Below are positions 1 to 38,533 of a stretch of 38,533 bases of DNA, one piece after another. The position numbers and the translations under genes are program-made. The stretch is from Candidatus Yanofskyibacteriota bacterium (GTDB lineage Bacteria; Patescibacteriota; Minisyncoccia; 2-02-FULL-40-12; IGHO2-12-FULL-4): the NCBI GenBank assembly GCA_016181105.1, contig JACOZX010000017.1, positions 1 to 38,533 on the forward strand, in the 5' to 3' direction. How positions within the stretch are numbered: the stretch's first letter is position 1; each line of letters opens with the position of its first letter. A model generated the notes under the pieces. That model made no database searches, was not told where the DNA came from, and saw only the letters and a program-made list of their open reading frames with translations.

Positions 1-99
1 TCTCAAAATAAAAATAGCAAAAATCGGCGCTAAAAGGCCAAAGGCGGAGTTCAATAAAAAATCAGATAAAACTAATTTTTTGATAACTCTGTTTACCAT
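1..99 (-). CDS. N-terminal fragment of a membrane protein, possibly an MFS-type transporter (cut by window edge)
   Basis: Manual translation of the minus strand from ATG at 99-97: MVNRVIKKLVLSDFLLNSAFGLLAPIFAIFILR, open to the window edge, hydrophobic helix. Confidence 0.5.
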   Translation of the reverse strand, partial: MVNRVIKKLVLSDFLLNSAFGLLAPIFAIFILR

Positions 100-191
100 G
101 TTTCCATTATAAACAAAAACAAAAAAATCGCCAACACGGTAGACGATTTCAGAAAAAGTTGCCCCCAGAAACATTACCTCTGGTTTTATTA

Positions 192-1313
192 CTACTGCAC
201 TCTCGCAAAGCCAAAACCAGTGGAGTCGTCGTCCCCAAGCCCGTCTAAATCAAGTGAGTTAAGATGCAAAAAATTACGCAGGGAATCTGCCGGACTAGTT
301 TCTAAAGCAAAGAGCGGCCAGTATTTTGCCGCTAAACCGGTAACAAAAGGCGAGGCCATGGAAGTACCGGAAAGAATGGCATAGCCACCGTTTTTCCAAG
401 TTGATTCAACATTGACGCCCGGCGCCGCAAATTCCATATCCTGCTCTTCAACCACATAAGGCAGGGTTTGTGAGTTGATACCTCTGGAACTCCAATCCGG
501 TATTGCAAAATTTATACCAAAAGCTCCGACAGCCAAAACTTCTTTGGTGGCCGCCGGATAGTCAATACTTGCAAAGTATGGTCCGTCATTGCCGCCAGCC
601 GCTACAACCAAAACACCTTTTGTGGTCGCATAATTTATTGACTCGCTGATGAGCTGTGACGCCTTATCCGAACCCAAACTTATGTTAATAATGTTAATTC
701 CGCCGTCAGCTGCCGCGTTGATTGCGGCCGCAATATCGTCGGCATAGCAAGAGCCGCTTAAACCGCAAACTTTGAAAGCAAAAAGCGACACCTGCGGGGC
801 AATGCCGAATATACCCAAACCATCAGAACCCCCGTCAGCCGCAATAATTCCGGCTACATGAGTACCGTGGCCGTTCTTATCTTCACACTTGCCGTCAACT
901 ACCGGAAAACGCATATTTGTAAAATCCTTACACCCAACAATTCTATTTTTAAGATCGGTGTGTCCAACTGTAACACCGGTATCTAAAACAGCAACCTTGA
1001 CACCTTCCCCTCCGGAGGTTTTCAATATGAGAGGGTCTTTGTAGACATACTCCACGCCCCATGGGGTCTGATCGCTGGGAACAATACGAGTATTTTTAGA
1101 ACTTGGTTTCCCTTGAGGCAAAGCTTCTTTGACCTCCTCGGGTAAAATTTGCAAAACCGGCACAGGCTCAACCGACACCCCCAAAAGCTTGCCAAAACGA
1201 ATTTGCCAGTACTTTACCAAATAACGACTACCCTCTACCGCGCTAACAGAAGAAGGCGCTAATAGAGCTAGCGCCAGAAAACCATAAAAACAAAGGCTTT
1301 TGAGACTTTTCAT
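192..1313 (-). CDS. Secreted subtilisin-like serine protease (S8)
   Basis: Catalytic motifs AVLDTGV, NGHGTHVAGI and SGTSMASPFVTG; signal peptide if the start is the internal ATG (MKSLKSLCFYGFLALALLAP) rather than 1367. Confidence 0.95.
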   Translation of the reverse strand: MKSLKSLCFYGFLALALLAPSSVSAVEGSRYLVKYWQIRFGKLLGVSVEPVPVLQILPEEVKEALPQGKPSSKNTRIVPSDQTPWGVEYVYKDPLILKTSGGEGVKVAVLDTGVTVGHTDLKNRIVGCKDFTNMRFPVVDGKCEDKNGHGTHVAGIIAADGGSDGLGIFGIAPQVSLFAFKVCGLSGSCYADDIAAAINAAADGGINIINISLGSDKASQLISESINYATTKGVLVVAAGGNDGPYFASIDYPAATKEVLAVGAFGINFAIPDWSSRGINSQTLPYVVEEQDMEFAAPGVNVESTWKNGGYAILSGTSMASPFVTGLAAKYWPLFALETSPADSLRNFLHLNSLDLDGLGDDDSTGFGFARVQ

Positions 1314-1387
1314 AACTTTAAGCTTATTATACCAGAATCCATCAAAAATTCTAGTAGTTATCCACAACTAGTAAGCCCTGTAAGGAC

Positions 1388-2074
1388 TTAGTTTTTCTCA
1401 TCTTCTTCCGCCAAAATGCCGTTCAGACCGTCGCGTAACTTTTCAGTCCATTCCCTAATTTTTTGCTGAACAATAAGATAGCGGACAAAGTATCTTTTAA
1501 GCAAAATTTTTATTATGTAAATCAAGACGATTGCCAGAGCAAGAAAAATGAGGAAAAGGGTGAAGTCTTTAACAAAGGAAAAGAAAATCTTGAAACTTTC
1601 AGCAAAAAAATAACCGATAAAAACGGTAACAAACACCCACCCCACCGAACCGTAAAAGTTATATTTAAAAAACTTTTTTAAGTTATATTTTAATGAGCCG
1701 GATAAGATCATGGTCGCGATTTCTAAGCTGAAAGTAAATTTAGCAAACATAATCGCCCGGCCACTGTATTTTTCAAAGTACTCTTCAATCCTGTTAATAA
1801 TATTGTGGCTTATTTTGTTTTTGTGGCCCCATTTGTCTAAAGCTTTCGCTCCGCCGAAATATCCGACCAGATACCAAGCATAGCCGTTTAAAACGTGAGC
1901 GACTATCAAAAGAGGCAGGATAATCCACAACTCAACTTGTCCGCTTGAAGCGATAAAACCGGCCAAGACAAGAACATTCATCCCCTCAATAAACCCTCCC
2001 AAAAACAAAAATAAATATTTGTACGAAATTAGATAGGGAGCGTGGCTTTGTATAAAGTTTAATAAACTTTCCAT
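1388..2074 (-). CDS. DedA/SNARE-associated family membrane protein
   Basis: Multi-TM protein; FLGGFIEGMNVLVLAGFIASSG and FAKFTFSLEIATMILSGSLKYNLKKFFKYNFYGSVGW resemble DedA motifs. Confidence 0.8.
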   Translation of the reverse strand: MESLLNFIQSHAPYLISYKYLFLFLGGFIEGMNVLVLAGFIASSGQVELWIILPLLIVAHVLNGYAWYLVGYFGGAKALDKWGHKNKISHNIINRIEEYFEKYSGRAIMFAKFTFSLEIATMILSGSLKYNLKKFFKYNFYGSVGWVFVTVFIGYFFAESFKIFFSFVKDFTLFLIFLALAIVLIYIIKILLKRYFVRYLIVQQKIREWTEKLRDGLNGILAEEDEKN

Positions 2075-2083
2075 ATTTTTATG

Positions 2084-3391
2084 TCACGAACGTAACACCA
2101 TCGGTTCCGCTTCGGCCATTAAACCCAAAACTAACCAAAGGACGATTTGGCCTTGCTGGATAGTCCAAAGAAAATGGTCAAATAATCCCATGATTAAAAC
2201 AGAAGAAAATAATATTAAAAAAGAAAGTTGATGAAGTATCTTCAGGCCGGTTCTTTTAATGTAATAATAGACCAAAAAGAAAACAAAAGCCAAGAAAGAC
2301 AGAAGACCTAAAAATCCAGTTTCAGAGGCAATCAAAAGATAAATATTGTGCACCGGCTGATAAAGATACTCTTTGTCTAAAGTTAAGTTTTGCAGCATGT
2401 GCCAAACAAACTGGCCCGCCCCCAAACCCAAAAATGGGTGTGAAAAAGCCTCACTGCCGGCCAGCTTGTTATAAAAAACTCTCTCTGCAACCGCCAGGTC
2501 TTTATCAGAAAAACTTATCCTTGAACTTACCTGCGGCCACAAAAGAAAAGAAAAAATTAAAACAGTAAAACAGGAAATGCTGGCCAGATAAAGCACCCGC
2601 TTTCTAAAAATAGGACTAACGGGGTATCTCTTTCTCTTCAAAGAAACCAGGACAAGTCTTAAAATTAGTCCCAAAACCCACAGGCCAATTGCCACCCTGG
2701 AAAAAGTCAAAAGAAAACCAAATAAAATTGGGGCATACACCAAGAACAGGGTCCACAAAGGACGGGTTTTTTTCTCATACAAGTACCAGAAGTAGAAGAC
2801 AAAGATAGCGATAAAAAGCCAAGTTGCAAGAACATTGGGATGCGGAAATGTGCCGTAGGCCCTCAAAAACTTTTCACTTCCAAAAGGCACCACTGCAACG
2901 CCGTTAAAATTAGTTCTCAAAACAGACTCTCCGAGCAAGGTCAGACCCAGACTGTGCTGAAAAAAAGACTGCAAAATCCCTAAGACAGCCTGCAGAACTC
3001 CGGAAGCCAAGACTGAAGCTAAAACGTAAGCAGGCTTTAAGACACTTCTTAAAGCAAAACGAAAATAATAAAATAATGCGGAGAATTCCAAAATTTTCAC
3101 GACCTGATACAAGCCTAAAATTTTGTTGTCGGCGACAAAGATAGAAAGTCCGGATATAACAACAAAAAAGAGTAGAAAAAAATCTGCCGGTTTTGGCTTG
3201 GTCATTTGAGAAAATCCTCTCAAAGACCAACACAGAAACAAAAGAAATATCAGCAGGTCTGTAGCGTAAACAAATGCGGAAGTCCACTCATTAAAATTTG
3301 ACCTCGCCGAAGATTTCCAAAAGATAAACCTGGTTTGGAAAGGAATACAGAAAATGAAAAGATAAAAAATTATTCTTTCAACTTTATGCAT
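2084..3391 (-). CDS. O-antigen ligase/polymerase (Wzy/WaaL-like) membrane protein
   Basis: Polytopic; RAYGTFPHPNVLATWL, LLTFSRVAI and HNIYLLIASETGFLGLL are typical of O-antigen ligases. Confidence 0.85.
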   Translation of the reverse strand: MHKVERIIFYLFIFCIPFQTRFIFWKSSARSNFNEWTSAFVYATDLLIFLLFLCWSLRGFSQMTKPKPADFFLLFFVVISGLSIFVADNKILGLYQVVKILEFSALFYYFRFALRSVLKPAYVLASVLASGVLQAVLGILQSFFQHSLGLTLLGESVLRTNFNGVAVVPFGSEKFLRAYGTFPHPNVLATWLFIAIFVFYFWYLYEKKTRPLWTLFLVYAPILFGFLLTFSRVAIGLWVLGLILRLVLVSLKRKRYPVSPIFRKRVLYLASISCFTVLIFSFLLWPQVSSRISFSDKDLAVAERVFYNKLAGSEAFSHPFLGLGAGQFVWHMLQNLTLDKEYLYQPVHNIYLLIASETGFLGLLSFLAFVFFLVYYYIKRTGLKILHQLSFLILFSSVLIMGLFDHFLWTIQQGQIVLWLVLGLMAEAEPMVLRS

Positions 3392-3414
3392 CAGGTTATA
3401 AATAGTTCAGTGAA

Positions 3415-4542
3415 CTATATAAAAGCGAGCAAAACACCGGAAGCAAAAACGGCAATTACAAGATACCAAAACCATATGGGCATATTCAGAGAATACTCCG
3501 GAATACGATGCCCCATTCTTTTGACTTTGCTGTAAATAAGAACAAAGACTACAGACTGCAACCCGATAGCCACGGAACCGGCAAGCCCTATCACATTAAT
3601 AAAATTTCTGATGCCGAAAATAAATAAGAAAAACGGAGGCCAAAGAGCCAAAAACCAGGCAGTAAATTTGCCCAAACGAAAATCAAACTGAAAAGATTCC
3701 TGCAAAACCCGGCCTAAGTTAAGAAAAGAAGTGAAGATTGCCAAAACGCCAAAAATAGAACCGGCCAAGACGACTTTTGAACCGAGAAAAGAAGACAAAC
3801 CGGCAAATGCTTCGGGAGAAGTGACCTCTCCCGACACACCTACAACCAAAAAGGCAAAAATTAAATAAATAACCGGCGGGATTAAACTGCCCAAGATAAT
3901 AGATTTCTTCAAATTGAACTCCTGACCATCTAAAACTTCCCTCTGCAAAGCAACCGAAGACATGCCGCTTAAAGCAAAAAGTATGACCCCATAGGGCAAA
4001 AACCAGAAATCTTTATTCCAAAGAGTAAAGTTCTGAAAATTAACATGACCCGCTCCCCAAAAGACAATCAAAGATATTGATGCCACATAAAGAAAAGCCA
4101 TGAAAAGATCTACCGCTGAAACAGTCTTTAAACCGCCCAACAAAACAAAAGCCACTAAAAAGAAAAAAAACACGCTTAACGAGTCAGCCGAAACAAAAAA
4201 CTTAAAAGACAAGATGTTGGCAAGAAACTCCCCGCCGACGATGATATAAGCCAGAAGCGCGGAATAAATCCCAAGAACAAAAGTAAAAAAAGTTAATTTT
4301 TTAAAAAACTTGCCCAAATAGACATCGGCATAACCCACCAGCTGGTGAGCCTTGTCGGTACGCAAAATTATTTCTCCATAAGCCAGATTTAAAATAAGAG
4401 TTACCGCGCTTAAACCGATTAAAAACAAAAGGCCGGTTAAAAAACCAGCCTTTGAAAAAACAAATGGCACTCCAAAAATACCTACCCCAATAATACCCCC
4501 CACCAAAACAGCCGCCGCCGAGTATAATTTTTTGTTGGGCAT
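3415..4542 (-). CDS. Amino acid permease (APC superfamily, aromatic amino acid permease-like)
   Basis: AAAVLVGGIIGVGIFGVPFVFSKAGF N-terminal motif; about 11 hydrophobic segments. Confidence 0.8.
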   Translation of the reverse strand: MPNKKLYSAAAVLVGGIIGVGIFGVPFVFSKAGFLTGLLFLIGLSAVTLILNLAYGEIILRTDKAHQLVGYADVYLGKFFKKLTFFTFVLGIYSALLAYIIVGGEFLANILSFKFFVSADSLSVFFFFLVAFVLLGGLKTVSAVDLFMAFLYVASISLIVFWGAGHVNFQNFTLWNKDFWFLPYGVILFALSGMSSVALQREVLDGQEFNLKKSIILGSLIPPVIYLIFAFLVVGVSGEVTSPEAFAGLSSFLGSKVVLAGSIFGVLAIFTSFLNLGRVLQESFQFDFRLGKFTAWFLALWPPFFLFIFGIRNFINVIGLAGSVAIGLQSVVFVLIYSKVKRMGHRIPEYSLNMPIWFWYLVIAVFASGVLLAFI

Positions 4543-4576
4543 AATATAGACCTTTTTCTATGCAAAAGGCCTTAAA

Positions 4577-5038
4577 TTATTTCTCAACCTCTTCGTCTTG
4601 GAGGCTTTGGTAAAGAATCCTGTTGCCCGTCTTTTTTTCCACGAGCCACAAAAAAGTCAAGATAAAGTAAACTACTAAAACAGAAAAAAACGCCTCGCGG
4701 TAAAAACCCATGCCTATCGTAATGCCGATTGCCGCCACCACCCATAAAGTAGCGGCCGTGGTGATACCGCGTATTTTTTGGCCTTGCTGAAGAATCACCC
4801 CGCCGCCGATGAAACCTATGCCAACCACAATATTTGAAATCATTCTGGTCGGATCTATAAGCGGGTTGTCGGAAAAAGAAGAAAGAGAAATAACAGTAAT
4901 TAAAGAAGCGCCCATGGCCACCAAGGCGTTAGTTCTTAGGCCGGCAGATTTGTGGGACCTTTCTCTTTCAAAACCGATAGCCGCTCCCAAAGCCGTTGCC
5001 AGCAGTATTCTTAAAAATGTTTCCGGAAATTCCAACAC
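4577..5038 (-). CDS. MgtC/SapB family membrane protein
   Basis: LATALGAAIGFERERSHKSAGLRTNALVAMGASL and GIGFIGGGVILQQGQKIRGITTAATLWVVAAIG. Confidence 0.92.
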   Translation of the reverse strand: MLEFPETFLRILLATALGAAIGFERERSHKSAGLRTNALVAMGASLITVISLSSFSDNPLIDPTRMISNIVVGIGFIGGGVILQQGQKIRGITTAATLWVVAAIGITIGMGFYREAFFSVLVVYFILTFLWLVEKKTGNRILYQSLQDEEVEK

Positions 5039-5052
5039 AAATTAATTATCTC

Positions 5053-7377
5053 CTACTTTAGGGCTACTTTCAAGACGTCATCAACAGTTTGAGCGTAAAC
5101 AAACTTCAACGCCTTTCTTATCTTAACAGGAATATCCACAAGGTCTTTCTCGTTTGCTTGGGGAACAATGATGGTTTTCAGTCCGGCCCTGTGAGCCGCC
5201 AAAACTTTTTCTTTGATTCCGCCTATTTCCAAAACCTTGCCGCGAAGAGTTATTTCCCCGGTCATCCCCACGTCTTTGCGGACGGCTCTCTTGGTCAGCA
5301 TAGAGACAATCGCTGTAATCATGGCCACTCCGGCCGATGGACCGTCCTTTGGGATAGCGCCCGAAGGAATGTGAATGTGAATGTCTTCTTTGTAAAAATC
5401 ATTTTTAATTTTAAATTTTTCAGCGCTGGACCGGACATAGCTTAAAGCGGCGCTAACGGACTCTTTCATAACTTCTCCCAGATAACCCGTTAAAATCAGC
5501 TTGCCTTTGCCGGGCATTTTTGTCGCCTCAATTGACAGCACCTCTCCGCCCACAGGCGTCCAAGCAAGACCGGTGGCCACGCCTATCTCATCCTCTTTTT
5601 CTCCCTGTTGGTGGGTATATCTGGCCGGACCAAGAAACTGATGCAAAGTTTTGTCATTCACGATAAGCTTGTCCCGCGAACTGTTTTCCACGACGCGTCT
5701 TGTTACTTTCCTAAATATAGTAGCCAGCTTTCTCTCCAGCTCTCTGACACCTGCTTCGCTTGTATGTTTCCTTATGACGTCCAAAACCACTCCGTCACTC
5801 ATGGAAAAAGTTGTTGCCTTAAGTCCGTGCTGGCCGAAAAGCTTAGGAACAAGAAATTTTTTAGCGATGTAAAGTTTCTCATCTTCGGTATAGCCGGGAA
5901 ATTCAATAATTTCCAACCGGTCTCTTAAGGCCGGCGGAATCGTGTCCAGTCTGTTTGCTGTGGTTATAAAAATAACATCAGATAAATCAAACGGCACTTC
6001 CAGGTAGTTGTCTGAAAAAGAAAAATTTTGTTCGGGATCAAGGGCCTCCAGCAACGCCGCCGCCGGATCGCCCCTGAAATCTTGGCCAATCTTATCAATT
6101 TCATCCAGCATAAAAACCGGGTCTTTGGCGGACGCCGTGTGTATGCCCTGAATAATCCTGCCGGGCAAAGCGCCGACATAAGTTCTGCGATGGCCTCTTA
6201 ACTCGGCTTCGTCATGAAGACCGCCCAAGGAAATCCTGACAAATTTACGGCCCAAAGCATTGGCAATAGAGCGGCCAATGGAAGTCTTGCCGGTCCCCGG
6301 AGGACCGATGAAACAAAGGATAGGCCCTTTAACTTTTCCGACCTGCTTCTGCACAGCCAAGTACTCCAAAATTCTCTCTTTAACCTTATCCAAACCATAG
6401 TGGTCTTTATCCAAAACTTTACCGGCCTGTTTCAGGTCTATTGATTTTTTTGTGGCAATCGCCCAGGGCAGTTCAACCAGCCAGTCAAGATAAGTGCGGA
6501 GATAAGAAATCTCCGGACTGAACATGGGCATTTTTTCCAGACGACCAAGCTCCTTAACTGCCTTTTTTTCAACCTCCTTAGGCATACCTGATTTTTTTAT
6601 TTTCGTCCTTAGCTGTTCGTAATCTCCCTTTTCTCCCTCCATGCCGAGCTCTTTCTCTATGCTTTTTAACTGCTCTCGCAAGAAAATTTCTTTTTGCATC
6701 TTGCCAAGTTGTTTTTTAGTTTCTTTGGCAACCTTTTTTTCTGCTTCCAGAATCTCCAGTTCTCTGGTCAGGAAAAAGTTTATCCTCTTGAGAGCCTCGT
6801 TGAGATTTGTCGTTTCTAAAATATACTGCTGATCAAGCAAATCGAGATTAAGATTTACAGCAATCAAGTTAACAAGTTGTTCCGGTTCTTTAAGCTGGCT
6901 CAAAGTAAATAGGAAAGACGGCAAAACCGAAGAAAATATTTTGGCTTCAGTAACTTTTTTAAACTGCTCAATAATTGTCCTAATCAAAGCCTCGCTTTCA
7001 ACACTTTCTTTGTACTCCAATTCCACCGGCGCGATTTTAGCCTTGAAAAATGGTTCCTCTTGAGTAAACTCCAAAATTTTCACTCTTTTCAAGCCTTCCG
7101 CGTCAATCTTAAAAGAGCCGTCAGTCAAACGGTTGGTTGTGATAATATGTCCGATGGTCCCGATCTTAAACAAGTCCTTAGGTATGGCATCGTCGTGCAG
7201 ATTGCGCTGGGCGACAAAAATCATCTGGCCGTTATGGGCAGACAGGGATTGTTCAAGAGCGGTCACGGATTTAGACCTCTGCACCACAAGAGGAATAGCA
7301 ATACGAGGAAATAAAGCAACGTTTTTCAAGGCCATCAACGGCAATTCGTTGCTGATTAAATTATTAGTTACCGGCAT
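5053..7377 (-). CDS. lon: ATP-dependent protease Lon
   Basis: LPLMALKNVALFPR N-domain, Walker A GPPGTGKTSIGRSIA, Walker B VFMLDEIDKIG, catalytic PKDGPSAGVAMITA. Confidence 0.98.
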   Translation of the reverse strand: MPVTNNLISNELPLMALKNVALFPRIAIPLVVQRSKSVTALEQSLSAHNGQMIFVAQRNLHDDAIPKDLFKIGTIGHIITTNRLTDGSFKIDAEGLKRVKILEFTQEEPFFKAKIAPVELEYKESVESEALIRTIIEQFKKVTEAKIFSSVLPSFLFTLSQLKEPEQLVNLIAVNLNLDLLDQQYILETTNLNEALKRINFFLTRELEILEAEKKVAKETKKQLGKMQKEIFLREQLKSIEKELGMEGEKGDYEQLRTKIKKSGMPKEVEKKAVKELGRLEKMPMFSPEISYLRTYLDWLVELPWAIATKKSIDLKQAGKVLDKDHYGLDKVKERILEYLAVQKQVGKVKGPILCFIGPPGTGKTSIGRSIANALGRKFVRISLGGLHDEAELRGHRRTYVGALPGRIIQGIHTASAKDPVFMLDEIDKIGQDFRGDPAAALLEALDPEQNFSFSDNYLEVPFDLSDVIFITTANRLDTIPPALRDRLEIIEFPGYTEDEKLYIAKKFLVPKLFGQHGLKATTFSMSDGVVLDVIRKHTSEAGVRELERKLATIFRKVTRRVVENSSRDKLIVNDKTLHQFLGPARYTHQQGEKEDEIGVATGLAWTPVGGEVLSIEATKMPGKGKLILTGYLGEVMKESVSAALSYVRSSAEKFKIKNDFYKEDIHIHIPSGAIPKDGPSAGVAMITAIVSMLTKRAVRKDVGMTGEITLRGKVLEIGGIKEKVLAAHRAGLKTIIVPQANEKDLVDIPVKIRKALKFVYAQTVDDVLKVALK

Positions 7378-7385
7378 AATAACCC

Positions 7386-7415
7386 TATCTTATCAATTAG
7401 CAGTCTGGTGTCAAG
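7386..7415 (-). promoter_or_regulatory. Sigma-A-type promoter of lon overlapping the CIRCE-like site
   Basis: Minus strand: TTGACA-ccagactgctaattga(16)-TAAGAT. Confidence 0.7.
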
Positions 7416-7423
7416 AGTGCCAA
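7397..7423. promoter_or_regulatory. CIRCE-like operator (HrcA-type) upstream of lon
   Basis: TTAGCAGTC-N9-GAGTGCCAA against CIRCE consensus TTAGCACTC-N9-GAGTGCTAA; exact 9-nt spacer. Confidence 0.82.
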
Positions 7424-7447
7424 TTAGGAGTTTGTTGGATACGCGGA

Positions 7448-8074
7448 CTACTCTCCTGTGTTATCAACTTCTCCCGGTTCCTTAAGTTCCTTCTTTATGA
7501 GTTCAGTGAGTTTAGAAATTAGTTCCTTAGGATTTTTACTAAAGACAACCTTTCCCGCACCATGGCGATGAGGGTCTTTGACATTTTCCAAAAGTCTGGC
7601 AATTTCTTCGGTCACTCCGCCGCTGCCTTCTAAAACACCGATGGGTTTGTTGTCCTCCAGAGCAATAGTAAATTCATTGAGCGTGCCAAAACCGCCGCAG
7701 GCAATAATAACAGCATCAGCCGCTTTGGTTAAAATCAAATTTCTGCCGGAGTAGTTGAAACCGGTATAAATTATAAAATCAAAGTTTTCTGTCGGCAAAC
7801 GATAAGATTTAACATGTTCGGCGTAAGTTGCCGCCGGTGAAATACCTATACTTACTCCGCCCTCCTCTTTAGCGCCTTTCGCCGCGGCATAAGGCGCGCC
7901 GGTAGTGGCGCCGGTAATCAAAATCCCGCCCTGTCTGACAACTTCACGGCCAATTTCTTCCGTCCTTTGAAATATGTCGGAAGAACAGATGCCGCAAGCT
8001 TTAGCAGAAGATTGGCCGCCTTCGTTGCACTTGCCCAAATCCGCCGAACCTGACACTACGAATTTATATTTCAT
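7448..8074 (-). CDS. LOG-family/TIGR00725-like Rossmann protein
   Basis: GGILITGATTGAPYAAAKGAKEEGG and IIACGGFGTLNEFTIALEDNKPIGVLEG. Confidence 0.8.
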   Translation of the reverse strand: MKYKFVVSGSADLGKCNEGGQSSAKACGICSSDIFQRTEEIGREVVRQGGILITGATTGAPYAAAKGAKEEGGVSIGISPAATYAEHVKSYRLPTENFDFIIYTGFNYSGRNLILTKAADAVIIACGGFGTLNEFTIALEDNKPIGVLEGSGGVTEEIARLLENVKDPHRHGAGKVVFSKNPKELISKLTELIKKELKEPGEVDNTGE

Positions 8075-8097
8075 AATAAAATTTTAACAAAATAATA

Positions 8098-9456
8098 CTA
8101 CAAAGCAAATTCTTCATCTAGCTTAGACACAACCGCCTCAACACGAATTCGGCTTTTTATTACTTCGGCCAAAGCCTCAGCCGAGCTTTCTTCGCCTTGA
8201 ACAACAAAGACTTTTTTCAGTTTTTTCTCTTGATTAGATCTCTTAACCCATTCAACCAAAGCCAATTGGTCAGCATGAGCAGAGTAGCCGCCGATACCTT
8301 TAACCAAACAATTAACCGGCACGCTCTCGCCAAAAATTGTTACCTCTTTTTGGCCGTCTAAAATCCTTCTGCCCAAACTGCCCTCCACCTGATAACCCAC
8401 AAATACAATGGCGCTGTTTGGGTCGGAAAGATACCTTCTCTCATGGTGTAAAATTCTGCCGCCGTTAGACATGCCGGAGCCAGCAATGATTATTTTGGGC
8501 GGCGCAACGTCATTTATTTTTTTTGAGTCCATAGCTGTTTCGGTCTGCCGCAAACCCGGGAAATTAAAAATATTACTGCCAAATTCCTGCGCCTCTTTTT
8601 TTAAATAGTCAGGGTATTTATTATAAACTTCGGTCATTCTGGCCGCCAAAGGGCTATCAATAAAAACCGGCAACTCGGAAATAAGACCGGCACTTAAAAG
8701 CTTGCTTATTTCAAAAAGCATCTCTTGCGTCCTTTCAATGGCAAACGATGGAATCATCAGAGTGCCGCCGCTATGAATAACATGCTCAACAACCTCTCTG
8801 AAAACTTTACTTCTTTGGTCAACATCTTCGTGGACCCTGCTTCCGTAAGCCGACTCAATCACTACATAGTCGGCATCTTTGATAAAATCTTTATCCGGCA
8901 AAAGAAGTGAAGGCGAATTGCCCAAGTCGCCTGTAAAATAAATCTTTTTGGTTTCGCCATTTTCTTTATAATCAAAACATATAACAGCTGAACCGAGAAT
9001 GTGACCGGCATTTAAAAAGGTGGCGGTAACGTCGTCCAATATCTTAATCCTCTGATAGTAGTCGACGCCCTCAACTATCTCCATCACGGCATCAATATCT
9101 GCAACCTCATAAAGAGGTTCGTGGTTGTCTTTTTTAGCCTCTTCAGCCATCAACCTCCAGTTGTCTGGAAAAGCCCTAGCCATCAAATCTTTTGTCGGTT
9201 TAGTGGTGAAAACCTTGCCCCTAAAACCCTCCTTATAAAGTTTGGGGAGTCTGCCGATGTGATCAGTGTGACTGTGAGTCAAAAAAACAAAATCAATGCT
9301 CTTGGGGTCATATTTAAAAGCAGAATAGTTTAACTCTTCCGCATACTTGGAGCCCTGAAAAAGCCCGCAGTCAACTAAAATTTTTGCGCTGCCGGTATCC
9401 AATAAATAATTTGCCCCAGTCACCGACATCGCCCCGCCATAGAAAGTTAAATGCAT
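8098..9456 (-). CDS. Metallo-beta-lactamase fold, beta-CASP exonuclease/RNase (YSH1-like)
   Basis: FLTHSHTDHIGRLPKL, NAGHILGSA, FTGDLGNSPS, VVIESAYGSR, beta-CASP and GYSAHADQLALVEW. Confidence 0.95.
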   Translation of the reverse strand: MHLTFYGGAMSVTGANYLLDTGSAKILVDCGLFQGSKYAEELNYSAFKYDPKSIDFVFLTHSHTDHIGRLPKLYKEGFRGKVFTTKPTKDLMARAFPDNWRLMAEEAKKDNHEPLYEVADIDAVMEIVEGVDYYQRIKILDDVTATFLNAGHILGSAVICFDYKENGETKKIYFTGDLGNSPSLLLPDKDFIKDADYVVIESAYGSRVHEDVDQRSKVFREVVEHVIHSGGTLMIPSFAIERTQEMLFEISKLLSAGLISELPVFIDSPLAARMTEVYNKYPDYLKKEAQEFGSNIFNFPGLRQTETAMDSKKINDVAPPKIIIAGSGMSNGGRILHHERRYLSDPNSAIVFVGYQVEGSLGRRILDGQKEVTIFGESVPVNCLVKGIGGYSAHADQLALVEWVKRSNQEKKLKKVFVVQGEESSAEALAEVIKSRIRVEAVVSKLDEEFAL

Positions 9457-9474
9457 AAATGCAAAATCAAAATA

Positions 9475-9897
9475 CTACTCAAAATATTTTTCCAATACGT
9501 CAAAAAAAACGCTACCATCGTCAACCTTTTTATAGCTATCCTTATCTACCCACCTAAAGTCATTATGCTCATCGCTTAATTTTAGTTCGCCAGAAACATA
9601 TTTACACTTAAATCCCACGAGATATACCACCCTTGGATAATTCCTGTGATTTTTGGGAAACTCGTAATACCAAACAGAGAAGGGTCTAAAAACTTCAATC
9701 TTAAGGCCAGTTTCCTCCAAAACTTCTCTTTGAAGTGAATGTGTCAAGCTGGAAGCGTCTCCATTTTTAGCTTCACCTTCTTGAATCTTACCGCCGGGAA
9801 AATCAAGACCTTCCATCGGATCGTTAAGAACAAGAACTTTACCGTCCTTTTCAATAAATGCCTTTTGGCCTACACAAAATAACGCATCGTCTTTCAT
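9475..9897 (-). CDS. NUDIX hydrolase
   Basis: NUDIX box-like GGKIQEGEAKNGD...LQREVLEETGLKIEV. Confidence 0.92.
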   Translation of the reverse strand: MKDDALFCVGQKAFIEKDGKVLVLNDPMEGLDFPGGKIQEGEAKNGDASSLTHSLQREVLEETGLKIEVFRPFSVWYYEFPKNHRNYPRVVYLVGFKCKYVSGELKLSDEHNDFRWVDKDSYKKVDDGSVFFDVLEKYFE

Positions 9898-9971
9898 AAT
9901 TTCAATCTTATCAATTTTTATCCCACTATACCATCCGTTATTTTATGTTTTCAATGGCTGTGGATAAATTA

Positions 9972-10000
9972 TTGACTTTCCACCTCCAATTTGATAATAT
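9972..10000 (+). promoter_or_regulatory. Predicted sigma-A promoter
   Basis: TTGACT-N17-TAATAT on the + strand, not followed by a plausible + strand gene. Confidence 0.6.
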
Positions 10001-10016
10001 TTCGATATCACTACGA

Positions 10017-10056
10017 AAAGGACCCCTATGCAGTTTTGCTGTATCGGGGGCCTTTT
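10017..10056. terminator. Strong hairpin with T-tracts on both strands (bidirectional terminator-like)
   Basis: aaaggacccctatgcagttttgctgtatcgggggccttttta; about 15-bp imperfect stem, flanking A/T runs; also at the 3' end of the - strand NYN gene. Confidence 0.8.
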
Positions 10057-10541
10057 TATTTTTTATTCACTTTAAATTTTACCCAATCCAGATATAGTAT
10101 TCTTGCGCTGGTTCTTTTTAAAAGCACGGAACAATGGTTGCTCGGAGAAACAATAGCTAAAATCTTGTTTCTCCCCTGCAAAAATTTGACTAGACTGGCA
10201 TAATCGCCATCACTAGAAATGATAACCGCTTTATCAAAAACATTTTCATAAGTATCACAAACCGTTCGCAAAACTAAATCTGCATCGCAGTTTCCTTTTG
10301 CTTTTCCTTCACCGTCATAAATAGTTTCCTTGAAAACCAAAGTAAAACCAACTTCCTGAAGACGAGTATATAAATCTTTATATTTGGGTATCAGGCCTAG
10401 AAAAAGATAAGCCCGTTTAATTTTATATTTACTACTCAACCAAAGACGTAATCTTTTATAATCAAGCTCCCAACCCAAGTCAGCAACACCCTTATGAAGG
10501 TTAGCCCCATCAATATATGCGAAATTGTTTTCGGGGTTCAT
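10056..10541 (-). CDS. NYN domain (LabA/DUF88-like) putative RNase
   Basis: AYIDGANLHKGV, KGNCDADLVLRTV and AVIISSDGDYASLVKFL. Confidence 0.9.
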   Translation of the reverse strand: MNPENNFAYIDGANLHKGVADLGWELDYKRLRLWLSSKYKIKRAYLFLGLIPKYKDLYTRLQEVGFTLVFKETIYDGEGKAKGNCDADLVLRTVCDTYENVFDKAVIISSDGDYASLVKFLQGRNKILAIVSPSNHCSVLLKRTSARILYLDWVKFKVNKK

Positions 10542-10558
10542 TGCAACTTTTTAGATAC

Positions 10559-11374
10559 TTAAATAATAAGCATCGTAATCAAATATCCGATTATTGACAT
10601 TGCCGCGATAGGCGGCAAAGCGGCCATTGGTTTTCTTTCTTTTTGATTTGCAAATAAAAGATGAGTGATAACAAAACCAGCCACTGCAAAAACCGCAACC
10701 AGCCAAGCTTGTATCAAAGAAACCCTGACGAGAGAGGAAACTAAAATTAAAGGCAAGGCCACATCGCCGCTTCCCAAAATCATAAACTGTTCGCCTAACT
10801 TCATATTCCCGGTTTTTTCTTTAAAATCTGAAAATCTGTTCGGAATGACCAGTCCAAAAATTGCATTTGACCGTATCATGTTCTCTGCCATTTTTATCAT
10901 ATGGCCGGTAAAATAAACGGCAACAATATCGTAAACCGAGAATATTGCTAAAATTATAACTGCCGCAATTGGCGTAAGGCTTAATCCTAAAACAGAACCG
11001 ATTCCGGTAATAGCCAAGATCACGGCCAAATTTTGAACCGCAACCCTAGGTATCGCTAAAACTAAGATCAAAAACAAAACAAGAGTAATCAAGGCAACTG
11101 TCGGTGAAAGAAAAACAGAAAAAATAATTTGCGAACCGCTAAAAATAACCAACCAAAGAAAAATCTTAAAAAAAATCCGGCTCGGCTTGCCTTGCCTGAA
11201 AACAAAAAAAATAAAAACCAAAAGCACCGCGGAAAAAATAAAAATATCCCAAAAAGAAAACTTAAAATCAAGAGATGGCAGACCCGCAGACGGCAACAAG
11301 GATAACTGCCTTTGAACAGTCAGAAGCCCCAAAATTTGCGCAGACGCAAACAAAATTACTCCTTTTATAATCAT
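10559..11374 (-). CDS. Presenilin/signal-peptide-peptidase-like (A22) intramembrane aspartyl protease
   Basis: Polytopic; FSVYDIVAVYFTGHM (YD), LGSGDVALPLIL (GxGD) and MAALPPIAAM (PAL-like) in the expected order. Confidence 0.85.
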   Translation of the reverse strand: MIIKGVILFASAQILGLLTVQRQLSLLPSAGLPSLDFKFSFWDIFIFSAVLLVFIFFVFRQGKPSRIFFKIFLWLVIFSGSQIIFSVFLSPTVALITLVLFLILVLAIPRVAVQNLAVILAITGIGSVLGLSLTPIAAVIILAIFSVYDIVAVYFTGHMIKMAENMIRSNAIFGLVIPNRFSDFKEKTGNMKLGEQFMILGSGDVALPLILVSSLVRVSLIQAWLVAVFAVAGFVITHLLFANQKERKPMAALPPIAAMSIIGYLITMLII

Positions 11375-11667
11375 CTGGTCCAGGGTTTATCCGGATATTT
11401 CTTTAAAATATAACGATACTTACTTTCGCTTTCAGGTATGATAACTACGGATATATTATCTTCCAGCCAGCCATCTATTAGTTTCCTTTCCGGCACGGAA
11501 ACCACTTTAATTCTTTTTATGTTGCTGGCCTGTAAAGTTTCCACGTCAATATCCGAGTTAAAATTTTTTATGATAATAAAAAAGAAAAATATAAAGAAAA
11601 GAGCAAGGCCAATCAAAAAGATAATTCCCAAAGACGACTCCACTTTTATGGTTAAAAGATTTTTCAT
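11371..11667 (-). CDS. Small protein with one N-terminal TM helix, unknown function
   Basis: LGIIFLIGLALFFIFFFFIII then a soluble region; overlaps the start of the A22 protease gene by 4 nt. Confidence 0.7.
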   Translation of the reverse strand: MKNLLTIKVESSLGIIFLIGLALFFIFFFFIIIKNFNSDIDVETLQASNIKRIKVVSVPERKLIDGWLEDNISVVIIPESESKYRYILKKYPDKPWTR

Positions 11668-11674
11668 AATTGGT

Positions 11675-12130
11675 TTACTGCTTAATTATGATGGTGCCGG
11701 CTTCGTTTGGATTTCTCTCGTTGTAATAGTCAAAAACACCGGCTGTCTGGAAAGTGTAGTCAAATCCTTGGTCCGGAAGAATTTCTTTAGTGGTTTGAAA
11801 TCCCAAGCTTTCTTTGTTTTTAACAGAGCTTTGTGATGTTATTTTTATTGGAAAAAGACTTTTGTTTTGAAACTGAACGGAGTCTCCTTGATGAATTCTT
11901 AGATTGGTTGGACTAAAAACTCCACCGCTATAAAATATGGAATAGGTGCGGGACGGCCTGCTTGAGATGTTTGAACCGGTTGATGAAGAAGCAGAATCCG
12001 GACTACTGCCGCCAAAATAGGTGATTGCGACTGATAGCAAGATTAAAAGCAAAATAACTAAAATCCAAGACAACCCCTTGGGTTCAGAGTTTTCTGATTT
12101 ATTCAATAATTTTTCCTTTATTGACGGCAT
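11675..12130 (-). CDS. Membrane-anchored cupredoxin-like domain protein
   Basis: N-terminal TM, then FSPTNLRIHQGDSVQFQNKSLFPIKIT...PDQGFDYTFQTAGVFDYYNERNPNEAGTIIIKQ, cupredoxin-like. Confidence 0.75.
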   Translation of the reverse strand: MPSIKEKLLNKSENSEPKGLSWILVILLLILLSVAITYFGGSSPDSASSSTGSNISSRPSRTYSIFYSGGVFSPTNLRIHQGDSVQFQNKSLFPIKITSQSSVKNKESLGFQTTKEILPDQGFDYTFQTAGVFDYYNERNPNEAGTIIIKQ

Positions 12131-12178
12131 AATTAGAGATTATCTATAACTATAATAACTGAATTTATGCAAAAAACA

Positions 12179-12198
12179 AAATCCCGAAAGTGGCGGGA
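12179..12198 (-). terminator. Rho-independent terminator
   Basis: Minus strand AATCCCGCCACTTTCGGGATTTTGTTTTTTG directly after the 12199-12702 gene. Confidence 0.75.
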
Positions 12199-12702
12199 TT
12201 AAGAATGTTCGACTAAAAAATTTATTAAAGACTGCGATACGGCTGCTAGGATAGCCTTGCTTCCAGCGTTTGGTTTATGTTTAACCCAAACAACAAAAAG
12301 CGGGACCGATAGTTCTTTTTCGGTAAACAAAATTTTATTTTCTATGGGCATGATTACTCCGCCAATTTGTTGGTTGTCTTCTTTTTTCTCTTTCACAACA
12401 TCTTCTAAAAAATCATGGTCTCTTGTTAAAAACACAAGTCTTGGTTTAATATCCTGAAACAGGCATTTTAAAACATGGTGGTCGGAAAATATGACCTGCT
12501 TGGCAAGTTGCATTACCTGATAATCTTTTCTTCCTTTCTTTTCGCCATCAAGCCTTTTTCTTACATGAAAAATCGGAAAAAATAAGGTAAAAAGTTCTAA
12601 TTTTTCATCGGTTTTTTTTAGAAAAAAATTCAGAATTTTTTCGTCCATATTCGCAATGTTCTCATCCAAAAAAACAAAAACCGGAATTGTCTCTGTCTCC
12701 AA
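12199..12702 (-). CDS. PIN-like (DUF5615/Mut7-C-like) domain protein, tentative
   Basis: VFVFLDENIANM ... VIFSDHHVLKC ... LVFLTRDHDFLEDV matches the LDEN...TRDxDF layout. Confidence 0.5.
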   Translation of the reverse strand: METETIPVFVFLDENIANMDEKILNFFLKKTDEKLELFTLFFPIFHVRKRLDGEKKGRKDYQVMQLAKQVIFSDHHVLKCLFQDIKPRLVFLTRDHDFLEDVVKEKKEDNQQIGGVIMPIENKILFTEKELSVPLFVVWVKHKPNAGSKAILAAVSQSLINFLVEHS

Positions 12703-12773
12703 ACAGCCGCTCCTAGTTTTTTAAGGTCCGACTTAATGAGAATAAGTTAACAGATTGCCAAAATTTTGTAAAC

Positions 12774-12796
12774 AAAAAGCGGATTTTTAGCCCGCT
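12774..12796 (-). terminator. Rho-independent terminator
   Basis: Minus strand AAGCGGGCTAAAAATCCGCTTTTTGTTT after the 12796-13167 gene. Confidence 0.7.
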
Positions 12797-13167
12797 TACT
12801 CCAAAACAAGTTTTCTGAAGCCGCCGATCTCGGAAACTTTCAGTTGTTTTGCTTCCTTTTTCATCTCCCCAGAAAATGCGTCTTTGGGGAAGATATAAAC
12901 TCTTAAATTTCTTACTACTCGGTCTTTCTTATTTTCAATACCCAAAACCATGTCCGAGCCTCTTTCCTGAATAAAAGAAACCTCGAAAACGCCGTTGTGT
13001 ATCTCCTTAGACGGCTCTCCGCTGAAAGGAGCTTTGACCAAAACGATGGCTAAAAAAATAAAGCCGAAAAACGACAAAACTAAATCATAAACATCTTCGT
13101 CCCTGACAGCCGCCTTAATTAAAATCATAAAGTTCACAGATAGTCCCAAAAATAAAAGAAATATCAA
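12796..13167 (-). CDS. Small membrane protein, unknown function
   Basis: Two hydrophobic segments, then a soluble domain; good terminator. Confidence 0.6.
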   Translation of the reverse strand: MIFLLFLGLSVNFMILIKAAVRDEDVYDLVLSFFGFIFLAIVLVKAPFSGEPSKEIHNGVFEVSFIQERGSDMVLGIENKKDRVVRNLRVYIFPKDAFSGEMKKEAKQLKVSEIGGFRKLVLE

Positions 13168-13196
13168 AAAAACCTTCCATCTTTTTTCTCCCTTTT

Positions 13197-14438
13197 TTAT
13201 TTTAAAAGTTCTTCTATTACCTTCTTATCGGACCAAGGAATCTTTTGGCCTCCGCTAACTGCCATGGAGGTTTCCGATCCCTTGCCCGTTATCACCACAA
13301 TATCACCTTCTTTAGCCAAAGTCAAGGCTTTTTTAATTGCTTCTTTTCTGTCAAGAATTTTTAGGATTTGGGATTTAGAATTTAGAATTTGCGAGAATCC
13401 CGAAGAAATTTGGTTTAGAATTTCTTCGGGATTCTCGTCGTATGGGTCTTCATCAGTTAAAATAATTTCGTCACAATACTTTGCGGCAATTCTGCCAAAC
13501 TCCGGCCTCTTCCACTTATCCCTGCCTCCCCCCGCCGCCCCGAGCACGCAAATCAATCTGCCGCCTAATGGCAAGCTCCTTTTCAAAGTTTGGTAAACCA
13601 TTTCCAGAGAATCCGGCGTATGAGCATAATCAACTACAACTTGAAAAGATTGACCAGCGTTAACATATTCCATCCTTCCGGGAATTGAGTTAACTTCAGT
13701 TAAAGCTTTTTTTATGACTTCCAAGCTAACGCCGTAATTTTCTGCCACCGCCACGGCCGCTAAAATATTGTATTTGTTAAAGTCACCATTTAGTTGAGTA
13801 GTCAGGCCTAGTTTCTCCCAATCGTGCCAGCCATACAAAATTTTTTTATTTGATTTGAATTTTTTAAATCTTTCCAAAAGAGGTTCGTCTTCGTTAAGAA
13901 TATGGGTGCGTTTGGTTTTTTTAAACAGCCGCTCTTTGGCTTTTATGTAGTTTTCAAAAGTGCCGTGATTTTCAATATGCTCTCTATGAATATTAGTCAA
14001 AACAGCCGCATCAAATTTTATACCCAGATGCCTTTTTTGTTTTATGCCCTCGGAGGTAACCTCCAAAACAACATATTTACAGCCAGCTTTTTTGGCTCGA
14101 TATAAAAACTGTTGAACCTTAAACCGGCCCGGCATGGTCATCTTTAAAGTATTGGGCCATTCTTTTTCTTTAATTTTGTATCCAAGTGAGCCGATCATGG
14201 CTATCGGTATTCCCGCTTTCTCAAAAATTTTAGCAATCAAAAAGACTGTTGTTGATTTGCCTTTGGTTCCCGTTACTCCGATAACTTTCATTGAGTGCGA
14301 GGGAAAACCGTAAAGCAAAGCCCCTAACCAAGCCAGTCCCCAGTGATAAATTGGCTGCCCGGCTTTAAACAGACTACGAGGCATGGACTTGCGGCCAAAA
14401 TCCAGCAACTTTTCTAAAATTTTATTTTCTTTAAACAT
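13197..14438 (-). CDS. murE: UDP-N-acetylmuramyl-tripeptide synthetase-like Mur ligase
   Basis: GVTGTKGKSTTVFLIAKIF, LEVTSEGIKQKRH, TNIHREHIENHG, VVDYAHTPDSLE, LTDEDPYDENPEEI. Confidence 0.92.
   Translation of the reverse strand: MFKENKILEKLLDFGRKSMPRSLFKAGQPIYHWGLAWLGALLYGFPSHSMKVIGVTGTKGKSTTVFLIAKIFEKAGIPIAMIGSLGYKIKEKEWPNTLKMTMPGRFKVQQFLYRAKKAGCKYVVLEVTSEGIKQKRHLGIKFDAAVLTNIHREHIENHGTFENYIKAKERLFKKTKRTHILNEDEPLLERFKKFKSNKKILYGWHDWEKLGLTTQLNGDFNKYNILAAVAVAENYGVSLEVIKKALTEVNSIPGRMEYVNAGQSFQVVVDYAHTPDSLEMVYQTLKRSLPLGGRLICVLGAAGGGRDKWKRPEFGRIAAKYCDEIILTDEDPYDENPEEILNQISSGFSQILNSKSQILKILDRKEAIKKALTLAKEGDIVVITGKGSETSMAVSGGQKIPWSDKKVIEELLK
13355..13437. repeat. In-frame palindrome (19-bp perfect stem, 8-nt loop) plus ATTCTAAA-like tract inside murE
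   Basis: cgagaatcccgaagaaatt-tggtttag-aatttcttcgggattctcg at 13392-13437; adjacent ttaggatttgggatttagaatttagaattt. Confidence 0.9.
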
Positions 14439-15353
14439 TTAAAAAAACTTTCTTGCCATTTTGTAAGCCAAAAACCAGAACCAAGAGAGGGAAAGATCAA
14501 AAGAACCCGGATGCTCAACAACTTTCCCGCCCCAACCCAGTTTAAATCTTGTTACTCCCGGCCACTTATTGGCATCTATACCCCAAAAGTCATATAACTC
14601 AAAACCTAAAGCTTTTAACTCTTTAATCACTTCCCAATGTAACTTATGCGGAGCCATATAACTTCTGTAGTCGTAATCCGAAGCCCCGTGAAGATAGTAG
14701 GCAGTATTTTTATAAGTTAGCAAAATAAGTCCGGCAACCGGTTTGTCTTTATAATAAGCGAGGCTCAACCTTGATGTGATTTCTTTGCCGTCATTGAAAA
14801 ATTTCAAAAGTTTTTCGTAGTAATCTTTAGTATGAGAAGAAAATTTATCTCTCTTTGCGGTTTTTTTTATTAAGTTCCAGAAAGATTCAAAATCGTCGCT
14901 TTCTTTAACAACAATCCCGTTTTTTTCCGCAACTTTAATGTTGTATCTGGTTTTGTGATGCATCGCGTCAAGTAAGTCGTCTTCACTTTTGAACAAATCC
15001 AAAATAACTGTTTTGGACGGTTGTATTTCTTTTTTAGATTTTTTAAATTTATGCTCCGCAAAAACCTGAGCAACACCGTCGGACACAGGTTCCATTTTTA
15101 TAAAAATTGATTTTTCTTTTTTGGCTAGTTCCCGCAACCAGACAACAAAGTTGCTTATCGGATTTTTTAAACCTCCGGCCATAGAATTAAAATCCATCTC
15201 CGGCCCGTGAGCAACGTAAAGATAGCTTTTCTTGAAAGGCTCGGGCAATTTTATAACTCCCGCTTTAATTCCCTCTTTGTCATATTCAAAAACAGGCCTA
15301 CTTAAAGACCTTTGAAAGTCAAGCCAGTCTTTTGATTGGAGAAAACTGCTCAT
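14439..15353 (-). CDS. FemAB/GNAT-fold peptidoglycan bridge aminoacyltransferase-like
   Basis: HHKTRYNIKVAEKNGI, AGLILLTYKNTAYYLHGASDYDYRSYMAPHKLHWEVIKELKALGFELYDFWGID, FKLGWGGKVVEHPGSFDL. Confidence 0.9.
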   Translation of the reverse strand: MSSFLQSKDWLDFQRSLSRPVFEYDKEGIKAGVIKLPEPFKKSYLYVAHGPEMDFNSMAGGLKNPISNFVVWLRELAKKEKSIFIKMEPVSDGVAQVFAEHKFKKSKKEIQPSKTVILDLFKSEDDLLDAMHHKTRYNIKVAEKNGIVVKESDDFESFWNLIKKTAKRDKFSSHTKDYYEKLLKFFNDGKEITSRLSLAYYKDKPVAGLILLTYKNTAYYLHGASDYDYRSYMAPHKLHWEVIKELKALGFELYDFWGIDANKWPGVTRFKLGWGGKVVEHPGSFDLSLSWFWFLAYKMARKFF

Positions 15354-15949
15354 TTTTTGTTCTTACCTAAAATCCGCAGGGATTCCTTAATTTTATCTTC
15401 TGAACTCTTGGCGTTAGCCGAGACCTCTTTTAATGTTTCTCTCGCTTGATAAGTTGAATAACCAAGAGCAACCAAAGCATCAATCGCTTCGCCTTCAGAA
15501 GCAAAATCTCGGTCTTGGCCCACACCAAGACCTTTTTCCAATAATTTGTTTTTCAGCTCCAAAATTATGCGCTGGCTGGTTTTGGACCCGACGCCGGACA
15601 ACTTTCTTAAATAGTTATCATCGCCTTTGATAATTGCTAACTGCAGTGTCTGCAAATCAACAGACGAAAGTAATCCCTGCGCCGACTTTGGCCCGACGCC
15701 GGAAACAGTCAAAAGCAACTGAAAAAAAGCTAATTCCTCCGGCTTTTCAAAGCCGTAGAAATCAAAAATCCCTTCCCGGGAATTGAAATTTGTATAAATA
15801 AAAAGCTTGACTTGTGAGCCTACTTTTGATAAAATACCATGAACTCTTTCCGGCAATATGACCCTATAGCCTATCCCGCCTGTATTTACTATGACCGATC
15901 GGTCGGAAACCGCTTCAATTGTGCCGCTGATGAACGAGATCATCCTCAT
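15350..15949 (-). CDS. ruvA: Holliday junction branch migration protein RuvA
   Basis: ISGTIEAVSDRSVIVNTGGIGYRV, FFQLLLTVSGVGPKSAQGLLS, LSGVGSKTSQRIILELKNKL. Confidence 0.96.
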   Translation of the reverse strand: MRMISFISGTIEAVSDRSVIVNTGGIGYRVILPERVHGILSKVGSQVKLFIYTNFNSREGIFDFYGFEKPEELAFFQLLLTVSGVGPKSAQGLLSSVDLQTLQLAIIKGDDNYLRKLSGVGSKTSQRIILELKNKLLEKGLGVGQDRDFASEGEAIDALVALGYSTYQARETLKEVSANAKSSEDKIKESLRILGKNKK

Positions 15950-15988
15950 ATTGTTTCATAAAATAATACTTTTTTAAAGTAAGGCGGT

Positions 15989-16194
15989 AGTTAGTCTGGC
16001 AAACATTGCTTTTTCCGGACGCTCGCTTTTTTCCGGCGAAAAAGATTGCTCTTTGTAAGCTGTGGATTCGGAAAGAAGACTTTCCGACCAGCTCGCCGCT
16101 TTTTCATCTTATTCTGCTGAATGGGCTGAAAAAGCGGCTCGCGAGCAATCCACAGCTTACAGAGCCTCCAAAAGCAATGTTTGCCAGACTAACT
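15989..16194. repeat. Palindromic element copy A
   Basis: Outer 25-bp perfect inverted repeat agttagtctggcaaacattgctttt/aaaagcaatgtttgccagactaact plus nested inverted repeats (tgtaagctgtggatt/aatccacagcttaca; gccgctttttca/tgaaaaagcggc). Confidence 0.95.
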
Positions 16195-16205
16195 TTACTT
16201 TTACC

Positions 16206-18200
16206 TTGTTTAAACTCACATCAAAATTTAAACCAACCGGTGATCAACCTCAAGCGATTGAGAAGCTTGTAGCTGGCTTAAAATCCGGCTTAAAACATCA
16301 AACGCTTTTAGGCGTAACCGGCTCCGGTAAAACTTTCAGTATAGCCAACGTCATCACCGAAATTAAAAAACCGACTTTGGTTATTTCTCCAAACAAAACT
16401 TTGGCCGCCCAGCTTTATCAAGAGTTTAAAGAATTCTTTCCCCAAAACTCTGTCCACTATTTCGTTAGTTATTATGACTACTACCAGCCGGAGGCCTACA
16501 TACCCCACACCAACACTTACATAGAAAAAGATGCCCGCATCAACGAAGAAATTGACAAACTCCGCCACGCCGCAACTCAAGCCTTATTGACCAGAGATGA
16601 TGTGATTATAGTCGCTTCAGTATCCTGTATCTATAACCTCGGTTCGCCGGAAGAATACAAAAAAATGAGTTTGGAAATTTACGAAGGCCAAAAAATGACC
16701 GGCGCAGAACTGCACAAAAATTTAATCCGACTGCAATACGCCCAAGATATAGAACTTAAAAGAGGCAAATTTAGAAAAACCAGCGAAGAATTTGAGCTGA
16801 TACCGGCAACCGGCGACCGGTTAATAAAAGTTAAAATTTTAAATAATAAAATAAAAAAAATCAGCGTAGCCGAAAATATTGATTTAGAGGCTTTGGATTT
16901 TGGCGATTTGAAATATCACAGGATAATTGAAACAAAAATTTTCCCGGCAAAATACTGGATTGCTCCGCAAAACAAACTTTCTATAGCTTTAAGCAACATT
17001 AAGGCCGAATTGGACAAACACATTAAGAAATTAAAAAAAGACGGCCGAAGCGAAGAAGCTTGGCGGCTGAAAGAGCGCACTGAACTGGACTTGGAAATGA
17101 TTAAGCAAACCGGCTACTGCCACGGCATTGAAAACTACTCTTGCCACCTTGATTTTAGAAGTCCCGGAGATCCGCCCTACACAATGCTGGATTTTTTCAA
17201 AACAAAAAAAGATTTTTTGACCATAATTGACGAGTCGCACATTACCATTCCCCAGATTAGAGGCATGTTTCACGGTGACCATTCAAGAAAATCAACGCTT
17301 ATAGAACACGGCTTCAGATTGCCTTCAGCAATTGATAACCGGCCTTTAAAATTTGAGGAGTTCTCTGAAAGAGTAAATCAGGTAATTTATGTTTCCGCGA
17401 CCCCAAAGACTTTTGAGTTGAAAAAATCGGGTAGGAAAGGTCTGGCCGAACAGTTAGTCAGGCCTACAGGACTTCTTGACCCGACCATTGAGGTATTGCC
17501 GACCGAAGGCCAAATCCCCCACCTCATTTCAGAGATAAAAAAGAGGATAGCCAAAAAACAAAGAGTCTTAGTAACCACTCTGACCAAAAGAATGGCTGAA
17601 GACCTTTCAGAACACTTGGCCAATGAGAAAATCAAAGTTAACTACATACACTCTGAAATTAAAACTTTAAAACGATTAGAGATTATACATGACTTGCGCT
17701 TAGGCAACTATGACGTCATCGTCGGGGTTAATTTGTTAAGAGAAGGCTTAGACCTGCCGGAGGTTTCTTTAATAGCAATTTTAGATGCTGACAAAGAAGG
17801 CTTCTTGCGCAACACAACTACTTTAATCCAAACTATGGGTCGCGCGGCCAGAAACGTTGACGGCCACATTGTGATGTATGCCAACAAAAAAACTAAATCT
17901 ATGGAAGCGGCAACTAAAGAAACTCTGCGCCGCCGAAAAGCGCAGGAAAGATATAATCTGAAAAATAAAATCACACCCACGACAGTTTATAAAGAAATTA
18001 AAAAAAGCGACCTGCCGGCTTCAGCAACACCCAAAGTGATTTACGCCGGCTACGACTTTTCAAAAACATCTGAAGAACTTTCTGTTAAGAAAAAACTGGA
18101 AGAATTGCAAAAAGAAACAAGTAAAGCTATTAAAAAACTGGACTTTGAAAGAGCAATGGTGATTAGGGAGCAGATAAAAGAGCTGAGGAAACTGGTTTAA
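16206..18200 (+). CDS. uvrB: UvrABC system protein B; TTG start at 16206 preferred over the ORF-track GTG at 16062
   Basis: FKPTGDQPQAIEKL, LLGVTGSGKTFSIANVI, YYDYYQPEAYIP, DESHITIPQIRGM, C-terminal UVR motif. Residues 1-44 of the longer ORF are encoded by the palindromic element. Confidence 0.95.
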   Translation: MFKLTSKFKPTGDQPQAIEKLVAGLKSGLKHQTLLGVTGSGKTFSIANVITEIKKPTLVISPNKTLAAQLYQEFKEFFPQNSVHYFVSYYDYYQPEAYIPHTNTYIEKDARINEEIDKLRHAATQALLTRDDVIIVASVSCIYNLGSPEEYKKMSLEIYEGQKMTGAELHKNLIRLQYAQDIELKRGKFRKTSEEFELIPATGDRLIKVKILNNKIKKISVAENIDLEALDFGDLKYHRIIETKIFPAKYWIAPQNKLSIALSNIKAELDKHIKKLKKDGRSEEAWRLKERTELDLEMIKQTGYCHGIENYSCHLDFRSPGDPPYTMLDFFKTKKDFLTIIDESHITIPQIRGMFHGDHSRKSTLIEHGFRLPSAIDNRPLKFEEFSERVNQVIYVSATPKTFELKKSGRKGLAEQLVRPTGLLDPTIEVLPTEGQIPHLISEIKKRIAKKQRVLVTTLTKRMAEDLSEHLANEKIKVNYIHSEIKTLKRLEIIHDLRLGNYDVIVGVNLLREGLDLPEVSLIAILDADKEGFLRNTTTLIQTMGRAARNVDGHIVMYANKKTKSMEAATKETLRRRKAQERYNLKNKITPTTVYKEIKKSDLPASATPKVIYAGYDFSKTSEELSVKKKLEELQKETSKAIKKLDFERAMVIREQIKELRKLV

Positions 18201-18205
18201 AACTT

Positions 18206-18370
18206 CGTCATTATACCTCTTCGGGACTTCAGAATCCCCAGCGAGGATTCTTCATCAGAAAAAGTTGCTCGTCTTGTCAAGAACCCTTCGCTTTAAGAAA
18301 AGCTCCGGGTCGTTGACAAACCGTGCCCCTCGCAACTTTTACTGCCCTCAGAGGCATAATGACTACGTTT
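18206..18370. repeat. Long imperfect palindrome between uvrB and truB
   Basis: Outer arms gtcattatacctct / agaggcataatgac; inner arms aaaagttgc/gcaactttt and ttgtcaagaaccc/gggtcgttgacaa; sub-hairpin agaatccccagcgaggattct. Confidence 0.8.
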
Positions 18371-18379
18371 TTTGTGCCA

Positions 18380-19039
18380 ATGAAAAAGTTAAAGCACGGT
18401 ATCTACAATATCTTCAAACCACCGGGTCCCACTTCTCATGATATTGTTAATCTAGTCAGAAAAATATCTGGGGAAAAGAGAGTAGGCCATGCCGGCACGC
18501 TTGATCCTTTTGCCGAAGGAGTTTTAATTGTGGCTGTCGGGCGTGAATATACTAAAAAAATGGGACAGCTCTTGAAGCAAAACAAGACTTATCGCGCCGC
18601 TATTCGCCTTGGCGCTTCTTCTGATACTCATGATTTAACCGGAAGAATAGTCTTGTCTGAAAACTATGTTAAGCCCGCCAAAAAAGACATCTTTTCCGCT
18701 TTGAAAAAGTTTACAGGAGAAATTATACAAACTCCTCCCTCGTTTTCAGCCGTCAAAGTTAAAGGCAAAAAAGCTTATGAGCTCGCCCGAAAAGGAGCTA
18801 CACCCAAACTCAAGCCGAGAAAAGTAAAAATTTATTACATCAAAATTTTAAAATATAAATGGCCGTTTCTGGAAATAGAAACTAAAGTCTCTTCCGGCAC
18901 ATATATCCGCGCAATTGCCCGCGATTTAGGCGAAGTCTTAAAAACCGGCGGGTATCTGGAAAAACTAATCCGAACCAAAGTTGGCAGATATAACATTGGA
19001 AAATCAGTAAAGTTGGACAGGTTGATAAAAAACATATAG
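18380..19039 (+). CDS. truB: tRNA pseudouridine(55) synthase TruB
   Basis: GIYNIFKPPGPTSHDIVNLVRK, VGHAGTLDPFAEGVL, TPPSFSAVKVKGKKAYELAR, SSGTYIRAIARDLGE; ORF track extends to 18323 into the palindrome. Confidence 0.96.
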   Translation: MKKLKHGIYNIFKPPGPTSHDIVNLVRKISGEKRVGHAGTLDPFAEGVLIVAVGREYTKKMGQLLKQNKTYRAAIRLGASSDTHDLTGRIVLSENYVKPAKKDIFSALKKFTGEIIQTPPSFSAVKVKGKKAYELARKGATPKLKPRKVKIYYIKILKYKWPFLEIETKVSSGTYIRAIARDLGEVLKTGGYLEKLIRTKVGRYNIGKSVKLDRLIKNI

Positions 19040-19071
19040 ACTGCAACTAATAAAGTTCTTTGAATTAGAGG

Positions 19072-19656
19072 ATGATAATGCCTAATCAAGCAAACATTTT
19101 AGCGCATATTACACGAAAAACTCCGCTAGGTATTCTGGACATAGAAGTACTTGGTAGTGACAGACTCCTAGGCCGTCACTTCTGTAACTCTGATCCGTAT
19201 TCGTCGTATTCCGAAATGTCGTTTTCAACACCTTACCAAAACATTTCCGTCTTTTTCTGTAAGAGATGCGGTTTTAGATTTGAAATAAGAAACTTGCCAC
19301 AAAAAGATTTTGATAAATTTTACGACAACGTAAAGATATTAATCAACAGACAAATTGATAATCTTATTGAAGAAAACGTCCAGCCGGGATCTGATTCTAT
19401 GGCAGGAGTTCACTTTAGAGATGGTCACGTAACCCTGGAACCCGGGGGCCCAAAAGGCTTTAGAGCCTGGCACTGCAGAACCGCTCAAGGGAAAAAGCAA
19501 ATAATGAGAACCAGACCCACGGGCCAGACCAACTGGATAAAGCTGTATTGTCCGGAATGTAACTACAATATTGAGTTTGAGCACACTCCAGGCACTACCT
19601 TTGAGGAACTGATTAATAACCTGAACAGAGTTGCCTCATCCCGTTGGCATGATTAA
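19072..19656 (+). CDS. Putative tandem zinc-ribbon protein, unknown function
   Basis: Two similar modules: HFC...ISVFFCKRCGFRFEI and WHC...IKLYCPECNYNIEF. Confidence 0.7.
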   Translation: MIMPNQANILAHITRKTPLGILDIEVLGSDRLLGRHFCNSDPYSSYSEMSFSTPYQNISVFFCKRCGFRFEIRNLPQKDFDKFYDNVKILINRQIDNLIEENVQPGSDSMAGVHFRDGHVTLEPGGPKGFRAWHCRTAQGKKQIMRTRPTGQTNWIKLYCPECNYNIEFEHTPGTTFEELINNLNRVASSRWHD

Positions 19657-19657
19657 A

Positions 19658-19685
19658 ACCGCCGGCACAAAAGCCGGTTTTTTAA
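19658..19685 (+). terminator. Rho-independent terminator
   Basis: aaaaccgccggcacaaaagccggttttttaa. Confidence 0.85.
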
Positions 19686-19743
19686 TACTTGAAAAAAAGA
19701 GTTATATGTTGTAAGTTGTATGTTACAAGAAAAACAACAAAAT

Positions 19744-20016
19744 ATGCCCATAACCGAATCGGCCAAAAAAGCCTTAAGACAATCTAAAAAACGTCATCTG
19801 GAAAACCTAAAATTTAAAAGGGGTTTTAAATCTGCTATAAAAGACTTTCGCAAAGAAGTCTCTGCCGGCAACTTGGAAAAAGCAAAAACTTTCCTGCCCG
19901 TGGTATATCAAGCCGTAGACAAAGCTTCTAAAAAGGGCGTCATCAAAAAAAATACCGCCAGCCGATACAAATCAAGACTTGCTCAATCTCTGAACAAAAA
20001 ACAAAACAAGGCCTAG
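19744..20016 (+). CDS. rpsT: Ribosomal protein bS20
   Basis: MPITESAKKALRQSKKRHLENLKFKRGFKSAIK...KKGVIKKNTASRYKSRLAQSLNK. Confidence 0.95.
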   Translation: MPITESAKKALRQSKKRHLENLKFKRGFKSAIKDFRKEVSAGNLEKAKTFLPVVYQAVDKASKKGVIKKNTASRYKSRLAQSLNKKQNKA

Positions 20017-20029
20017 AGCCTTGTTTTAA
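20003..20029 (+). terminator. Rho-independent terminator of rpsT
   Basis: aaaacaaggcctagagccttgttttaag. Confidence 0.8.
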
Positions 20030-21111
20030 GTCGCCTTAGCGATATTCACAGCAATACCAAGACCGGCTAAAAGAGCGGCAATGGAAGTCCCGCCATAACT
20101 GACAAAAGGCAAAGGAATGCCTGTTAAAGGCAGAAGACCGGTAATCGCCCCGATATTAATGAGCGACTGACTGCCTATCCAAACCATCATTCCTAAAATA
20201 AAAAGCTGGCCAAAACGGTCCGAGGTATTGTTGGCAACTTTGACCAACTGGAAAGAAAGCAAAAAGATTAGAAAGATAAAAGAAACCGCTCCTATTAAAC
20301 CCAGCTCTTCGGCAACAACGGCAAAGATAGAATCCCCCACCGGTTCAGGCAAAAAATTTATTTTTTGCTGACTCTGGCCAAAACCGACACCCCAAATACC
20401 TCCGCGGCCTATGGCTATCAGAGCTTGATTAATGTGATAAGAAATACCTTGCGGATCAGAAGTCGGATTAAAAAATGCTAAAAATCGGTTGAACCTGTAA
20501 GGCGCAAGCTGAACTAAAGCGAAAAAGATAACGGCCAAAACTAAGATTAAAATCCCAAAATGAGAAACCTTAGCGCCGGCAAAAAAATATAAAGACAAGG
20601 CAATTAAAGCAATTATACCCAAAGTCCCAACGTCCGGCTGTAAGGCCAAGAGAAGACCGACAAAACCCAGAACTACAAAAAACGGCACGATTGAGTAAGA
20701 CCAGTTCCGGATATTTTCGTTTCTGCCGCTGAACCAAGCCGCAAAATAAACAATAAGGCTGAATTTCAAAATTTCCGAAGGCTGAAAACTCAAAAACCCC
20801 AAACTAATCCAACGAGTGGCGCCCTTGGCGGAAAATCCAAAACGCGGAATAAAGACAGCCAACAAAAGAGCAAGACTGAAAATTAAAAGCGGCAGAGAAA
20901 TTTTTTTCCAAAATTTATACTTAATCTTAGAAAAAACAAAAAAAAGGAAAAGACCGGGCAAGACACCATTTAAAAGCTGATGAACAAAATAATAATAGTC
21001 GGAACCAAACCTCTTTTGCCCGTCAACAATACCGGCGGAAGAGAGCGCCAACAAACCGAAAACAATCAGAACAAAAGTAATGATGATAATTTTTTTGGCA
21101 GAACCGGACAT
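20026..21111 (-). CDS. ftsW: FtsW/RodA/SpoVE family lipid II polymerase/flippase
   Basis: GATRWISLGFLSFQPSEILKFSLIVYFA, GIWGVGFGQSQQKINFLPEPVGDSIFAVVAEELGLIG, LPFVSYGGTSIAALLAGLGIAVNI. Confidence 0.94.
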   Translation of the reverse strand: MSGSAKKIIIITFVLIVFGLLALSSAGIVDGQKRFGSDYYYFVHQLLNGVLPGLFLFFVFSKIKYKFWKKISLPLLIFSLALLLAVFIPRFGFSAKGATRWISLGFLSFQPSEILKFSLIVYFAAWFSGRNENIRNWSYSIVPFFVVLGFVGLLLALQPDVGTLGIIALIALSLYFFAGAKVSHFGILILVLAVIFFALVQLAPYRFNRFLAFFNPTSDPQGISYHINQALIAIGRGGIWGVGFGQSQQKINFLPEPVGDSIFAVVAEELGLIGAVSFIFLIFLLSFQLVKVANNTSDRFGQLFILGMMVWIGSQSLINIGAITGLLPLTGIPLPFVSYGGTSIAALLAGLGIAVNIAKAT

Positions 21112-21122
21112 TTAGTTTTTGG

Positions 21123-22244
21123 CTATCTAAACAAGGGCGGGACTTTGGAATCAATCAAGAATATAATTATGCCCAAAATAGCGCCGATGGCTGAAATCAT
21201 CCAAAAACGCATGGTGACTTGGGTCTCCGGCCAACCCAAAGCTTCAAAATGGTGATGAATTGGAGTAGATAAGAAAATCTTTTTTTTGCGAATCTTTTTA
21301 GAAGCCGTCTGTAAAATCACCGATAAGGATTCCAGAACAAAAACCACGCAGATAATTGGAAGGAGAAGAAATGTGTTGGTAAGCATGGCAACAACACCCA
21401 AAACAAAGCCCAGAGCCATGACACCGGTATCGCCCATAAAAAACCTTGCCGGATAAATGTTAAACCACAAAAAAGCCACTAAAGCTCCGACGATTGCGCT
21501 AATAAAAACAACCAAGTCCGTGCGGCCCTGAACAAAAGCAATAGCCCCCAAAGCAGCAAACGATAGAAGAAAAATCCCTCCGCTCAAGCCATCAAGACCA
21601 TCTGCTTCGTTTGCGGAAAAAGCGGTGGCCATAATTACAAAAATAAAAATCGGGATATACCAAAAACCTACCACGAAGTCCCCAAAAAAAGGAATATTTA
21701 TAAAATCCCAGTCTAGTTTGTGATAGAACCACCAAGCGCCTCCTGCCGCTAAAATAGAGTATAGAAAAAGTTTTCGTTTCATGCTTAATCCGCCACGCTT
21801 GACAATTCCAAAAATATCATCAGCCATTCCAACCAATCCGGCCACAATCAAAAATCCCAAAGGCAAAAGTGTCTGACCGCGGGAAAGAAAATTTAAATTT
21901 GACCAGAATCCTGCCTGACCGGCAGGCAGGCCATGCCTACCGGCAGGCAGGCCGTCAAAAATCTTTGAAAAATACCAAAAAACCAAAGTAAGAACAGCCA
22001 CGGTAAACCAAATTATAAACCCACCCATGGTTGGCGTACCTTCCTTTTTTTTGTGAAGAGCATTGAAAATCGGCGTTTCTCCCCAAAAAGTATTCTTATC
22101 ACGCTCTATTTCTTTGCCAGGGCGAAAATATTTCAGCAATATTTTGCTCCAAATTGGGGTAATCGAAATCGCCACAAAAAAAGAAATTGTGGATACCGCA
22201 AAAATCTTGACTACATTAAAAACTGTAAAAAGGTTGTTATCCAT
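21123..22244 (-). CDS. mraY: Phospho-N-acetylmuramoyl-pentapeptide transferase
   Basis: KKEGTPTMGGFIIW, VGMADDIFG, ANEADGLDGLSGG, FMGDTGVMALG, PIHHHFEALGWPETQV. Confidence 0.96.
   Translation of the reverse strand: MDNNLFTVFNVVKIFAVSTISFFVAISITPIWSKILLKYFRPGKEIERDKNTFWGETPIFNALHKKKEGTPTMGGFIIWFTVAVLTLVFWYFSKIFDGLPAGRHGLPAGQAGFWSNLNFLSRGQTLLPLGFLIVAGLVGMADDIFGIVKRGGLSMKRKLFLYSILAAGGAWWFYHKLDWDFINIPFFGDFVVGFWYIPIFIFVIMATAFSANEADGLDGLSGGIFLLSFAALGAIAFVQGRTDLVVFISAIVGALVAFLWFNIYPARFFMGDTGVMALGFVLGVVAMLTNTFLLLPIICVVFVLESLSVILQTASKKIRKKKIFLSTPIHHHFEALGWPETQVTMRFWMISAIGAILGIIIFLIDSKVPPLFR
21910..21953. repeat. GC-rich tandem palindrome inserted in mraY (encodes GLPAGRHGLPAGQAG)
   Basis: cctgcctgaccggcaggcaggccatgcctaccggcaggcagg. 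Confidence 0.93.
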
Positions 22245-22245
22245 A

Positions 22246-23223
22246 TTATTCCCACCTGAAAGCAGCTTTGCTCCAGTTTACCAGTTTCTGGACATCTTCA
22301 AACCTCTCTGTTGAGCCCAAAACAATGGCAATCACCGAGGTATCGCTTGAAGACAGGTCTTCTTCTAGAATAATACACCCCAAAGCGCCATCCGTGTAAC
22401 CGGTCTTAGCTCCAACCATATTCGGCAAAACGCCGAATAGTTTATTGGTGCTGACAAAGTGATGAGGCAGTTTTTTATCAATAGAAAAAAGGTCAATCGC
22501 CGGTTTTGTCAAAGACTCACTAATTTCTTTAAACCGTCTGGCGTATCTTGTCAGCTTCAAAAGGTCTTCCGCCGTGGAATAGGCCGAATCATTCAACCCC
22601 GCCGGATCAAGAAATTTAGAGTTAGTCATTCCTATTTGCAAAGCTTTTTTATTCATTAAGTCCGGAAAACTCGAACCTGTCTTTATCTCTATTGTCCTGG
22701 CAATAGCCGAAGCCGCGTCATTGGAAGATTTCACAAGCATAGCCGCCAGCATATCTTTAAAATAAAACCGTTCTTTCAAGTAAAAATCAGCTCCTTCTTT
22801 GTCAATATTCATTGACTCCTGACCAATTTCAACGACTGCTTCCGGAGAAAGGTGTTCCAACGAAACAATTGCCGTAAGAAGTTTGGTCAAAGAAGCGACG
22901 GGCAGTTGTTGTCTGGAATTTTTAGAAAAAAGAAGCTTAGCGTTTTTAACGTCATAGAGTAAAAAAGATTTGGCTTCCAACAGAGGTTCGGGCACATCCG
23001 ATTTTCTGATCGGAAAGTAGGTTGGTTCGGAAACCGGCAGAATATAGCCGGCTGTTTGAGAGTTTAAGTCTTCGCTGGCATACGAAGAATGAATTAGGGC
23101 CAAACTCAAGTTTTGAGTTCTGGTAATTTCCGCCCTATCTCTAATATCACCATAGACAATAAAAAAACTCAAAAAAACTAACCCCCCGACTAAGATTGTT
23201 AGAATGGTAACTTTTTGCCGCAT
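22246..23223 (-). CDS. D-alanyl-D-alanine carboxypeptidase (S11, DacA-like)
   Basis: PVASLTKLLTAIVSLE (SxxK), VKSSNDAASAIA (SxN), GAKTGYTDGALGC (KTG). Confidence 0.95.
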   Translation of the reverse strand: MRQKVTILTILVGGLVFLSFFIVYGDIRDRAEITRTQNLSLALIHSSYASEDLNSQTAGYILPVSEPTYFPIRKSDVPEPLLEAKSFLLYDVKNAKLLFSKNSRQQLPVASLTKLLTAIVSLEHLSPEAVVEIGQESMNIDKEGADFYLKERFYFKDMLAAMLVKSSNDAASAIARTIEIKTGSSFPDLMNKKALQIGMTNSKFLDPAGLNDSAYSTAEDLLKLTRYARRFKEISESLTKPAIDLFSIDKKLPHHFVSTNKLFGVLPNMVGAKTGYTDGALGCIILEEDLSSSDTSVIAIVLGSTERFEDVQKLVNWSKAAFRWE

Positions 23224-23236
23224 TATCTTGTCATAA

Positions 23237-24544
23237 CTACGGTTCTAGTCTCTTAACGCCTCTGTACAAATAGGTCACTTCCCTGACGTTATTCAATCCC
23301 AAGGCCTGCATTACAAATCTGCTTGGACCAAAACCGAAACCGCCATGTGGCGGACAGCCGTATTTAAAAAAGTTAAGATAGAACTGTATTGGTTCAGTAT
23401 GTAGGCCTTTTTCTTTGGCTTGATTCAGTAAAACATCATAGCGATGTTCCCGTTGAGCACCCGTGGTTATTTCTAAACCCATAAACAAAAGATCGAAACT
23501 TTTTGTCAGGTTACCATTTTCCTTGTGCCGCATATGGTAAAAAGGTCTTATTTCTTTGGGATAGTCGGTTACAAAAACAAATTCATGGCTTTCTTTTTTA
23601 TTTATGTACTCTCCCAGCTTTCTTTCTTCCTCCGGACTTAGATCATTTTCAGTCTCGCTAGGCACATTTAGAGTTTTGAGTATTTCTTTGGCCCTTGCTA
23701 AGGTTAGCTTAGGAAAAGGAATTAAAGGAACACTGATTTCTCGGCCAAAAACTTTTTTTATTTCATTGCCGCTGGTTTTATTTATCTCTGAAAGCATTGC
23801 AACAATAATTCTTTCCTCTTCAGCCATAACATCGTGGTGGGACTCTATAAAAGAAATCTCGATGTCGTAACCAGTAAATTCGGTGTCGTGGCGTGAGGTA
23901 AAAGACGGGTTAGCTCTAAAGACCGGGCCGATTTCAAATGTTTTTTCAAATCCAGAAGCCATGGCCATTTGTTTATAAAACTGAGGCGATTGAGCAAGGT
24001 AAGCCTTGCGTTCAAAATATTTTACCTCAAAGAGTTCTCCGCCAGATTCGCTTGGAGCGCTCATTAGCTTCGGTGAGTGTATCTCAATATAATTATTACT
24101 GCCGCAGTAATCCACAAAAGCTCTCTCCATAGATGTCCAAGCCTGAAATATTAAACGATTCTCCGGTTTACGCAAATCAATCCATCGCCAATCTAATCTT
24201 TTAGGCAATTCCGTTTCGCCGGTTTTTTCAACAACAGGAATGGGAAGTTCCGGTTCGGCCGCTGACAAAACTTCAATTTCTTCTGCAACCACCTCCACCC
24301 CTCCCGGCGCTTGTTTTTCCTCTTTCGCCAAACCAACCACCTTAACAACTGACTCTAAACTCAAGGTCTTCGCAATGTCAGAAGCCTTTTTTTGTTTTTT
24401 AGTAACAACAACCTGGATCAGGCCGGATACGTCTCTAATAATCAAAAATTTAATACTGCCTTGGTCTCTGACAGTATGCACCCAGCCAAAAATCTGGACT
24501 GTTTCACCGGCCCTGTTTTTTGTTTCAGAAATTTGAGTTCGCAT
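23237..24544 (-). CDS. aspS: Aspartyl-tRNA synthetase, archaeal/eukaryal-type short form
   Basis: OB-fold VQIFGWVHTVRDQGSIKFLIIRD, motif 2 FRANPSFTSRHDTEFTGYDIEISF, motif 3 GFGFGPSRFVMQALGLNNVREV; no bacterial GAD insertion. Confidence 0.88.
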   Translation of the reverse strand: MRTQISETKNRAGETVQIFGWVHTVRDQGSIKFLIIRDVSGLIQVVVTKKQKKASDIAKTLSLESVVKVVGLAKEEKQAPGGVEVVAEEIEVLSAAEPELPIPVVEKTGETELPKRLDWRWIDLRKPENRLIFQAWTSMERAFVDYCGSNNYIEIHSPKLMSAPSESGGELFEVKYFERKAYLAQSPQFYKQMAMASGFEKTFEIGPVFRANPSFTSRHDTEFTGYDIEISFIESHHDVMAEEERIIVAMLSEINKTSGNEIKKVFGREISVPLIPFPKLTLARAKEILKTLNVPSETENDLSPEEERKLGEYINKKESHEFVFVTDYPKEIRPFYHMRHKENGNLTKSFDLLFMGLEITTGAQREHRYDVLLNQAKEKGLHTEPIQFYLNFFKYGCPPHGGFGFGPSRFVMQALGLNNVREVTYLYRGVKRLEP

Positions 24545-25499
24545 TTTCAATAATTTTATCAAGAAGTTGAGGAAAACTCAAACCGGCAGCAACAGCCTGT
24601 TGAGGAAACAATGAAGTCGGCGTCAGTCCGGGAAGCGTATTAACTTCAAGCAGGTAAACAGCGCCGTTTCGTAAAATCATATCGCTTCGCGAATAACTAC
24701 GGCAACCCAAAAGCTGATGGGCCAAAAGAGCGACTGATTGGGCCTTCTTGTAACGACCCGCGTCAACCGGAGCGGGGGTAATTTCCTTGGATGCTCCCTG
24801 TTGATACTTGGCTTTGTAATCAAAAAACTTAGCTCTAACCGGCTGTATCTGGGTTAAAGGCAAAACAAAATGTTTTTGTTTGGAAAAATTTTCCAATACC
24901 CCACAGGCAACTTCGGTACCTTTGATGTATTCTTCTATCAGAGCATCCTTGTCTAATTTGAAGACTGACTCCAAAGCTGTAAACAACTTTTTTTCGGTGT
25001 CCACTAAGTAGACCCCAACAGACGAGCCCAAAAATCTTGGCTTGACAAATACGGGTAGCTTTACGACTTTAGAAGTAAAGAATTTAACAAGCGACGAGTT
25101 GTTTTCTCCTTTTTTAAGGTGAAGGGTCTTGGGCGTACTAATCCCCGCCAGTTTAAAAATTTCCCGGCTATGCAACTTGTCCATCGCTAAGGCAGACGGC
25201 CCGCGGCCGGAACCGGTATAGGGCACCCCATGAAAATCCAGAAGACCCTGCATCCGGCCGTCTTCTCCGACTTCGCCGTGCAAAGCCAAAAAAGCGAGAT
25301 CAATCATTTTAAAAATTTTCAGATGATTTTCATATCTGCCATTGGCCATCCAGCGTCCGGATTTGGAAATTTTCACCGCCACAACAGAGTACTTGTCAGG
25401 ATTCAAATTAGCCATAATTTGAACTCCCGTAGCTAAAGACACCTCGTGTTCAACCGAAGGTCCACCCATGAAAACACCTATTTTAAGCCTCTTAGCCAT
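24525..25499 (-). CDS. ddl: D-alanine--D-alanine ligase
   Basis: GVFMGGPSVEHEVSLATG, GEVGEDGRMQGLLDFHGVPYTGSG, VKPRFLGSSVGV, LLEVNTLPGLTPTSLFPQQAVAAG. Confidence 0.96.
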   Translation of the reverse strand: MAKRLKIGVFMGGPSVEHEVSLATGVQIMANLNPDKYSVVAVKISKSGRWMANGRYENHLKIFKMIDLAFLALHGEVGEDGRMQGLLDFHGVPYTGSGRGPSALAMDKLHSREIFKLAGISTPKTLHLKKGENNSSLVKFFTSKVVKLPVFVKPRFLGSSVGVYLVDTEKKLFTALESVFKLDKDALIEEYIKGTEVACGVLENFSKQKHFVLPLTQIQPVRAKFFDYKAKYQQGASKEITPAPVDAGRYKKAQSVALLAHQLLGCRSYSRSDMILRNGAVYLLEVNTLPGLTPTSLFPQQAVAAGLSFPQLLDKIIENANSNF

Positions 25500-25566
25500 T
25501 GTTTATTTAGACCAACACAAATACGTCCTATAATCTTACAGAAACAAAAAACAATTGGAAATAGTG

Positions 25567-25612
25567 ATTTAAAAAGTAGCCCGGCAAATATTGTTTTTTC
25601 CGGACTACCCAC
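25567..25612. repeat. Possible remnant of the palindromic element family
   Basis: tagcccggcaaatattgttttttccgga resembles copy A tagtctggcaaacattgctttttccgga; itself flanked by gtagcccgg/ccggactac. Confidence 0.45.
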
Positions 25613-25628
25613 AAACCTGACGACCTGA

Positions 25629-25657
25629 TTGACTTTGTTTAAAGTATGGTTTACCAT
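25629..25657 (+). promoter_or_regulatory. Predicted promoter for the 25690 gene
   Basis: TTGACT-N17-TACCAT. Confidence 0.5.
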
Positions 25658-25689
25658 AAAAAAACTGAACTTTTAAAAACGGGGTTTAA

Positions 25690-26331
25690 ATGTCGGCAAC
25701 AGAGAGCAAGGCCTTTAAAATTTTAAAGAACAAAAACATAGACCCTGCAGACAGACACGGAATCAACCTAAAAAAATACCTGCCTCTTTTCTTAAAAAAG
25801 AATTCTAAAATAAGCCAGAACCTTCTTAACAGCCTCAACTTGGACCTAGCTAACGACAAACTGGACGAATTGCTCGAAAGATACGACGGCGGTTGCGCCT
25901 TTCGTTACGATGCAACTTTTTATTTCATACTCTGGTATACCTACAAGGAATATAAAACAGGGATTTGTCTTCTCGGTTTCAAAATTAGGGGCGACAAACT
26001 TTTTGTAGTCCAAATACAGGGACTGCGCATTGATTATGATTTTTTCTGTAACCGCAACAACGAAGATATAAAAAAAACATTAAAACTAATAATGTCTTCC
26101 CTAAAGTGGGAAAGGCTTTTGGTAAAAATAGCAGAAGATTGGGCTAGAAAAATGGGTTTTAGAAAAATAGGCATACTCCAAGCTAAGCATAATGAATATT
26201 TTAGAAAAGACCCAACTGTTGAATGGGCCATCGCGAGAAACAATCGTTTGAAAATGCGCTATGACGTAACCGCCGAAAGAATGGGCTACAAGAAAAAACC
26301 ATCAAGCCGATACCGGTCCAAGAGTCTTTAG
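25690..26331 (+). CDS. Uncharacterised protein, possibly acyltransferase-like C-terminal half
   Basis: Own promoter; LLVKIAEDWARKMGFRKIGILQA...YDVTAERMGYKKK weakly resembles a GNAT C-terminal region. Confidence 0.6.
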   Translation: MSATESKAFKILKNKNIDPADRHGINLKKYLPLFLKKNSKISQNLLNSLNLDLANDKLDELLERYDGGCAFRYDATFYFILWYTYKEYKTGICLLGFKIRGDKLFVVQIQGLRIDYDFFCNRNNEDIKKTLKLIMSSLKWERLLVKIAEDWARKMGFRKIGILQAKHNEYFRKDPTVEWAIARNNRLKMRYDVTAERMGYKKKPSSRYRSKSL

Positions 26332-26398
26332 GAATTTTAAATATCGAAAACACCTCCTGAACAAAGAGATGTTTTGTTAGAATGCGATTAGGCCAAAA

Positions 26399-26947
26399 CT
26401 ACGGAGTAGGCATTGGGGTTGTGGCCGGAGAAGTTGAATAGTAAGCTTTTATGCTTTGCTTGGCAGATTCAAAAGCGGCCCTGGCGGCTTTTTTAGCCAT
26501 TTCAAAAGCTTGTTGTGCCGCTTTTTTAGAGCTTTGATAAGAGTCTCTGGCGGCTTTGGCCGCTTCTTTGGAATTCATCTCTTTGGCCCTCTGCTTGGCC
26601 AGATCAAAATCCTCTTTTGCTTTTTTTAAAGCAGAGTGGTAAGCGTTTTTTGCCACTTTTAAAGCTTCCCTGTAAGCCGACTCCGCTCTCTTCAAGGCTA
26701 GAGCCCTTTCCGTTGCCCTTCTTTTAAGTTCTTTGGCTTTTTCTAAAGCGGTTTCTTTTCTGGCATCTTTAGTTTCTTTTACCTTCTCTTTTACTTCTTT
26801 GACTCTGTCATTTGTTTTGATCCCCGGCCTCTTGACTGGTGAAACCGAAGGTCTTTTGGTCGGAGTCGGGCTGACATCATCAGCCAAAACCGGCAAAGCC
26901 GAAAAAACAAAAACTAACAAAACCAACACTGAAATAGTTTTTTTCAT
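26399..26947 (-). CDS. Secreted Ala/Lys-rich helical protein
   Basis: Signal peptide MKKTISVLVLLVFVFSALPVLA, Pro/Thr linker, long AKxA-rich helix. Confidence 0.75.
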   Translation of the reverse strand: MKKTISVLVLLVFVFSALPVLADDVSPTPTKRPSVSPVKRPGIKTNDRVKEVKEKVKETKDARKETALEKAKELKRRATERALALKRAESAYREALKVAKNAYHSALKKAKEDFDLAKQRAKEMNSKEAAKAARDSYQSSKKAAQQAFEMAKKAARAAFESAKQSIKAYYSTSPATTPMPTP

Positions 26948-27049
26948 AGTAATCTTATTTTATTTCTTTCCGGCTAAAAGTACAAACAGCTTATCAACAC
27001 AACCAACCCTTGGCCGAAACACCTTATTTCACCTTTCTCTCGACAGATG

Positions 27050-27256
27050 TCAGTCTGGCACAAATGTCTGAACCTTACTATCCAAATGTTCAAAGGCTTT
27101 CTTCGAAGGAATTTCTAGAATAACATCAAGAATGCGCTGTTGCCCAGCCTCGAGCCTTTGTTGACCCTCTTTAAGTTCAGTCAATGTTGTACCCATCCTG
27201 GTAAATTCGTCTTGAGTCATACGAGCCAGAGTGTCGATGGCCATTTTCTTTTTCAT
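27050..27256 (-). CDS. Small coiled-coil protein
   Basis: MAIDTLARMTQDEFTRMGTTLTELKEGQQRLEAGQQRILDVI; minus-strand promoter TTGACA-N16-TATACT upstream. Confidence 0.6.
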   Translation of the reverse strand: MKKKMAIDTLARMTQDEFTRMGTTLTELKEGQQRLEAGQQRILDVILEIPSKKAFEHLDSKVQTFVPD

Positions 27257-27356
27257 ATTCTAAGCCTAGTATATGAAATTGGTTGTTTGTGTCAAAGGTC
27301 TGATTTGTCAGAAATTAAAAAGTGGCTTGAAGTTATCGCACCACTTAACATAAAAT

Positions 27357-27614
27357 TTATCCCGCTATTTGTTTGTAAATTGAGCAATTCAGTTCTTGGG
27401 CTAGTTGCTCGGCATTCAATTCATTCTCTGGTATAGCCAAGAGCACTTGTCTCCCCAGAGTGTTAGTGAGGTAAGTCGCATTTGGACACCTCGCTACGAC
27501 TTGTTTTAAAAACTCCTTTGCCCTATGTTTATAAACTGAACGAGCATCCTCACATTTTTCAATAGGCGGGTAGTCTTGTTTGTTAATGAATATAAATTTT
27601 ATTTTGTCTGTCAC
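27357..27614 (-). CDS. Small orphan protein
   Basis: 85 aa ORF with predicted promoter upstream at 27654-27682. Confidence 0.55.
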   Translation of the reverse strand: MTDKIKFIFINKQDYPPIEKCEDARSVYKHRAKEFLKQVVARCPNATYLTNTLGRQVLLAIPENELNAEQLAQELNCSIYKQIAG

Positions 27615-27653
27615 CGTTGTTCTCTCTATTCTTATTTTTAAACAGCTTCACTC

Positions 27654-27682
27654 TTTATACGAAAACAGCCACAGTAAGTCAA
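27654..27682 (-). promoter_or_regulatory. Promoter of the 27357-27614 gene, with upstream GGACACT box
   Basis: TTGACT-N17-TATAAA on the minus strand; upstream box extends to 27699. Confidence 0.65.
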
Positions 27683-27774
27683 ACCCGATTAAAGTGTCCG
27701 CCCTAGTAGAGACGACGTCCAAAACTTATTATCTGTCTACACAGAGGTTAATTTATTTTATTAATTATTACAAA

Positions 27775-27797
27775 AAGCGAGGATTTTGTCCTCGCAC
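27775..27797 (-). terminator. Rho-independent terminator
   Basis: Minus strand TGCGAGGACAAAATCCTCGCTTTTTG. Confidence 0.8.
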
Positions 27798-27813
27798 AAA
27801 TATGACCCCTAGA

Positions 27814-28047
27814 TTATAATCCATCTTGCGCCAACTCACGATGGATTTTCCAAATTGCAACAAGTGCTGTTTTGTCACTCTGCACCGCAGTACTTTTCCA
27901 CCCACAGGAACAAATTGCTCGGTCAGCCCCATCATGATAGTAGAAGCCCCCATCTCCAAACGTACAAGGCCTAAAGTCAACTAGTGCGTGTTTATTTTTA
28001 TCAATCGTTTCTACTGCTTTTTTGATGGGCATCGACATTCTTGGCAT
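27814..28047 (-). CDS. Small Cys/His-containing orphan protein
   Basis: 77 aa ORF bracketed by predicted promoter and terminator; FRPCTFGDGGFYYHDGADRAICSCGWKS. Confidence 0.6.
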   Translation of the reverse strand: MPRMSMPIKKAVETIDKNKHALVDFRPCTFGDGGFYYHDGADRAICSCGWKSTAVQSDKTALVAIWKIHRELAQDGL

Positions 28048-28076
28048 TTTATACCTCTTTCAAATTACCAAATCAG

Positions 28077-28105
28077 ATATTACCGCGCTTAGGTTCGGAA
28101 GTCAA
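28077..28105 (-). promoter_or_regulatory. Promoter of the 27814-28047 gene, with upstream GGACACT box
   Basis: TTGACT-N17-TAATAT on the minus strand; upstream box extends to 28121. Confidence 0.65.
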
Positions 28106-28134
28106 ACACGATTTAGTGTCCTGCACCTGCCTTA

Positions 28135-28446
28135 CTAGTCGTCGTCGACTTTTTGTTTACGGGGTTTGAATAATAGATTTAAGAGATAATCTAATTCTAC
28201 ACTAGAAAGTCCAGATTTGAAGGCAACCTCTAAAACGATGTTTCTCGCCTCAATTTCAGCTCCTAATTTTTCCCTTCTTTTTATTTTGTCTATTTTTTCT
28301 TGCCATGTTCCATAGCCCAAATCGGCCATTTGGTCATCATATATTCTGGATAAGTTTCCCGGTTCGTCTATAATTTGAAGGCGAATACGCTCGTAAAAGT
28401 TGCCGTCTTCGACCAATCTGTTCTTGTGTATTTTTTCCGTATACAT
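28135..28446 (-). CDS. Orphan protein directly downstream of tRNA-Lys
   Basis: Start MYTEKIHKNRLVEDG; the ORF-track N-terminus MVVGSTPTGRT is translated tRNA. Confidence 0.6.
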   Translation of the reverse strand: MYTEKIHKNRLVEDGNFYERIRLQIIDEPGNLSRIYDDQMADLGYGTWQEKIDKIKRREKLGAEIEARNIVLEVAFKSGLSSVELDYLLNLLFKPRKQKVDDD

Positions 28447-28448
28447 AG

Positions 28449-28521
28449 TCCGCCCGGTTGGAGTCGAACCAACGACCATCTCCTTAAAAGGGAGTTGCTC
28501 TACCAGCTGAGCTACGGGCGG
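28449..28521 (-). tRNA. tRNA-Lys (anticodon UUU), CCA not encoded
   Basis: CCGCCCG-TAGCTCAGCTGGTAGAGC-A-CTCC-CTTTTAA-GGAG-ATGGTC-GTTGG-TTCGACT-CCAAC-CGGGCGG-A; full cloverleaf. Confidence 0.97.
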
Positions 28522-28570
28522 GTTAAATTAAAACCTATTTTATTACAAAAAAACGACTTTAGCAAATTAA

Positions 28571-28585
28571 AATGCGCTTATTTAA
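28571..28585 (-). terminator. Putative terminator hairpin of the M48 gene, overlapping its 3' end
   Basis: Minus strand TGCGCTTAAATAAGCGCATTTTAATTT. Confidence 0.55.
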
Positions 28586-29582
28586 GCGCAAGGTCGTTAA
28601 GAAATTGTTGGAGTGCCGCTTGAACCAACCTTAAATCTTCCTCTTTTGAAACAATAAAAGTCTTGCCTCTGCCATTTAAATCCGATTTATCTTTGCTGTT
28701 ATTCTTCAGGTCACGGATTCTCTTTTGTACAATCTGTGAAAAAAGGTTATTATTGAAGATTTTTTCTATTCTTTCAAGAGAAGAAGCCAAGGCAAGGTCG
28801 TCGTAACCGCTATTTCTAAGCATGGTCTGACCGTTTCTGTCAGCCTCACTTTCATGCTCTAAGGGCAGAATGCCCACAAACTCGTTATAGCCAAATAACT
28901 TTTGCGCGGCTAGACCCAAAAGCACGACTTTTTCAAAATCCTTTGCAACGAAGGCTTTTTGAGCAAAGACGGTAAGATTTTTGACTATTCTTCTGGACTC
29001 GGCCACATGTCTAAGCGCGATGTGGCTGACTTCATGGCTCAAAAGAGCCGCCAGTTCGGCTTCATTATTAGCCCACATTATTTGGGTAGTACCGACATAA
29101 ATAGTTTCGGCCGGCAAAGCAAAAGCATTGTTGGTTCTGCCGACAAAACGGTCGTCGTAGAGACGAAGTTTTAAAACCCTGTTTTTCCACTCCTCTGAAA
29201 AATCTTTTTGTAAATTTGCAAGAATGAGTTCAAGGTATTGTTTTGTTTTTTCATGTTCTAGGACAATATTATAGTCCTGGGATACCAAATCAACAGATTC
29301 GTCCATCTCAAAATCATCTTTCAGCGGAGGCAGAGCCCCGCTGTTTCTAATTTCCAAAACCAAAAGGTCTATTTCTTTTTCTAATTTTGCGTAAGACGGT
29401 AAATTTCCCGGCGATCCTTTGTTTGGTATCTGGTCTTCAGACTGATTCAGAAATATAAAAAAGAAAACAACAAGAAGAACAAAAACTAAAAAGAAGATAA
29501 CCTCCCTAGCTCTATAAAGATTACCAAAACCGCCATCATTGCCAGATTCGTCTTCCGACATCTCGTCACTCCAAATTTTCAA
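28578..29582 (-). CDS. M48 family metallopeptidase, membrane anchored
   Basis: LAALLSHEVSHIALRH (HExxH) and HESEADRNG. Confidence 0.92.
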   Translation of the reverse strand: MKIWSDEMSEDESGNDGGFGNLYRAREVIFFLVFVLLVVFFFIFLNQSEDQIPNKGSPGNLPSYAKLEKEIDLLVLEIRNSGALPPLKDDFEMDESVDLVSQDYNIVLEHEKTKQYLELILANLQKDFSEEWKNRVLKLRLYDDRFVGRTNNAFALPAETIYVGTTQIMWANNEAELAALLSHEVSHIALRHVAESRRIVKNLTVFAQKAFVAKDFEKVVLLGLAAQKLFGYNEFVGILPLEHESEADRNGQTMLRNSGYDDLALASSLERIEKIFNNNLFSQIVQKRIRDLKNNSKDKSDLNGRGKTFIVSKEEDLRLVQAALQQFLNDLALK

Positions 29583-29630
29583 CGACCTTTCATCAGATTA
29601 ACACTAAAAAAATACCAAAACAACTACCGC

Positions 29631-29839
29631 CTTAGTTTGGTGAATAATGCTTTTGTAGGCTCTGTGGGCTGTGGATTGCTCGTGAGTCACTTTTTCAGCC
29701 CATTCGCTGAAAGCGAATAAGATGAAAAAGTGACGAACTGGTCGGAAAGTTTTCTTTCAGAATCCATAGCCCACAAAGAGCGAGTTTCTTCGCTGGAAAG
29801 AAACGAGCGTCCGAAAAAAGCAATATTCACCAAACTAAG
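29631..29839. repeat. Palindromic element copy B (inverted relative to A)
   Basis: Outer arms cttagtttggtgaataatgc / gcaatattcaccaaactaag; core shared with rc of copy A (aggctctgt..gctgtggattgctcg..gag...ctttttcagcccattc). Confidence 0.95.
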
Positions 29840-29846
29840 CGCCTAG

Positions 29847-31148
29847 TTATTTGACATAGTTCAAAAGCATGTTGAGCAGTCTTTCTTTCTCCGCGGTAAC
29901 TTTCTGCCGATGTTCCGGCACGGCGCAAATTCTAACGCAGAGATACTTCTCCACTTCTCTGTCAAGCAAATTAAAATAGGCCGGATCTTTTTCTTTCAAA
30001 GAGTAGCTCTTCGGACCGTCAAAAAAGAGAATGTCCTGCGGGATAAAACGGTCGCGTTCAACAATATGGCTGACCGCCACCTGCCAGCTTTTTAAATCAA
30101 GCGTTTTGGCAATTTGCGACTCAATAGTTTCCAGATCGCTTGGGCTGGATTTTTCGTAAAACCTGTCAAAAAATTCTTTGTCGGCCTCATAAACATCAAT
30201 CGGTTTACCGGCTCGTCTTTCAAGCCAGCCATAACCCTTCAGACGTATTGATATAGCTGTTTTAGGAAAGTGTTTGACGCCGCTATCAAAAATTTTTATG
30301 CCGTTCATAACGGATTCGTTCCGGCATTTTTTTAAAGCATGTATCAAATCGCCGTCCACCATATCCCACAACTCGTCTTCGCCGATACCGCCTTGGCCAA
30401 GAGGCGTGTGCAATAGCTGGTAGATAAGTTTTTGCATAAACCGCTGGATAAGATAGTTGCTTTTTTCCAAATGCACATTGCGATAAAAATAAATGTAAGC
30501 TCTTTGGATTTCCATGGCTGAATCCAGAGCCTTGAGGTCAACCGCCAGTTTGCCGTCCCTGAAATCAAGATGATTGAAAACGCTTTCTACGCAATATCTG
30601 ATGTTCGGTCCAAATTGTGTAGATTCTTGGTCTCGGATAAGATAATCCAGCTTCTCCATGCCAAAATTTTTATCGTCAACAATCTTGCCTTTGGGGTCCT
30701 GCTTGGACATATATTTTTTTATCAACTCCAAATCGCCGCCGCAGGCTTTAATATCGTCAACCATCTTGTCCAAAATCTTGAGTCCATTGGTATGATGATT
30801 ACGTTCAGTAAAAACTTCTATCACATGAGACAGCGGGCCATGTCCGATATCATGCAAAAGAGCGTAAAGATTTAAGTTGACCTCTTCTTGATTGGTAAGA
30901 ACACCCAGTTTAGCCATTTTGGCGGTAAATTGAGACGTCCTGTAATAGGCACCCAGAGAATGTTGTCTGCGATCGTGAGTTGCGCCCGGAAAAACTAAAT
31001 AAGCAAGAGAGAGCTGACGCTTGTCGCTCAAGCGTCTAAAGTAGTGATTATCAACAATAGAGGCAATAGGTTTTTTATTAACTTGGCCGATGCCAGGCCA
31101 AGGAATCCACTTGTCACTTTGATTTATCATCGTCTTTTTTATTGACAA
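29847..31148 (-). CDS. SAMHD1-like HD-domain phosphohydrolase
   Basis: DNHYFRRLSDKRQLSLAYLVFPGATHDRRQHSLGAYY, LLHDIGHGPLSHVIE. Confidence 0.9.
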   Translation of the reverse strand: MSIKKTMINQSDKWIPWPGIGQVNKKPIASIVDNHYFRRLSDKRQLSLAYLVFPGATHDRRQHSLGAYYRTSQFTAKMAKLGVLTNQEEVNLNLYALLHDIGHGPLSHVIEVFTERNHHTNGLKILDKMVDDIKACGGDLELIKKYMSKQDPKGKIVDDKNFGMEKLDYLIRDQESTQFGPNIRYCVESVFNHLDFRDGKLAVDLKALDSAMEIQRAYIYFYRNVHLEKSNYLIQRFMQKLIYQLLHTPLGQGGIGEDELWDMVDGDLIHALKKCRNESVMNGIKIFDSGVKHFPKTAISIRLKGYGWLERRAGKPIDVYEADKEFFDRFYEKSSPSDLETIESQIAKTLDLKSWQVAVSHIVERDRFIPQDILFFDGPKSYSLKEKDPAYFNLLDREVEKYLCVRICAVPEHRQKVTAEKERLLNMLLNYVK

Positions 31149-32745
31149 TTTGCCCCAGAGTTTCCCTCAAACCCCGCAAGTCAACAACAGCTTTCTCTGA
31201 AGAAGTGATTGGCTTCTTGTTTGAAACAGGAGCTGGCGGCGTAATTTTTCTGCCCCTGAAATCAACCGGACCGCTTCTTATAGCTTCCTGCAAAGAGGCC
31301 GGTTTTTGCTGTGCCGGGGACTGCGGAGAGATGCCGGAACTTGATGAAGACGGGTAGTGGTCTCTGTCCGGCGCGTACGTTCTTTCTCTCGGCTGAAATG
31401 GTGTTTGAAATTGAGGCGGATATGGTCTTTGGGACGGTTCTTTTCTAATCTCCGGCTGAATTAACTTGGCCGACCATTCGCCAATTTGTTTTTCAACTTC
31501 TTCTTTCGGATGAGCGTAAGTTTCTCTGGAAAAAGCAAGTATTTCCTTGGCATAGCTGACGTCCGGTCTTGGCCAAGGTGGCAGAGTATTGGCGGAAAAA
31601 GCTCTGGAAGCCACACCGTCTATCATCAGTTTCAAATAAATCTGCCATTTGGCCAAATTCACCAGGTCGTTTTCCGTAAAATCAGGAGCAAATTCTTTTT
31701 CCAAAATTTCCGCGTCTTCAGCGCCAATTCTAAAAGTAACAATCGTGCCAACGTTGCCGAAAACCGCTTTCTGCACCTCCTCCTCCATCTGCGCTATGTA
31801 CTGATGGGCAATAACCAAATTTAGCGCAAATTTTCTGGCTTCAGACAAAATGTTAGCAAAAGATTCAGTGGCAAAGTGCTGGAATTCGTCAACATATAAA
31901 TAGAATGAGGCCCGTTCTTTTTCCGGAATATCAGCCCGAGACATGGCGGCCAGTTGAATTTTGGTAATCATCATTGCGCCCAGCAGACGGCTGACATCTT
32001 CGCCAATCTTGCCCCTCGAAAGATTCATAATTAAAATTTTCTTCTCATCCATCACCTTGCGCACGTCAAGGGTAGATTTAACTTGACCCAAAATATTGCG
32101 GATAAGGCTGGAAGAGGTGAACTGGCCAACTTTGTTTTGCACTGAAGCCGTCGCCTCTGAAGCCAGACGATCCGTGTATTTGGCAAACTCCTGCGTCCAG
32201 AAAGCCTTTACCAACGGGTCGGTAATTTTTTCCACCACAGCTCCGCGAAATTCTTTTTCGGCAAGCATACGGTTGATGCCCAAAATAGTCGCTCCCGGAA
32301 ACTCCAGCAAAGCCAAGATGGTGTTATTCAAAATATACTCCATACGGGCCGAAAAGACCTCAACTCCAAAAACTTTTTTAAAAACGCCAAGCAAACCGGA
32401 GGCGACCAAGTGGCGGAAACGGTCGTCCACCTGCTCCATAACGTTAAAAGCGATGGGAAAATCCAAATCAGAAGGATCAAAAATAACCACATCTTTTATC
32501 CTTTCTTTGGGCACAAAATTAGGCAAGTCATCAGCGGTGTCGCCATGAGGGTCAATAAAAGCCACCCCCCGGCCGGCCTGAATATCCTGAATGACCATAT
32601 TTTTCAAAATTTCCGTCTTGCCCATGCCGGTCTTTCCGATGACATACATATGCCGGTCACGGTCGCCCTGCTTAATGCCAAAACGGGACCGCTGATTGCG
32701 AAAGTTAATTTCTCCAAATAATACCTTATCGTTGTCCATAAACAT
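31114..32745 (-). CDS. HerA/TraG/VirB4-like ATPase
   Basis: MYVIGKTGMGKTEILKNM Walker A, GVAFIDPHGD, FYLYVDEFQHFATESFANILSEARKFALNLVIAHQYIAQ. Confidence 0.92.
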   Translation of the reverse strand: MFMDNDKVLFGEINFRNQRSRFGIKQGDRDRHMYVIGKTGMGKTEILKNMVIQDIQAGRGVAFIDPHGDTADDLPNFVPKERIKDVVIFDPSDLDFPIAFNVMEQVDDRFRHLVASGLLGVFKKVFGVEVFSARMEYILNNTILALLEFPGATILGINRMLAEKEFRGAVVEKITDPLVKAFWTQEFAKYTDRLASEATASVQNKVGQFTSSSLIRNILGQVKSTLDVRKVMDEKKILIMNLSRGKIGEDVSRLLGAMMITKIQLAAMSRADIPEKERASFYLYVDEFQHFATESFANILSEARKFALNLVIAHQYIAQMEEEVQKAVFGNVGTIVTFRIGAEDAEILEKEFAPDFTENDLVNLAKWQIYLKLMIDGVASRAFSANTLPPWPRPDVSYAKEILAFSRETYAHPKEEVEKQIGEWSAKLIQPEIRKEPSQRPYPPQFQTPFQPRERTYAPDRDHYPSSSSSGISPQSPAQQKPASLQEAIRSGPVDFRGRKITPPAPVSNKKPITSSEKAVVDLRGLRETLGQIVNKKDDDKSK

Positions 32746-32757
32746 TGTTTCTATTAA

Positions 32758-34014
32758 CTACTCTATACCCAAACCTGCCGGGGGCTGGCCCTTTTTTGCC
32801 TCCACTCTGGGCAGCATCGGCGCCTGCACCTCTATGCCGGGCAAATGAAAAATCGTGGCCAGTTCTTCAACATTAAGAACAAAAATTTTTTGAGTAAACG
32901 CTCTGTCTTTCAAATCTTTAAAAAGATTGATTTTCTTTTCAAATGTCTTTTGCTCAACAAAAAAACCTTTATCCGAAGGGAACGGGCCGGCAAAAATGCC
33001 TTTTGAGTAAGTCAGAGTTTTTTTGTTAACTTTAAAGCTGTTCAAGTTAGCTGTAGCAAGTTGCTTAAACCCGCCCATAACCGCCGCAAAGTGGTAGCGG
33101 TGAAAAACTTCCTTCTTTGATACATACATAAGTCTGATACCGGTCTCAAAACCTATTTTAGAAGTTTTACGGCCGATAGCCTTGGCCATTTCCTCTTCCG
33201 GAGCAGAAAGTTTTTTATCTTTTTTATCTTCCTTTTTTTCCTCAAGACCGGGCAAAAAAACTTTATCAATCTGGTTGAACATTGACCCTATCAAGTTTTC
33301 TTCTTTTTTTGACTCCTTGCCAAGCAACTTATCCAGCGGTTCCTGCGCTTTTTTAACCCAGCCGTCACTAACCGGCCGGACCAGCAGTTGAATCACAAAA
33401 TTTTCTCCAAGACGAAAGGTGCTGAAAACCTCGGTAAGAGAGGACAGCGGATCCAGACGGCTGATCTGCTCCAAACCGGCCATTTTTTCTTCAAAAGCCG
33501 GATACGTCTGTATCGGGTAAGCATCTTCTTTGCTTAAAATCAGTTCTGTTCCAAAAACATCATATTCTTCGTTTGGAAGCTTCTCCGGCCATTCTTTCAT
33601 GTAATCTTCCGCTTCGTTAATTTCGGCATCCGGATATTGGGCAAAGACGTTGGACTCAACTATGTTTTTATAGTCTGTCAGCGTTCTGACGTAAAAATTG
33701 GTAACCCCATTTTGACCGACTATCTCTATGGAAAACCAGTCGGGCATCTTGCCTTTGAAAAGTTTCTCCTTCCAACTAACCGGCTTAATATATATCCCGT
33801 GAAGTCCGGCAAAAATCTGCTCGGCGGCTTTAGGACTGCGGTCAACATCCGGCGGCGGTTTAATATGCAACAGTGTCCAATTCAAAGATTTAAAGTATTC
33901 CGTTTGCGCGTAGTCCAGCCAGGCAAAGTAAAAACCTAAAAACAAAATAATGGGCATATAAACCCACCAGTAGGTTACCGCCAAATTTAAACCTAAAACA
34001 AGATCCTCAAACAT
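32758..34014 (-). CDS. Membrane-anchored protein of unknown function, partner of the ATPase gene
   Basis: N-terminal TM then large soluble domain; 12-bp gap to the ATPase gene. Confidence 0.7.
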   Translation of the reverse strand: MFEDLVLGLNLAVTYWWVYMPIILFLGFYFAWLDYAQTEYFKSLNWTLLHIKPPPDVDRSPKAAEQIFAGLHGIYIKPVSWKEKLFKGKMPDWFSIEIVGQNGVTNFYVRTLTDYKNIVESNVFAQYPDAEINEAEDYMKEWPEKLPNEEYDVFGTELILSKEDAYPIQTYPAFEEKMAGLEQISRLDPLSSLTEVFSTFRLGENFVIQLLVRPVSDGWVKKAQEPLDKLLGKESKKEENLIGSMFNQIDKVFLPGLEEKKEDKKDKKLSAPEEEMAKAIGRKTSKIGFETGIRLMYVSKKEVFHRYHFAAVMGGFKQLATANLNSFKVNKKTLTYSKGIFAGPFPSDKGFFVEQKTFEKKINLFKDLKDRAFTQKIFVLNVEELATIFHLPGIEVQAPMLPRVEAKKGQPPAGLGIE

Positions 34015-34065
34015 AGTCTGTATTTTGATGTCTTAAATCAATTATAACAGATTTCTAACAAACAA

Positions 34066-34100
34066 AAACCCCGCTCTTGATTGAGCGGGGTTTTTGTTTG
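34066..34100. terminator. Bidirectional rho-independent terminator
   Basis: aacaaaaaccccgctcttgattgagcggggtttttgtttg. Confidence 0.92.
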
Positions 34101-34104
34101 AATA

Positions 34105-35157
34105 TTAAGCTTCTTTAAGAGAGTAGGTGCCATCTTGTTTTTTGGCAAAAATCTTTGAGTCTTGGAGGTTGAGAATTACCGTATTTTCTTTGACATATCT
34201 GGAAGATAAGACTTTGGCAACTAAAGTGTTCTTGTCCAAAGATTTCTTTGATTCTCTTAATATATCAACTAAAACATCTTTAACGGTTCCGGATTTATAG
34301 CCCCATTCAGACAAACCATAAATACCTCTGCCCACCAAAACAAAACGGCTGTCCTTGATGAGTTCATTGTGAACAGTCTGAACGTTGGCTTTTTTAACAG
34401 CGAATTGGGCCGTGTTGATAAGACTGGTAATCTCTCTAAAGTGTTTGGGTTTAGATTCTCTTTTTAAAACTAAATAGGCGCGGTCTCTAACTCCTCTTGG
34501 CTTTACTTCTGACCAACTAACCAAACCGTACTGGCCAAAAATGTTCCTGTCAATATTTTTAGAAACCGCCATGGCCGTCAAAAAGGCCTCCAAAGAGACC
34601 GGCTTGTTTTTGGCTTTAGATTTGTACAAAGAATACAATTCTTCTTTGGTCAGTAAAGTGTTTTTTTCCTTGAGAGCGCTTTCCACTGAACCGATAAGTT
34701 TGACTGCCGAATCCAAGGAACTGTCGTCAAGCGACCAAAAAGTATTGAAATCATCACTTTCGTAATTCCTGGCAAAGCTGGAATTTAGAGCAAGCAAAAA
34801 AGCAAGAGATAAATTAACCACGTTATCTTTTTCTTGTTCGCTGAATTTTCTGTATAAATCTTTTTCTGACAAAAATCCGCCGTGATCAGAAATTAAATTT
34901 AAAGCAAAATCAAAGTAAGGCTTTATCAAAGAAGCCGTAGAACCCATAGCTTCGGTGCGCAGATTTTTTAAGGCATAATCCTCAATTTGCCTGACTCTTT
35001 CTCTTGTTATTCCGTAGCCCTGGCCGATTGACTCAAGAGTCTCGCGACTGCCTGTTTTCAAGCCAAAACGACGCAAAACAATGTCCCTATTTCTCTCGGA
35101 CAAAGACTTTACCAAAACGGCTACGACCTTCTTAATGTTTTTATCTAAACTTGTCAT
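34105..35157 (-). CDS. Sigma-70 region 4-like domain fused to HARE-HTH-like region
   Basis: LSERNRDIVLRRFGLKTGSRETLESIGQGYGITRERVRQIEDYALKNLR, then PKHFREITSLINTA...GRGIYGLSEWGYKSGTVKDVL. Confidence 0.85.
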   Translation of the reverse strand: MTSLDKNIKKVVAVLVKSLSERNRDIVLRRFGLKTGSRETLESIGQGYGITRERVRQIEDYALKNLRTEAMGSTASLIKPYFDFALNLISDHGGFLSEKDLYRKFSEQEKDNVVNLSLAFLLALNSSFARNYESDDFNTFWSLDDSSLDSAVKLIGSVESALKEKNTLLTKEELYSLYKSKAKNKPVSLEAFLTAMAVSKNIDRNIFGQYGLVSWSEVKPRGVRDRAYLVLKRESKPKHFREITSLINTAQFAVKKANVQTVHNELIKDSRFVLVGRGIYGLSEWGYKSGTVKDVLVDILRESKKSLDKNTLVAKVLSSRYVKENTVILNLQDSKIFAKKQDGTYSLKEA

Positions 35158-35263
35158 ATGGTTTCTATTAAAAGAATAGTATAATATATAAAAAATAAGT
35201 CAAGACCAACCAGACAAAGAGAACTTAGCAGATAGTTTTTATCGTGTCAACGGTCGTCTGACT

Positions 35264-36172
35264 TTACTTCTTTTTTGACCACCAAACCAGTATCGGCGAA
35301 GCCACGGAAATGGATGAATAAGCGCCTAAAAATATGCCGATAATCATGGCCAAAGAGAAGTATTTTATTGATTCTCCGCCAAAAAAATAGATAGCTATCA
35401 AAGACAGTAAAACCGTAAAGGTCGTATTCAAGGAACGCGTCAGCGTCTGCATTACGCTGGAGTGAACCAAAGAACCAAAATCTTCTTTTCCTGCCCGTCC
35501 GGTAGGCGGGGCGCCAAAACGCAAAACGTTCTCCCTTACCCGGTCAAAAATCACCACAGTATCAGACACCGAAAATCCCAAAATAGTCAGAATCGCAGCG
35601 ACAAAAACACCGGTTACTTCTATGCCGTAGTACTCGCCCAAAAAAGCAAACACTCCGATAGGGATAAGCACATCGTGAGCCAAAGCGATAAGCGCCGCCA
35701 CACCCATCGCGAAAGGCGATAAAGTCTTGGAAAGTTTTCTAAAAACAAAGGCGATATACAAAACAATTAAGACCAAAACTAGAATCGTTGCCGTCAAGCT
35801 TTTTCTTTTTAGTTCACCGCCGATTGCCGCCCCGACCGAATCAAATCTTTCTTCCTGCAAATCGCCAAAAGCCGTTTTTAGGTCAGTTAAAATTTTCTGA
35901 TGAGTTGCCTCGTCTATCTCTTTCAGCCTCAAAATCAAAGAGTCCTCGCCAACCGGACTGACGGACACCTCGCCGAGATTTTCGGATTCAGCCAAAACGT
36001 CACTCACCTTTTGCACCTCCGGCACTTCAACTCCCTGATTAAACTGCACCTCAAGCATTGCGCCGCCCTTGAAATCAGTCCCGAAGTTCAGGCCAAAAAC
36101 AAAGGTGGAGATGATAGCCAAAACTGCCATTGATACTGATATGAAAAATAAAATTTTATAAGCCAGTTTCAT
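35264..36172 (-). CDS. secF: Protein translocase subunit SecF
   Basis: GLNFGTDFKGGAMLEV, ILTILGFSVSDTVVIFDRVREN, LTRSLNTTFTVLL. Confidence 0.96.
   Translation of the reverse strand: MKLAYKILFFISVSMAVLAIISTFVFGLNFGTDFKGGAMLEVQFNQGVEVPEVQKVSDVLAESENLGEVSVSPVGEDSLILRLKEIDEATHQKILTDLKTAFGDLQEERFDSVGAAIGGELKRKSLTATILVLVLIVLYIAFVFRKLSKTLSPFAMGVAALIALAHDVLIPIGVFAFLGEYYGIEVTGVFVAAILTILGFSVSDTVVIFDRVRENVLRFGAPPTGRAGKEDFGSLVHSSVMQTLTRSLNTTFTVLLSLIAIYFFGGESIKYFSLAMIIGIFLGAYSSISVASPILVWWSKKK
35489..35512. repeat. GC-rich palindrome inserted in secF (encodes APPTGRAG)
   Basis: cctgcccgtccggtaggcggggc, same type as the mraY repeat. Confidence 0.75.
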
Positions 36173-36187
36173 GATTTTATTTTTAAA

Positions 36188-37549
36188 CTAGAGTAGCCAT
36201 TTTTTATTCTCCAATTTTGGGCCCAGCATTGAACCTAGAAAAGATTTAGTTACGGTAATCGCCGAAAAAAGGCTGGCCACAACCCCCACGCCTAAAGTCA
36301 GAGCAAAACCTTTGACAACCGAGGTCGTAAAAAGATAAAGAACGACAGCGCCTATCAAAGTTGTAACATGGCTGTCTCTGATGGACAGCCAAGCGCGGCG
36401 AAACCCTTCATTGAAAGCCAGAGACAAGGGTTTGTTTTGAGCCAGCTCCTCCCTCATTCTGGCAAAAATTAAAATATTGGCGTCAACCGCCATGCCTAGA
36501 GAAAGAATAAAACCGGCAATGCCAGCCAAAGTTAAAGTAACTGGAATCAGCTTATAAACAGTCAGAACGACGACAACATAGACCGCCAAAGCCATTACCG
36601 AAACCACGCCCGGCAAACGGTAAAACAAAATCATGAAAAGAGCCACCAAAATCAGGCCGACAACCCCGGCTTTAAAGCTTTTAACCAAAGATTCTTGTCC
36701 CAGTGAAGCGCCTATGCTTTGCTGTGAAATTAAAGATATGGGAACAGGCAAAGCGCCGGCATTCAAACGAGCCGCCAGTTCTTTGGCCTCCTTAACGCTA
36801 AAGTTACCGGTAATTACCGCTTTACCGTCTGGAATGACAGACTGCACCGTCGGAGCGCTGATTGGCATGCCGTCCAAATAAATCGCCAAACGCTTGTTCA
36901 AGTTTTTTTCCGTCAGTTCTTTAAAAATCCGGGCACCCTCGCTATTTAGTTCCAAAGAAACTTGGGTTTCAGCCAAACCCGCGGCGGCGCCGCCGAAGAC
37001 AACCCTTGCGCCGGTTAAATATTTGCCGGTCAGAGAAGTATCAACAAAGTAAGGGTCCTGCTCCAGTTTATCACCCTTTTTTTGAGCTTCCAAAATAGCA
37101 TTCGTTTCCGCCTCCGGACGTTCTTCCTTAAACTGCAGGAACGGTGTCTCACCAATCAGCTTAATCGCTTCTGAAATATCTTTGATACCGGCCAACTCTA
37201 CGACTAAACGATCATTGCCCTCCACTTGAACCAGCGGTTCAGCCACACCAAAAATATTCACTCTCCTCTCAATAACGTCTCTGACTCCTTCCATAGCATC
37301 AGCGGAGCTCTGGCCGCCGGTCAAATTTGAGAGGTCGGCTTTATAAACCAAATGAGTCCCGCCCAAAAGGTCCAAGCCAAGACGAAAAGGAATATTTAAA
37401 AAGTGGGGAATTTTAAAGCCGGCTTTATCAAGCTTGAATTTTGAGTTTAAAAAATCAGCCCCCAAATTAAAACCGGCCGGATAGACTAAAAAAAATAGAA
37501 AGAGAGAAACCAGAAATATAACCAAAGACTTAGTTCTATAACTTTTCAT
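36188..37549 (-). CDS. secD: Protein translocase subunit SecD
   Basis: FRLGLDLLGGTHLVYKAD, GMAVDANILIFARMREEL, DSHVTTLIGAVVLYLF. Confidence 0.96.
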   Translation of the reverse strand: MKSYRTKSLVIFLVSLFLFFLVYPAGFNLGADFLNSKFKLDKAGFKIPHFLNIPFRLGLDLLGGTHLVYKADLSNLTGGQSSADAMEGVRDVIERRVNIFGVAEPLVQVEGNDRLVVELAGIKDISEAIKLIGETPFLQFKEERPEAETNAILEAQKKGDKLEQDPYFVDTSLTGKYLTGARVVFGGAAAGLAETQVSLELNSEGARIFKELTEKNLNKRLAIYLDGMPISAPTVQSVIPDGKAVITGNFSVKEAKELAARLNAGALPVPISLISQQSIGASLGQESLVKSFKAGVVGLILVALFMILFYRLPGVVSVMALAVYVVVVLTVYKLIPVTLTLAGIAGFILSLGMAVDANILIFARMREELAQNKPLSLAFNEGFRRAWLSIRDSHVTTLIGAVVLYLFTTSVVKGFALTLGVGVVASLFSAITVTKSFLGSMLGPKLENKKWLL

Positions 37550-37668
37550 ATCAGGAGATTAACACTAACCCAGACAAAATCAAGCCGAGTTTATAGAATT
37601 TGACGCAAAAAGTAAAAGATAGTAAACTACGACAAGTTCTTGAAATCTAAATCTTTTGAGGAAAGAAA

Positions 37669-37950
37669 ATGACGGAAAGAGAAAAGATGTTGGAGAAATT
37701 AGCGAAAGCCCGAAAAAACCTCGCGTTTATAAAGGGTGCTGTTGATGAAATAATGAAAAGAAAAACTTCTAACTCTCCTAATACTCTAAAACTTATCTCG
37801 TCTCTTGTGGAAAGTTGCGATGTTTATAACCAGCTTCTATCCGAGAGCTTGGGCCGGGAAGAAAAACTGGAGAAAGAAGCTGCTGAACTTAAAGAAAAGC
37901 TGGCTCTGGCTGAACAAAGCTTGGCCGAACACGATCAGTCCTTTGTCTAA
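37669..37950 (+). CDS. Small coiled-coil protein, unknown function
   Basis: 93 aa, helical; terminator immediately downstream. Confidence 0.6.
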   Translation: MTEREKMLEKLAKARKNLAFIKGAVDEIMKRKTSNSPNTLKLISSLVESCDVYNQLLSESLGREEKLEKEAAELKEKLALAEQSLAEHDQSFV

Positions 37951-37952
37951 AC

Positions 37953-37978
37953 AAAAGCCCCAAAAGGGCTTTTAAAAT
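37953..37978 (+). terminator. Rho-independent terminator
   Basis: caaaagccccaaaagggcttttaaaatttt. Confidence 0.8.
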
Positions 37979-38412
37979 TTTGACACATGGAAAAGGTCAG
38001 AAAATTTACTTTCTGTTTCTGCTGACACGGGTTTTTTCAATGGTTCCGAAGGCGGAGGCACGCCCGGAGCCACTTTTCTTTTCAAGGCATCCTGAATCCA
38101 TTCTCCTTTCAGAAACCAGCCGTTAAGCTTTTTACCTGTATATTTTCTGCCCAGTTTCTTTGCTTCTATTAAATCAAGTGGCTGGAGTTCCCACTCTTCT
38201 TCCGGTGTTTCTTTAAATCCCAAATTTTCAAAAAACTCGTCAACCTGCTTCCGGTCGTCAAAAGGGCCATAAACCTCCTGCTCTGGAAATTTGCCAGCTA
38301 CAACCGCGTAAAATTTTCCTTTCTCAAATCTCGGATCACGTCCAATCGTCTCAAACCACACTTTCTTTGGTTCCAGCATTTCTTTCTCCTTTTGTTGTTT
38401 TATTTCATTCAT
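37972..38412 (-). CDS. Uncharacterised protein
   Basis: 146 aa, WFETIGRDPRFEKGKFYAVVAGKFPEQEVYGPFDDRKQVDEFFENLGF; intact ORF. Confidence 0.6.
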   Translation of the reverse strand: MNEIKQQKEKEMLEPKKVWFETIGRDPRFEKGKFYAVVAGKFPEQEVYGPFDDRKQVDEFFENLGFKETPEEEWELQPLDLIEAKKLGRKYTGKKLNGWFLKGEWIQDALKRKVAPGVPPPSEPLKKPVSAETESKFSDLFHVSKF

Positions 38413-38451
38413 GATTCATACTCCTTTAGAAAAATTAGGGAAGATAGTTCA

Positions 38452-38533
38452 ATCTGACTTAGCGATAATTGCTTTTGTAGGCTCTGCAGGTTGTGGATTG
38501 CTCGCGAGTTACTTTTTCAGCCCATTCGCCGCA
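38452..38533. repeat. Palindromic element copy C, truncated by the window end
   Basis: attgcttttgtaggctctgcaggttgtggattgctcgcgagttactttttcagcccattcgccgca, collinear with copy B. Confidence 0.9.

Follow-up and report, generated by a model that had tools for sequence, protein, structure and literature searches.

Copies of a palindromic element around uvrB

The window, by which we mean the whole stretch of 38,533 nt analysed here, is contig C48 of a genome of 693 kb in 61 contigs (G000) from the Yanofskybacteria, within the Parcubacteria group of Patescibacteria. It contains uvrB (16206-18200, plus strand; Pfam UvrB and helicase domains) and several copies of a large palindromic element. We denote as X the strand of the element that copy B presents on the plus strand, and as Y its complement, and we score matches with two covariance models: R1, built from ten long copies, and R2, a second model for the short form. 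Copy A (15989-16194, X on the minus strand) is a long form with its core at 16008-16175 (R1, 192.9 bits), an outer stem of 25 bp whose arms are 100% complementary and a fold of -113.9 kcal/mol (z -13.2 against shuffles). Copy B (29631-29841, X on the plus strand), likewise a long form with its core at 29649-29821 (R1, 182.6 bits), folds at -99.8 kcal/mol (z -11.0 against shuffles, and z -12.4 when folded as DNA). The two are mutually inverted, and arms of 124 and 74 nt are 84-85% complementary. Copy C (38452-38533, plus strand; R1, 40.1 bits at 38471-38533) consists of the first half only, ended by the contig end. Copy D (18196-18374, minus strand; core 18215-18355; R2, 44.2 bits), a divergent member of the short type with arms AACGTAGTCATTATGCCTC / GAGGTATAATGACGAAGTT and a fold of -77.5 kcal/mol, adjoins the uvrB stop codon, and a relative of the same genus (G001) has an element in the same place. 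A degenerate element end of repeat family D20 (25577-25605, minus strand) matches the Y-left end of copy A at 86% identity. The original prediction had described copies A, B and C, and all three hold up in sequence and nested layout; its count was too low, as it missed copy D and the end at 25577-25605, and the total of about 31 copies in the genome lay outside its view.

Since copy D lies directly 3' of uvrB, the gene is flanked on both sides by elements. The X strand of copy A is the minus strand, so that Y is the sense strand for uvrB, as it also is in copy D. No stop codon interrupts the uvrB frame upstream of the gene as far as a GTG that lies within copy A (16062-16208), and the element could thus add an N-terminal extension; the native start is likely the TTG at 16206. 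Between uvrB and truB, the genomes G000, G001, G003, G004 and G014, which span several genera, have an element, a remnant of one or a different palindrome (loci L210, L213 and L215), and G002 and G005 have none of these.

Family size and distribution

The genomic copies that the original prediction had proposed to collect number at least 31 in the host genome when covariance models are used (about 25 matches with R1, 31 with R2). Within the same order, 28 of 41 sampled genomes have R2 matches and 13 have none, the highest copy number among them being 41, in G014. G000-G002, G014 and G022 are among the genomes rich in the element, and G006, G010, G013, G025 and G033 among those free of it. The reading of sequence covered the stretches surrounding the copies. 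Across 192 genomes of the phylum, a scan of low sensitivity turned up a few members in other families and classes. A match in Clostridia to the DNA pattern is due to chance, no R2 match being present there, and the same pattern found no match in viral contigs. The search of Rfam that had also been proposed gave no family match in the window, and elsewhere only chance-level matches in seven loci (gathering and E-value scans). We found no earlier description of palindromic elements in Patescibacteria or Parcubacteria in the literature outside subscription papers. Copy pairs less than 300 bp apart (C56:3176/3410 and C15:10922/11157 in G000; C11:9889/10060 and C45:3946/4172 in G002) all show one opposed arrangement, with X strands pointing apart, like REP dimers.

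Anatomy of the fold

The element comprises a core of about 103-237 nt with several hairpins, enclosed by a paired outer stem. Read 5' to 3' on X, it begins with the outer stem, GCTTTTG with an internal loop, and stem P2 (...CTGTGGATT), followed by a conserved bulge, GC(A/T)TGGT, and hairpin H2, which in short forms has an asymmetric loop, AGTATAAT...ACT. Then come P2' (AATCCACAG...), GCGAGYGA, and hairpin H1 of about 7 bp, with the loop CGCTGGA and a tandem G·A at its base, before GAACG, CGTCCGGAAAAAGC and the closing arm of the outer stem. Long forms carry an extra hairpin, H3, between TTGC and TGGT, with a conserved internal loop, GCCCAT/ATAAG, and some copies have further nested hairpins. 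A palindrome of about 20 nt (CCTGTCTGCCGACAGGCAGG and a relative) is nested in L037, L040, L042, L044 and L086 (as H4) and in L054 (inside the H1 loop), as if hairpins insert into hairpins. A TATAAT-like motif was considered as a promoter and rejected, since on inspection it has no fitting -35 box and is an internal loop of H2.

The ends are less uniform. A subset ends in AAGC-GTAG ... CGAA-GCTT, with AGCGTA in 12 copies (0.6 expected) and CGAAGC in 20 (0.3 expected). Of 105 copies, 23 have GTAG in the outer flank on the 5' side, mostly at a fixed 8 nt, and most copies do not have it. The paired outer stems are comparable to the inverted termini of MITEs, and the family has 31 copies in the host genome. 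There is no conserved gene inside the copies, nor is there a gene-bearing, full-length parent among the copies extracted.

Covariation and selection on one strand

The original prediction held that differences between copies fall on both sides of stems, as expected if the fold is selected or if the element moves via a folded intermediate. The alignment, which was built from sequence only, displays these differences again: 36 of 41 stem pairs have changed on both sides (153 cells against 56±6 after shuffling), and pairing drops from 81% to at most 48% when partners are slid by one to three columns. The long form behaves alike, with 66 cells against 22±3.5. In three pairs of orthologous copies from two species of one genus, 11 changes are two-sided and 1 is one-sided, while 3 pairs are broken. 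This covariation bears out selection on the fold. The loops are among the most conserved parts, while the stems are rewritten.

Rewriting can affect entire arms. Of 115 core positions compared between copy D and a copy on contig C5, just 1 differs. The outer stems and H2 tips of these two copies are nonetheless unrelated, and each is self-complementary. Near-identical cores with unrelated outer stems also occur in L051/L052 (core score 0.96) and L032/L033 (0.95), and between the orthologous copies D of G000 and G001 the H2 tip and part of the H1 stem have been swapped as blocks. Compensation point by point does not account well for such changes. They may result from copies exchanging hairpin modules by recombination, from cores inserting into hairpins already in place or from fold-back copying; the second is suggested by the L051 site, which in G001 keeps both arms as a simple hairpin.

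To compare the strands, both were folded for 80 copies and isolated mismatches were counted between helices common to both folds, so that the two strands are treated alike. Read on X, 98 of these mismatches are G·T and 30 are A·C (44:15 in outer stems, 54:15 in cores), and 75 of the 80 copies fold more stably as X than as Y. The tandem G·A motif points to X too. Because the copies are related to one another and the model used to collect them was based on X, the p-values are optimistic, but the direction is clear: selection to fold acts on X only. Ordinary mRNA structure is therefore an unlikely source of the fold, as the folding strand is X only, which in gene contexts is mostly antisense.

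Placement and turnover

With genes taken as simple longest reading frames, Y is the sense strand in 41 copies between tandem genes and X in 21 (p=0.015). On the Y-5' side, the distance between stop codon and core is mostly 14-25 nt, which places the stop at the foot of the outer stem. Y itself contains far fewer stop triplets than shuffled sequence (227 against 380±13). An orientation set by the replication strand, as in IS200/IS605-like elements, was also considered: X opposes GC skew in 23 of 35 cases, but where gene direction and GC skew conflict for tandem genes (20-kb windows of G001 and the window), 4 of 4 copies follow the genes, and this explanation was rejected.

Three conserved genes contain a copy that keeps the reading frame, always with Y as the sense strand: a GT4 glycosyltransferase in G000 and in G002, and a UvrD-like helicase in G001. 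Such a copy would add 40-45 residues to the GT4 or UvrD-like protein. In G003, G008, G011 and others the GT4 loop is empty; in G001 and G012 it has taken up other palindrome-like insertions. Insertions of this kind that fall outside the models, again in frame and in the same GT4 and UvrD-like loops, are seen at L149 (G012) and L204 (G003). These loops thus seem to be general landing places. A self-splicing intron is disfavoured, since the intragenic copies do not interrupt the reading frame and it is the antisense strand that folds. Placement at gene 3' ends and in frame supports the MITE/REP-like element that the original prediction had considered.

Occupancy differs between sister species. 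The flanks of 16 copies of the host genome were searched in G001, and 12 sites aligned; the empty-site comparison that the original prediction had envisaged reveals copies present and absent at the same places. Four sites are without the element in G001: at those of copy B, L052 and L046 both core and outer stem are absent, and at L051 the core alone. A different family member occupies the same site at L041, L042, L043, L044, L049 and the copy A site, where G001 retains part of the same copy joined to another one. The same copy is found at two sites (L048/L090 and L054/L094), a truncated remnant only at L033_1501, and at L033_2230 the aligned sequence is unrelated. The empty-site comparisons of these 12 aligned sites show no target-site duplication, though deletions in G001 could hide one. 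Gain and loss are indistinguishable at single sites, and some empty sites could be deletions.

How the elements may spread

We favour, with a probability of roughly two in three, the view that these are short non-autonomous palindromic mobile elements whose X strand folds and which are moved in trans, that is, selfish DNA in the manner of REP, RPE and Ypal repeats. Under this scenario, X would be exposed as a single strand, either as DNA or as an RNA intermediate, and would then fold, and the folded X would be recognised and moved by a protein supplied in trans. Most landing places would be harmful, and the surviving copies may be those at sites where the stop-poor, more weakly folding Y enters the mRNA, either behind a stop codon or in frame. 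Whole blocks of the hairpin arms would be replaced, possibly when copies recombine or through fold-back copying.

It is conceivable, though rather doubtful, that the same data point further, to a class of mobile element that is inherited as a fold and not as a sequence, with fixed loops, with arms and outer stem swapped as self-complementary blocks and maybe with a dedicated enzyme that reads the folded strand or RNA. If true, hairpin arms would be replaceable while the core stays.

Perhaps the copies are instead a multicopy structured non-coding RNA, with X transcribed, mostly antisense, and acting as an RNA, be it cellular or selfish, while DNA spread is secondary. Such an RNA would be in keeping with covariation of an RNA-like kind, with the fixed loops, with the tandem G·A motif and with G·U being tolerated on X only. 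However, folded single-stranded DNA predicts identical signals, no conserved promoter or terminator was noticed around the copies, their outer flanks vary, copies occur inside genes and 13 of the 41 related genomes do without them. On balance, we consider this explanation improbable.

It is also possible that the copies are large REPs moved by the RAYT (Y1) transposases of these genomes. The placement is REP-like (PMC3733652), GTAG stands near the 5' foot in a subset, and Y1 genes are weakly associated with the element, being present in 12 of 17 genomes with at least five copies and in 4 of 13 genomes with none (Fisher p 0.06). However, G014 has 41 copies and no Y1 hit, so that a Y1 transposase is not required in the genome as it stands. 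Moreover, among 14 Y1 loci inspected a copy of the element turned up at a single one, at a distance of about 1.5 kb, and each of the five loci examined for repeats (L217-L221, in G000 and G001) has its own flanking inverted repeats, which differ from gene to gene (e.g. TACAATGGGCATCTTTGCAAGG... at L220) and are likely the cognate REPs of these genes. We therefore judge mobilisation by RAYTs to be quite unlikely, and the Y1/RAYT parent raised in the original prediction is not supported, given the lack of a Y1 hit in G014 and of the element beside the Y1 genes checked. Its remark that no matching transposase is present stands, as no transposase gene with matching ends was found. It had also named a lack of significant covariation or a full-length parent as grounds for abandoning its reading; the covariation is strong, and no parent was seen.

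Other enzymes fare no better as mobilisers. The TnpB zinc ribbon (PF07282), considered for a link to omega RNA, occurs in 0 of 41 genomes. Reverse transcriptase domains are not discriminating, since they are present in 33 of the 41 genomes of the order, many of them free of the element; these domains possibly belong to diversity-generating retroelements.

An element for mRNA 3' ends on the Y strand, a terminator or stabiliser kept for the preceding genes, would explain the tight spacing after stop codons, the bias towards Y as sense strand and the close opposed pairs. We regard it as very unlikely, since Y folds more weakly (A·C in place of G·U), occupancy differs between sister species, X is the sense strand in a third of the tandem copies and copies are found inside reading frames. 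Finally, a purely mutational correction of palindromes by template switching, which would match arms without any selection on the fold, is scarcely credible in spite of the whole-arm block changes between orthologous or near-identical copies, since it would be strand-symmetric (against a G·T:A·C ratio of 98:30) and should erase mismatched internal loops, which are among the most conserved parts, although template switching may still contribute to the rewriting of arms.

The family is also of wider interest. Although these genomes measure only 0.5-1 Mb, a single selfish-looking family attains as many as 41 copies in them and enters conserved genes such as those for a UvrD-like helicase and a glycosyltransferase. 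Its copies offer many natural replicates of how a folded nucleic acid evolves, with hairpins changing in blocks while loops stay fixed, and the strand asymmetry makes it possible to test if palindromic repeats of bacteria are mobile as a folded single strand or through RNA, a question that also arises for RPE-like elements.

Comparison with known palindromic repeats

The element shares with MITEs the terminal inverted repeats, the multiple copies and the lack of a gene inside, but not a target-site duplication, which was not seen here. As in structured RNAs, covariation supports the fold, although no Rfam family matches. Like REP (GTAG) sequences, the copies are palindromic and dispersed, lie near gene 3' ends between tandem and convergent genes, form close opposed pairs and occasionally enter repair genes such as UvrD (PMC3733652); the GTAG tag is confined to a subset of them. 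A REP, however, is one hairpin of 20-40 bp associated with a RAYT gene, whereas the present element is 5-10 times larger, is branched with conserved loops and does not lie beside RAYTs; we do not file it as a REP because of this size and the missing association.

The palindromic repeats of Rickettsia (RPEs) resemble it in size (about 105-150 bp), in being both intergenic and in frame in conserved genes, in residing in reduced genomes and in that their mobilising enzyme is likewise unknown (PMC2229807, PMC10969869). Compared by description, RPEs belong to other bacteria and have the end tag CGTC, as opposed to GTAG in a subset here, and a branched fold, strong covariation and one-strand selection are shown for the present element. 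Ypal/RU-2 of Yersinia and ERIC/RU-1 of enterobacteria are palindromic mobile repeats of 127-168 bp through which reading frames also run, and for Ypal, occupied as well as empty sites are described, with targets that coincide with a dyad symmetry or adjoin one (PMC2229807). The present element differs from both in having no visible target-site duplication, a multi-junction fold and exchangeable hairpins, and no homology is known. It is thus best read as a new family among the bacterial palindromic mobile repeats, distinguished by a branched scaffold whose loops are fixed, by selection that acts on one strand and by hairpins that are exchanged block by block.
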